49,572 bases of DNA from Zetaproteobacteria bacterium CG_4_9_14_3_um_filter_54_145. Lineage in GTDB: Bacteria; Pseudomonadota; Zetaproteobacteria; Mariprofundales; Mariprofundaceae. The notes beneath the pieces were generated by a model. The model was not told the origin of the DNA and did no database searches. It was given only the letters and a program-made list of their open reading frames with translations. The stretch covers positions 1 through 49,572 of the forward strand of contig PFXI01000036.1 in NCBI GenBank assembly GCA_002791575.1, read 5' to 3'. The position numbers were made by a program, and so were the translations under genes. Position 1 is the first letter of the stretch; each line of letters opens with the position of its first letter. Positions 1-49,572 of the stretch are shown here, piece by piece.

Positions 1-2
1 CA

Positions 3-302
3 TCAATGCCAAGTATCTGTTGGTATAAATGCTTGTCTCTCATTAACCAAATATAGCTGATTCTTAGATTTTACCCACACAACTTCGTGAAGCGCCAGAA
101 AGCTTTGCACCGATTTTACCCGCGTAGTTACGACGATAGCCTCAGGCGGCAGGTTATGCTCAATCGTATAAGCAAGCGCCAGGTGCGAGAGTCTGATCTC
201 CAGCAATTGCCTGATCTGACTCAGGTCACTGCCGTAGCGATCAAAAAATCTGATTGCCCGCGCTTTCAACTGCTCCATGGTCAAGAGACTCTTTTCGCTC
301 AC
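3..302 (-). CDS. RelA/SpoT-like N-terminal fragment (short ORF)
   Basis: A 99-residue reading frame. The GTG at 302 is chosen because AAGGAGG lies 8 nt upstream; longer (GTG at 311) and internal ATG starts lack this. The middle of the protein (EIRLSHLALAYTIE, then NLPPEA and TTRVKSVQSFL) resembles the segment just before the catalytic core of RelA/SpoT-type (p)ppGpp synthetase domains, from memory. After SFL the sequence no longer follows that family and the DNA becomes more A+T rich; no catalytic residues are present. I infer a gene start cut off by a rearrangement, or a small protein of unrelated function. It is divergent from comM. The excellent ribosome binding site says the start is real; the family assignment is weak. 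Confidence 0.35.
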   Translation of the reverse strand: MSEKSLLTMEQLKARAIRFFDRYGSDLSQIRQLLEIRLSHLALAYTIEHNLPPEAIVVTTRVKSVQSFLALHEVVWVKSKNQLYLVNERQAFIPTDTWH

Positions 303-612
303 CTGATGCACCTCCTTGTTGATAACACAGCCGTGCCACCCGGGCAGTTAACATGTTCAGACATCCACGGATGAGATAACAATCCACGCTTGCAGCAGTC
401 TCGCATATATCAATGACCTGAGGTAGCAGGGCGTAACTGTTTGGCATGTATAATTTATGCTACATGCAAAAGCGACTCACCGCAGCGCCTACCCCAGAGC
501 ATCTGCGGTGCATGCCTTTGCCCAGAGGTTTTTCGTTTACGACATAGCGATCACGCATCTCCTTCTGCAAACAACGCGTGATTTCCCGATTCGACAAAAG
601 TAGGCTGTCATC
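303..612. other. Intergenic region upstream of comM
   Basis: This stretch separates two divergent genes and holds no convincing gene. Visible elements are a TATAAT at 449-454 without a recognisable -35 box, and an 8-bp perfect inverted repeat CACCGCAG (478-485) / CTGCGGTG (503-510) with a 17-nt loop and no T-run. Either could belong to comM control, but neither is proven. Confidence 0.4.
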
Positions 613-2157
613 ATGTTGGCCCGATTATGTAGCGCGTCCCTGCGAGGTGTCGATGCCGAGCCTGTGGATGTAGAGGTGGACCTGAGTAAAGGTCTGCCCT
701 GCTGGGCTCTGGTCGGTCTCGGAGAAGCCGCCGTGCGTGAGGCGCGTGATCGGGTACGTGCAGCAGTGGTTAATTCCGGTTTTGAATTCCCGCTCAGACG
801 CATCACCGTCAACCTCTCTCCTGCCGACCGGCGCAAGGATGGCTCGCATTTCGACCTGCCGATTGCTGTCGGACTGTTGATTGCATCCGGTCAGTTAACA
901 GCACGTAGTAAACTTTCCCTGTCGACACAGGAACAGGGAGTAGATACACCTTTTTTAATTGGCGAGCTGGCTCTGGACGGCCGTCTGAACACTGTTTCTG
1001 GTGTGTTGCCGCTGGTAATGTTCGCCCGCACCCATGGTTTTCATGATGTCATCGTACCTGCCGGCAATGAACAGGAGGCTGCAGCCATCACCGGCATACG
1101 CGTATTCCCCGCCCCGAATCTGTTGGCTGTTGCCCGTCATATCACCGGTGTTAGCCAGCTACCCATAGCCAGTGGGGAAAATATCAGCCGCCCATCCACC
1201 CCTGTCGCTGATATGGCCGATGTGCGCGGACAACGGCAGGCACGGCGCGTATTGGAGATTGCCGCCAGCGGTGCCCATCATCTGCTGATGAGCGGTAGTC
1301 CCGGCGTAGGCAAAAGCATGCTGGCACAGCGTTTGCCAGGCATTATGCCACCCTTGACCCGCGAGCAGGCCATGGAGGTCACCCGCATCTACAGCATTGC
1401 CGGCGATACAAGCCGCCCGCCGCTAAGCCTGCAACCGCCGCTCAGACAACCGCATCATTCTGCTTCTGATGTTGCTATTATCGGTGGTGGCGGCAATCCG
1501 CGACCGGGTGAGATCTCCAAAGCCCATTACGGCATCCTGTTTCTCGATGAATTGCCGGAACACAAACGCATTGTGCTGGAAACGCTGCGCCAGCCGCTTG
1601 AGGACGGGCAGGTATGTGTTGCACGTGCGGCTGACTCGGTTGTCTTCCCTGCCCGCTTTCAGCTGATCGCTGCCATGAATCCATGCCCATGTGGCTACCT
1701 CGGCCATCCGGTAAAACCCTGTCGTTGCACACCATCACAGATCAGACATTACATCAGTCGAATCTCCGGTCCGTTGCTGGACCGTTTTGACCTGAGAATC
1801 CATATTCCTCCTGTTGAGCGCGAAGAGCTGGCTCGCATGCAAACAGGAGAAGATTCAGCGACAATCAGCAGGCGTGTGCTGGCAGCCCGCCATATGCAAT
1901 ACCGGCGGCTTGGCGAAGGTGGTGTTAATGCACATATGAGCACAGCCCAGATAGAACGCCATGCCCGACCTGACACTGCGGCGGCGAAACTGCTGGATCA
2001 GGCGATGAGCCGTTTTGCCCTGTCAGCACGCAGCTACCACCGTATACTGAAGGTGGCGCGCACGATCGCCGATCTGGCGGAAGCTCCGCATATCAACAGT
2101 GACCACATCGCCGAAGCACTGCAATATCGTGGTGAAGAGCTGTTTGAACACGTTTGA
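613..2157 (+). CDS. comM: YifB/ComM-family Mg-chelatase-like AAA+ ATPase
   Basis: This 514-residue protein has the family's normal full length. The N-terminal ~190 residues form the ChlI-type domain (starts LARLCSASLRGVDAEPVDVE; contains VNLSPADRRKDG and FDLPIAVGLL). The AAA+ core follows, with Walker A GSPGVGKS near residue 228, Walker B LFLDELPE, and a cysteine-rich NPCPCGYLG/PCRC insertion near residue 355 that is typical of YifB. The C-terminal helical lid ends with the ALQYR motif. ComM is known as a hexameric branch-migration helicase that helps integrate DNA during natural transformation; many non-competent bacteria also carry it. The start at 613 has only a weak upstream TAGG. No operon partner is evident: the next gene begins 88 nt downstream. 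Confidence 0.93.
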   Translation: MLARLCSASLRGVDAEPVDVEVDLSKGLPCWALVGLGEAAVREARDRVRAAVVNSGFEFPLRRITVNLSPADRRKDGSHFDLPIAVGLLIASGQLTARSKLSLSTQEQGVDTPFLIGELALDGRLNTVSGVLPLVMFARTHGFHDVIVPAGNEQEAAAITGIRVFPAPNLLAVARHITGVSQLPIASGENISRPSTPVADMADVRGQRQARRVLEIAASGAHHLLMSGSPGVGKSMLAQRLPGIMPPLTREQAMEVTRIYSIAGDTSRPPLSLQPPLRQPHHSASDVAIIGGGGNPRPGEISKAHYGILFLDELPEHKRIVLETLRQPLEDGQVCVARAADSVVFPARFQLIAAMNPCPCGYLGHPVKPCRCTPSQIRHYISRISGPLLDRFDLRIHIPPVEREELARMQTGEDSATISRRVLAARHMQYRRLGEGGVNAHMSTAQIERHARPDTAAAKLLDQAMSRFALSARSYHRILKVARTIADLAEAPHINSDHIAEALQYRGEELFEHV

Positions 2158-2245
2158 GTTGTTGCCAGCATAACAGCCGGGGCGCAATTCACGTCAAACC
2201 GGTGGATGCGCTTGCATCGGTATCGGCGAGCGGTAGAGTCAGGCA

Positions 2246-2812
2246 ATGGCAGACGATAACAATCCGCATACGTGGCTGAATGAACACGGTGACTATCTCT
2301 ACCGTTACGCTATCTCCCGCTTGCATAACGAGGAGCAGGCATCGGATATGTTACAGGAAACCCTGCTAGCCGGCTGGAAAGGGCATACAGGCTTTTCCGG
2401 ACAATCTTCCGTACGCACCTGGCTGGTTGGCATCCTCAAGCACAAGATCATCGATCATATCCGCAAGGAGATCCGGGAGAGAAACCTCATGACGGCTGTT
2501 GAAGCCGACCCGACAACCCCCTATTTTGATACCGATGGACGCTGGCATGAGGCGCCACATGCCTGGCATGAAAGTCCCGAAGCGTTGTGCAGTAGCAGCC
2601 AGTTTCATGACGTACTGGAGCAGTGCATGCGTAAACTGCCGGCAAGTCAGCAAGCTGTGTTCCGCATGCGAGAGATCAGCGGTGAGGACACTGAGTCGGT
2701 ATGTAAGTCTTGCGACATTACATCGACCAACCTGCATGTGCTGCTGTACAGGGCGCGCATGGCTTTGCGACATTGCCTGCAACATCACTGGTTTGAGCAG
2801 GAGAAACATTGA
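2246..2812 (+). CDS. ECF-type RNA polymerase sigma factor
   Basis: A 188-residue sigma-70 family protein with only regions 2 and 4. Region 2 shows YRYAISRLHNEEQASDMLQE and the FRTWL-like helix VRTWLVGILKHKIIDHIR. Region 4 shows LPASQQAVFRMREISGE followed by a helix-turn-helix (CDITSTNLHVLLYRARMAL). The linker carrying FDTDGRW and AWHESPEAL is characteristic of a widespread ECF group paired with a very small zinc-finger anti-sigma factor, and exactly such a gene follows with a TGATG overlap. The pair therefore probably forms one regulatory unit in which the sigma factor is held inactive until a stress signal. No target promoter can be deduced from this window. Confidence 0.9.
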   Translation: MADDNNPHTWLNEHGDYLYRYAISRLHNEEQASDMLQETLLAGWKGHTGFSGQSSVRTWLVGILKHKIIDHIRKEIRERNLMTAVEADPTTPYFDTDGRWHEAPHAWHESPEALCSSSQFHDVLEQCMRKLPASQQAVFRMREISGEDTESVCKSCDITSTNLHVLLYRARMALRHCLQHHWFEQEKH

Positions 2813-3063
2813 TGAAACATGCATGCAGAGAAATCAGCAAGCTTGCCTCCGACAGTCTGGATCGGCCGTTGTCGGTATGGGAGCGCCTGCGTTTCAGGTT
2901 CCACCTGTCGATGTGCAGCAGTTGCAATAACTGCAATGAGAATATGATACTGATCCGGAAATCAACGGCATTAATGCAACAGACCGACTACGGGCATGCT
3001 CGCCTGAGTGAAGCACAGCGCCAGCAATTGCATGCTTCGCTGGATAAAAATCTCTGCGACTAG
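2812..3063 (+). CDS. Small zinc-finger (zf-HC2) anti-sigma factor
   Basis: An 83-residue soluble protein. The ATG at 2812 overlaps the sigma stop codon (TGATG); a TTG three bases upstream is in frame but less likely. It contains a ZAS-type motif, HLSMCSSC (H-x3-C-x2-C), preceded by an N-terminal Cys in ACREISKLASDSLDRPLS. This is the pattern of short anti-sigma proteins that bind zinc and sequester an ECF sigma factor. There is no membrane segment, so it would act in the cytosol and could sense redox or zinc status directly. Translational coupling supports stoichiometric production with the sigma factor. The family call is firm; the sensed signal is unknown. Confidence 0.8.
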   Translation: MKHACREISKLASDSLDRPLSVWERLRFRFHLSMCSSCNNCNENMILIRKSTALMQQTDYGHARLSEAQRQQLHASLDKNLCD

Positions 3064-3380
3064 CACTAACGGGTACAACACCTGTTTCGCCAGGCCTGTT
3101 AGAAAGCAAGAAAGCGGATGATGCAAACGTCCGGGTCTTACTATTTATCCTTCAGACTCCATACACCGTCCTACTCCGGGTCCCGCGCCTGTAGAATCGT
3201 TATAGATCCGCATCTGTTTTGTCAGACGATTGATATTTTCCGGTATCTGGTTTGGTGTTGTCTTCTGGAAAGATCGTCATCAATCCGTCGCCGTAAATTT
3301 CCGTATGCGTCTTTTTATGGCCCAGATAGAGATATTCATAAGATGTTTTATGCACATCGAGGAGAAACTGTTACAACGGT
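3064..3380. other. Intergenic region between convergent genes
   Basis: This A+T-richer stretch lies between the anti-sigma gene and the 3' end of the beta-propeller pair. An 88-codon frame (3118-3384) is open, but its composition looks random, it has no ribosome binding site and it runs into the opposing gene, so I do not call it. A weak imperfect hairpin (AACACCTG / CAGGCCTGTT, about 3075-3105) follows the anti-sigma gene but lacks a T-run. Confidence 0.5.
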
Positions 3381-4466
3381 TTAACTGACCTTGGCCGGCA
3401 GTTCAATGACCCAGATATGAAAACCGGCTGTCCCGCTACGAACCTGATGAACCTTGCTCTCTTCCCGGTCTACCTTGCGGTCGGAATGAAAATATATCCG
3501 GCCATTATTGGCAATCGTGGGCGCGCCGTCTCTGGCCTTATCCACGGTCAGTCGCATCAAATCACGGCCATCACGGCCGATCATCCATATATCCCAATTT
3601 TCCTTGCTGATATGACCTTCAACGGTTGACCCGCGATTGGAGGTGAAAGCGATCCACCGGCCATCCGGACTCCACGTCGGCTGCACATCAATATGCTTGC
3701 CTTCGGTCAACTGCACCAGATCTGACCCATCGCTATTCATCATGAACAGATGCCACTGGTGGTTATCCTGCATAGAGAATACAAGTCGCGTGCCATCGGG
3801 TGACAATGACGGATTTGCCCCCGGCGCCAGCGCCCTTTCCGCCCCCTGTTCACTGATAAGGACGATGCTGGAATCGTATCCTCTCGTCTGCCAGTTGTTG
3901 AACAGGGCTTGCGTAAGTTCATGCCTTTTTGTGGTCTGCAGGCTACTCTCCCGGTTAAGGCGCACGGCTATAATGCTGCCATCATCGAGTATCAACGGCG
4001 TTTTCAACTCGCCATCCAGCCTGCGATATAACCTTCTGATCATGCCGCCTGTAACCGGCTTCTGCCACAGTCCCAGGTTATCCGTCCGATAGGAGAGAAA
4101 AGTCACCTGATCTTTACCGTGCCAGGCCATTGAATCAAGCAGTTGCTGATCATAATCGCTGACCACGCCGACCGGGTCACCATTTTCAAGCGAGCGCAAA
4201 GAGACAAGCTGTTTGCCATGTTTACCCGACACCGTCAGCAGGTATTTGCTGTCCGGTGAAACCTTGGCATACATCTCGCTCTCGCCCGGCTCCAGCGTCA
4301 GCAGGCTGGCCTCTTGCTCATGATCACTATGCTTATTCTTCTCCTCGCCGCTAATAGACTTGCCAGCGTCATCCAGCCAATCCCACAGATCATCATCCGC
4401 ATGTACGAGCGGCGGGACCACCAGCAAAAGAAGAAGCAGGGCTGCAAGAGACCGTATCAGAGACAT
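3381..4466 (-). CDS. Exported TolB-like PD40 beta-propeller protein (second of pair)
   Basis: This 361-residue protein has a clear signal peptide (SLIRSLAALLLLLLVVPPLVHA, cleavage after VHA). An acidic, lysine-rich linker follows, and then WD40/PD40 beta-propeller blades. The blade signatures are visible: NPSLSPDGTRLVFSM, QPTWSPDGRWIAFTSNRG and DGAPTIANNGRIYFHSDRK. TolB-type propellers act in the periplasm, usually as protein-binding scaffolds. This protein lacks the N-terminal TolB domain and has no tol/pal neighbours, so it is not TolB. It follows its paralogue after only 7 nt and is surely co-transcribed with it. Its function is unknown. Confidence 0.75.
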   Translation of the reverse strand: MSLIRSLAALLLLLLVVPPLVHADDDLWDWLDDAGKSISGEEKNKHSDHEQEASLLTLEPGESEMYAKVSPDSKYLLTVSGKHGKQLVSLRSLENGDPVGVVSDYDQQLLDSMAWHGKDQVTFLSYRTDNLGLWQKPVTGGMIRRLYRRLDGELKTPLILDDGSIIAVRLNRESSLQTTKRHELTQALFNNWQTRGYDSSIVLISEQGAERALAPGANPSLSPDGTRLVFSMQDNHQWHLFMMNSDGSDLVQLTEGKHIDVQPTWSPDGRWIAFTSNRGSTVEGHISKENWDIWMIGRDGRDLMRLTVDKARDGAPTIANNGRIYFHSDRKVDREESKVHQVRSGTAGFHIWVIELPAKVS

Positions 4467-4473
4467 ATCGTTT

Positions 4474-5565
4474 CTACTTCAGCTTTAACTGCCAGATATT
4501 CCAGTCTGAACCGGTGCCGGACTGTGGATTTTTCGGGTCCCTGTCAGAATGAAACAGCACGGTATCGTTATCCATCCATGCCGGTCCCCCATCGGTGGCA
4601 CGTGCAGCATTGGTCAGTCGAGTGACACTGTTTTTATTCAAATCCATCATATATATCGAGGTATGCGTCACCGACCCTTCCGTGTCGCGGTTGGAGACAA
4701 ACAGCAGACGGCTGCCATCGGGACTCCACGCCGGTTCAAAGTCACCGAAATCGGAGTCGGTCAGCTGCACAAGCTCACCACCATTGATCTCCTGCATCCA
4801 CAGATCATAATTACCGTTCGTTTCGCGAACAAAAACCACCTTGCGTCCATCCGGAGAAACAGCGCCGTCAAAGGCATTGGGAATCATCGTTAAATCATCG
4901 CTTTGACGATCTAATACATAGAGCGATGGCGGATCAAATTTATTCGTATTACCGGCCTTGGTCGCCTTATAGCCGGACTTAGGCCTGAAATTATCTGAAT
5001 CGTAGGTGCGCCAGAGCTGACCGATCAGTTCGAAATGAGGATGTTTGCCGAACTCGTTGAGCATTTCATTCTGGCGTACCTTCTCGAATGGTGTATCAAA
5101 ACACCAGACCTGTCCGTCCGGGCTGGCATTGAGGTGATAGGGCAGCACGCCGCCGCGATAAACTGCGCCCGAGACAATAGAAAGATGACTCTCGCCATGA
5201 CCACGCCACATCCATGCGGAGATCGGCCCCACGCGATTACTTACATAGCCAACAGAACCATCCTGAACGGCCACACCGAAACGGATGGTCTCGTCCAGAA
5301 CCATCGGTTTAACTTCCCGCACGGCAGACTGCGGAGAATGCTTGGATACACGTACCACACTGCCATGGTCGAGTACCATGGTACTGTAGACCATAAAATC
5401 ACCGGCAACCGAAGGGTAGATGCTATCCACACCTTTATTAACGATCAGCGGAGTGACCGGATAGAGCGCCTCTTTTTCATCGTGCTGGCCAAAACCGGCG
5501 GCAAATACCGGTTGGCAAACGATTAGTGCGGCCGCAAAGCCTGCCAGTAACAACTTGGTTTTCAT
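4474..5565 (-). CDS. Exported TolB-like PD40 beta-propeller protein (first of pair)
   Basis: A 363-residue protein with an N-terminal signal peptide (KTKLLLAGFAAALIVCQPVFA, cleavage after VFA). PD40 blades include GAVSPDGRKVVFVRE, EPAWSPDGSRLLFVSNRD and GGPAWMDNDTVLFHSDRD. It ends with DWNIWQLKL, matching the end of the downstream gene (HIWVIELP), so the two are tandem paralogues. The ATG at 5565 has a strong GGAGGAG ribosome binding site. It is the first gene after a perfect CRP-type palindrome (5624-5639). The likely location is the periplasm or the periplasmic face of a membrane; substrate and partner are unknown. Confidence 0.78.
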   Translation of the reverse strand: MKTKLLLAGFAAALIVCQPVFAAGFGQHDEKEALYPVTPLIVNKGVDSIYPSVAGDFMVYSTMVLDHGSVVRVSKHSPQSAVREVKPMVLDETIRFGVAVQDGSVGYVSNRVGPISAWMWRGHGESHLSIVSGAVYRGGVLPYHLNASPDGQVWCFDTPFEKVRQNEMLNEFGKHPHFELIGQLWRTYDSDNFRPKSGYKATKAGNTNKFDPPSLYVLDRQSDDLTMIPNAFDGAVSPDGRKVVFVRETNGNYDLWMQEINGGELVQLTDSDFGDFEPAWSPDGSRLLFVSNRDTEGSVTHTSIYMMDLNKNSVTRLTNAARATDGGPAWMDNDTVLFHSDRDPKNPQSGTGSDWNIWQLKLK

Positions 5566-5595
5566 GAATACTCCTCCATAATCATCAGTGTGCGA

Positions 5596-5601
5596 ACTAT
5601 G
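5596..5601 (-). promoter_or_regulatory. Possible -10 box for the beta-propeller operon
   Basis: The minus strand reads CATAGT here. A start point about 7 nt downstream (near 5589) would put the centre of the CRP-type palindrome at about -42, the classical class II activator position. This is inferred from spacing, and no good -35 box is present, as expected for an activator-dependent promoter. Confidence 0.35.
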
Positions 5602-5623
5602 ATTGGAATCAAAGTGAATCGCT

Positions 5624-5639
5624 TGTGATCTGGATCACA
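5624..5639. promoter_or_regulatory. Perfect CRP/FNR-family palindrome (CRP type)
   Basis: TGTGATCTGGATCACA matches the CRP consensus TGTGA-N6-TCACA at all ten fixed positions. FNR would prefer TTGAT-N4-ATCAA, so CRP-type binding is more likely. The site lies about 59 nt upstream of the start codon of the exported beta-propeller gene at 5565. Confidence 0.65.
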
Positions 5640-5705
5640 GATGAATGTATTTTAACGGGGTATTCATCGCGATTTGTAATCGCAGGCAGGTAAAAAACGT
5701 GCCGC

Positions 5706-5942
5706 TCAGATTTTACCTTCGGACTTTAAATCATTGAGCAGGTCTTCGTAGCTGACAATCGGCTCATAATCCTGTGCCTCAAACGCCATCAGATTCTGGT
5801 GGTCCTCTGCCAGCAGGGATTTCACGGCTTCGTTCACCACATCCGAGATGGAGCGGTTGGTACCTGCTGACTTCAGTTTCAAAGCCCTGTGGATATATTC
5901 ATCAAAATAGACCGTACACTGTTTTGTTTTTGGATCGGACAT
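5706..5942 (-). CDS. Ribbon-helix-helix (CopG/RHH) protein, orphan antitoxin-like
   Basis: A 78-residue protein; the ATG at 5942 is preceded by GAGAGG. The N-terminal strand KQCTVYFDEYIHRALKLKS followed by NRSISDVVNEAVKSLLAED is the RHH DNA-binding fold (strand, helix, helix). The acidic tail (EAQDYEPIVSYEDLLNDLKSEGKI) is typical of antitoxins that wrap a RelE/ParE-type toxin. No toxin gene follows: the 140 bp downstream hold only the beta-propeller promoter region, and upstream is pgi. It could be an orphan antitoxin left after toxin loss or a free-standing repressor. The inverted repeats at 5966-5999 would suit autoregulation. Confidence 0.75.
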   Translation of the reverse strand: MSDPKTKQCTVYFDEYIHRALKLKSAGTNRSISDVVNEAVKSLLAEDHQNLMAFEAQDYEPIVSYEDLLNDLKSEGKI

Positions 5943-5965
5943 CACTCACCTCTCGCAATATGGTA

Positions 5966-5999
5966 TGGTACCACCGATTGCCGGTGCATTTTAGTACCA
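5966..5999. promoter_or_regulatory. Candidate RHH operator (nested inverted repeats)
   Basis: A palindrome TGGTACCA (5966-5973) and a near-copy TAGTACCA (5992-5999) flank an inner inverted repeat CACCG (5972-5976) / CGGTG (5982-5986). A partial copy, TGGTATGG, sits just before. It lies 24-57 nt upstream of the RHH gene start, where an autoregulatory operator would be expected. Binding is inferred. Confidence 0.45.
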
Positions 6000-6029
6000 A
6001 GACATTAAGACGTCAAAATATCAAAATGC

Positions 6030-7676
6030 CTACTCCTTGCGATGTTCCTTATAGTAGTTGATCAGACCGTTGGTCGATGAATCATGTCCTTTTGAATCAT
6101 CATAATCATCCAGCTCCGGTAAAATATTGCGAGCCAGTTGCTTACCCAGTTCCACACCCCACTGATCGAAGGCGTTCACATCCCAGATGGTACTCTGCAC
6201 AAATGTTTTATGTTCATACATGGCAATCAGGCTGCCCAGCGCGCGCGGTGTCAGCTTCTGGAACAGAATCGAGTTGGTCGGCCTGTTGCCCGGAAACACC
6301 TTGTGCGGCAGCAGCGATTCCAAAGCCTCACCGCTCAACCCCTCTTCGATCAACTCGTCGCGAACTTCCTGTTCATTTTTACCCAGCATCAGCGCCTCGG
6401 CCTGGGCAAAGAAATTCGACATCAACATCGGATGATGCCGCCCCACCGGATTTTTGGTCTCAACCGGTGCCAGAAAATCACATGGTATCAGTTTTGTACC
6501 CTGATGGATCAGTTGATAAAATGCGTGCTGCCCATTGGTTCCCGGCTCGCCCCAGATAATCGGACCGGTGGAATAATTAACCGGGCTGCCGTCATGCTTT
6601 ACCCGTTTGCCGCTGCTCTCCATATCACCCTGTTGAAAATAGGCCGGAAAGCGGTGCATATATTGATCATACGGCAACAGGGCATGGGAATCGGCATCAA
6701 AGAAATTGTTATACCATATCCCCAGCACCGCCAGAATAACCGGCACATTCTCCTCCAGCGGGGCTGTACGAAAATGTTCATCCATCTCATGCGCCCCGGC
6801 AAGCAGTTTTTCAAAATTATCCATGCCGATATAGAGTGCAATAGAGAGGCCGACCGCACTCCACAGTGAGTAGCGTCCCCCTACCCAGTCCCAGAACTCG
6901 AACATATTGGCAAGATCAATACCGAATGCGGAAACAGCTTTGGCATTGGTGGATACAGCGACAAAATGTTTGGCCACGGCGGTTTTACTGCCACCACGGG
7001 TCAGGAACCAGTCACGCGCCGTGCGGGCATTGGTGATTGTCTCCTGGGTGGTAAAGGTCTTGGAGACAATGACAAACAGCGTCGTTTCCCTGTGTAGATG
7101 GCGAAGCGTTTCAACCATATGCGTACCATCAATATTGGAGACAAAATGCATGTGCAGCATATCGCGACCGAACGGCGTCAGCGCTTCGGTCACCATCACC
7201 GGCCCGAGATCGGAACCGCCTATACCGATGTTGACGATATCGGTGATCGGTTTGCCGGTGCTACCCAGCCATTCTCCCGAACGGACCGCTTCAGTAAACT
7301 CGCGCATTTGTCTCAATACCCGGTTCACATCGGGCATCACATCATGGCCATCCAGCATTACCGGCTTGTTGGAGCGATTGCGCAGTGCGGTGTGCAGTAC
7401 CGCACGATTCTCGGTGTTGTTGATCTTCTCGCCATTAAACATGCGCTGGGTCCAACCGGGCACATCACACTCCTGAGCCAGGTTCATTAACATACGCATC
7501 GTATCTTCAGTAATGATATTTTTCGAGTAGTCCACCAGCATATCATTAAAATGCGCAGAAAATCTTTCAAAGCGATGCGGATCGGCTGCAAACAGGTCAC
7601 GCATGTGAACCTGTTTCATCTCCTCAGCATGCACCGTCAGTTTTTTCCATGACTCCAGCCCAGTCAAATCAGACAC
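6030..7676 (-). CDS. pgi: Glucose-6-phosphate isomerase
   Basis: Interconverts glucose 6-phosphate and fructose 6-phosphate in the cytosol. The GTG start at 7676 (protein begins [13 protein letters not shown]) gives 548 residues, the usual size for proteobacterial Pgi. It has a GGGGGAG ribosome binding site and a promoter just upstream. The frame continues 46 codons further upstream, but that stretch contains the promoter and is not translated in my view. Family signatures visible are [47 protein letters not shown] and the C-terminal [15 protein letters not shown]. It is divergent from glgA, which fits a role in moving carbon between glycogen/glucose and the Entner-Doudoroff, glycolytic or gluconeogenic routes. 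Confidence 0.97.
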
Positions 7677-7713
7677 GTTCTCCCCCCCGGTGGTATTCCG
7701 AACAACAATGCAT

Positions 7714-7743
7714 ATTGTATCGATTCGGTCGGCGTAATGCCAA
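7714..7743 (-). promoter_or_regulatory. Sigma-70 promoter for pgi
   Basis: On the minus strand TTGGCA (7738-7743) and TACAAT (7714-7719) are separated by 18 nt; each box matches the consensus at 5 of 6 positions. The predicted start point is near 7707, about 30 nt before the GTG start of pgi, which supports the shorter protein. Confidence 0.65.
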
Positions 7744-7843
7744 TAAATACCGCTGCGGGCGCAAATCTGATTCGGGTCTGCGCAGCACTCCTGCCGCTTG
7801 GTTACCTGCGGCATCTATCACGTGGTTTATCTGACGCGGAATG

Positions 7844-7852
7844 TGCTAGTAT
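7844..7852 (+). promoter_or_regulatory. Extended -10 promoter for glgA
   Basis: TGCTAGTAT is an extended -10 element (TGn plus TAGTAT, 5 of 6 matches) 25 nt before the glgA start codon. No good -35 box is seen 17 nt upstream, which extended -10 promoters can tolerate. Confidence 0.5.
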
Positions 7853-7876
7853 CGTGCACCGATTTGGGGGGAACAC

Positions 7877-9334
7877 ATGTCTGGACTTAATATTGTATTC
7901 ATCGCTTCTGAAGCGTCACCATTGGCTAAAACCGGTGGTCTGGCTGATGTAGCTGGCTCTTTACCGCATGCACTCAAACATCTGGGTCATGATCTGACTG
8001 TGATCCTGCCTTTCTATCGCCGCCACTTGCATCAGGCTGGTATAGAGACCGCGCCACTGAATCAGACCATTGATATCTGGGCCGATGGCACGCAGCGCAG
8101 CTGCCCGCTGCATCAGGCTATATACGATGACTTGCGTTTTATTCTGGTGGAGCAGGATGACCTGTTCGACAGAGATGGCATCTACGGCCCGGCCGGCGGC
8201 GCCTATGATGATAATCTGCTGCGCTATCTGCTTTTCAGTCGTGTTGCGCTGGAGGCAGCCGCCAGACTCGATCGACCGGTAGATATCCTGCATTGCCACG
8301 ATTGGCAGACAGGCATGATCCCGGTTCTGTTAAAAACACAGTACCAGCATTATCCCAGCATTGCCCATGCAAAGACCGTATACACCATTCATAATCTTGC
8401 CTATCAGGGCTACTTCCCCGCCACCTGGATTCATCGCCTTGGTCTGCCATCGCATCATTATCACCCCGAAGGCTACGAATTCCATAGCCAGATCAACTGT
8501 ATGAAAGCTGCCATTGCCGATGCTGATGCCCTGACCACGGTCAGCCCCACCTATGCCGAAGAGATCCTGACCGCAGAATACGGTTGCCACATTGAGGGGT
8601 TCCTGCGCAATCACGCTTACAAACTCAGCGGCATCGTCAACGGCCTCGATATTGATCAGTGGGACCCGTCAACAGACAATGCTCTTGCCGCCACATTCGC
8701 AGCCGGACATATCGCCGGCAAGAAGCAGTGCAAGGAATCCTTGCAACAACAGTGCGGTCTGACTGTCTCGGCAGACACCCCCTTACTGGTATTGATTTCA
8801 CGCTTGGCCGACCAGAAAGGCATCGACCTGATGATGGCCAATGTGACGAAATGGGTGGATCGCGGCTATCAGATTGTGGTGCTGGGCTCAGGCGATACGG
8901 TTACCGAACACAGCCTGCATGCACTGGCCGACACCCATCCATCCAGCGTCTATTTCTGGCGCGGATTCAACGAAACACTGGCCCGCCAAATCTATGCCGG
9001 TGGTGACATATTCCTGATGCCTTCGCGCTTCGAGCCATGCGGTTTGGGCCAGTTGATGGCTATGCGTTACGGTACTGTACCGGTTGTACGTGCCACAGGT
9101 GGACTGAAAGATACAGTCATTGATCATGCCGCCTGCCCCGAGCATGCCACCGGTTTTCACTTTACCGATGCTACGCCTGAAGCCTTTGATGAGGCGCTGG
9201 AATCTGCCATCGCCTGCTATCGCCATCCCCATCACTGGTCGGATATCCGCACACGTGCTCTGAAACGGGATTCATCCTGGGAAGCATCTGCCGCAGCCTA
9301 TACACAGCTCTACAAGCATCTGCTGGAGCGCTGA
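7877..9334 (+). CDS. glgA: Glycogen synthase (ADP-glucose type, GT5)
   Basis: Transfers glucose from ADP-glucose to the growing alpha-1,4-glucan chain. At 485 residues it has the standard length. The N-terminal KTGGLADV motif (Lys-Thr-Gly-Gly) binds ADP-glucose, and other GT5 motifs are HCHDWQTGMIPV, VYTIHNLAYQG, GIVNGLDIDQWDP, and the C-terminal PSRFEPCGLGQLMAMRYGT. The ATG at 7877 follows a GGGGGG ribosome binding site. It is followed after 5 nt by a ROK sugar kinase, so the two probably form an operon for storage glucan and free glucose. No branching enzyme, ADP-glucose pyrophosphorylase or phosphorylase gene is in the window. Confidence 0.97.
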   Translation: MSGLNIVFIASEASPLAKTGGLADVAGSLPHALKHLGHDLTVILPFYRRHLHQAGIETAPLNQTIDIWADGTQRSCPLHQAIYDDLRFILVEQDDLFDRDGIYGPAGGAYDDNLLRYLLFSRVALEAAARLDRPVDILHCHDWQTGMIPVLLKTQYQHYPSIAHAKTVYTIHNLAYQGYFPATWIHRLGLPSHHYHPEGYEFHSQINCMKAAIADADALTTVSPTYAEEILTAEYGCHIEGFLRNHAYKLSGIVNGLDIDQWDPSTDNALAATFAAGHIAGKKQCKESLQQQCGLTVSADTPLLVLISRLADQKGIDLMMANVTKWVDRGYQIVVLGSGDTVTEHSLHALADTHPSSVYFWRGFNETLARQIYAGGDIFLMPSRFEPCGLGQLMAMRYGTVPVVRATGGLKDTVIDHAACPEHATGFHFTDATPEAFDEALESAIACYRHPHHWSDIRTRALKRDSSWEASAAAYTQLYKHLLER

Positions 9335-9339
9335 GCAGC

Positions 9340-10245
9340 ATGCCTAATGTGCTGGCTGCCGATATCGGCGGCACCAATATTCGCGCTGCAATTATTGATG
9401 CAGCAGGATCCATTCTGCACGAGCAGCGTGTCGAAGCGCACCTTAGCGACCCGGACCTTAGTGCTGCAGATATCGTCAGCACGATTGAAACTGTGCTGCG
9501 CCCCATGCTGCATCACGATACAAAGGCTGTAGGCCTGGGCTTCCCCGGTTTTTTTCGCGGAGACAGTGGCATACTCGCAGCCTCTCCCAACCTGCCCAAC
9601 ATCAGAGAGTTGGCGCTGGCTGATACCCTGCACCGGGCGATGGGTATCCCTGTAGCGGCACAGAATGACGCATTATGCGCTGCAATCGGCGAGCATCGTT
9701 TTGGCATCGGCCGGGGTGTAGAAAACCTGTTGCATATTACGCTCGGAACCGGCGTTGGCGGTGGCCTGATCCTGAATGAGCATGCATGGACAGGCGAGCA
9801 CGGCATGGCTATGGAGTTCGGGCACCTGCGCGTCGCAGACGAGCGCCTCTGTGGCTGCGGATTGAACGGTTGCCTGGAGACATATGCTTCGGCTACAGCT
9901 GTCTGTAACAGTTATACCAAAGCCACCGGTGAAGCATGCCGTAGCGATGAGATCTATCAACGCGCCTGTAGCGGTGATGAACAGGCAAAAAACGTTATCG
10001 AACAGGCCGGTCATTATCTGGGTGCAGCCATTGCTGAAGCGATCAAGTTGTTGGATCTGCATACCGTCTGCATCAGCGGCGGCCTGACCGGCGCATGGCC
10101 TATCCTCTACCCTGCCCTGATAAATACATTAAATGCGCGACTGATTCCACCTATGCGAAGCAGTGTCAACGTCTGTCAAACCAGCCTTGGCGACAACGCC
10201 GGCCTACTCGGTGCTGCTGTCATTGCCCGCAACATGCACAGATAG
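9340..10245 (+). CDS. ROK-family sugar kinase (probable glucokinase)
   Basis: A 301-residue ROK protein. The phosphate-binding ADIGGTNIRAAI is at the N terminus, and the sugar-binding region includes QNDALCAAIGEHRFGIG and GTGVGGGLILN. The ROK zinc motif CGCGLNGCLETYAS follows EFGHLRV. Such enzymes phosphorylate glucose or related hexoses with ATP. Lying 5 nt behind glgA and divergent from pgi, it most plausibly feeds glucose into glucose 6-phosphate. N-acetylglucosamine or N-acetylmannosamine kinase activity cannot be excluded from sequence alone. The first codons overlap no other gene and a GAGCAG lies just before the ATG. Confidence 0.85.
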   Translation: MPNVLAADIGGTNIRAAIIDAAGSILHEQRVEAHLSDPDLSAADIVSTIETVLRPMLHHDTKAVGLGFPGFFRGDSGILAASPNLPNIRELALADTLHRAMGIPVAAQNDALCAAIGEHRFGIGRGVENLLHITLGTGVGGGLILNEHAWTGEHGMAMEFGHLRVADERLCGCGLNGCLETYASATAVCNSYTKATGEACRSDEIYQRACSGDEQAKNVIEQAGHYLGAAIAEAIKLLDLHTVCISGGLTGAWPILYPALINTLNARLIPPMRSSVNVCQTSLGDNAGLLGAAVIARNMHR

Positions 10246-10340
10246 CTACACTGCTGATTGATTGCGCAAGCCTGTCAGATCATATTATGGTTATCGAATA
10301 AGCTCAAATTTTGACAGCAATATCTCCACAACCGGCAACA

Positions 10341-12446
10341 TCACCCGTCGACATCCTGGTAAAAGCAGAAATGGTTTTTACCGCTGTTTTTCACAGCATA
10401 CATCGCAATATCCGCCTTGCTGAGCAGCGCTTTGCATGTATCAGCATCACCCGGAAACAGGGAGATACCGATACTGCAACCGATCGTGCATTTGCTGTCG
10501 ATTTCAGGGTATGGGGCGGAAACGTTAGCAATGATCAACGCCGCTTTTTCTGCCGCGTTACCGGCCGCTTGCAGAGCGGGCAGGATTACGGCGAATTCAT
10601 CACCGCCCAGCCGCGCTACCGTATCAACTTCGCGCACACTGCCAAGTAAACGCGCGGCAACCGTCTGCAACAGCAGATCCCCCGCCTCGTGTCCCAGCGA
10701 ATCATTAATCTCCTTGAATCCATCCAGATCGATAAACATCAGCGCCAGCTGCGAGCCGTTACGATGGGCCAGCGTCAGCGACTGAGTCAGCCGATCATGG
10801 AACAGGGCCCGGTTAGGTAAACGGGTCAGGTGATCAAAATGGGCCATATCACGGATCTTCTCTTCGGCTTGTTTACGCTCCGAGATGTCGCGGGTGATAC
10901 CGACAAAGCGGCGGACACTGTCGATCATCACCTCACTTATTGCCAGATCCATCGGAAAGGTGGATCCATCCTTGCGCAGACCCGTTACCTCGCGTCCTGT
11001 GTCGATCACTTTTTTCTCGCCTGTTGTCATATAATGGTGGAGGTAACCATCATGCTCACTGTGATACGGCTCCGGCATCAGCATCTTCACATTCCTGCCA
11101 AGCACTTCATCATCGGCATAGCCAAAAAGCGCCCTTGCCGATGCATTGAATGATTCAATGCTGCCGTCTGCCGTGATAGTGATAATGCCATCGACAATGT
11201 TATCGATCACAGCAGCCAGTTTATCAGTCTGCAGCGCTACCTCCCGCTCCAGCTTCTCGGTGGCATACTGCTGCTTCTCGGCAAAATCGTTTATCGCTTC
11301 GTAGAGCGTACGCAGCTCATCCTCTGCCGATACCGCATCAACCCGCATCGTCAAATCGCCGGCCTGTAGCGCCCGCGTGGCCTCAGCCAGCCTGACAACT
11401 GGCCTGACGATTTTTCGCGACACAAACGAGAGAATCAGAAAAAACAGCAGCGTGCAAATGATAAAGCTGATCAACACCATGCCTTTGAACATCGATGCGT
11501 TAGCTGAAAAGACCACGTCTCTCGGCACATGCAGGATCAGCAGCCAGTAACGGTTATGTTGCCCCGGTGAGAAGTAGATGCGCTGAAACCCGTCAAGTTC
11601 TCCATGATTAGTATCAAATCTGATAAATTGATCCTGTCTGGATGCGATTGCAGCCATCTCCGGCTCAACATCTGAAAGCCGGTCATGTTTACCCAACTCC
11701 CATGCAAATGTTTTGGCAGCGTCACTGTGTTTGATGAAGTAGCCCCTGTCATTGGCAATATGACGTCGCGTGCCATTGGCTTCCGATTGAATCATACTGA
11801 ACAGCTGATCTGAAAAGATATTGATGACAATCAGACCGATGGTATGACCATCGCTATCAAAAGCAGGTGTTGCCATTCTGAGTACCGGTGTATGCGGCAG
11901 TTGAATCTTGCCTTGCTCACGGTACAGGGTGACGTCGGACAGATAGATCTGACCTTCTTTCAGCTTGAGCGTTTGCCTCACATAGTCTGTACCTGATTTG
12001 TCCTGCAGCGCATCCTCGGCCGTAATCCGGACAACTCCGCTTACACCTCGTTCACCCCTGACCAGCTCATTGCCCTCTACGTCAATATATCTGATTTGAA
12101 AGAATTGCGGGTGATTCAACAGGAATGCCCTAAAAATTACAGCCAGTCGCTGACGCCACAGCTGCAGCGTATCACCATTTTCCGGATCAATACCCTGATG
12201 CATGCGGGCTCGAATAATAGCTGTAATCGGTGGCACATCGCGCAACGCCATCAAATTATTTCTATCGGATTGCAACCCTTGTTCTATGCGTTCTTTCAGT
12301 GCAATCAGTTTGTCCTGTTCATTCTGCATGGCAATGCTTTTGGCCTGCCAATAACTGGTATAACTGCTGACAAGCAGCACCATAAACAGCAGACCCGACA
12401 GGGAGAGTGCTGTTTTACCGCGCAGGCCAAACCTTGCGCGACTCAT
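10341..12446 (-). CDS. Membrane sensor diguanylate cyclase (Cache-HAMP-PAS-GGDEF)
   Basis: A 701-residue protein expected to make cyclic di-GMP in response to an external signal. From the N terminus: membrane helix ~12-30, a ~280-residue periplasmic double-Cache-like domain (IRYIDVEGNELVRGERG and APAFDSDGHTIGLIVINI-type segments), a second helix ~318-342, HAMP (~343-395), PAS (IDNIVDGIITITADG to VGITRDISERKQAEE), and GGDEF. The catalytic RLGGDEFAVILP is intact, and the inhibitory site REVD sits exactly five residues before GGDEF, so product feedback is likely. No EAL domain is present. It stands alone: 95 nt after the sugar kinase (convergent) and 260 nt from the GST gene. Confidence 0.92.
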   Translation of the reverse strand: MSRARFGLRGKTALSLSGLLFMVLLVSSYTSYWQAKSIAMQNEQDKLIALKERIEQGLQSDRNNLMALRDVPPITAIIRARMHQGIDPENGDTLQLWRQRLAVIFRAFLLNHPQFFQIRYIDVEGNELVRGERGVSGVVRITAEDALQDKSGTDYVRQTLKLKEGQIYLSDVTLYREQGKIQLPHTPVLRMATPAFDSDGHTIGLIVINIFSDQLFSMIQSEANGTRRHIANDRGYFIKHSDAAKTFAWELGKHDRLSDVEPEMAAIASRQDQFIRFDTNHGELDGFQRIYFSPGQHNRYWLLILHVPRDVVFSANASMFKGMVLISFIICTLLFFLILSFVSRKIVRPVVRLAEATRALQAGDLTMRVDAVSAEDELRTLYEAINDFAEKQQYATEKLEREVALQTDKLAAVIDNIVDGIITITADGSIESFNASARALFGYADDEVLGRNVKMLMPEPYHSEHDGYLHHYMTTGEKKVIDTGREVTGLRKDGSTFPMDLAISEVMIDSVRRFVGITRDISERKQAEEKIRDMAHFDHLTRLPNRALFHDRLTQSLTLAHRNGSQLALMFIDLDGFKEINDSLGHEAGDLLLQTVAARLLGSVREVDTVARLGGDEFAVILPALQAAGNAAEKAALIIANVSAPYPEIDSKCTIGCSIGISLFPGDADTCKALLSKADIAMYAVKNSGKNHFCFYQDVDG

Positions 12447-12705
12447 GCCTTCAGCTCAGCCATAGCGGCGCTTCATCATGGCATCCCTGACCACTATCAA
12501 ACAAGCCATCAATTGCCATGCATCAACAGTTGTCGTGACATTGATTTCATCATCGCCCCCCCGGCCTGATCGGGCATGTTTGCAAGCAACTACAGTGAAA
12601 CCCGCTCGATTTGATCGTGAGGATAGATGCAGCCCTGCCCATACTGCTCAATCTCCCGCATACGGGCCGGATTGCAAACTATTGCGCACAGAGAAGCGAT
12701 TGCCG

Positions 12706-13347
12706 CTAAAACAGCATCTGTTCCCGATCACCCGCTTGCCACTGTGGATAACGCATCATCACCGCCCCGAAAAGATCGCTCTCCAGCCATAGCTGTAGCC
12801 ATGCATGCAGATGCCCGAACGGTGTCGCTGCAAACCAGCGCGGATCCACAGCGGCAAACTGGCGCACAAAGGGAAACAGCGCGACATCGGCCAGACTTGC
12901 CTGTTTACCACACAGATACGGCTGTGCACCCAGACATTGATCAAGCTCTGCAAGGCATAGCACTGCCTGCTGCCGGTGGACAATTGCATCGCTCTGCGGG
13001 CCGAAACGCTCGGGATATTTATAGCGATCCAGATGATATTTAAAATAGCCGTCGTTGCGTGCAATCAGAGGCGCTGCATCTCTGCTTTGCAACCAGCCAT
13101 CAGGGTCATGCTGTGCCAGCGCCCAATGCATAATCTGCAGACTCTCGTCGATAACCGTGCCATCCGGCAGTAGCAGTACAGGCACTGTAGCCCTGGCAGA
13201 AAGGCTCAGCATCTGCTCCGGCTTATCACGGAGCAAGACCTCCCTGATGCTGCAACGGATTCCGGCATAGTGCAGTGCCATGCGCGCACGTATGGCATAG
13301 GGACAACGACGAAAGCTGTAGAGAAGTGGTCTGCTTATATCGCTCAA
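12706..13347 (-). CDS. Glutathione S-transferase-like protein
   Basis: A 213-residue protein with a thioredoxin-like N-terminal domain (LLYSFRRCPYAIRARMALHYAGI, then ATVPVLLLPDGTVIDESLQIM) and an all-helical C-terminal domain (QPYLCGKQASLADVALFPFVRQFA). The cis-proline TVPVLLL and the ES glutathione-binding pair are visible. The RCPYAIRAR start resembles CPYC/glutaredoxin-2-like GSTs with a single Cys. The only start that keeps the first strand is TTG at 13347, overlapping the apaG stop by 4 nt (TTGA), so the pair is translationally coupled. Its substrate is unknown. Confidence 0.82.
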   Translation of the reverse strand: MSDISRPLLYSFRRCPYAIRARMALHYAGIRCSIREVLLRDKPEQMLSLSARATVPVLLLPDGTVIDESLQIMHWALAQHDPDGWLQSRDAAPLIARNDGYFKYHLDRYKYPERFGPQSDAIVHRQQAVLCLAELDQCLGAQPYLCGKQASLADVALFPFVRQFAAVDPRWFAATPFGHLHAWLQLWLESDLFGAVMMRYPQWQAGDREQMLF

Positions 13348-13730
13348 TTCAGGCTGCGCGGAACCGCCAGCGTAAAGGGTAAAACCTGTGCATCAAATGA
13401 GTCACCATCTGCGCATAGCATCTGGTAGCTGCCCTGCATGCAGCCGACAGCGGTTTCCAACACACAGAAACTGCTGTAACAGTGCTCTTCCCCCGGCTCG
13501 ATCAACGGCTGCTCACCGATCACCCCATCACCGCGCACCTCTTCAATTTTCCCGTCGGCATCAGTGATATGCCAGTGACGCGAGATCAGCTGAGCCGCTT
13601 GCGATCCATTATTTTTTATACAGACATGGTAGATGAACACATAGCGATTTTGCCGGGCATCGGAATGCTCTGCGGCATACTCGGTCTGTACATCCACATC
13701 GATTTTATGGTCTGATTTATTCACAGCCAC
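13344..13730 (-). CDS. apaG: ApaG protein
   Basis: A 128-residue protein that matches ApaG over its whole length: VDVQTEYAAEHSD, RYVFIYHVCIKNNGSQAAQLISRHWHITDADG, VRGDGVIGEQPLIEPGE and YSSFCVLETAVGCMQGSYQM. ApaG has a fibronectin-III-like fold; in Enterobacteria it lies beside apaH and ksgA and has been linked to divalent cation efflux and nucleotide metabolism, but its biochemical role is not settled. Here it is coupled to a GST gene and lies 77 nt after recJ. The start is GTG at 13730 with no strong ribosome binding site. Confidence 0.93.
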   Translation of the reverse strand: MAVNKSDHKIDVDVQTEYAAEHSDARQNRYVFIYHVCIKNNGSQAAQLISRHWHITDADGKIEEVRGDGVIGEQPLIEPGEEHCYSSFCVLETAVGCMQGSYQMLCADGDSFDAQVLPFTLAVPRSLN

Positions 13731-13807
13731 ACGATAGCAGCGCAGGCTCCGTTATTCACACCAGAGGTATTAAGGGCTTTAGCTGCAGACAATGAATACA
13801 TCATGAC

Positions 13808-15502
13808 TTAATGCGACAGCACATCTTCGATGATAAATTGAATTGCATGACCACCACGGTAGTCATCCTTTTGCAACTGACCGATCAGCGACACGGTCAT
13901 GCCCTGCTCAATACTCCCGTTCAATGGACCTGCTCCAAAGATGATACCATCAAGCCAGCGCTGACCATCGGTAAGCTTCAAACGCACAACATTTCCCTTC
14001 AGGTTCCGACGCTCGGCAATCTGCATATCCTTTAACAACCACAAACAGGGCGGATTGGCGCGCCCGAACGGCTCAAAGCGACTCAGTCTCTCAGCCAGAC
14101 CAACATGCATGGCTCCGGCCTCGAGTACGCCGTCAATGGCCTGAATTGAATGATCTGCTGCATGCTGCGACTGATCCCGTACCGCTTGCGCAAATGCTGT
14201 GACAAACCCTTCCCACTGGCCGCTTTTGATCGAGCCACCTCCGGCACCGGCATGGCCGCCAAAGCCGTCGAGGTGGTGCGAGCACGCATTCAGCAGTTCA
14301 CCAATGTGGTAGCCCTTCATGCCGCGCAGCGAGAGGCGGATATCACCATCCGGCGTGATAAAACCTACAGCTGCAGGCTTGCCATGTTTGCGTGCCAGGC
14401 GACCGGCCGCCAGCCCCACTACACCTGCATGCCAGCGTTCATCGAAGACAGCCAGTACAGATGTATCTGCAAGCTTTTCTTCAGCCTGCTTGAACACCTC
14501 CGCCTCCACCTTGCGTCGCTCTTTATTGCTCACATCCAGCTCTTCAGCCAGAGCCGACGCCTCCAGTGCATCTGCGGTGGAGAGCAACCGCATGGCTGCT
14601 TCACCATGCTGCATGCGGCCGGCGGCATTGATACGCGGTGCCAGATGAAAACCGATCGTTTCAGCGGTCACAGCCTTGTTTACCCGCGCTACCTGCATCA
14701 GTGCCGCCATACCGACTGACGGGGCCGTGTTCAGGCGTTGCAGACCGTGCGCCACCAGCACGCGGTTCACACCAATCAGATCCATGACATCGGCAACCGT
14801 CGCCACTGCCACCCGGTCCAACAGTATGCGCAAATCATATGCGGGGCGTTCCCCCTGATCGTCCAGCTTCTTCCACACAGCCATCAGCAGAAAAAATGCC
14901 ACACCGGTCCCGCACAGCCGTCTTTCGGCAAAGCCACAGTCAGCCCTTGCCGGATTGAGCAGTGCGAATGCGGCCGGCAGCGTTGCTTCAGGCAGATGAT
15001 GATCGGAGATTATCAGGTCAAAACCGAGACGCGTTGCCTCTTCACAGGCGTCAAAACAGGTCGTGCCGGTATCCACGCTGAGTCCCATCCGACAGGCGGA
15101 TTCGGCGACGACCTTGCGTACAGACTCCACACCGATACCGTGACCGTCATCCGCCCTGTGCGGGATAGAAAAGGAGACCTCGGCACCGGCAGCACGCAAC
15201 GCCTCAACCAGTATAGCCGTACCATTAACACCGTCTGCATCAAAATCACCAAAGATGTGTATGGCTTCACCATCAGTGAGCGCGCGAGCAATACGTGTTG
15301 CCGCCTTCTCCATATCCTGCATAGCGAACGGATCGGGCAGATCAGCAAGGCGGGGCGAAAAGAATGGGTCAGACTCCGCCAGCCCGCGCGCAGCCAGCAA
15401 GCCCTGCCATGCCGCAAGCGGATCAGCCGCCGTTAACGGGCCGTGACGCCAGCCTAGCGTGCGCCCTTTGGCAGTGCGCCCCTCGGGCAGGGAAACAGTC
15501 AT
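13808..15502 (-). CDS. recJ: Single-stranded-DNA-specific exonuclease RecJ
   Basis: A 564-residue 5'-3' ssDNA exonuclease for recombination and mismatch repair. DHH-domain motifs are visible: IFGDFDADGVNGTAIL (motif I), SVDTGTTCFDACEEA, IISDHHLP (DHH, motif III) and LNPARADCGF. The DHHA1 domain carries GGHAGAGGGSI. The C-terminal OB domain follows (LRLSRFEPFGRANPPCLWLL region to the end). The ATG overlaps the stop of the rpfE-like gene by 4 nt (ATGA). Adjacency of recJ to rpfE is known from Xanthomonas and other proteobacteria. Length and motifs are normal. Confidence 0.96.
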   Translation of the reverse strand: MTVSLPEGRTAKGRTLGWRHGPLTAADPLAAWQGLLAARGLAESDPFFSPRLADLPDPFAMQDMEKAATRIARALTDGEAIHIFGDFDADGVNGTAILVEALRAAGAEVSFSIPHRADDGHGIGVESVRKVVAESACRMGLSVDTGTTCFDACEEATRLGFDLIISDHHLPEATLPAAFALLNPARADCGFAERRLCGTGVAFFLLMAVWKKLDDQGERPAYDLRILLDRVAVATVADVMDLIGVNRVLVAHGLQRLNTAPSVGMAALMQVARVNKAVTAETIGFHLAPRINAAGRMQHGEAAMRLLSTADALEASALAEELDVSNKERRKVEAEVFKQAEEKLADTSVLAVFDERWHAGVVGLAAGRLARKHGKPAAVGFITPDGDIRLSLRGMKGYHIGELLNACSHHLDGFGGHAGAGGGSIKSGQWEGFVTAFAQAVRDQSQHAADHSIQAIDGVLEAGAMHVGLAERLSRFEPFGRANPPCLWLLKDMQIAERRNLKGNVVRLKLTDGQRWLDGIIFGAGPLNGSIEQGMTVSLIGQLQKDDYRGGHAIQFIIEDVLSH

Positions 15503-16404
15503 AGCAACGACTGCAGTGTTGTTAACAGAGCGGTCTCATCGCTGACAGACTTCGGCTGCCAGTCTGGTCTTCCGAAGCCCGGCAACCATGACTTTTTCAA
15601 TACCAGCGCATACCCCTCTCCTGCCAGCACTAGCGTTGCCGGCAGATCGCTACCGGATTGCAGCAGCAGATCCAGCTGTGCGGCATCGCTGATCATCAGG
15701 GCGGCATCCTTGCCTTCAACAATCGACTGCAGAAACGGATTACGTGTAGCCACATGCAGATGCTGCGGCTCAATGGCCTGCGGCCAGTCGCTGGCACCCC
15801 ACAGCCAGAGACCGTTGATATCCGGTTCCTGACGTTCGTGGCGCTCTTCAGATGGGTGCTGAAACAACAGCATTTGCAATTCGGACAACAGACGATCGAG
15901 CCTGCCGCCATCCTCGCCGTCATGATGACGATCCGGTAACAGGTGGCCTGCAATGGCGGCGAAACTGTCTGGATATGCAGCCAGTGGTTCCCTGCATGCC
16001 AATAACAGGGCTGCCCCCACATGCATCAGCTGCATCTGCTCTTCGCCAAGTAGTGGGTTAATGATGGCGCAGAGGCGCACGGCATCATCCGCGGTCCATG
16101 CCAATTGCCCTTCCGGTAGAACGCGCACAGAATCGCGCATCAGCTGTGCATGATAGGGTGATGCTACCCAGACCTGTCTGGTGCCTGCTGGCAGTGATGC
16201 ACCGGCCTCTGCAGCCAGCAATGCTGCAGGTGTGACCTGCCCCAGTGCCGCGTACCAGGCAAGCGGATTCTTGCCTGCACAGGCGTACCACTGACGCCTT
16301 CTGCCGGAAAACTGCTTCTGCCATAACAGCACATCAGGATGGCATTGAACGCCATCCTGATGTTTAAGCAATGCATCCGTAACGATCAGGATATCAACAC
16401 TCAC
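15499..16404 (-). CDS. RpfE-like protein (phosphoglycerate-mutase-like family)
   Basis: A 301-residue protein. The segment RLDRLLSELQMLLFQHP, then INGLWLWGAS, is the hallmark of the RpfE/COG4255 family, often described as cofactor-independent phosphoglycerate mutase-like. In Xanthomonas rpfE lies beside recJ in the diffusible-signal-factor locus, but a direct signalling role for RpfE has not been fixed. Here too it is coupled to recJ. The start is GTG at 16404, 6 nt after thrC, with no obvious ribosome binding site, so translational coupling to thrC is likely. I did not see a complete metal-binding set for a functional mutase, and the function remains unknown. Confidence 0.72.
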   Translation of the reverse strand: MSVDILIVTDALLKHQDGVQCHPDVLLWQKQFSGRRRQWYACAGKNPLAWYAALGQVTPAALLAAEAGASLPAGTRQVWVASPYHAQLMRDSVRVLPEGQLAWTADDAVRLCAIINPLLGEEQMQLMHVGAALLLACREPLAAYPDSFAAIAGHLLPDRHHDGEDGGRLDRLLSELQMLLFQHPSEERHERQEPDINGLWLWGASDWPQAIEPQHLHVATRNPFLQSIVEGKDAALMISDAAQLDLLLQSGSDLPATLVLAGEGYALVLKKSWLPGFGRPDWQPKSVSDETALLTTLQSLL

Positions 16405-16410
16405 GCGCGA

Positions 16411-17469
16411 TTACGACTCGAGCGCTTTGCGTACCGCCGACTCATTGGCATCAATAGTCACCGGTGTCGGGATGCCCTGCATCGCCGTATCCGGATCTTT
16501 CAGGCCGTTGCCGGTCAGGGTGCAGACAATGGTCGCACCCGGCTGGAAGTAGCCGGCTTTGTTCAGTTTGATGATGCCGGCGACAGAAGCGGCAGAAGCC
16601 GGTTCACAAAATACGCCTTCCAGACATGCCAGCATATTGTACGCCTCGAGAATCTCTTCATCGGTCACGGCATCAATACAGCCACCGGATTCATCACGCG
16701 CCTCTTCAGCCTGCTTCCATGATGCCGGCTTGCCAATGCGAATAGCAGTAGCAATCGTTTCAGGATTATCGATCGGATAGCCCAGTACAATCGGTGCGGA
16801 ACCCGCAGCCTGGAAACCGAGCATTTTCGGTACTGTTTTGGCTATGCGCTTTTCCTGATACTCTTTATAGCCCATCCAGTAAGCGGTGATATTACCGGCA
16901 TTACCGACAGGCAGCGCATGGTAATCCGGTGCAAAACCGAGCTCATCGACAATTTCGAACGAGGCTGTTTTCTGACCCTGAATACGGTAAGGGTTGACCG
17001 AGTTGACCAGTGAAATAGAGCCATCGGCCGAGATTTCACGCACCAGTTCCAGTGCATCATCAAAGTTGCCGCGGATCTGAATCACCCTGGCACCATAACG
17101 CATACCCTGGCTCATCTTGCCGAGTGCAATCTTGCCATCCGGAATCAGCACATAGGCTTCCATGCCGGAGTTGGCGGCATAGGCTGCCGCGGAGGCCGAT
17201 GTATTGCCGGTAGAGGCGCAGATAATCTTGCGTGACCCGCTATTATACGCCTGCGTCACCGCCATGGTCATGCCACGATCCTTGAATGAACCTGTCGGGT
17301 TCAGCCCTTCGAACTTGAGAAAGATATTCAGTTCAGGATTGATGGCATTGCGCAGATTGTGCGACTCATGCAGCGGCGTGTTGCCTTCATACAGCGTGAT
17401 TACCGCATCATCTTTGCCAATGGGCAGAAAAGCGCGATAACGGTTAATAATTCCTTCGTATCTAGGCAT
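16411..17469 (-). CDS. thrC: Threonine synthase
   Basis: A 352-residue PLP enzyme converting O-phosphohomoserine to threonine. The PLP lysine is K63 in [27 protein letters not shown] binds the phosphate of PLP, and [18 protein letters not shown] and [12 protein letters not shown] follow. The size places it in the shorter class found in many bacteria, not the long fungal/E. coli-type. The start at 17469 has AAGGAA 7 nt upstream and lies 10 nt after hom, forming an alaC-hom-thrC unit. The rpfE-like gene follows at once. Confidence 0.96.
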
Positions 17470-17479
17470 GGTGCATTCC

Positions 17480-18805
17480 TTATGCTACGGCTGATTCTTT
17501 ACGCAGAATCAGCACATCTTCTTCTACGGCGTCCAGGCCGATAATGCGGCTGATCGCCGCCTGCAGGTTTCCCTCTGTTGTTTCATGCGTGAGCATGATG
17601 ATAGGCACATTATGGCTCTTGTGCCGCTCTTTTTGTGTCAACGCTTCCAGACTGATGCGATGGTCAGCCAGTATCGAGGTCACAGATGCAATCACACCCG
17701 GCTGATCATTGACCATCAGACGAATAAAATATTCGCACTCTGTATCAGCCATCGGCATGGTCGGCAGATCCTGTCGCGAGGATTCAACAAAGCCCATCGG
17801 TGGCGCCAGATGCGCGATGCCATCCGGGAAACCGCTGGCAATGTCCATGATATCGGCAACCACAGCCGATGCAGTTGGCCGCTCACCAGCACCGCGGCCA
17901 TAATACATGGTATGCTCGACATAGTTACCTGAAATCTGCACGGCATTATATGAGTCGGAGACCTGTGCCATCTGTGATGTCAGCGGTACCAGTGTCGGAT
18001 GCACGCGCATCTCTACAGCGTCGACAACACCGTCTACACCATGCGGCTTGGCGATACCGAGCAACTTGATACGATACCCCATCTCATGGGCCGCCTGAAT
18101 ATCACCGGCCTTAATACCGGTGATCCCTTCGGTAAATACCTCTTCAAACCTGATTTTCGAACCGAAGGCCATGGCCGCCAGAATAGAGAGTTTCTGGGCA
18201 GTATCGATACCTTCCACATCAAAGGCCGGATCGGCCTCGGCATAACCGAGTGCCTGCGCCTCTTTGAGCACATCGGCGTAATCGACACCCTCGTTCTCCA
18301 TCTTGGTCAGGATGAAGTTACAGGTGCCATTGAGGATACCGTATACCGACTCAATAGCGTTGGCGGCTAGCCCCTCGCGCAGTGCTTTCATGCACGGAAT
18401 ACCACCACCGACAGCCGCTTCAAATCCGATCTGCAAGCCATTGGCTGCAGCAAGCGGAAACAGCTGTTCACCATGCTTGGCAATCAGTGCCTTGTTGGCC
18501 GTAACCACATGCTTGCCACTCTCCAGCGCCTTGATGACAAAGCTGCATGCCGGTTCATAACCGCCGATAAGCTCCACCACCAGATCCACATCATCAGCCG
18601 ACACGATATCATTGGCATCATTGCTTAAACGCACACCGGAAAAATCCAGTCCACGATCACGATCCAGCTCCCGATCGGCTGCAGCGACCAGTCTGACCTG
18701 TTTACCAAGACGCCTGCTGATCAACGCCTGCTGCTCGATCAGAATGCGCGCCACACCGGTACCGATTGTGCCCAGTCCCAGTAGTCCTACTCTCAATTCA
18801 GTCAT
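17480..18805 (-). CDS. hom: Homoserine dehydrogenase
   Basis: Reduces aspartate semialdehyde to homoserine for threonine and methionine. I use the ATG at 18805 (protein [18 protein letters not shown]) because GGAG precedes it; this gives 441 residues, the normal length, four codons shorter than the longest frame. The N-terminal Rossmann motif is [10 protein letters not shown], followed by [46 protein letters not shown] and [19 protein letters not shown]-terminal ACT domain (residues ~350-435, [23 protein letters not shown]) suggests threonine feedback inhibition, as known for this family. Confidence 0.97.
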
Positions 18806-18868
18806 TAAAAACTCCATTTATCAGCACGAAATAAGCAGCTCGACTTCGTGTTGTTGTGACCAATCCAA

Positions 18869-20053
18869 TCAGCCGCCGGCGCCGGCATGCAGGAACTGCC
18901 GCATACCGCGCAGCGCCTGGCGCGTGCGGTGCTCATTCTCTATCAGCGCGATGCGCACATAGTGGTCGCCATAGTCACCGAAGCCGATGCCCGGTGACAC
19001 CGCCACACCTGCTTCCGACAACATACGTTTGGTAAATTCAAGCGAGCCCATATGTTTAAACTCATCCGGAATTTCTGCCCAGACAAACATCGTAGCTTTC
19101 GGTTTTTCCGCCATCCAGCCCATCTTGTGCATGCCATCAATCAACACATCACGGCGTGCCTGATACATCTGGCGGATCTCTTCCACGCATTCCTGTGGGC
19201 CATTCATCGCAGCGCATGCAGCAATTTGCAGTGGCTGGAATGTACCGTAATCGAGATAAGACTTGATCTTGGCAAGCGCACCGACTATTTCACTGTTGCC
19301 GACCATAAAGCCCATACGCCAGCCCGGCATGTTATACGTTTTGGACAGTGAGTAAAATTCAACAGCCACATCCTTGGCGCCTGGCACCTGCAGGATGGAT
19401 GGACACTGGTAGCCATCAAAGGTGATCTCCGCATAGGCGATATCGGAAATCACAATCAGGTCATTTTCACGTGCGAAATCTACCAGTTTCACATAAAAAT
19501 CGAGATCCACAACCTGAGCTGTCGGATTTGACGGAAAATTCACGACGACAATCTTCGGTCTGGGCCATGAATCTTTCACTGCCTTCTGCAGGTCTTCAAA
19601 ATAATCCCTGCCCGGTCCCATCGGCACATGGCGGATATCGGCGCCGGCCAGAATGAAGCCATAGGGATGAATCGGATAGGCCGGATTGGGTGTGAGAATC
19701 AGATCACCCGGTGAGGTGATGGCCACAGCAAGATGCGCCAACCCCTCCTTTGAACCGATCGTTGCAATGGCTTCCGTTTCCGGATCCAGATCTACATCAA
19801 ACTTACGTTTGTACCATGCGCAAACAGCTTTTCTCAGGCCGGGTATGCCACGCGACACGGAGTAACGGTGGTTGCGGCCATCCTGAGCTGCCTCGCACAG
19901 TTTATCGACAATGTGTTGCGGCGTCGGCTGATCAGGATTACCCATGCCCAGGTCGATAATATCATGACCTTCATGACGCAGTTCCATCTTGAGTTTGTTG
20001 ACAACAGCAAACACGTATGGGGGAAGACGTTTAATTTTTTCAAATTCGCGCAT
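18869..20053 (-). CDS. alaC: Class I aminotransferase, AlaC type
   Basis: A 394-residue PLP aminotransferase. The PLP lysine is K238 in [34 protein letters not shown] and [12 protein letters not shown] are the other family motifs. The sequence from [20 protein letters not shown] onward matches the AlaC glutamate-pyruvate (alanine) transaminases, often placed directly before hom and thrC. Assignment as AlaC rather than LL-diaminopimelate aminotransferase rests on this context and overall similarity recalled from memory. The ATG at 20053 has no clear ribosome binding site. A strong promoter lies 85 nt upstream. Confidence 0.88.
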
Positions 20054-20137
20054 AGTTTAAGACAATGCTCCCGGAAAGTGGCCAGCTTATTAAGGACAGG
20101 GTGCCATGAATATCAGCATCGCCCAAAAGAGCCGCTG

Positions 20138-20166
20138 AGTGTACGAACCCCCGTCATAACGGTCAA
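20138..20166 (-). promoter_or_regulatory. Sigma-70 promoter for alaC-hom-thrC
   Basis: On the minus strand TTGACC (20161-20166) and TACACT (20138-20143) are separated by exactly 17 nt. The predicted start point near 20131 leaves a leader of roughly 78 nt before alaC. No leader peptide or attenuator rich in Thr, Ile or Ala codons is seen. Confidence 0.65.
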
Positions 20167-20548
20167 CATTGGGTCAGTAGCAGCAGCATCAGATCCGGCA
20201 AAAGCATTCACCGGAAGATAGCGCGCAACTGCGCAGGAATAGCTCCACATACAGTATCCGGATCTCCATATGGCTTAGTTCCCTGCCCCACATGACAAAG
20301 CACTACTCACTCAAGCACAAAATAAGGTTCGTCGCGTTTTAGAGGGAATGATCCATTGCGCCGGACAAGGTAATCATGATCTGTTTTGTTAGCATATACA
20401 TTCACCTATTCTTTTCTGACCATTCACTGCTGCTGGTGACCTTCGATTTTGAACTTGCTGAATTGCCAGCCTGCTGGGGATGATCCAAGACTTGAAGCTA
20501 CAAACTCAAGCATGCATGGGGGCATTTCCCGCTAACCCGCGATGAATT
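20167..20548. other. Long intergenic region without a recognised gene
   Basis: About 380 bp lie between the alaC promoter and the petC terminator. No frame above 60 codons looks coding, and I could not fold a tRNA, SRP, 6S or tmRNA signature from it. It is unusually large for this compact region and could hide a small RNA. Confidence 0.4.
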
Positions 20549-20590
20549 AAAAAAAAGGCCCGCCGGTTTTCACCGACGGGCCTTTTTTTA
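20549..20590 (-). terminator. Rho-independent terminator after petC (may act both ways)
   Basis: A 10-bp stem (20557-20566 with 20573-20582) and 6-nt loop are flanked by A-run and T-run on the two sides. Read on the minus strand the only non-Watson-Crick pair is a G-U wobble, and seven T follow; on the plus strand that pair is a C-A mismatch. It therefore serves mainly petABC, whose last stop codon is 20 nt before it. Confidence 0.92.
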
Positions 20591-20608
20591 TTTCACTGTT
20601 GATCTAAC

Positions 20609-21304
20609 TCAGTGTTTTACATCTTTCCAGACTTCTACCTTCAGGCGCCACAGCACCAGTGTCAGCAGCAGCAGGAAACCAACCACCCAGCAACCGATGA
20701 CACGGCGCTCGTTCTGATGCGGATCGGCAATGAAGGCCAGAAATGCAGCGACATCCTCTGCCTGCTGTTCCAGCTCTTCTGTTTCCGATGCATCATGACC
20801 AAGCCATGACAATGGATCCGGCATAGCGATACGGTTACCCGGGAAGTATTCATTAAAATTACCATCGGTAACCTTACCGGAAGGATCATGCTCAAAACCG
20901 GTCAGCAGTGAGTAAACATAGTTTGCACCACCACGACGTGCATTGGTAATGATCGACAGATCAGGTGGAACCTTACCATAGGATACCTTCGCATCTTCAG
21001 GATTGAGATCGGAGATCATACCTGCAGCCAGCGGATGAGAACCGCGCAATTCATCCGCCTGTTCGCGGGTGATGCCGATCTCGGGATAATCAATCAGGCC
21101 CTTGTATGTAATATACTTGGCAGAGTGACAGCCCATGCAGACGTCGGTAAACACGGTCAGGCCGCGTTGAATCTGCGTCTGATCAGTGACATTAATCTCA
21201 GCGTGCTTGAGTGCGGGACCATGACCTTCGTTAGCCATAACCGCACCGGATGCGAGCAGAGAGACGGCGGCAGTAGTCGCCATTAGTATTTGTTTCAGCT
21301 TCAT
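20609..21304 (-). CDS. petC: Cytochrome c1 of the bc1 complex
   Basis: A 231-residue membrane-anchored cytochrome that carries electrons from the Rieske protein to soluble or membrane cytochromes c. It has a Sec signal peptide (KQILMATTAAVSLLASGAVMA), a covalent heme site CMGCH at residues 56-60, and the c1-type segments SHPLAAGMI, KVPPDLSII and ARRGGANYVYSLL. A C-terminal transmembrane anchor (VIGCWVVGFLLLLTLVLW) completes it. The start has GGGAG 7 nt upstream. It is the last gene of petABC, 12 nt after petB, and is followed by a strong terminator. Confidence 0.96.
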   Translation of the reverse strand: MKLKQILMATTAAVSLLASGAVMANEGHGPALKHAEINVTDQTQIQRGLTVFTDVCMGCHSAKYITYKGLIDYPEIGITREQADELRGSHPLAAGMISDLNPEDAKVSYGKVPPDLSIITNARRGGANYVYSLLTGFEHDPSGKVTDGNFNEYFPGNRIAMPDPLSWLGHDASETEELEQQAEDVAAFLAFIADPHQNERRVIGCWVVGFLLLLTLVLWRLKVEVWKDVKH

Positions 21305-21316
21305 TCGTCTTCTCCC

Positions 21317-22534
21317 TTAAATGTGGTCAGGCACTGGCTTGGTCTTTTCGAATTTCGGCAAGATCAAGAGTGCGAAGAAGAACAGGAAGTAGTAGGCCGT
21401 AGCAATCTGACCAACCAGCTTCAGTGTAGGTGTAGGTGCGGAATGACCGCAGTAGCCCAACACAATGACACAAACGAAGAACAACAATACCATCTGTTTG
21501 AAGACCGGACGATAACGGGCCGAACGGACCTTGCTGCGATCCAGGAACGGCAGCAGGAACAGAATCGCCAGCGATCCACCCATCATCAACACACCCAGCA
21601 ACTTGCTCTCGAACGAACGCAGGATGGTGTACCATGGCGTCAGGTACCATACAGGGGCAATATGCGGCGGCGTCTGCAGGTTATTTGCCGGCACGTAGTT
21701 ATCGACTTCGATAAAATAACCACCCATCTGCGGGTTGAAGAAGATCACATAGCAGTAAATGGTCAGGAAGATACCAACGCCGAATGCATCCTTGACGGTG
21801 TAATATGGATGGAAGTTGATCTTCTGATCATCACCATGCACATCAATACCTTCAGGATTGTTGGAGTGAACGACATGCAGTGCATGTACATGGCCACCAA
21901 CAATTGCCACCAACAGCAGCGGGAACAGGTAATGCAGTGAGAAGAAGCGGTTCAGCGTCGGATCACCGACGGCAAAGCCACCACGCAGCAGCTGCTGCAG
22001 ATACTCACCCAGTACCGGCAAGGCGCCGAACAGGTTGGTAATTACGGTTGCGCCCCAGAAAGACATCTGGCCCCACGGCAGCAGATAACCGAAGAACGCC
22101 GCACCCTGCATAATCAGCAGAATGACAACGCCGATAATCCACAGCAGCTCACGTGGTCCCTTGTAGGAACCGTAGTAAAGGCCGCGACCGATATGCATGT
22201 AGACCACAACGAAGAAGGCGGATGCGCCCACTGCATGCATATAGCGGATCAGCCAACCGAAGTTCACATCTCGCATAATGCGCTCAACCGAATCAAAAGC
22301 GACGGTATAGCCGCCCATGGTCAGTGCCGCAGAAGGCTTGTAATACATGGCCAAAAAGATACCGGTAAGTATCTGCAGAACCAGCACTAACAGTGCCAGC
22401 GAACCGAAGTTCCACATATAATTCAGGTTTTTAGGAACCGGATATTCAGTCAGCTGTGACTTGATTATAGCTTCGGCGCCAGTACGTTCGTCTACCCAGG
22501 CGAATAGACGTGTTTTCATCATTTTCTCTAACAC
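21317..22534 (-). CDS. petB: Cytochrome b of the bc1 complex
   Basis: A 405-residue, eight-helix integral membrane subunit that holds the two b hemes and the Qo and Qi quinone sites. Conserved regions are [32 protein letters not shown] and [21 protein letters not shown], with the paired histidines for hemes bL and bH. The Qo motif is PVWY, the form I recall as usual in beta- and gammaproteobacteria, rather than PEWY. The start is GTG at 22534, chosen because GGGGAGG sits 5 nt before it; ATG codons four residues in are too far from that site. It lies between petA and petC. Confidence 0.96.
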
Positions 22535-22551
22535 TGTTTCCTCCCCGGGAA

Positions 22552-23148
22552 TTAACCGATAACCACTTGGGTTTCGGTTTTATATGTATATGGCATCAGA
22601 TGCAGATTATCTGGAGCTGGTGAGCCGTTGATCACTCGCGCTGAAATATCATACAGCGAACCATGGCATGGGCAATGCCAGCCACCCGGCCAGTTCTCCG
22701 GTACGGATTCGCCCCACTCTTTACGACCAGCAGTCGGCTTGAACAGCGGAATACAACCCAGATGCGTACAGCTGGCTACAACAATAAGATATTCCGGTTT
22801 GATAGAGCGATATTTGAGATTCTCAGGCGTAATCCAATCGGCCCGAACTGCCTCAATGTGTGTTGAGTTCTTGTCCTTGAGCATTTCATCGTGCCCGTCG
22901 ACCTGCTTAAGATATTCCTCGGTACGATTGACGATAAATACCGGCTTACCCTGCCACTGGATTACTACCAGCTGGCCGGCTTCTACCGTCGCAACATCGA
23001 ACTCGGTTTTGGCTGCCGCCAGCGTATCCGCTGCCGGGAACATACTTCCGATAAACGGAACCACTGTCGCACCTGCCGCTACTGCCCCCATGCCGCCTGC
23101 CGCGACATAGAGAAAATTGCGACGAGACTGATCAGCTTGATCTGTCAT
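22552..23148 (-). CDS. petA: Rieske iron-sulfur subunit of the bc1 complex
   Basis: A 198-residue protein. A Tat-type N terminus ([12 protein letters not shown]) doubles as membrane anchor, as is known for Rieske proteins. The [2Fe-2S] ligands are C127 and H129 in CTHLGC, and C159 and H162 in CPCHGS; C132 and C161 would form the stabilising disulfide. It passes electrons from ubiquinol at the Qo site to cytochrome c1. The ribosome binding site is GGAGGAG. It is the first gene of petABC, preceded by an inverted repeat at 23188-23211. Confidence 0.97.
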
Positions 23149-23187
23149 GACTTCTCCTCCCTGATTTTTAACCTACAAGTGGCGACA

Positions 23188-23211
23188 ACTAGCAGCAGCA
23201 ACGCTGCTAGT
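23188..23211 (-). repeat. Perfect 9-bp hairpin between rpe and petA
   Basis: ACTAGCAGC and GCTGCTAGT flank a 6-nt loop. There is no T-run on the minus strand, so it is not a classic terminator. On the minus strand the sequence also begins with TTGACT, which could act as a -35 box with TAGTTG 17 nt further as a poor -10. It might be a processing site, an mRNA stabiliser or a protein-binding site. Confidence 0.55.
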
Positions 23212-23236
23212 CAAACGCCATGTACCCCTATTAAAA

Positions 23237-23905
23237 CTAGGCGTTTGTGCCCAGTGTCCGCAATTCTGCTATTGCCGCAGCATAATCCGGCGTGTTATAA
23301 ACTGCAGAACCGGCTACGATGGCATCGGCGCCTGCCCCAACCACCTCTGCAACTGTTTTGACATTCACACCGCCATCGACTTCCAGCCAGGCATCACAAC
23401 CGGCATCGTCCAGCATCTTGCGCGCTTCACGAATCTTCGGTGTCACAGCATGGATATAGGACTGTCCGCCGTAACCCGGATTCACACTCATCAGCAGCAC
23501 CAGATCAACGCAGTGCAGTACATGTTTGATGGTAGATACCGGTGTAGCAGGATTCAAACTCACGCCGGCTTTCTTGCCCAGCGAACGAATCAACTGCAAT
23601 GTACGCTCCAGATGGGTACAAGCCTCCTGATGCACGGTAATGATATCGGCACCGGCATTGGCAAAAAACTCAACCTGAGTATCCGGATGATTAACCATCA
23701 GATGCACATCAATGATTTTGTCTGTATGGCCGCGAATCGCCTTGCATACATTGTCACCAATAGTGATTGGCGGCACAAATGAGCCATCCATCACGTCAAA
23801 GTGAATCCAGTCACATCCTCCTTCATCAATCGCTCGAATTTCTTCGCCCAGAATCGCAAAGTCCGCCGACAGAATCGATGGTGCAATGACAAGATCTTTC
23901 TTCAT
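23237..23905 (-). CDS. rpe: Ribulose-phosphate 3-epimerase
   Basis: Interconverts ribulose 5-phosphate and xylulose 5-phosphate (pentose phosphate pathway or Calvin cycle). The 222-residue TIM barrel has all the family motifs: APSILSADFA at the start, HFDVMDGSFVPPITIG with the metal-binding His and catalytic Asp, VHLMVNHPD, VLLMSVNPGYGGQ and LEVDGGVN with the second Asp. AAGGGG precedes the ATG. It lies between the DUF1573-cytochrome lipoprotein gene (47 nt upstream) and petA (88 nt downstream). In an autotroph it could serve carbon fixation, but no other Calvin-cycle gene is in the window. Confidence 0.97.
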   Translation of the reverse strand: MKKDLVIAPSILSADFAILGEEIRAIDEGGCDWIHFDVMDGSFVPPITIGDNVCKAIRGHTDKIIDVHLMVNHPDTQVEFFANAGADIITVHQEACTHLERTLQLIRSLGKKAGVSLNPATPVSTIKHVLHCVDLVLLMSVNPGYGGQSYIHAVTPKIREARKMLDDAGCDAWLEVDGGVNVKTVAEVVGAGADAIVAGSAVYNTPDYAAAIAELRTLGTNA

Positions 23906-23952
23906 GTGTGATACCCCTTTTTATTTGGTTCGGATTTATAACGTCAAATGAC

Positions 23953-24702
23953 TCATTCGTCCAGTGTGGATAACCATTGGCTCAGTGCAGCAACCTGATC
24001 AGGAGTCAGCGGTCCGCCCTGCTCACGGGCAAAACCGGGCATATGCTGGCTGCCTGTGCCGGCTGAAATCAACCCGGCCAACAGGCTTGAGTTCTTGTGC
24101 CCGGTAAGTTTTGGCGCATAGGCACCCTGCCCCTTTTCACCATGACACATGACACAAACAGCACGATAAATCGCCGGCCCCGTCTGCTTGCCGGCGGCCG
24201 GCGCAAAGTGACATGAGCCGCATTGACCGTCGAAAATAGTGCGACTGGTTGTCGCCATATGCGGGTTCGCTTTCACATCCAGACTTAGCCATGCCCGACT
24301 GCGGCGCCCCTGGCCATCCGTCAACTCCACCCACTTGCGCACATCATCCTGCTTGGCGAAGGTATCGACGGTAATTTTCACCTGCGTAAAGCCACCCGGC
24401 ATCAGCAGATTCTGTGCAGGCTCGGCAACCGAGCATCCGCATGAAGTGGTGACAGAAACAATATTCTCCATCTGCTCACCGGCATTGCGGACGCGCAGAA
24501 ATGCCACCGCCTTATCGCCCTCCAGAACAGGGGCCATAGTCACATGATCCGGCTCGAAAACAAGCTTTGATTGCAGATAGTTAGGATGCTCTTCCTGACC
24601 AGAAAGATTAGCCTTTTGTGGCGTCGTCACAGACTCACCGACCTGCACACATGCGACAAGAAGCAGCAGCAATGTGACGGCAATCAATCGCATGTAAGCC
24701 AT
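23953..24702 (-). CDS. Lipoprotein with DUF1573 domain fused to diheme cytochrome c
   Basis: A 249-residue protein. The signal peptide ends in a lipobox (LVAC, lipidated C18), so it should be membrane-anchored and face the periplasm. Residues ~45-145 form a DUF1573 immunoglobulin-like domain with the typical TTSCGCS. Two heme c sites follow only 17 residues apart, CGSCH (161-165) and CVMCH (183-187), with a likely Met ligand in the MPGF motif (M221). The tail LTPDQVAALSQWL is normal for cytochrome c. The ATG at 24702 has GGAGGT 9 nt upstream and overlaps sdhE by 19 nt. Its place between sdh and pet genes suggests a respiratory role, such as electron transfer with the bc1 complex. The exact function is unknown. 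Confidence 0.82.
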   Translation of the reverse strand: MAYMRLIAVTLLLLLVACVQVGESVTTPQKANLSGQEEHPNYLQSKLVFEPDHVTMAPVLEGDKAVAFLRVRNAGEQMENIVSVTTSCGCSVAEPAQNLLMPGGFTQVKITVDTFAKQDDVRKWVELTDGQGRRSRAWLSLDVKANPHMATTSRTIFDGQCGSCHFAPAAGKQTGPAIYRAVCVMCHGEKGQGAYAPKLTGHKNSSLLAGLISAGTGSQHMPGFAREQGGPLTPDQVAALSQWLSTLDE

Positions 24703-24914
24703 GGCCTCAACACCTCCGGTAGCGGTGACTCGCCATGCATCATCGCCTGCAGATCCGGCGGCTCACAGGCCAGCAGCGACTCAATGGCATCCACCACGCC
24801 GGCACGATCCATATCGGCATCGAGCAGGCCCGCCAACCATGCGTCCAGCTCCAGCATACCCTGCCTGTTCAAACGATAACGTAGTCGGCGAATTGCCAGT
24901 TCAGATTCCTGCAT
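24684..24914 (-). CDS. sdhE: Succinate dehydrogenase flavinylation factor SdhE
   Basis: A 76-residue helical protein of the SdhE/YgfY family, which promotes covalent attachment of FAD to SdhA. The family core RLRYRLNRQGMLELDAWL and the later LLACEPPDLQAMMHG are present. The usual RGxxE motif reads QGxxE here (Q18, G19, E22): the arginine directly before the glycine is Gln, although R17 sits just ahead. Its position 161 nt after sdhB on the same strand, separated by a hairpin repeat, fits the assignment. The gene overlaps the following lipoprotein gene by 19 nt. Confidence 0.85.
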   Translation of the reverse strand: MQESELAIRRLRYRLNRQGMLELDAWLAGLLDADMDRAGVVDAIESLLACEPPDLQAMMHGESPLPEVLRPWLTCD

Positions 24915-24975
24915 GTCCCAAACCTATGACCCCTTTCTGCCGATGACAAACCCGAGCCCACCTGCTTCCGTCACT

Positions 24976-25058
24976 ACGAAGGACAGAGAGAGCACGAAGA
25001 GGAGAACGGGATAGTAAGAAAGTAACGGTTTCTCGGTCGTCTCCTCTGTGTCCTTCGT
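24976..25058. repeat. Long imperfect inverted repeat between sdhB and sdhE
   Basis: Outer arms ACGAAGGACA (24976-24985) and TGTCCTTCGT (25049-25058) are perfect complements. Inner arms AGAGGAGA (24998-25005) and TCTCCTCT (25040-25047) pair again, with a 34-nt centre. Similar CACGAAGGACACAGAG-type sequences are known to me as dispersed intergenic repeats in several proteobacteria. It could cap the sdhCDAB transcript or stabilise it. Confidence 0.6.
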
Positions 25059-25075
25059 GGCAAACAATTATCTTT

Positions 25076-25786
25076 TCAGGACTTTCTGGCGAGTATCTTG
25101 CGTTTTATATTATCGATAGCAGCTGTCGGATTCAGCTCTTTCGGACAGGCTTCCATGCAGTTCATGATCTGGTGACAGCGGTAGAGGCGGAATGCATCCT
25201 CCAGTTGATCCAGACGATCACCCATCGCTTCATCACGTGAGTCGACAATCCAGCGGTTTGCCTGCAACAGGGTAGCCGGCCCCAGAAAGCGGTCGCCGTT
25301 CCACCACCATGACGGGCAGGCGGTTGTACAACAGCCACACAGGATACACTCATACTGACCATCCAGCTCAGCGCGCTGCGCCGGCGACTGTAGTCGCTCA
25401 TGTTCCGGCATCGGCGTAACGGCTTGCAGCCACGGCTGTATCTGGCGGTACTGATCAAAGAAGTGATCCATATCCACCACCAGATCGCGTATCACCTCCA
25501 TACTCGGCAACGGTCGTACATGGATGGGCTGTTTCAGACCGGCAATCGGTGTAATGCAGGCAAGACCATTGATACCATTGATATTCAGGCCGTCGGAGCC
25601 ACACACACCCTCACCGCAGGAGCGGCGATAGGTCAGTGTCCCATCCAGTTGCCATTTGATATAATTAAGCGCATCCAGCAGCTTCATACCGGGACCGGAT
25701 ACCGGCACTTCATAGGCCTGCATAAATGGTTTGCCGCCCTTTTCCGGGTCATAGCGGAAAACGGAGAGTTGAATCATCTCAGCCAT
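25076..25786 (-). CDS. sdhB: Succinate dehydrogenase iron-sulfur subunit
   Basis: The 236-residue electron-transfer subunit of complex II. The [2Fe-2S] region is SCGEGVCGSDGLNINGINGLAC; the Asp in CGSD is also found in the E. coli protein. The [4Fe-4S] ligands are in CILCGCCTTACPS, and the [3Fe-4S] ligands in the later CHQIMNCMEACPKELNP. The start codon overlaps the sdhA stop (TGATG). It closes the sdhCDAB operon, with a hairpin repeat downstream. Confidence 0.98.
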   Translation of the reverse strand: MAEMIQLSVFRYDPEKGGKPFMQAYEVPVSGPGMKLLDALNYIKWQLDGTLTYRRSCGEGVCGSDGLNINGINGLACITPIAGLKQPIHVRPLPSMEVIRDLVVDMDHFFDQYRQIQPWLQAVTPMPEHERLQSPAQRAELDGQYECILCGCCTTACPSWWWNGDRFLGPATLLQANRWIVDSRDEAMGDRLDQLEDAFRLYRCHQIMNCMEACPKELNPTAAIDNIKRKILARKS

Positions 25787-27582
25787 CAGTACACCCTCTT
25801 CCTGGGCGGAAATGATGGCACCGTCATCGGTTGCATACGTACCGGCTTGTAATCCAGCTCCACCTTATTGTCCCGGATACCGGCCAGTGTATGCCTGAGC
25901 CAGTCGGCATCATCCCGCTCCGGATAGTCATCGCGGGCATGCGCGCCGCGTGATTCGGTGCGTGCCAGTGCACCGGCTGCAGTAACCCGCGCCAGCGCCA
26001 TCAAATGATCCAGCTCCAGCGCCTCAACCAGCTCCGTGTTAAATATGCGGCTGCCATCCGATAGAGCGGCATGCTCCAGCTCGGCTGCCAGCGCCTCGAT
26101 ACGCTCCACCCCTTCGGCCATAACCGCCTCGGTGCGGTAGACGCTGAAATGATCCTGCATAATGGTCTGCATGCGCAGGCGCACTTCGGCGATCTTCAAC
26201 CCATCCTGTTTACCGGCAGTACGCAACCAGCCTTCGACACGCTCCATGCCCGCCTGCCAGCAATCCGGGGCCAGCGGCGGGTGATAACGGTGATGCCTGA
26301 GCCGCTTGAGCACCTGATTGCCGCAGGCGCGACCGAAGACAACAATCTCCAGCAGGGAGTTTCCGCCCAGACGATTGGCACCATGTACCGACACGCAGGC
26401 CGCCTCACCAATGGCGTACAGCCCCGGATAACTGGCCTCCACGCCGTCCGCACCTTTACTGACAACTTCACCAAAACGATTGGTCGGGATGCCGCCCATG
26501 GTATAATGCATGGTCGGCTGCACAGGAATCGGCTCCTTTGTACAGTCCACGCCGGCAAAGCGCAGCGCCAGTTCATGAATATTGGGCAGTTTGGCGAGAA
26601 TCAGCTCTGTTCCCAGATGATCCAGTTTAAGCAGAACATGGTCCTTGTTGGGACCGCAACCGCGACCTTCGCGAATCTCCAGCGCTATGGCGCGTGACAC
26701 CACATCCCGGCTGGCCAGATCACCGGCTGTCGGCGCGTAACGCAGCATAAAACGCTCATTGTCGCCATTGAGCAGATAGCCACCCTCACCGCGCACAGCT
26801 TCCGTAATCAGCGGCCCGACATCGGCAATACCGGTGGGATGAAACTGGAAGAACTCCATATCTTCAACCGGCAAGCCGGCACGCACAGCCAATGCGCCGC
26901 CATCGCCAGTACAGATATGGGCATTGGTCGTCATTTTGAAGACGCGACCTGCACCACCTGTCGCCAATACCACCGCCTTGGCCTGAAACAGGTGATATTC
27001 CCCTTTGGCAATATCCCATGCCATCACACCCTGACAACCGTTCTCATCGGTGATCAGATCAAGGGCAAAGAATTCCTGATAAAAATGGGTACCTGCCCGG
27101 AGGTTCTGTTGATAGAGCGTATGCAGAATCGCATGCCCCGTCCGGTCGGCGGCAGCACATGTACGCGATGCCTGCCCGCCTTCGCCGAATTCCCGCGACT
27201 GTCCACCAAAGGGACGCTGGTAAACCGTACCATCCTCAAGGCGCGAAAAGGGTACACCCTGATGTTCCAGCTCACGCACCAGCAATGGCGCCGCCCTGCA
27301 CATATATTCAATCGCATCCTGATCGCCAAGGTAGTCAGAGCCCTTGATCGTGTCATACATATGCCACTGCCAGTGATCGGAGAGTACATTGCCAAGTGAG
27401 GCATTGATGCCACCCTGCGCGGCCACGGTATGCGAGCGCGTGGGCAGCACTTTGGTAATGATGGCCACCCGATGCCCGGCATCGGCCAGTTGCAGTGCAC
27501 AACGCATACCTGCCCCACCGGAGCCGATAATCACCACATCGTGAAAATGGTGCTTTACCTTATCCGTGGATAAATATCCCAT
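25786..27582 (-). CDS. sdhA: Succinate dehydrogenase flavoprotein subunit
   Basis: Oxidises succinate to fumarate and passes electrons through covalent FAD to SdhB. I choose the ATG at 27582 (MGYLSTDKVKHHFHD) because GGGAG lies 7 nt upstream and the longer frame would overlap sdhD; this gives 598 residues, a normal size. The FAD-binding VVIIGSGGAGMRCALQ is followed by TRSHTVAAQGG, whose His carries the covalent flavin. Catalytic-region motifs include FFQFHPTGI, TEAVRGEGGYL and HYTMGGIPTN, and GANRLGGNSLLEIVVFGRA near residue 390-410. It is the third gene of sdhCDAB. Confidence 0.98.
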   Translation of the reverse strand: MGYLSTDKVKHHFHDVVIIGSGGAGMRCALQLADAGHRVAIITKVLPTRSHTVAAQGGINASLGNVLSDHWQWHMYDTIKGSDYLGDQDAIEYMCRAAPLLVRELEHQGVPFSRLEDGTVYQRPFGGQSREFGEGGQASRTCAAADRTGHAILHTLYQQNLRAGTHFYQEFFALDLITDENGCQGVMAWDIAKGEYHLFQAKAVVLATGGAGRVFKMTTNAHICTGDGGALAVRAGLPVEDMEFFQFHPTGIADVGPLITEAVRGEGGYLLNGDNERFMLRYAPTAGDLASRDVVSRAIALEIREGRGCGPNKDHVLLKLDHLGTELILAKLPNIHELALRFAGVDCTKEPIPVQPTMHYTMGGIPTNRFGEVVSKGADGVEASYPGLYAIGEAACVSVHGANRLGGNSLLEIVVFGRACGNQVLKRLRHHRYHPPLAPDCWQAGMERVEGWLRTAGKQDGLKIAEVRLRMQTIMQDHFSVYRTEAVMAEGVERIEALAAELEHAALSDGSRIFNTELVEALELDHLMALARVTAAGALARTESRGAHARDDYPERDDADWLRHTLAGIRDNKVELDYKPVRMQPMTVPSFPPRKRVY

Positions 27583-27614
27583 TGCTATGCTCCCATCCAG
27601 ATGCTCTGATCCAC

Positions 27615-27977
27615 TTAGCCGCCCCATGCCCAAATAATCGCCATCCACCAGATACCGAAACCGGACATGACCACCAGCATGCTGCCGATCAGCGTGACGC
27701 GCCAGCCGATCGCCGCCACATAATCCTCGATCATGACCTTCAACCCCATGTAGGCGTGTATGATCAGTGCGGTAATCAGAATGGTATGCAGTAGCCTGGA
27801 GACAAAATTATCGACAATATCGAGCAGGCCGAACTGATCGACTACGCCGGCATAGACAAGGATAAGCACAACAAAAGGCATGGGCAGCAACACGGCCAGC
27901 ACCACAGCGGAAAGGCGTTGCAGATACCAGTCTTTAAAGCCGCTGCGCGCAGAGCCGGGTTCCTTGACCAGCCTCAC
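27615..27977 (-). CDS. sdhD: Succinate dehydrogenase membrane anchor, SdhD
   Basis: A 120-residue protein with three transmembrane helices (VVLAVLLPMPFVVLILVY, TILITALIIHAYMGLKVM, TLIGSMLVVMSGFGIWW). The motif HAYMGLKVMIEDY carries the heme/quinone-site His and the conserved Asp-Tyr pair. The N-terminal SARSGFKDWYLQRLSAV is typical. The start is GTG at 27977, overlapping the sdhC stop by 4 nt (GTGA). SdhC and SdhD anchor the complex in the inner membrane and bind heme b and ubiquinone. Confidence 0.95.
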   Translation of the reverse strand: MRLVKEPGSARSGFKDWYLQRLSAVVLAVLLPMPFVVLILVYAGVVDQFGLLDIVDNFVSRLLHTILITALIIHAYMGLKVMIEDYVAAIGWRVTLIGSMLVVMSGFGIWWMAIIWAWGG

Positions 27978-28360
27978 AACAGCAAACCGAGCAGCAGCGC
28001 CGCCAACAAGGTCATGGCAAGAATGATACGGGCGGAGAGACGCATCAATTGGCGGCTCTCGAACCAGCCCGCATCAATCGACAGAAAACGCAGGCCGTTA
28101 CAGAAATGAAAAAATAGTGCCACGCCGGCCAGCCACAGCAACAGCTTGCCCAGCCCTGAATGCAACCAGGCCTGCACCTGAATAAAATTATCCGGACTAC
28201 CGGTCATGCCGTGCAGCAACCATAAGTAGAGCGGCACAAACAGTACCAGCACCACGCCGCTGGCACGGTGTGCAAGGCTGGCAATCATTGTCGCCTGCCA
28301 GCGGTATACCGATAATCGAGGCGATAATGGTCGCTGATTTGACCTGCCCGTATCATTCAC
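27974..28360 (-). CDS. sdhC: Succinate dehydrogenase cytochrome b556 subunit, SdhC
   Basis: A 128-residue membrane protein. RPLSPRLSVYRW at the N terminus, SLAHRASGVVL with the conserved Ser/Arg of the quinone site, and HFCNGLRFLSIDAG with the heme-ligating His are the family signatures. Three hydrophobic helices follow. The start is GTG at 28360, with GGGAGG 8 nt upstream. It is the first gene of sdhCDAB, 54 nt after nnr on the same strand, so some read-through from nnr is possible. Confidence 0.95.
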   Translation of the reverse strand: MNDTGRSNQRPLSPRLSVYRWQATMIASLAHRASGVVLVLFVPLYLWLLHGMTGSPDNFIQVQAWLHSGLGKLLLWLAGVALFFHFCNGLRFLSIDAGWFESRQLMRLSARIILAMTLLAALLLGLLL

Positions 28361-28414
28361 TGCACATCCCTCCCGGATCTTACTAGCCCTTGAGACCAGA
28401 CAGGCTACCCCCGC

Positions 28415-30001
28415 CTAGGCAGCGTCGCCATGCTTTCTTTCAATGGCCTGACGCAGACCTGCGACAACACCGGCCAACTCTCCGGCCAGATACCAGCCAC
28501 CGGCTTCACCGGCCTGACCATGTAACCCGACAGCCGCCCCGAGCATCACGCCTACATCCGCCTTCTGCTTGTAACAGACGGCCAATTGACGACCGAGCAT
28601 ACCGGCCAGCACATCACCGGAACCTGCCACTGCCAGCTGCGCTGAACCGGATGGATTGAGCATTACATCACCAGACGGAGAGGCAATCAGCGTTTCATTA
28701 CCCTTGAGAACAACCCAGCATGCGTAGCGTTTGGCAAGCATCAGCACGGCTTTTTTACGATCTGCCTGAATCACACTCACACTACATGCAAGCAGACGCG
28801 CGGCCTCACCGGGATGCGGCGTTAGTACAGTCAGGCTGTCGCGTTTACGCAGGCGCGATTGCAACTCTGTATCAGATGCAATCATGTTCAATGCATCGGC
28901 ATCCAGCAACAATGGACGCTCCATGCTCAGCAACTGAGCCAGCAGCGTTGCCTGGGCACAGCCCCATCCGGGACCTGCAACAATGGCATCAGCCTGATCA
29001 ATCAGCCCATCCCCGTCGCGCATCCATGCGCCCGACGACTGAGCGTGCACCATCGCTTCCAGAGAGTTTGCAGCCACCACTGGATACACATCATCCGGAC
29101 AAACCACACTAACCAGGCCGGCACCGGCAGCCAGCGCTCCGAGAGATGCCAGGCGCGGCGCACCGGTAAAGCCAGCCGAACCACCAAATATCCATACCCG
29201 GCCAAAGAGCCCCTTATGTGACGAGCGCTGACGCTTCGGCCATGCCTGAGCCATCATATCGGCATGGATAAAGCAGGCGCTGCGCAGATCTGCCGCTTCA
29301 TCGCATGCTGATGAATCGGCAATAGCACCCCATGCCCTGCACAGGGTTTCATCCTCGATGCCAATAGCTGCCGCCGGCAACAGCAAACCCGAATAATCCG
29401 GCCCCTCACCCATCCAGTATCCCCACTTATAAGCGGCGATGGGGATGGTGAAATCAGCTTTGACTGCAGCTCCCTTCACCTCGCCGCTGTCAGCATCAAG
29501 GCCACTGGCGATATCTATACTGAGCACTGGCCGATCAGCACTGTTGATCTGGGCGACCGCTTTTACCATACGTCCGTCGAGCGGCCGGGCCAGACCCGTA
29601 CCGAAGATCGCATCAACAACCATCACCGCCCTTAACAACCAGCGATTGAGTTCGTCAAAACATGCATCGGATGCGGCATCTCTTAATTTGGCACCGGCAT
29701 CTTTTGCCAGCTGCGCATGTGCAAGCGTATCGCCATGCAGTGCTTCAAACGGCACCAGCATCACAAGCGTCACAGGAATTCGCCGTGTGCGCAGGCAGCG
29801 GGCGGCAGCAAAACCGTCACCGCCGTTATTGCCGGGGCCGACAACGATGACCACGCGTCCAAAATCGGGCATGCGGTCAATGACTGCATCCGCCACAGCC
29901 CGCCCTGCCCGGTCCATCAGTTCAAAGCCGCTTGCCCCGGCTTCTATCGTCACCATATCCGCCCAGCGCATCTGGGCGGCACTCAATATACGTACGCTCA
30001 T
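28415..30001 (-). CDS. nnr: Bifunctional NAD(P)H-hydrate epimerase / dehydratase
   Basis: A 528-residue repair enzyme for damaged (hydrated) NADH and NADPH. The N-terminal half (NnrE, ~1-215) shows VVGPGNNGGDGFAAARCL and the epimerase-type DAIFGTG, SIDIASGLDADSGEV. The C-terminal half (NnrD, ~240-520) is a ribokinase-like ATP/ADP-dependent dehydratase with AGPGWG, LLDADALN, LTPHPGEAARLL, VLKGNETLI and the catalytic AVAGSGDVLAGMLGRQLA. Both halves look complete. A GAGGG ribosome binding site precedes the ATG. It follows the VanZ-like gene by 32 nt. Confidence 0.95.
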   Translation of the reverse strand: MSVRILSAAQMRWADMVTIEAGASGFELMDRAGRAVADAVIDRMPDFGRVVIVVGPGNNGGDGFAAARCLRTRRIPVTLVMLVPFEALHGDTLAHAQLAKDAGAKLRDAASDACFDELNRWLLRAVMVVDAIFGTGLARPLDGRMVKAVAQINSADRPVLSIDIASGLDADSGEVKGAAVKADFTIPIAAYKWGYWMGEGPDYSGLLLPAAAIGIEDETLCRAWGAIADSSACDEAADLRSACFIHADMMAQAWPKRQRSSHKGLFGRVWIFGGSAGFTGAPRLASLGALAAGAGLVSVVCPDDVYPVVAANSLEAMVHAQSSGAWMRDGDGLIDQADAIVAGPGWGCAQATLLAQLLSMERPLLLDADALNMIASDTELQSRLRKRDSLTVLTPHPGEAARLLACSVSVIQADRKKAVLMLAKRYACWVVLKGNETLIASPSGDVMLNPSGSAQLAVAGSGDVLAGMLGRQLAVCYKQKADVGVMLGAAVGLHGQAGEAGGWYLAGELAGVVAGLRQAIERKHGDAA

Positions 30002-30033
30002 CTAAACCCTCCCTTCAACCGGGTAACCCTCGC

Positions 30034-30402
30034 TCAATTTACTACCTTCAAGGTTCTTTTTTTATATAAAATGCCTGCCAGCAGCAGTGCTCCGGCTGTA
30101 TCGGCAAGCCAATCGTAGACGCTGGCGTCACGCCCCGGCACATACGACTGATGCCACTCATCCGTGAGGCCGTAAAGCGAGCAGAACAGCAGCGTCAGCA
30201 GCAACAACAATTGCCATGACAACCACCCCTTCCAGATCTGCCAGAACAGACAGGCCATACCGGCGTAAGCTGCTGCATGAATCAACTTATCCTGGCCGTT
30301 GAAGAGCAGTCCTACGGGCAGGTGCGACCGATCCGACAAGGCGTAGATCAACAGGCAGTAGATGATCAGGCTCAACCCCCAGGCAAGACGGGTCAATAGC
30401 AT
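30034..30402 (-). CDS. VanZ-like membrane protein
   Basis: A 122-residue protein with about four transmembrane helices. The VanZ-family signature is clear: GQDKLIHAAAYAGMACLFWQ, YGLTDEWHQSYVPGRDASVYDWLADTAGALL. Here DEWHQ and the aspartates of DWLAD form the conserved polar core. VanZ itself is linked to teicoplanin resistance, but most chromosomal homologues are uncharacterised membrane proteins. The start codon overlaps the stop of the SUMF1-like gene (TGATG). Its gene neighbours give no clear function. Confidence 0.82.
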   Translation of the reverse strand: MLLTRLAWGLSLIIYCLLIYALSDRSHLPVGLLFNGQDKLIHAAAYAGMACLFWQIWKGWLSWQLLLLLTLLFCSLYGLTDEWHQSYVPGRDASVYDWLADTAGALLLAGILYKKRTLKVVN

Positions 30403-31262
30403 CAGCGTGATCCGAGCCCGGTCGATGTCAGATCTTCCATCAGACGGAAGCCAATGAGGAAATGCTTTTGCATGCGCGGCCGCTCGTGATGGGCCGCCAC
30501 CCTGCAGACGCCGCCATAATCATCCCAGCTACCACCTTTAACGGTCATCTTGCCATCGTCGCCGCTCCATGGTGTGGTGGTCCATTCAAATACCTGCCCC
30601 GCCCCATCGAGCACGCCGTACGGGCTGGCGCCATCCGGCAAAGCGCCGACAGGCATGCTTGCATGCAATTTTCTGGCGGCATCATTGAGCCTGGCAGCAT
30701 CATAGGCATTGCCCCATGGGTAAAGTCTGCCGTCCACTCCGCGCATGGCTTTTTCCCACTCTGCTTCGCTCGGCAGGCGCAGTGAACGACCGCTGCGCTT
30801 TGACAACCATGCGGCATAGGCCCGGGCATCGGCATAGGAGACCAGCACCACCGGGTGATTTGCCATACCCTCGGGCATTTTCCCGTCATGCCAAAGCAGC
30901 GGCATCACATCCGCATAGGGCTCGATAAGTCCATAGGAGGCCCATGTGTCAGCATCGACAAACGGAGCAGGATGACCGCTCTGCTGAATAAAAACCGCAT
31001 ATTCAGCCTGTGTAACCGGTGTTGTCATGATCCGGTAAGCAGGCAGATTCACCTGCCGTTGTGGCGCCTCGTCATCAAACCAGTGTGACTGGCGCACCCG
31101 GTCATGACCGTAACCGGCCGCACTGATGCGATAACCCTGTTCAACCTGAGCGGGTGTGCTGCCCATCAGGAACGGGCCGGCAGGCACATCGGCCCACTCA
31201 ACTGCCGACACCGTCAAAGGCATCAACAGACAGGCAGTAAGTATCATGGCAATTCGAATCAT
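30402..31262 (-). CDS. Exported SUMF1/FGE-sulfatase-like protein
   Basis: A 286-residue protein with a signal peptide (IRIAMILTACLLMPLTVSA) and one formylglycine-generating-enzyme-like (SUMF1) domain. It opens with VPAGPFLMGSTPAQ and continues with DEAPQRQVNLPAYRIMTTPVTQAEYAVF, VSYADARAYAAWLSKRSG, RLPSEAEWEKAMRG, WGNAYD and KGGSWDDYGG, ending IGFRLM. True FGEs use two active-site cysteines; only one (in GGVCRVAAH) is in the expected region, so it may not be an active FGE. No sulfatase gene is nearby. A periplasmic location is expected. It overlaps the VanZ-like gene by 1 nt. Confidence 0.78.
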   Translation of the reverse strand: MIRIAMILTACLLMPLTVSAVEWADVPAGPFLMGSTPAQVEQGYRISAAGYGHDRVRQSHWFDDEAPQRQVNLPAYRIMTTPVTQAEYAVFIQQSGHPAPFVDADTWASYGLIEPYADVMPLLWHDGKMPEGMANHPVVLVSYADARAYAAWLSKRSGRSLRLPSEAEWEKAMRGVDGRLYPWGNAYDAARLNDAARKLHASMPVGALPDGASPYGVLDGAGQVFEWTTTPWSGDDGKMTVKGGSWDDYGGVCRVAAHHERPRMQKHFLIGFRLMEDLTSTGLGSR

Positions 31263-31273
31263 GCGACTAGCTT

Positions 31274-31287
31274 AGCGGAATTCCGCT
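31274..31287. promoter_or_regulatory. Perfect 14-bp palindrome between divergent genes
   Basis: AGCGGAATTCCGCT is a perfect palindrome midway between the SUMF1-like gene (start 31262, minus) and the response regulator gene (plus). Its position suits a shared operator. No known regulator consensus is matched. Confidence 0.45.
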
Positions 31288-31350
31288 GCCCGTCCAGATT
31301 CCATAGCATTGACTGCATGATAAGCTAACAAATATGCGGGGATATGCTTG

Positions 31351-31356
31351 TATAGT
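31351..31356 (+). promoter_or_regulatory. Possible -10 box for the response regulator operon
   Basis: TATAGT matches 5 of 6 consensus positions, 46 nt before the start codon at 31403. No good -35 box lies upstream, so activator help or another sigma factor may be needed. Confidence 0.35.
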
Positions 31357-31402
31357 TAATGAAATGCTTGCCTATCCTGCTATTTATTATGAGTTTGCAG
31401 CT

Positions 31403-31774
31403 ATGAAACGCATTCTTGTTATTGAGGATCAAACTACGATACGTGAAATCGTCGCAGATCTGCTGCGCGAGTTCGAATTGGCTGATGCCGTTGAAGAGGC
31501 CGACTCCATTGAACAGGCACGCAAAGCCCTGACCGATGCACACTGGGATGTGGTTGTCACTGATATGAGCCTGAGTGACGGTAACATTCTCGATCTGATC
31601 GAGTCCATGCAGCAACAGGGTTATATATTCCCGCCGATCCTGTTGATGAGCGGATTTCTCTATGGTGAATCAGAACAACGCGCCAAGAAACTCGGTATCC
31701 ACCACATCCTGCCCAAACCCTTTGTACCCGACCAGATGATCGATTGCATTCAGCAGATGCTGGCCACCGATTAA
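31403..31774 (+). CDS. Stand-alone response regulator receiver protein
   Basis: A 123-residue CheY-like receiver domain. The protein MKRILVIEDQTTIRE starts at 31403; the frame is open 23 codons further upstream, but those contain the likely promoter. The phospho-acceptor is the Asp in VVTDMSLSDG, the acidic pair is ED at residues 8-9, the switch region is ILLMSG and the conserved Lys is in LPKPF. No output domain is present. Its stop is 1 nt before the ATG of the GGDEF-EAL protein, so it probably delivers a phosphorelay signal to that protein. Confidence 0.88.
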   Translation: MKRILVIEDQTTIREIVADLLREFELADAVEEADSIEQARKALTDAHWDVVVTDMSLSDGNILDLIESMQQQGYIFPPILLMSGFLYGESEQRAKKLGIHHILPKPFVPDQMIDCIQQMLATD

Positions 31775-31775
31775 C

Positions 31776-34700
31776 ATGAATCCCGGCAGTATTGTACATA
31801 TCCTGCTGCGCTACAGCTGGTTGCTGGTAACACTTATCGGGCTGGCAACCAGCAGCGGCCTGTATCACCATCATCAAAGTCTCAATGAGCAGCTCGTCAA
31901 CAACGAAATCACCCTGCGCAGTCAGGTAAAACTGGATACCATCCGCGCCATGATGCAACAACATCTGGATGCATCGCAAACGATTGTGGCCTTTATGCAG
32001 GGCGAAATACTGGCCCACTCCTATATTGAAGAGGAGGAAGCCGCCGGTTTTTTACGGGCCCTGCTGGACATTCATAAAGGCGAGCTGCAAGCCATCGCCC
32101 TGTTTCCGCAACCGGATCTGGGAGAGCCGCTGGTCATGCATCAGCGTAACAGTGCACCGACCGCCCCGTTGCCGGATTTGGCACAACTGGAGCAGATCAC
32201 TGCCGACAGCTCCACCCTCTGGCAGGTAGAAAAAACTGCCGATTACACTGTTCTGCGCACCACCATCATCAGCAGCAAAGATAACCATCGCTCCTATGTC
32301 ATCTGCGACTGGGATCTGCAGGCGCTTTTCGATCACGCTATAAACGCAACACCGACAGCGGGACTGGGTGTACGCGTCGACATGAAGCGTGACCACCTGC
32401 AGCAGCATCTGTTTACCCATCAATCCCGTCTGGGTGAAGGGCAATCAACGACTGTTGACCGGCAATCATGGCAGGGTACATTCTCTCTGTCCGACACTCG
32501 GTTTATTGTCTACACACAGCCGGTACCTGAGCTACTACTCGGGCAACTCTCCAGCAACTTTGGCGCCTGGCTGCTGCTGCTTGGGCTCCTGTCGACTGCC
32601 CTGCTGGCCGTGCTGCTGTTCAAGATCTTCCGTGCCGATGAACAACTCCAGTCTGAGGTTGAAACACGCACAAGTGAGTTGTCCGGTGAGCGCGAGAAAC
32701 TGGCGGCCGTCATCGACCATGCACATGACGGCATCCTTGTCTGCGATACCAACGGAGCAATCCTGCGCGCCAACCCTGCCGCTGACGCCATGTTCGGTTA
32801 TGACAACCCGGATTGGTCCACTATAACCATTCACGATCTTGTACCGGAGCATCTGCGGGAAGAACACGGCGACCTCTTTACCCAGGAGATCACAGACACC
32901 GGCAGTAACATCTCCGATAGGGCAAGGCAGCTGCACGGGCAACGACGGGATGGCTCCCGGTTCCCTTGCCAGGCCACCGTGCACTCTTTCATCGCCAACG
33001 GCGAGCAGCGCATGTCTATCGTGCTGCGGGATATGACCGAGCAGAAATGCCGCGAATGGGTACAAAACACACTGTTAAAGCTGCGCGCTACCAGTCAGGC
33101 GAGTGCGCCGCTGCACACCCGGCTCAAACAGATGCTGGAAGATCTGTTAATGGATCCCTGGCAGGTAACCAGCCGTGCAGGCGCCATCTTTATTGCACGC
33201 GGCAACCAGCAATGGCTGACTGCCAGTTACGGCTGGAGTGTTATCGAGAAAAGGCGATTCATTACCCTGCCGCAGGACCACTGCATATGCGGCAATATTC
33301 CGGGGTCGTGCAACAACCCGGAGATGGGTCGCAATCAGTGTGAGGCTCAAACAGCAGATACATACCCGTCCAGACTATGTATGCATATCACCCACCACGA
33401 CAGGTCGCTTGGCCTGTTGCACCTGCAACTGCGGGATGCAGGCCCGATTCCAGAGGAGTTCCTGCGCTTCTGCGAACAGGCCAAAGAGATTATTAGCGAA
33501 CTGTTATTGCGTGAACATGTACGCCAGGCTCTGGAAGAGAGTGAAAACAAACACCGTCAACTGGTTGAAAATACCCCCATGGGTATCGTCATCTACACAA
33601 ACGGCAAGGTGCGCTACGTCAACCCGGCAGCAGTGACCATGCTGGGGGCAAGCAGCGCGGATGATCTCCTTGATCGGGCCGTACTGGACTTCATTGTTGA
33701 AGAGGAGAGGGATTCTGTATCTGCCCACTTTCAGACGCTGCAACAGGCCGGCTATGTACAGTCGGCGGAAGAGCGCTTTCAACGTCTGGATGGCGGCGTT
33801 TTCTGGGGAGAAATACGCGGGGTCCCCATTGAATACGAGAGCCGGCCGTCTGTTCAGTTGCTGATTCAGGATATCAGCGCGCGCAAGCAGGCTCAGGAGC
33901 AATTGAAACTGCTATCCTACTCGGATGAGTTGACAGGCCTGCCCAACAGACGACTCTATACAGATCGGGTCGAACAGGCCTGCAGCATGGCCCGCCGCAG
34001 CAAGCGACCGATATCGCTGTTCTTTCTTGACCTTGATCGCTTTAAAGTCATCAATGATACCCGCGGTCATGCCTGCGGTGATCAGGTACTCAAGGTTGTG
34101 GCCGAACGTCTGATGCAAACACTGCGCCTCTCCGATACGGCGGCCCGTATGGGTGGCGATGAGTTCGCTGTGCTGCTGCCCGAGACAGAACCGGACAAGG
34201 CCCTGCATGTGGCAGGCAAACTGATTGCCGCACTGAAGCAACCGATCTATCTCGAGGATCAGTCGACGGTCATCATCGGCGCCAGCATCGGCCTTGCCTC
34301 CTTTCCGACAGATGGTGAAGATGGCACCACCCTGCTCAAACATGCCGACAGCGCGATGTATTACGCCAAACAGAACCATATGGATATTCACTGCTTCTCC
34401 TCGGCGATGGAATCGGTTGCCATGCGCCGGATGTATCTGGAGGGTGAGCTTGCGGTTGCTGCAGAAAAGGGTCAGTTGAGCCTGCACTACCAGAGTCAGC
34501 ATGCCCTGCCCGCACACGGAACAGAGACCACGATCACCGGCGTGGAAAGCCTGATGCGCTGGCATCATCCGGAAATGGGCATGATCTCTCCGGCAGAATT
34601 TATTCCACTGGCTGAGGAGACGGGACTGATCAAACCCATCACCGTCTGGGCTATTGCAGAAGCCTCGCGACAGGCTCTGATCTGGGAGCAAGCCGGCATT

Positions 34701-35219
34701 CGACCCAACAGGATCAGTATTAATATTTCTGCAGCTCAACTGATGCAACAGGATCTCGCCAGTGATATTCTGTCACTGATCAGAGATAGCGGTGCGCAGC
34801 CGGAGTGGATCGAAATTGAAGTTACCGAAACTGCGGTGATGAATCAGCCTGAGACAGGTATCGCCATTATGCGCGAGCTGGTGAACGGGGGTGCCTCCAT
34901 TGCCATTGATGATTTCGGCACGGGCTATTATTCATCACTGGCCTATTTGAAACGATTGCCTGCAGATCTACTCAAGATCGACATCGCTTTTATCCGAGAT
35001 CTGCCGGATGATGCTGAGGATGCTGTCATTGTACGTACGATCATTGCCATGGCGCATGCCCTCGGTCTGAGGGTGCTTGCTGAAGGGGTGGAAACAACTG
35101 CACAGCTGGAGTTCCTGCGCCGTGAAGGGTGTGATCTGATTCAGGGCTATCTGCTTGGCAGGCCGCTGCCCGCTGATGAAGCCACAATCATGCTTGGTGC
35201 GGGAAAACTCGCCGTTTAA
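31776..35219 (+). CDS. Multidomain GGDEF-EAL cyclic di-GMP sensor protein
   Basis: An 1147-residue inner-membrane protein. From the N terminus: TM helix ~10-28, a periplasmic sensor region of ~215 residues, a second TM (GAWLLLLGLLSTALLAVLLF, ~262-282), PAS (~305-420), a GAF-like region (~430-580) with a Cys cluster C503, C505, C512, C522, a second PAS (~590-705), GGDEF and EAL. GGDEF (793-797) is intact and RLSD lies five residues before it, so cyclase activity and product inhibition are plausible. The EAL signature reads ESL (E924) and loop 6 carries an extra Tyr (DDFGTGYYSS, 1045-1054); other catalytic motifs (EVTET, EGVET, QGYLLGRP) are normal. Phosphodiesterase activity is therefore uncertain. 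Confidence 0.93.
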   Translation: MNPGSIVHILLRYSWLLVTLIGLATSSGLYHHHQSLNEQLVNNEITLRSQVKLDTIRAMMQQHLDASQTIVAFMQGEILAHSYIEEEEAAGFLRALLDIHKGELQAIALFPQPDLGEPLVMHQRNSAPTAPLPDLAQLEQITADSSTLWQVEKTADYTVLRTTIISSKDNHRSYVICDWDLQALFDHAINATPTAGLGVRVDMKRDHLQQHLFTHQSRLGEGQSTTVDRQSWQGTFSLSDTRFIVYTQPVPELLLGQLSSNFGAWLLLLGLLSTALLAVLLFKIFRADEQLQSEVETRTSELSGEREKLAAVIDHAHDGILVCDTNGAILRANPAADAMFGYDNPDWSTITIHDLVPEHLREEHGDLFTQEITDTGSNISDRARQLHGQRRDGSRFPCQATVHSFIANGEQRMSIVLRDMTEQKCREWVQNTLLKLRATSQASAPLHTRLKQMLEDLLMDPWQVTSRAGAIFIARGNQQWLTASYGWSVIEKRRFITLPQDHCICGNIPGSCNNPEMGRNQCEAQTADTYPSRLCMHITHHDRSLGLLHLQLRDAGPIPEEFLRFCEQAKEIISELLLREHVRQALEESENKHRQLVENTPMGIVIYTNGKVRYVNPAAVTMLGASSADDLLDRAVLDFIVEEERDSVSAHFQTLQQAGYVQSAEERFQRLDGGVFWGEIRGVPIEYESRPSVQLLIQDISARKQAQEQLKLLSYSDELTGLPNRRLYTDRVEQACSMARRSKRPISLFFLDLDRFKVINDTRGHACGDQVLKVVAERLMQTLRLSDTAARMGGDEFAVLLPETEPDKALHVAGKLIAALKQPIYLEDQSTVIIGASIGLASFPTDGEDGTTLLKHADSAMYYAKQNHMDIHCFSSAMESVAMRRMYLEGELAVAAEKGQLSLHYQSQHALPAHGTETTITGVESLMRWHHPEMGMISPAEFIPLAEETGLIKPITVWAIAEASRQALIWEQAGIRPNRISINISAAQLMQQDLASDILSLIRDSGAQPEWIEIEVTETAVMNQPETGIAIMRELVNGGASIAIDDFGTGYYSSLAYLKRLPADLLKIDIAFIRDLPDDAEDAVIVRTIIAMAHALGLRVLAEGVETTAQLEFLRREGCDLIQGYLLGRPLPADEATIMLGAGKLAV

Positions 35220-35306
35220 ACGCAACACTACTAACTGGCACTGTCCGTCACACTTAACGGCTTATGTATGCAACACCTTTTCTCTTTGTGCGACTTTTAC
35301 CTTGAG

Positions 35307-35690
35307 CTAGTCACGTTCTGCAATGGCGAAGGCCATGGCAACACCGTCGTCATCAGTCAGCGATACGTGCACGGCAGTAATGCCCTGCCTTTCAGCTACT
35401 GCGGCAGCACCACCATGCAGGTTGATAGCAGGCTTTCCGGATGGCTGGTGAATCGTTTCTATATGCCTGGGTGCAACACCCTGATGAAAACCGCTTCCAA
35501 GCGCCTTGGAGACAGCCTCCTTGGCCGCAAACAGCATGGCAAAGCGCCGGCCAGGATTGCCCTTGGCTCTGGCCTGGGCGATCTCTGCATCGGTATAGAT
35601 GCGCTGCAAAAAACGCTGGCCGAAACGCTCAATCGCATCATCGATACGAACAATGAGTACACGATCCACGCCAATACCGGAAATAGCCAT
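35307..35690 (-). CDS. acpS: Holo-[acyl-carrier-protein] synthase
   Basis: Transfers 4'-phosphopantetheine from CoA to apo-acyl carrier protein. With the ATG at 35690 (MAISGIGVDRVLIVRI) it is 127 residues long, normal for AcpS; the longer frame would run far into pdxJ. Mg ligands D9 (GIGVD) and E58 (FAAKEAVSKALGSG) are conserved. The second motif normally reads GVDIVEI; here it is GVDRVLI, so the adjacent residues are unusual. It is the last gene of the lepA-to-acpS operon, 13 nt after pdxJ. Confidence 0.92.
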   Translation of the reverse strand: MAISGIGVDRVLIVRIDDAIERFGQRFLQRIYTDAEIAQARAKGNPGRRFAMLFAAKEAVSKALGSGFHQGVAPRHIETIHQPSGKPAINLHGGAAAVAERQGITAVHVSLTDDDGVAMAFAIAERD

Positions 35691-35703
35691 CAACAGCGCC
35701 CCT

Positions 35704-36414
35704 TCACCGGACCATGACAGCCTTGAAATCAGCCACCGCCTGATGCAGACCTTTGAATATCGCATCGGCAATAATGGCATGACCTATATTCAGCTCTTCG
35801 ACCTCTGGTAGTGCGCAGATAGCCGGTGTATTCGCAAGCGTCAGGCCATGACCTGCATGCACGATCAGGCCGGCATCTGCGGCAAGCTTGGCACCGGCGG
35901 TGAGTGCCAGCAATTCTCTGGCCTGGGCCTCCCCCGTCAGGTTGGCATAATGACCGGTATGCAGCTCAACAACGGCAGCCCCGATATCACGACTAGCCCT
36001 GATCTGTGCAGGGATCGGATCGATAAACATCGATACCCGCACACCGGCAGCAGACAGGCGCGCCACGGCAGCAGCCAGGCGGGCCTTGTGCGCAACCACA
36101 TCCAGACCGCCTTCCGTGGTCAGCTCTTCACGCTTTTCCGGAACCAGACAGCAGGCGACCGGCTTCAATCGCTCACAGATCGCCACCATCTCGTCTGTCA
36201 CCCCCATCTCCATGTTCAAATGCAGGCCGGGGGTAGCGGCAAGGCGTTCAATATCGTGGTCCTGAATATGACGCCTGTCCTCGCGCAGGTGCGCGGTAAT
36301 ACTGCTCGCTCCGGCAGCCAGACAGATCGGCACCGCAGCCAGCGGATCTGGGTAGGCCGTTCCGCGCGCCTGCCGAATCGTTGCGATATGATCAATGTTT
36401 ACACCCAGATACAT
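35704..36414 (-). CDS. pdxJ: Pyridoxine 5'-phosphate synthase
   Basis: Condenses 3-amino-2-oxopropyl phosphate with 1-deoxyxylulose 5-phosphate in vitamin B6 synthesis. The ATG at 36414 ([18 protein letters not shown]) is chosen because AGGAG lies 7 nt upstream; it yields 236 residues. Family motifs: [57 protein letters not shown] and [10 protein letters not shown]. Lies 36 nt after recO and 13 nt before acpS, the standard order in gammaproteobacteria. Confidence 0.97.
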
Positions 36415-36450
36415 CCGCTTACTCCTGTCATTCATGGTATATATTTGTAC

Positions 36451-37140
36451 TTATCCCTGCTGTCGGAAACTGTCCGGCAATTTAACGCCGTGTTCACGCA
36501 ACACGCCCGTGATCATCATGCGCCAGCGCAGCCTGTCCTGAACCGACATATGCACATTCACTTGCCGGATCACCCCTGCCATGCCCTTTCTCAAGCCGGC
36601 AGATACTTCCACGCCGTTACCGCAATCGCCGCAGAGCAGATGTGCACTCTGCCAGTACATCGCATCTGTTTCGACCACCTGCCGGCCGCAGTGCCAGCAG
36701 TGAAACAGATCACCCAGCCAGCCGGCACGCTCGAGCAATAACCACAAGGCGGCACACTGCCCCTCATCGGCCTGCCGGGCATCAAGCAGCGAGATAGCCT
36801 CATGCAGCTCTGCATAGCCGTGCGGATCACCATCCTGAAACAGGGTATTGGTAACCGCGATCACCTCCAGTGCATCCAGCATATGTGTTTCATGCACCAG
36901 CTGCTCGTGGCGTATCACATCAATCAGTGTGCCCATACCACCGCTGCGGCCCGGTCTCCAGGTGAGCTGCAGACGATATAACGGTGCGAGTGTGGCGCGA
37001 AAAATGCTCTTCGGACGCCTGGCGCCGCGCGCCATCACGGTAATGCGCCCGTGTCCGGCAGTAAGGATATGGCATATCAGCGATGTTTCGCTGAACGGGA
37101 TCCGGCGCAGCAACAGGCCATCATCGGTATACTCAGCCAT
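36451..37140 (-). CDS. recO: DNA repair protein RecO
   Basis: A 229-residue mediator that loads RecA on SSB-coated DNA. The ATG at 37140 is used; a TTG two codons upstream is possible. The N-terminal OB-fold starts GLLLRRIPFSETSLICHILTA with RGARRPKS. The central helical domain carries a zinc finger (CWHCG, later CGDCG), found in many RecO proteins. It lies between era and pdxJ, as in E. coli. Confidence 0.93.
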   Translation of the reverse strand: MAEYTDDGLLLRRIPFSETSLICHILTAGHGRITVMARGARRPKSIFRATLAPLYRLQLTWRPGRSGGMGTLIDVIRHEQLVHETHMLDALEVIAVTNTLFQDGDPHGYAELHEAISLLDARQADEGQCAALWLLLERAGWLGDLFHCWHCGRQVVETDAMYWQSAHLLCGDCGNGVEVSAGLRKGMAGVIRQVNVHMSVQDRLRWRMMITGVLREHGVKLPDSFRQQG

Positions 37141-37179
37141 GCACAATCAACACGGGCTTTATCGTATACAACCAGTGCG

Positions 37180-38088
37180 TTACTGATCCGTACCCAGGCC
37201 CAGATCCAGCAATTTACCCGGATGATTAAACCAGTCCTCATCCACTCGGACCCATAGATTCAGATGTACACGACAGTCCAGAATGTTCTCCAGCCCCTTT
37301 CTGGCCCGCACGCCGATATCTTTCATACGGCTGCCACCCTTGCCGATCAGCATCGGCTTATGACGTTCACTGCCAACCAGAATCACAGCATCAATTTCGA
37401 TGCCTTCGCCCTGCTCCTCAAAGCGTTCGATATCGACAGCCGTCTGAAACGGAATCTCCTGCTGCATGGCCAGAAATACCTGCTCACGCACATATTCCGC
37501 TGCCAGCTGACGCTGGGTCTGGTCGGTAAACCACTCCGGATCATGCAGCGCAGGCTGCTGCGGCAATAAACCGGTCAACTGTTTCAGCAGTGACTCAATC
37601 TGCATACCGCGACGGGCCGACACCGGAATATAGGCCACCGCCCCCGGATCCAGTCGCTGCATCATGGCCAGACGCGGTAACAGGTCATCTTTTTTGATGG
37701 CATCCACCTTATTCAACACGTGGATACGCGGCTGCGTCAGGCGGCCATCGGCAAAACGTTCAATCAACTCACGCGTTACCCGATCCAGCGGGCAGGTCAC
37801 ATCCTGCATAATGGCCAGCACATCCGCTTCCTCTGCTGCGGCATAGGCAATACGCACCATATTGCGGTTGAGCTGTTTATCGCCCTTGTGGATACCCGGC
37901 GTATCAACAAAAATAATCTGGCTCGCATCATCATTGTAAACGCCGAGAATACGGTGGCGTGTGGTTTGCGGCTTCGGCGTAACAATCGCTACTTTTGCCC
38001 GGATAATATGGTTCATCAGTGTAGACTTGCCGACATTCGGGCGCCCCAGCAGGGCTACCGTGCCACAACGAAATGTTTCATCACTCAT
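37180..38088 (-). CDS. era: GTPase Era
   Basis: An essential GTPase that binds the 3' end of 16S rRNA and helps mature the small ribosomal subunit. The 302-residue protein has G1 GRPNVGKST, the switch I region TPKPQTTRHRI, G3 DTPGIHKG, G4 NKVD and the C-terminal KH domain with VGSERHKPMLIGKGGSRMK. The ATG overlaps the rnc frame by 8 nt. It follows rnc as in most proteobacteria. Confidence 0.98.
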   Translation of the reverse strand: MSDETFRCGTVALLGRPNVGKSTLMNHIIRAKVAIVTPKPQTTRHRILGVYNDDASQIIFVDTPGIHKGDKQLNRNMVRIAYAAAEEADVLAIMQDVTCPLDRVTRELIERFADGRLTQPRIHVLNKVDAIKKDDLLPRLAMMQRLDPGAVAYIPVSARRGMQIESLLKQLTGLLPQQPALHDPEWFTDQTQRQLAAEYVREQVFLAMQQEIPFQTAVDIERFEEQGEGIEIDAVILVGSERHKPMLIGKGGSRMKDIGVRARKGLENILDCRVHLNLWVRVDEDWFNHPGKLLDLGLGTDQ

Positions 38089-38773
38089 CTTTCAATTTAC
38101 TCCATGCCTGTTCTGCTGCTGCAATTTCAGCTGTTTTCTTGCGCTCACCTTGGCCGTGACCAACAATTCTGTCCTGCACACTGCATGCGGCCTCAAAACG
38201 AGGATTCGCGCCTGCGCCACGATCTGTCAGCTTGTATACAGGCAGCCCCCAACCTTTGCCCTGTGTAAACTCCTGCAGGCGGGATTTGCCATCACGTGTA
38301 TCCACCCGCCCGATATCGGCCAGCATCGGTTGCCATGCCGCCAGCACGATACGCCTGGCAGCGTCCCAGCCGGAATCTTCAAACACGGCACCAATAACAG
38401 CCTCGACAGCATTGGCCGTAATCGATGGCGATTTAACACCGCGGGCGCTGCGCTCCCCCTCACCGACAACCAGACAGGCAGAGAGATGCCAGTCAGCAGC
38501 AATCACCAGCAGGCTGTCCCTGCACACCAGACTTGCACGCATGCGTGAAAGCAGGCCTTCGGGCTTGTCGGGAAAACTGTGATGCAGGTATTCGGCAATC
38601 ACCAGCCCGAGTACGGCATCGCCGAGAAACTCCAGTCGTTCCAGATGCCCGGTGATTGCACCGCGCAGGGCTGAACAATGAGTCAGTGCGCGTTTAAGCA
38701 GTGCCGGATCACGAAATTGATATGCGATCACCTGCTGCAGTTGCGTCAACGTAGTGTTTGCATCCTCTGCCAT
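38081..38773 (-). CDS. rnc: Ribonuclease III
   Basis: A 230-residue double-stranded RNA endonuclease that processes rRNA and mRNA. The signature ERLEFLGDAVLGLVIAEYL contains the catalytic acids (E48, D52); the second acidic site is in NAVEAVIGAVFEDSG. The C-terminal dsRBD runs from SRLQEFTQGKGWGLP to KTAEIAAAEQAWSKL. The start overlaps the DUF4845 stop (TGATG), and era overlaps its end by 8 nt. Confidence 0.97.
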   Translation of the reverse strand: MAEDANTTLTQLQQVIAYQFRDPALLKRALTHCSALRGAITGHLERLEFLGDAVLGLVIAEYLHHSFPDKPEGLLSRMRASLVCRDSLLVIAADWHLSACLVVGEGERSARGVKSPSITANAVEAVIGAVFEDSGWDAARRIVLAAWQPMLADIGRVDTRDGKSRLQEFTQGKGWGLPVYKLTDRGAGANPRFEAACSVQDRIVGHGQGERKKTAEIAAAEQAWSKLKDE

Positions 38774-39231
38774 CAGAGTCCTGCATGTGGTGTGAAGTGC
38801 AACACCACCTGCGCCCGGTCGCGCCAGACATCCATACCGGTCAGAGCGTCCGGATCATATTCACCATGCTCATCTACCGCCTCAACAGGCCCCAGCATCC
38901 AGATGGTTTCGCTATAGCTGGATGAGACTTCAATACCGCGATCGCCACTGACAATATCCAGATTCACATAGAACTCGGCAGGCAGATCACCATCGGCAAT
39001 GTAGTTCAGCGACAGCAGACGCGGCAGACGGGCACGCACATCCGCCACATCGGCATCAACCATGTTCTCGACAATGCCATCAAACATCCCCTGTACTTTC
39101 CAGCTCACATAATAGACATTGAGAAACTTCATGCCGTGCCATGCAACCGCTCCCAGAATGACCAGCCAAACCAGCACCTTGATCAGCGAGTACCCCTGCT
39201 GGCGGGAAGCGTAGACATGCGTCATGTGCAT
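38773..39231 (-). CDS. DUF4845 membrane protein
   Basis: A protein of about 152 residues of the DUF4845 family, which regularly sits between lepB and rnc in proteobacteria. It has an N-terminal pilin-like hydrophobic segment (QGYSLIKVLVWLVILGAVAWHGMKF), then a soluble domain of about 110 residues (YYVSWKVQGMFDGIVENM). The start is ambiguous: ATG at 39231 lies directly after the lepB stop, another ATG is at 39225, and a TTG is at 39240. Its function is unknown; the location suggests a link to membrane or secretion biogenesis. Confidence 0.8.
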   Translation of the reverse strand: MHMTHVYASRQQGYSLIKVLVWLVILGAVAWHGMKFLNVYYVSWKVQGMFDGIVENMVDADVADVRARLPRLLSLNYIADGDLPAEFYVNLDIVSGDRGIEVSSSYSETIWMLGPVEAVDEHGEYDPDALTGMDVWRDRAQVVLHFTPHAGL

Positions 39232-39232
39232 G

Positions 39233-39904
39233 CTAGTCAATCACATGACCCAGGCGTTCCCAGCGCGGAACACCTTTCACATTATCCCATGACCACCAGA
39301 TAATCGCTGCCCGTCCTACCATGTAGGATTGCGGCACAAAGCCCCAGAAACGGGAGTCACGTGAGTTATTGCGATTATCGCCGAGGGCAAAATAGGCATC
39401 TTCCGGCACAGTCCATTCACCATCCCGGATGGAAAAGTGCTTGCGTAGTAAGGCATGCTTCACACCATCAAGGTTCTCTTCATACAGGCCTGAAACATCA
39501 GCGCTGCCGTCACCGAGAAAGTAAGTACGCTCACCCTTCTCAACAAGCGGCATCTCTATATCATTGATATACAACTTGTTTTCACGATAGGTTATTTTGT
39601 CGCCGGGGATACCTACGATACGCTTGATGTAATCCTTACTCTTGTCATCGGGATATACAAAAACAGCCACATCACCACGGTGAGCCTGTTTGGACAGCAA
39701 CTGGATATCAGTAAGCGGGATGCGGAATCCGTAGACATAGCGCCAGACAAACAGGTAATCGCCCACTTCCAGTGTCGGCACCATGCTTGATGAAGGTATT
39801 TTGAACGGTGCCACAATAAAGCTGCGGATCACAATGGCCAGCAATGCAATCACAATCAGGCTTTCCAGCCATTCCCGCCAAACCGGTTTATTACTCTTCA
39901 TCAT
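39233..39904 (-). CDS. lepB: Signal peptidase I
   Basis: Removes signal peptides from exported proteins at the outer face of the inner membrane. The 223-residue protein has one N-terminal TM segment (SLIVIALLAIVIRSFIV), then the catalytic Ser in IPSSSMVPTL (S40) and the catalytic Lys in DYIKRIVGIPGD (K94), plus ALGDNRNNSRDSRFWGFV. One TM instead of the two of E. coli is usual in shorter LepB proteins. Two adjacent ATG codons occur; GGGAG just upstream serves either. Confidence 0.97.
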   Translation of the reverse strand: MMKSNKPVWREWLESLIVIALLAIVIRSFIVAPFKIPSSSMVPTLEVGDYLFVWRYVYGFRIPLTDIQLLSKQAHRGDVAVFVYPDDKSKDYIKRIVGIPGDKITYRENKLYINDIEMPLVEKGERTYFLGDGSADVSGLYEENLDGVKHALLRKHFSIRDGEWTVPEDAYFALGDNRNNSRDSRFWGFVPQSYMVGRAAIIWWSWDNVKGVPRWERLGHVID

Positions 39905-41731
39905 TCAGCTCCCATCGCCCAGTTTCAGCACAGCCAGGAACGCTTCCTGAGGTACATTTACACTACCGATTGATTTCATCCGCTTCTTACCCGCCTTCTG
40001 CTTCTCCAGCAGCTTGCGCTTACGGGAGATATCACCACCGTAACATTTGGCTGTCACGTTCTTGCGCACGCCTTTGACCGTCTCTCGCGCCAGGATACGG
40101 CTACCGATTGCCGCCTGCAGGGGCACATCAAACTGATGGCGCGGAATCAGCTCGCGCAGCTTTTTCACCAGATCACGTCCGCGCGACTCGGCAATAGAAC
40201 GGTGTACAATCAGGGAGAGTGCATCCACAGGTTCCGCGTGAACCAGCACATCCAGCTTCACCACATCGCTGACGGTAAATTCTGACAACTCGTAATCCAT
40301 GGAGGCATAACCACGCGAGACCGACTTCAATTTGTCGTAAAAATCGATCGCCATCTCGGCCAGCGGCAGACTGTATGTAAGCATCACACGCCCCTGTCCG
40401 ATAAATTTCATATCCTGCTGCATACCACGTCGATCCTGGCACAGCTTGATGATCGTACCGACAAACTCTTCCGGCATAAAGATATTGGCCAGTACAGTCG
40501 GCTCCTCAATACGATCAATATCCTGTGGCTCAGGAAACTCACTCGGATTGGAAATTTCAATAGTAGTACCGTCGGTTTTGTGAATACGGTAAACCACGCT
40601 CGGAGCGGTGGTAATCAGGTCGAGATCATATTCCCGCTCCAACCGCTCCTGAACAATCTCCATGTGCAGCATACCCAGAAAGCCGCAACGAAAACCCAAA
40701 CCGAGTGCCGAAGAGGTCTCCGGCTCAAAGGTGAACGCGGGATCGTTCATGTGCAGCTTCTCCAGCGAATCACGCAGATCGTTATAATCAGCTGAATCCA
40801 CAGGATAGAGGCCGGAAAAAACCATGGCCTTGGGTTCACGGTAACCGGGTAAAGGCTCGGTCGCACCATTTTTGAGCGTCGTCACCGTATCACCGACCTT
40901 CAGATCAGCCAGTTTTTTGATGCCGCCAATCAGAAAACCAACCGCTCCGGATGAGAGATGCGACGTGGAAAATGGTGTCGGCACAAAATATCCGAGATCC
41001 TGCACCTCATACGAGGCCGCAGTCGGCATAGACATCAGCCGGAAGCGATCACCTTTTTTCACGGTTCCCTCAAAGACACGAATCAGTGCGACCGCACCCA
41101 CATAAGAGTCAAACCAGGAATCTACCACCAGCGCCCGCAACGGCTTGTCATCAAGATTCTTTGGCGGCGGAATATATTTTACGATGGCTTCCAGCACATC
41201 GATAATACCCTGCCCTGTCTTGGCTGAAACCGGCAGAGCGTACGAGGCATCCAGACCGATCACATCTTCGATCTGTCGTTTGGCCTCTTCAATATCGGCA
41301 CTGGGCAGATCGATCTTGTTGATCACAGGGATGATTTCGAGATTGTTATCCATTGCGAGATAGACATTGGCCAGAGTCTGCGCTTCAACGCCTTGCGCGG
41401 CATCAACGATCAGCAGCGCACCTTCACAGGCCTGCAGGGATCTGGACACTTCATAAGTGAAATCCACATGACCGGGTGTATCGATCATATTCAGCTGATA
41501 GATATGGCCATCTTTGGCAGGGTAATTCAGCGTAGCTGTCTGCGCCTTGATGGTTATACCGCGCTCCTGCTCCAGATCCATCGAATCGAGTACCTGCTTC
41601 TTCATCTGGCGCTCTGTGAGCGCACCGGTCTCCTCGATCAAACGGTCAGCGAGCGTCGACTTGCCATGATCGATATGGGCAATAATGGAAAAATTGCGAA
41701 TATAGTGTTGATGATTGGTTGATTGGGTCAT
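39905..41731 (-). CDS. lepA: Elongation factor 4 (LepA)
   Basis: A 608-residue ribosomal GTPase with a role in ribosome biogenesis or back-translocation. The frame is open 26 codons further upstream, but [26 protein letters not shown] at 41731 is the usual start. Domains: G domain ([23 protein letters not shown]), translation-factor domain II, LepA domains and the C-terminal LepA-specific CTD ending [25 protein letters not shown]. It is the first gene of the operon to acpS, and it is divergent from the SPOR protein gene. Confidence 0.97.
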
Positions 41732-41946
41732 TGGCGCGGCAGTGTACCGATGCAATCGCGACGATGCCATCAATCGATTTATCATCCCCCGCCACGGACA
41801 CATAATCACTGCACACTTGCAAAAAAAACAGAGTAACCTAATTTATCGGATACTAAAGATTATCATTGGCACAGAATGGGCCGGACAGATGCAGCCTGTT
41901 CAAGCATTGTTCCAGATTAGTCAGCGGATGGGGAGATACGCGTTTC

Positions 41947-43722
41947 ATGGGTGAATGGGATGACAACGGCAAACACAGGGAAAAACGGGAAACAGATCTG
42001 TTCGCAAATGACCCGGGAGATCAGCCACATGATGAGCTGGATCCGTTTGCCGATCTGCAGCACGACTATGAGGCATTGCTGAATCACGCAGAGCCGGAGG
42101 CGAATGTTAGTCTGCATGATATGGACAAGGATCTGGAAGCGGAAAGTGCAAAACCACCTGTCAAACCTGAGCCTGACCAGGCAAACGCTGCGGAGTTGAC
42201 CGATCACGCCGCTGATCACAACAGCAGCAAAGATACAGCCGCCACGCCCCCTTTAACCGACAATCAGGCAGCAGAAGGCGCGGAAAAACAGCAGCTCCAC
42301 GACGGCATTGATGCAACTGAATCCGACGATGTGGATGGTTATTTTGCCCAGTTCAGCGAGATGGCAAACAGCGCAGACCTGCCGGCTGAAACAGAAGCGA
42401 TTGATGAATCATTGTTTGACGACATCCCGCCCGATCCCGATGCTGAGAAAAGAACGCTGGACCATCCGCTTTGGCAACAACCCGAAAAAACCGGCAACAG
42501 GCGCGCGCTGGCCACTATATTCATAATACTGGCAATTGGCCTGAGTGGTGGTGCCTACTGGTACACTACTGCTTCAGATCAGCAGATCGCCCAACACAGC
42601 GGTAAACAGACAACAGCCGGAGAGCAGACAGACAAAGCAGTTGCCGAGAAAGAAAAAGCTGCCATTCGCACGGCCTTGGCGGAGAAAATCCTCGCCGATG
42701 CACGTGTTGCAAAAGAGCGGAAGCAGGTCTCCGGATCAACTCCGGCCAGCGCGAAAAAGCCGGTTGCCGAAGAGACAGATACGGCGCAGCAACTGGAGCA
42801 GGCCAAGGCACAACTGGCGCTTGAAAAGAGAAATCTGGCTGCAGCACAGGGCGTTGCTGATCATACAGATCGGGCAGCAATCACACCCGGGACAACAACT
42901 CAGCCCTCCAGAGCAGAAGCTGCTGTTGAAGCCAGACAACTGGCTGATGCAAAAGCCGCTGCTGAAAGCAAACGCCTGGCTGATGCAAAAGCTGCTGCTG
43001 AAGCCAAACGCATGGCCGATGCAAAAGCTGCTACTGAAGCCAAACGCATGGCCGATGCAAAAGCTGCCACTGAAGCCAAACGCATCGCTGATGCAAAAGC
43101 TGCTGCTGAAGCCAAACGCCTGGCCGATGCAAAAGCTGCTGCTGAAGCCAAACGCCTGGCCGATGCAAAAGCTGCTGCTGAAGCCAAACGCCTGGCCGAT
43201 GCAAAAGCTGCTGTCGCAAAACCGAAAGCCAATGCCGTAGCAAGCAGTCAACCCGTAGTCAGGCAGCAGGTCGTTGTGCAGTCAAAGCAGCTGCCAACCA
43301 GACCCCATGTTGTTAAAAAGCAACACGTCGTAAGCACGCCGGCTCATGCGCAGCAGATTATCGAATATGGGGCGCTGGATGACGAGATCACCATGACCCC
43401 GGCTGCTGCTGTTATCACGCCGATCACACCGGTAACGGTGCCGGCCACCTCCGGCGGCATCAAGCCATCAACCACATCCGCTCAGACCGGTGAATGGATG
43501 ATCATACTGACCTCGGCCAGCTCCGATAAATCCGCCAGACAACAGGTGGCCCGCATGCATGAGCAAGGCGTACAGGCAGAGGTAGCCCGGATTGTCGATC
43601 AGGGCAGGGTCTTCCACCGCATTCGCCTGACCGGTTTCTCTTCCCGGCAACAGGCACAACAACAGCTGGATATTGTCAGCCGCAAGCTCGGTTTGCATGG
43701 CGCGAAAATCGAAAAACTGTAG
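41947..43722 (+). CDS. TolA-like SPOR-domain cell-envelope protein
   Basis: A 591-residue protein using ATG 41947 (GGGGAG upstream at about 11 nt). The first ~185 residues are acidic and cytoplasmic, followed by one TM helix (~187-207, ALATIFIILAIGLSGGAYW). A periplasmic coiled-coil of eight 12-residue repeats (residues 331-426) comes next, then a Pro/Thr-rich linker, and a SPOR domain at the C terminus (~515-591: GEWMIILTSASSDKSARQQVARM). SPOR domains bind denuded peptidoglycan at the division septum, so a role in cell division or envelope linkage, as for DedD or FtsN, is likely. The Ala/Lys/Glu coil recalls TolA. It has no named orthologue that I recognise. Confidence 0.85.
   Translation: MGEWDDNGKHREKRETDLFANDPGDQPHDELDPFADLQHDYEALLNHAEPEANVSLHDMDKDLEAESAKPPVKPEPDQANAAELTDHAADHNSSKDTAATPPLTDNQAAEGAEKQQLHDGIDATESDDVDGYFAQFSEMANSADLPAETEAIDESLFDDIPPDPDAEKRTLDHPLWQQPEKTGNRRALATIFIILAIGLSGGAYWYTTASDQQIAQHSGKQTTAGEQTDKAVAEKEKAAIRTALAEKILADARVAKERKQVSGSTPASAKKPVAEETDTAQQLEQAKAQLALEKRNLAAAQGVADHTDRAAITPGTTTQPSRAEAAVEARQLADAKAAAESKRLADAKAAAEAKRMADAKAATEAKRMADAKAATEAKRIADAKAAAEAKRLADAKAAAEAKRLADAKAAAEAKRLADAKAAVAKPKANAVASSQPVVRQQVVVQSKQLPTRPHVVKKQHVVSTPAHAQQIIEYGALDDEITMTPAAAVITPITPVTVPATSGGIKPSTTSAQTGEWMIILTSASSDKSARQQVARMHEQGVQAEVARIVDQGRVFHRIRLTGFSSRQQAQQQLDIVSRKLGLHGAKIEKL
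42937..43224 (+). repeat. Eight tandem 36-bp coding repeats
   Basis: Eight units of 36 bp encode RLADAKAAAEAK-type units (first variant QLADAKAAAESK, last degenerate RLADAKAAVAKP). Third and fourth units have Met and Thr substitutions (RMADAKAATEAK). The high identity of adjacent units points to recent slippage or recombination, so the copy number may differ between strains. Confidence 0.95.
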
Positions 43723-43743
43723 CTGTTAACGCCAGTCACGCCA

Positions 43744-43772
43744 TTGACAGCACAGCGGCCGCTTCCTAACGT
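43744..43772 (+). promoter_or_regulatory. Candidate promoter for hemL
   Basis: TTGACA (43744-43749, perfect) and TAACGT (43767-43772) are separated by 17 nt. The -10 is weak (3 of 6), but the perfect -35 and correct spacing make this the best candidate in the 83-nt gap. The start point would be near 43779. Confidence 0.45.
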
Positions 43773-43805
43773 CGCGCTACTTTTGAAAACAAGGATCTAC
43801 CTACC

Positions 43806-45107
43806 ATGTCAGATATCTCCCGCTCCCAGAGTGATTTTGAGCAAGCACGAAAAATACTGCCGGGCGGCGTCAACTCTCCTGTACGTGCATTCAAGTCAGT
43901 CGGAGGTACGCCACGTTTTTTTGCCAGAGCGAGCGGCTCCAACGTCTGGGATGTGGATAACAACCGTTATATAGATTACGTCGGCTCCTGGGGGCCAATG
44001 ATCCTCGGCCACGCCCACCCGGCCGTCGTTAAGGGCGTGCAGGAGACGGCCGAGCTCGGCATGTCCTTCGGCGCACCGTGCGAGCTGGAAATTGAGCTTG
44101 CCCAGCTGGTGATAGATATGGTCCCCTCCATCGAGGTGGTCCGTTTTGTCAACTCCGGCTCGGAAGCAACCATGAGCGCGCTGCGTCTGGCACGCGGCTT
44201 CACCGGCCGTGATAAATTCATCAAATTTGACGGCGGCTATCATGGCCATGCCGATGGCTTTCTGGTCAAGGCGGGCTCCGGTGCCGCCACGTTCGGTGAG
44301 CCGGACTCGGCCGGTGTGCCTGCCGACTACGCCAAGCTGACGCTGACCGCACCATTCAATGATATTGATGCCGTAAAGAGCCTGTTCGCACAAAACAGCG
44401 GTGAAATTGCCTGCATTATTGTCGAGCCGGTGCCCGGCAATACCGGCGTGATGTTACTGCATGAAAATGGTTTCCTGCAGCAACTGCGCGATCTCTGCGA
44501 CGCTGAAGGCGCGCTGCTGATCTTTGATGAGGTGATGTGCGGCTTCCGCGTCGCGGCCGGTGGCGCACAACAGCGTTTCGGCATCATGCCCGATCTGACC
44601 TGTCTGGGTAAAATTATTGGTGGTGGTCTGCCGGTCGGCGCTTATGGCGGTCGCGAAGAGATCATGCGCAAGATATCCCCCGATGGCCCTGTCTATCAGG
44701 CAGGCACGCTCTCGGGCAACCCGCTGGCCATGCGCGCCGGTCTGGAGACGCTGTCGCGCCTGCGTGCACCGGGCTTCTATGAAGAGCTGGAGCGCAAGAC
44801 TACACGCCTGGTAGAGGGACTGCTCGCCGGTTGTAAAGCCGCCGGAGTACCGGCAGTCGCCAATCAGGTGGGTGCGATGTTCACCATCTTCTTCACGGAT
44901 CTGGATGCGGTAACCAGCTGCAGCGATGTCAGCGAACACTGCGACCTGCCATTCTTCGGCCGTTATTTCAATGCTATGCTCGATGAAGGTATCTACCTTG
45001 CCCCATCGCAGTACGAGGCTGCATTCATGTCCGCAGCCCACTCTGACGCTGATATCGATGAGACCATTGCCGCTGCCGGTCGCGCGCTGGCAACACTGAC
45101 TGCATGA
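43806..45107 (+). CDS. hemL: Glutamate-1-semialdehyde 2,1-aminomutase
   Basis: Converts glutamate 1-semialdehyde to 5-aminolevulinate in the C5 heme pathway. The 433-residue PLP protein has the family start [66 protein letters not shown] and the PLP lysine K269 in [19 protein letters not shown] 43806 has AAGGAT upstream. It overlaps hisI by 4 nt, so it heads a hemL-hisI-hisE operon. Heme supply is relevant to the cytochrome-rich respiratory genes elsewhere in the window. Confidence 0.98.
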
Positions 45108-45460
45108 GTCTGCTGCAATCGATTACATTTAACGATGCGGGTCTGGTGCCGGCCATCGCACAGGATGCGACCAGCGGCCGCGTGTTGATGATGGCCTGGA
45201 TGAACAGAGAGGCAGTCGAGCAGACACTGGCAACAGGCTTTGCCCACTACTACTCCCGTTCACGGCAGCGGCAGTGGAAAAAAGGTGAATCATCCGGCCA
45301 TGTGCAGAAGGTGCAGGCTATCTATCTGGATTGCGATGGTGATACGATACTGCTGAAGATCGAACAGAGTGGCCCTGCCTGCCATACCAATCGCGAATCC
45401 TGTTTTTACAAACAGCTTCAGGATCAGACATGGATCACCATAGAGGAGCCCATGACATGA
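45104..45460 (+). CDS. hisI: Phosphoribosyl-AMP cyclohydrolase
   Basis: The third step of histidine synthesis. The 118-residue protein shows [36 protein letters not shown], and the metal-binding [10 protein letters not shown] and [10 protein letters not shown]. In many bacteria HisI and HisE are fused; here they are separate genes with a 4-nt overlap (ATGA). It starts 4 nt inside the end of hemL. Confidence 0.95.
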
Positions 45461-45789
45461 GCAACACCATGAACGCCAATGATATTCTCGGTGAGCTGAC
45501 CGCCATACTGGAAGCCCGCAAGAGCGAATCAGCGGATGCATCCTATGTCGCATCGCTCTATGCCCGACCGGACAAAATGCTGGAGAAGATCGGCGAAGAG
45601 GCTGTGGAAACCATTATCGCCGCAAAAAATGATGATCGTGAACAGATCATCTATGAAACAGCGGATCTCTGGTTTCATACCATGGTGATGCTGGCTCAGA
45701 AGAACCTGTGTGCAGATGATGTACTGCGCGAGCTGGCCCGACGTTTTGGCGTGTCCGGCCATGATGAAAAAGCCTCCAGGACAAAATAA
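45457..45789 (+). CDS. hisE: Phosphoribosyl-ATP pyrophosphatase
   Basis: Hydrolyses phosphoribosyl-ATP to phosphoribosyl-AMP, the second step of histidine synthesis. With ATG 45457 (GAGGAG 8 nt upstream) it has 110 residues. Family motifs: [32 protein letters not shown] and [16 protein letters not shown], the acidic residues of which bind Mg. It is a separate monofunctional protein, coupled to hisI by an ATGA overlap. Confidence 0.95.
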
Positions 45790-45819
45790 GCAGCCTCACA
45801 GGGCTACTGTCCTGACACC

Positions 45820-46305
45820 ATGCCTATGGATAAACAGCAAATCCTGAATCTGATTATTGCGCAGTTGCGTAGTGATCTGGCCATGAGTGAGCGGGCTGTG
45901 AAAGTTGCGCGGGATACGGCCAGCCATGCCGACTGTCTGGGCTCCAGCAAATATGAAACCATGGGACTGGAAGCGTCCTACCTTGCTCAGGGGCAAGGCT
46001 TACGCCTGCTTGAAGTCGAGCGTGCACTCAACCATTTCACACAACTCTCACTGCCCGAGTCCGCCGCATCCACCATTGGCTTATCGTCACTGGTAGAGCT
46101 GGAGGATGAGCATGGTGAGCGGCAACTGCTCTGGCTTGCCGCAGATGCGGGTGGACTGAAAATTGACTACCTGGATACGGTGATCACGGTCATTACGGCC
46201 CGATCACCGCTGGGCAAGGCATTAATCGGCAAGGTATGTGATGACGACATTGCCATCAGCATCGCCGGCAAAGAGCGCTGCTATATGATCTTATCCGTCC
46301 TGTGA
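45820..46305 (+). CDS. GreA/GreB-like C-terminal-domain protein
   Basis: A 161-residue protein. The last ~75 residues (SLVELEDEHGERQLLWLAADAGG, then VITARSPLGKALIGKVCDDDI) match the FKBP-like C-terminal domain of GreA/GreB transcript-cleavage factors, including SPLGKALIG. The N-terminal ~85 residues are helical but do not match the acidic-tipped coiled coil of true GreA: there is no conserved DE pair at its tip that I can see. It could bind RNA polymerase like Rnk or GreA. The start could be the ATG at 45820 or 45826. It overlaps the GIY-YIG gene (TGATG). Confidence 0.7.
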   Translation: MPMDKQQILNLIIAQLRSDLAMSERAVKVARDTASHADCLGSSKYETMGLEASYLAQGQGLRLLEVERALNHFTQLSLPESAASTIGLSSLVELEDEHGERQLLWLAADAGGLKIDYLDTVITVITARSPLGKALIGKVCDDDIAISIAGKERCYMILSVL

Positions 46306-46619
46306 TGACACCACCACCGCATGATTCAGGTCAGCCCATTGATCAGGGCAGCAGGGAAAGCGAATGGTTTCTCTATTTGATTCGCTGCAAGGGCGGCCAG
46401 CTTTATACCGGCATCAGCACCGATGTAGCGCGTCGCTTCGCTGCCCATCAACTTGGTAAAGGGGCCAAATTTCTGCGTGGCAAAGCACCGCTGGTACTGG
46501 TCTTCCAACAGAAAATCGGCTCGCGCTCCGAGGCCCTCAAAACCGAAGCCGCAGTAAAAAAACTGGCCCGCGCTGACAAGGAGAACATCATCAGCTCCGG
46601 ACACCTGGCACGCATCTGA
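46305..46619 (+). CDS. GIY-YIG domain protein (UPF0213 type)
   Basis: A 104-residue protein with a single GIY-YIG domain: FLYLIRCKGGQLYTGISTDVARRFAAHQLGKGAKFLRGKAP. The L-Y-L and Y-T-G triplets replace GIY and YIG as in this subfamily, and the conserved Arg and Glu (EAAVKKLARADKE) are present. The family is widespread (YhbQ-like); a role in nucleic-acid processing is suspected. ATG 46305 overlaps the preceding stop; an in-frame GTG is 3 nt earlier. Confidence 0.85.
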   Translation: MTPPPHDSGQPIDQGSRESEWFLYLIRCKGGQLYTGISTDVARRFAAHQLGKGAKFLRGKAPLVLVFQQKIGSRSEALKTEAAVKKLARADKENIISSGHLARI

Positions 46620-46759
46620 ATTTATCTGGCAGCGATGCATCTGCCTGATGCACCGCAGCTGAATTAGTCTAAACAACACTTTTGCTGTATGCTGCCGTTT
46701 TCGCGTAGTGAATCAGTTGACTCACGCATGCTGCGTATGACGGATTAAACAGGTGTTAT

Positions 46760-47413
46760 ATGGCAGCCATACGCGTTCGTTATCAAACTCTGGAGTTTGA
46801 TAACGTGGACATTCATCTTCGCACATTAAGAGATAATCAGGAATTTTCTGACGACGACGGTATCGCCGAAGGTCTGGGCATTTCATCGGCAACATGGCCT
46901 CTGTTCGGCATCGTATGGCCTTCCGGTCAGGTGCTCGCTCACCTGATGGCTGACTATCAGATTGCCGGCAAGCGCATTCTGGAGGTCGGCTGCGGTATTG
47001 CACTCTCCAGCCTTGTGCTCAATCATCGCCATGCGGATATCACAGCCACAGACTATCACCCGGAAGCCGGTGCATTCCTGCTGGCAAACACAAAACTGAA
47101 TGCCGATCAGGCTATCCCCTTTCTGCGTACCGGCTGGGAAGATGATAATCACAGTCTGGGCAAATTCGACCTTATTATCGGCAGCGACCTGCTCTACGAA
47201 CAGGGCCACGCTGAAATGCTGTCGGGATTCATTGATAACCATGCCAACCCGCACTGTGAAGTCATTATTGTTGATCCGGGTCGCGGTCGTCATGCCCGTT
47301 TCAGTAAAGCAATGGTCAAGCTCGGCTACGCACACAGCCAGAGCCGGCCTGAAAATATTGAATATCTGGAAATACCGTTACCAAAAGGTCAGGTCCTGCA
47401 TTATCTGCGCTAG
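46760..47413 (+). CDS. Class I SAM-dependent methyltransferase (METTL21/protein-lysine type)
   Basis: A 217-residue protein. The SAM-binding motif is ILEVGCGIALSSLVL, and motif II/III is FDLIIGSDLLYE. The order (TWPLFGIVWPSGQVLAHLM before motif I, then DLLYE) matches the METTL/nicotinamide N-methyltransferase-like family, many of which modify lysines. The substrate here is unknown. A CAGGTG ribosome binding site precedes ATG 46760. It lies alone, 140 nt after the GIY-YIG gene, and is convergent with the GFA-GGDEF gene. Confidence 0.78.
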   Translation: MAAIRVRYQTLEFDNVDIHLRTLRDNQEFSDDDGIAEGLGISSATWPLFGIVWPSGQVLAHLMADYQIAGKRILEVGCGIALSSLVLNHRHADITATDYHPEAGAFLLANTKLNADQAIPFLRTGWEDDNHSLGKFDLIIGSDLLYEQGHAEMLSGFIDNHANPHCEVIIVDPGRGRHARFSKAMVKLGYAHSQSRPENIEYLEIPLPKGQVLHYLR

Positions 47414-47448
47414 CAGCCTGTCGATGGATAAAAAACCGGCGCTACACC

Positions 47449-48333
47449 TTATTTGCCCTGGACATTGTAATGGGTGGCTTTATCGCCACCCTGGTGTGAG
47501 GAAGAGTCGCAGGCTTTTTCTGCCATTCTGATGATCTGATCCACTGCCAGCGTCAGCTCATCACTGTTCAGATGCTCCGATTTGACAGTAGCCGCACCGA
47601 TACTGGCGATCGCACCATGCATGACCCCCTTGACCGTATTGCGTATACGCTCGGCCAGTATCATGGATGCCTTTGCATCCGTGTAGGGCAGCAGCACGGC
47701 AAAGCGGCTCTCTGCAAGCGGCTCGATCATATCCGAATCACGCACATTCAGCCTGATCTGGTGATGGATCACGCGTAGCAGTTGCGCCAGCTCTGACTGC
47801 TCTTTACTCAGGTCGACGTTGAGCAACAGTAGCGATGTGGCGGCGCCTTTTCTGGCTGCCAGATTGAGTGTTTCATGCATCAGCAGGTGGAGTTGCCGAT
47901 ACTCATCGGGTGCTGCTGCCCCTGGATCCGGCTCTGCCTGCGGCGGCCATTCCAGATGCTCGGGCAGATCCTCCCCTATATTGTACCAGGGTGCCTTGTA
48001 ACGGGTGAATATATGTCTGGCAGGACGCGTACCCGGATCGCCGTCAACAGTGCCCATACGGAAGATATAGTGTTGCTGGTCTTCACGCCTGGCATAAATC
48101 TGCGAGCCGCAGTTGCTACAGAAATAGCGTCGCTTGCCCGGAGAGGATTCGTAGTTTTTCAACAACGCCTCACCAGCCGTAAACGTCAGATCAGCCAGCT
48201 GCACAGTTGCTACCGACGAAAAGGCCGAGGCATGCGCCTTGCGGCAGGTAGGACAGTGACAATGGATGATCGGCCCCATCTCACCACGGATTTCATATCT
48301 GATCTGCCCGCACAGACAACTGCCTGTAATCAT
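47449..48333 (-). CDS. GFA-domain protein fused to a degenerate GGDEF domain
   Basis: A 294-residue protein using ATG 48333 (GGGAG 8 nt upstream; begins MITGSCLCGQIRYEI). Residues 1-~130 are a GFA/CENP-V-type zinc domain with all seven cysteines: C6, C8, C25, C27, C30, C72, C75. Residues ~145-285 follow a GGDEF fold (VRDSDMIEPLAESRFAVLLP, AERIRNTV), but the catalytic GGDEF reads AESRF (207-211). The inhibitory-site motif RDSD lies exactly five residues before it. That combination suggests a cyclic di-GMP receptor rather than a cyclase. GFA domains are known for glutathione-dependent formaldehyde activation, but many lack this activity. The fusion is unusual. Confidence 0.82.
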   Translation of the reverse strand: MITGSCLCGQIRYEIRGEMGPIIHCHCPTCRKAHASAFSSVATVQLADLTFTAGEALLKNYESSPGKRRYFCSNCGSQIYARREDQQHYIFRMGTVDGDPGTRPARHIFTRYKAPWYNIGEDLPEHLEWPPQAEPDPGAAAPDEYRQLHLLMHETLNLAARKGAATSLLLLNVDLSKEQSELAQLLRVIHHQIRLNVRDSDMIEPLAESRFAVLLPYTDAKASMILAERIRNTVKGVMHGAIASIGAATVKSEHLNSDELTLAVDQIIRMAEKACDSSSHQGGDKATHYNVQGK

Positions 48334-48692
48334 AGATGCTTCTCCCGACCGGAGCCGACCGGTAACCGGCCTTAAACTCACTACGATCAGAGGCTATAAG
48401 CGCAGGCAGGCAGTGACAATATGATAATCCGGTCACAACACGCGGGGGCATCAGACAGCAGAGCGACAGTCACTGCCTGTGCATCCATCTGATACGGCGG
48501 CCATCAGAACTTGTTTGCACTGAAACCGTCTCTCATACGATCTTGCTCAATGTCATACTTATGTCACAAGCCGGCTTCATGATACCCCTCTTTGTAATGG
48601 ATCAACTAAGCCTCGATTTACCTGTCAGCAACATCCGTTTGCCGACCGGCAGCTGCACTGACAGAAAAACAAACTGACCAAGGATATTCTAT
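48334..48692. other. Intergenic region between divergent genes
   Basis: This stretch separates the GFA-GGDEF gene from the exported unknown protein. I see no coding frame worth calling. A TATGTCACAAG near 48560 looks like half of a CRP-type site but has no partner half. Promoter boxes are weak on both strands. Confidence 0.4.
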
Positions 48693-49253
48693 ATGTTACT
48701 CAAGCTCTTTCATGCCGCCTGCCTGCAACGGTTTATTACCCGCACATTGATGCTGCTGGCGGCCATGGCAATGATGACGCCGTTAAATGCCATGGCTGAT
48801 GATATGGTTCGGCTGAATATTGCCGCTTTTGAAAAGCGGGCTGCTGATTTCACCTTTGACTCCATCATTACCGGCACCTATGCCGACATGTTTAATATCA
48901 TGCAAACCAAAGCGGATGTGATCTTTCTGACCCGCACACCCGTGCTGCAGAACGGCGATGTAATCAACCTGCAGATTGATGCACTGCGTATGGCCGACAA
49001 CAATAAACTGTCAAACGAAGGGCTGAACTGCCAGTTTGTTTTTGATAATGAATCGGATGAGGATTCGCAGTTCTACTCGATAGCCGGCATGTGCAGCATG
49101 CTGGAGGCAACCGATATCGGAACAAACAAAATCAAGGCATTCATCAAAAGATCCATGCTTTCCGATGCCAACTACAATATGAATGTGTGGATGAAAATCT
49201 ACGAGGATGAAAAACAGGGCATCGCCATTTATGCCGATGTGGATCCAAAATAG
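48693..49253 (+). CDS. Exported protein of unknown function
   Basis: A 186-residue protein with an N-terminal signal peptide (RTLMLLAAMAMMTPLNAMA, cleavage after AMA). The mature part is ~150 residues, acidic, with two Cys (in LNCQFVF and AGMCSML) that could form a disulfide. AAGGAT lies upstream of the ATG. I recognise no domain. The segment MQTKADVIFLTRTPVLQNGDV looks like a beta-rich region. The gene lies between a possible regulator (GFA-GGDEF) and a repeat-rich DNA end. Its function is unknown. Confidence 0.7.
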   Translation: MLLKLFHAACLQRFITRTLMLLAAMAMMTPLNAMADDMVRLNIAAFEKRAADFTFDSIITGTYADMFNIMQTKADVIFLTRTPVLQNGDVINLQIDALRMADNNKLSNEGLNCQFVFDNESDEDSQFYSIAGMCSMLEATDIGTNKIKAFIKRSMLSDANYNMNVWMKIYEDEKQGIAIYADVDPK

Positions 49254-49488
49254 GAAGCCCTCCCCTACGCCGTTTTGGCATACAAAATCTCCATCAAAAC
49301 AGAGCATGATACAGCCCACTTCAATCACTCGTTCGGGTTCTATTCAGGGAGCGCGTGCGCAGCAGCATAGCCCGCATATGACTGAATCGGAAGATAGAGA
49401 GAGCCCATATGGTGAAGGCTAAGTTCGGTCAAAAATGGACAGTCAGCAACCTTTCTGTGACAATCGATATCTACTCAGGGAAACCTGC
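49254..49488. other. Non-coding stretch before the terminal repeats
   Basis: A 71-codon frame (49207-49422) overlaps the preceding gene and has no ribosome binding site, so I do not call it. The region may be the flank of an insertion element. Confidence 0.4.
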
Positions 49489-49572
49489 GTATTCCGGTCG
49501 AACGTGACACCTGATTCCGCTGGAACGCGGCACCCCATTCCGATTGAAGTCGGCACCTGATTCCGGTGAAGT
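49489..49572. mobile_element. 23-nt periodic direct repeats, probable end of an IS21-type element
   Basis: Three units of exactly 23 nt (49489-49511, 49512-49534, 49535-49557) and a partial fourth (49558-49572) share ATTCCG at positions 3-8, GAA near position 12, and CACC at the end. Such multiple short repeats at the end are known from IS21-family elements. The element itself would continue past the right edge, so the call rests on the repeats only. Confidence 0.5.

Follow-up and report, generated by a model that had tools for sequence, protein, structure and literature searches.

A GFA zinc domain fused to a degenerate GGDEF domain with retained I-site residues in Mariprofundaceae: a candidate c-di-GMP receptor

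Introduction

In iron-oxidising Mariprofundus, a GFA zinc domain is joined to a C-terminal GGDEF-like domain (C-domain) in which the active site (A-site) and the substrate segment are gone but the residues of the inhibitory site (I-site) are kept. The C-domain is best explained, with a probability of roughly 60% judged from sequence, as a catalytically dead GGDEF kept as a receptor for c-di-GMP, a biofilm signal under whose control the GFA zinc/thiol protein would probably be placed. The gene lies in the window, that is, the whole stretch of 49,572 nucleotides analysed (contig PFXI01000036.1 of Zetaproteobacteria bacterium CG_4_9_14_3_um_filter_54_145). A first-pass annotation of this DNA had proposed such a fusion and had named formaldehyde chemistry among the possible links; the fusion, the lost A-site and the kept I-site stand, whereas a glutathione/formaldehyde link is not supported. 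In the lineage bearing the fusion, c-di-GMP genes are enriched and have been proposed to control stalk formation (PMC8250860).

Architecture and predicted fold

The reading frame extends on the minus strand from an ATG at 48333 to a stop codon at 47451-47449, and its parts are as follows.

47449..48333, minus strand: fusion gene joining GFA to a degenerate GGDEF, 294 aa and a stop codon, with 13 orthologs
48001..48333, minus strand: GFA (CENP-V/GFA) zinc domain, residues 1-111, from PF04828 and Foldseek
48310..48318, minus strand: Cys6/Cys8, structural four-cysteine zinc site together with Cys72/Cys75, invariant in 13/13
48244..48261, minus strand: Cys25/Cys27/Cys30, counterparts of a three-cysteine (trigonal) zinc site, C52/C54/C57 of Paracoccus Gfa
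48109..48120, minus strand: Cys72/Cys75, structural zinc site, invariant in 13/13
47908..48000, minus strand: linker and end of the GFA region, residues 112-142, marked by a drop in pLDDT
47479..47907, minus strand: degenerate GGDEF domain, residues 143-285, from PF00990, PDB profile matches and Foldseek

In profile searches the protein matches both GFA (PF04828) and GGDEF (PF00990), and PDB sequences match each half separately. The N-terminal half is a member of the GFA family (E=1.4e-27, 96.5 bits against a curated Pfam cut-off of 24.3) and resembles the GFA structures 8ajq (E=4.8e-10), 3fac and 1x6m in Foldseek. All seven cysteines listed in the first-pass annotation (6, 8, 25, 27, 30, 72 and 75) are present and invariant in 13/13 orthologs. 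Cys25, Cys27 and Cys30 were mapped by their CxCxxC spacing and by sequence alignment onto C52, C54 and C57, which form the trigonal zinc site of Paracoccus Gfa (PMC4682968).

The GGDEF-like character that had been claimed for the second half is borne out by Pfam in 13/13 orthologs, by PDB profile matches and by Foldseek. In the window protein itself, PF00990 is barely over the cut-off (E=4e-5, 23.9 bits against 23.8), and the alignment covers residues 184-273 and profile positions 57-156 of 161, the first 56 positions being unmatched. When the orthologs were scanned singly, GGDEF was matched in 13/13, with a best E of 4.2e-8, and all 13 match GFA too. A profile of the C-domain finds c-di-GMP-bound GGDEF structures (3ign, 4e-14; 5euh, 2e-9), and in Foldseek the C-terminal half matches DosC, WspR, GcbC with c-di-GMP (5euh) and PleD with c-di-GMP at a TM of 0.7-0.8 of the target, with up to 0.81 for 5euh. 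Profile and fold thus both place the domain in the PF00990 superfamily. With 13 sequences AlphaFold modelled the GFA region poorly (mean pLDDT 72.6), while the model used here, from a 32-sequence alignment, has a mean pLDDT of 92.8, falling to about 61 at linker residues 131-140, and a pTM of 0.64, which does not fix the placement of GFA relative to the C-domain.

Loss of the active site and retention of the I-site

The elements of the C-domain that bear on catalysis and ligand binding are the following.

47851..47853, minus strand: Arg161, cross-domain I-site arginine at the position of WspR R198, R or K in 13/13
47743..47820, minus strand: segment replacing DxDxFKxxNDxxGHxxGD, residues 172-197, shortened and variable, with the guanine-site and metal-site residues absent
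47731..47742, minus strand: RDSD, primary I-site RxxD, residues 198-201 (PleD R359/D362), with R, S and D invariant in 13/13
47701..47715, minus strand: AESRF, degenerate GGDEF signature, residues 207-211, with entropy above the domain mean
47647..47649, minus strand: Arg229, secondary I-site arginine (PleD R390, SgmT R794), invariant in 13/13

As previously noted, the A-site of the window protein reads AESRF, and the GG(D/E)EF motif is missing in all 13 orthologs. The first four A-site positions vary faster than the rest of the domain (entropy 2.0-2.5 bits, the mean over the domain being 1.62). The distance from S167 to R198 is 23-37 residues in the orthologs, compared with 37-38 in 28 canonical GGDEF domains of the same genome. 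Since both GG(D/E)EF and the DxDxFKxxND..GHxxGD segment, which mark active diguanylate cyclases, are gone, the C-domain cannot be a standard cyclase.

The I-site has fared differently. RDSD precedes AESRF by exactly five residues, as had been stated, and can be read directly in the window protein; it is no coincidence, given that R198, S200 and D201 are invariant across the orthologs. R229 follows R198 by 31 residues in 11 orthologs, the spacing of R359 and R390 in PleD and of R763 and R794 in SgmT, and by 30 in the two that carry a one-residue deletion in the A-site. Position 161 was aligned to WspR, whose numbering was counted by hand. An RxxD five residues before the A-site, R229 in 13/13 and R or K at 161 in 13/13 are together what characterizes receptors with a degenerate A-site and an intact I-site.

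This retention is seen against considerable divergence, as the orthologs average 41% identity in the C-domain and only 17 of its 143 columns are invariant (13 orthologs, codon-level analysis). Were columns interchangeable, three specified columns would all belong to these 17 with a probability of about 0.0014; since they are not interchangeable, the figure serves as a guide only. R198 is encoded by four kinds of codon and R229 by five (CGT, CGC, CGA, CGG and AGA occur among the arginines); this synonymous drift places the constraint on the amino acid and not on the DNA. For close ortholog pairs (three with estimable dS), dN/dS is 0.08-0.29 in the C-domain and 0.09-0.16 in GFA; the C-domain is under purifying selection.

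The window genome, a 2.85 Mb draft, has 41 GGDEF matches, two more of which lie within the window (10371-10844, minus strand; 33918-34382, plus strand). In this genome, 28/28 of the canonical GGDEF domains inspected have RxxD, so its presence in one sequence is weak evidence alone, while an arginine at +31 is found in just 7/28 of them, compared with an aligned R in 13/13 fusions. Among degenerate GGDEFs elsewhere in the genome, RxxD is kept at loci L116, L118, L119 and L122 and lost at L117, L120 and L121, from which it follows that the fold does not need RxxD and that its presence in any one copy means little; invariance over diverged orthologs means more. Two of these degenerate domains lie in long open frames, L119 (G000:C110:51574-52026), which reads ISENRF and keeps RNGD, and L121 (G000:C17:23034-23531), which reads LADNRF and has lost RxxD.

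Distribution and origin

A survey of genomes found the same fusion in 13 of those sampled, comprising 12 of 23 Mariprofundus and one (G026) of a second genus in the same family. The full-length fusion was found in none of about 320 sampled non-Zetaproteobacterial Pseudomonadota (fusion profile, E<=1e-28) and in none of 369 sampled genomes of another class (E<=1e-44). A contig scan with the window protein as query gave matches in Mariprofundus only, and sister genera hold stand-alone GFA relatives.

In the GFA tree, 11 fusions and the stand-alone GFA of the close relative G019 form one clade (0.916). The G019 protein (L077, 6665-7060) is 79% identical over residues 1-130 and is cut short by a double stop directly past residue 131, at position 132, and no downstream remnant of the C-domain is readable in any frame; since G019 is nested among fusions, the C-domain has probably been lost there. 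The two divergent fusions, G002 and G005, are placed among stand-alone GFAs with poor support, outside the main clade, so that the tree is compatible with one fusion event or with more.

No gene neighbour is conserved across 21 loci, and just local synteny is seen among close strains. In some strains a CBS-domain sensor histidine kinase with a receiver stands next to the fusion (L069, 1852-4248; L074, 73-1797; L077, 4224-6616), and a pair of OmpR-type regulator and kinase lies upstream of it in L068 and L070; neither is found beside the gene in the window.

The proposed link to formaldehyde

The first-pass annotation had suggested that the GFA half might tie c-di-GMP to one-carbon/formaldehyde or redox chemistry; a link to glutathione and formaldehyde finds no support in the genomes. 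In NCBIfam, the formaldehyde-activating models stay far under their cut-offs on the fusion protein, where generic GGDEF models match; the S-(hydroxymethyl)glutathione synthase model TIGR02820 scores 39.9 bits against a cut-off of 234.55, which leaves the protein outside that equivalog. In 8 fusion-bearing genomes, no class III formaldehyde dehydrogenase scores over the cut-off and glutathione-synthetase (gshB) matches are weak only; the search for glutathione supply genes found GCS2 present and PF04262 absent. Given this result for class III formaldehyde dehydrogenase, and given that later work saw no catalysis of S-hydroxymethylglutathione formation by the founding GFA enzyme under standard conditions (PMC4682968), a role in formaldehyde metabolism is not favoured.

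A probable c-di-GMP receptor and its alternatives

In known I-sites, RxxD and a second arginine of one chain and an arginine of the neighbour are bridged by a c-di-GMP dimer, the residues in PleD being R359/D362/R390/R313 (PMC7288161). By analogy, we infer that a c-di-GMP dimer binds R198, D201 and R229 of one chain and probably R/K161 of a second, and that this would cross-link or reorient the C-domains, as in PleD, WspR and SgmT. The pairing of C-domains may then alter the oligomeric state or accessibility of GFA, or the cellular location of the protein. The signal would run from c-di-GMP to GFA, since the residues for c-di-GMP synthesis are all gone from the C-domain.

Several observations count against this receptor. 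The ancestor of the C-domain probably already had RxxD and passed it on, as all 28 canonical domains possess the motif; R229 belongs to an amphipathic helix, where packing could explain its conservation; and residues outside the I-site, such as E228, I230, Y217 and T218, are invariant too. In addition, a conserved neighbour pointing to a c-di-GMP output was not found among the 21 loci. In one alternative, the C-domain would serve for dimerisation or as a scaffold without any ligand, and R198, D201 and R229 would be retained to support packing or contact with a protein. Dimerisation is a frequent role of dead GGDEF domains, and residues outside the I-site (S167, Y217, T218, E228, I230 and G246) are equally invariant in the 13 orthologs. 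Yet degenerate GGDEFs of the same genome without RxxD still score as GGDEF, the arginine at +31 is rare among its canonical domains, and the residues retained together are exactly the ligand contacts, which makes a ligand-free scaffold rather unlikely.

The other explanations are weaker still. A dead GGDEF could hetero-dimerise with an active cyclase and inactivate or tune it, with GFA as a zinc or thiol/redox input and c-di-GMP synthesis as the output; partners would be plentiful in a genome with this many GGDEF matches, and GFA, which keeps both zinc sites, could sense zinc or thiols, but no conserved neighbouring cyclase was found at the 21 loci and such a role would not of itself call for an intact I-site, and we regard it as improbable. 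Binding of another nucleotide (GTP or ppGpp) by what is left of the active site has a precedent in CC3396, a GTP-binding degenerate GGDEF (PMC7288161), but is very improbable here, where the FKxxND/GHxxGD segment of the guanine pocket is absent and variable in length and variation in the A-site exceeds the domain mean. Just as improbable, and already disfavoured, is a decaying relic carried on a working GFA enzyme: the close relative G019 has indeed lost the whole C-domain, but the low dN/dS of this domain and the open frames in 13/13 fusions are not what decay would leave. The dead GGDEF kept as a c-di-GMP receptor remains the preferred reading.

GFA proteins are very common (174/299 sampled genomes) and their biochemical role is disputed. 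Fusion to a predicted c-di-GMP receptor connects a GFA protein with an established signal and offers a way to test what GFA proteins do; if the receptor is real, it would represent a new output class for c-di-GMP receptors.

Comparison with known systems

A second partner for a short C-terminal GGDEF-like domain is found in the same family, where the window genome and seven relatives carry DedA membrane proteins of this kind.

Positions 6783-7793 of contig C96 (L127 = G000:C96:6783-7793, window genome): DedA-degenerate GGDEF fusion, with others at L128-L132 and L134

Like the GFA fusion, these proteins (seven sequences) have lost the A-site (DKQTF, AEGTM, ARDTF, SRNTY and others) and shortened the substrate segment but kept RxxD, with an arginine at +31 in the five sequences where it was counted by eye; the partner, on the other hand, is a membrane protein, and its domain is not clearly the sister of the GFA-linked one. 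Derivation of the latter from the DedA-linked domain is not supported, because several canonical GGDEFs of the genome outscore it on the profile of the GFA-linked C-domain. The copy in the window genome has an in-frame TAG inside its GGDEF-like domain. Within Mariprofundus, the GFA fusion and the full-length DedA fusion are nearly complementary: G006, G010, G012 and G014 have the DedA fusion without the GFA fusion, and both occur in the window genome (G000) only, where the DedA copy is the interrupted one. The sequences suggest that I-site-only GGDEF modules have been used repeatedly in Mariprofundaceae. A bolder proposal, which we put forward tentatively and consider possible but not probable, is that an I-site-only GGDEF without the substrate segment evolved in this family and was joined on two or more occasions to different outputs, GFA and DedA, so that c-di-GMP would directly control both in the sessile-motile switch of iron-oxidising bacteria.

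The GFA family members compared (Paracoccus Gfa, 1x6m; P. aeruginosa PA2722, 8ajq; CENP-V) share the fold and the seven zinc cysteines of the N-terminal half but, unlike the fusion, are stand-alone domains. On the C-terminal side, PelD of Pel secretion resembles the predicted receptor in that a non-cyclase GGDEF fold binds c-di-GMP at an I-site-like RxxD, but it is a membrane protein with GAF, and the Pfam PelD_GGDEF model matches 5/13 orthologs (best 0.0029) too weakly for membership. PopA of Caulobacter, likened here by description, has a dead A-site and an intact I-site that serves c-di-GMP-dependent localisation (PMC3509222); unlike the fusion, it is a receiver-domain protein. SgmT of Myxococcus xanthus shares the dead A-site, RxxD, the arginine at +31 and the C-terminal position of the domain; it binds c-di-GMP through a site comprising R763/D766/R794, and R763A abolishes binding (PMC3509222). 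Its partner, however, is a GAF-histidine kinase-receiver and not GFA, and its A-site (GGGVF) is less eroded. In the open-access literature, 'formaldehyde-activating' and GGDEF co-occur only as separate mentions and no paper was found with both 'GFA domain' and GGDEF, in agreement with the earlier impression that the architecture is undescribed, although it may already have been catalogued. The principle of a receptor with a degenerate A-site and an intact I-site is already known from PopA, SgmT and PelD, while the GFA partner and the extent to which the substrate segment has eroded look new.
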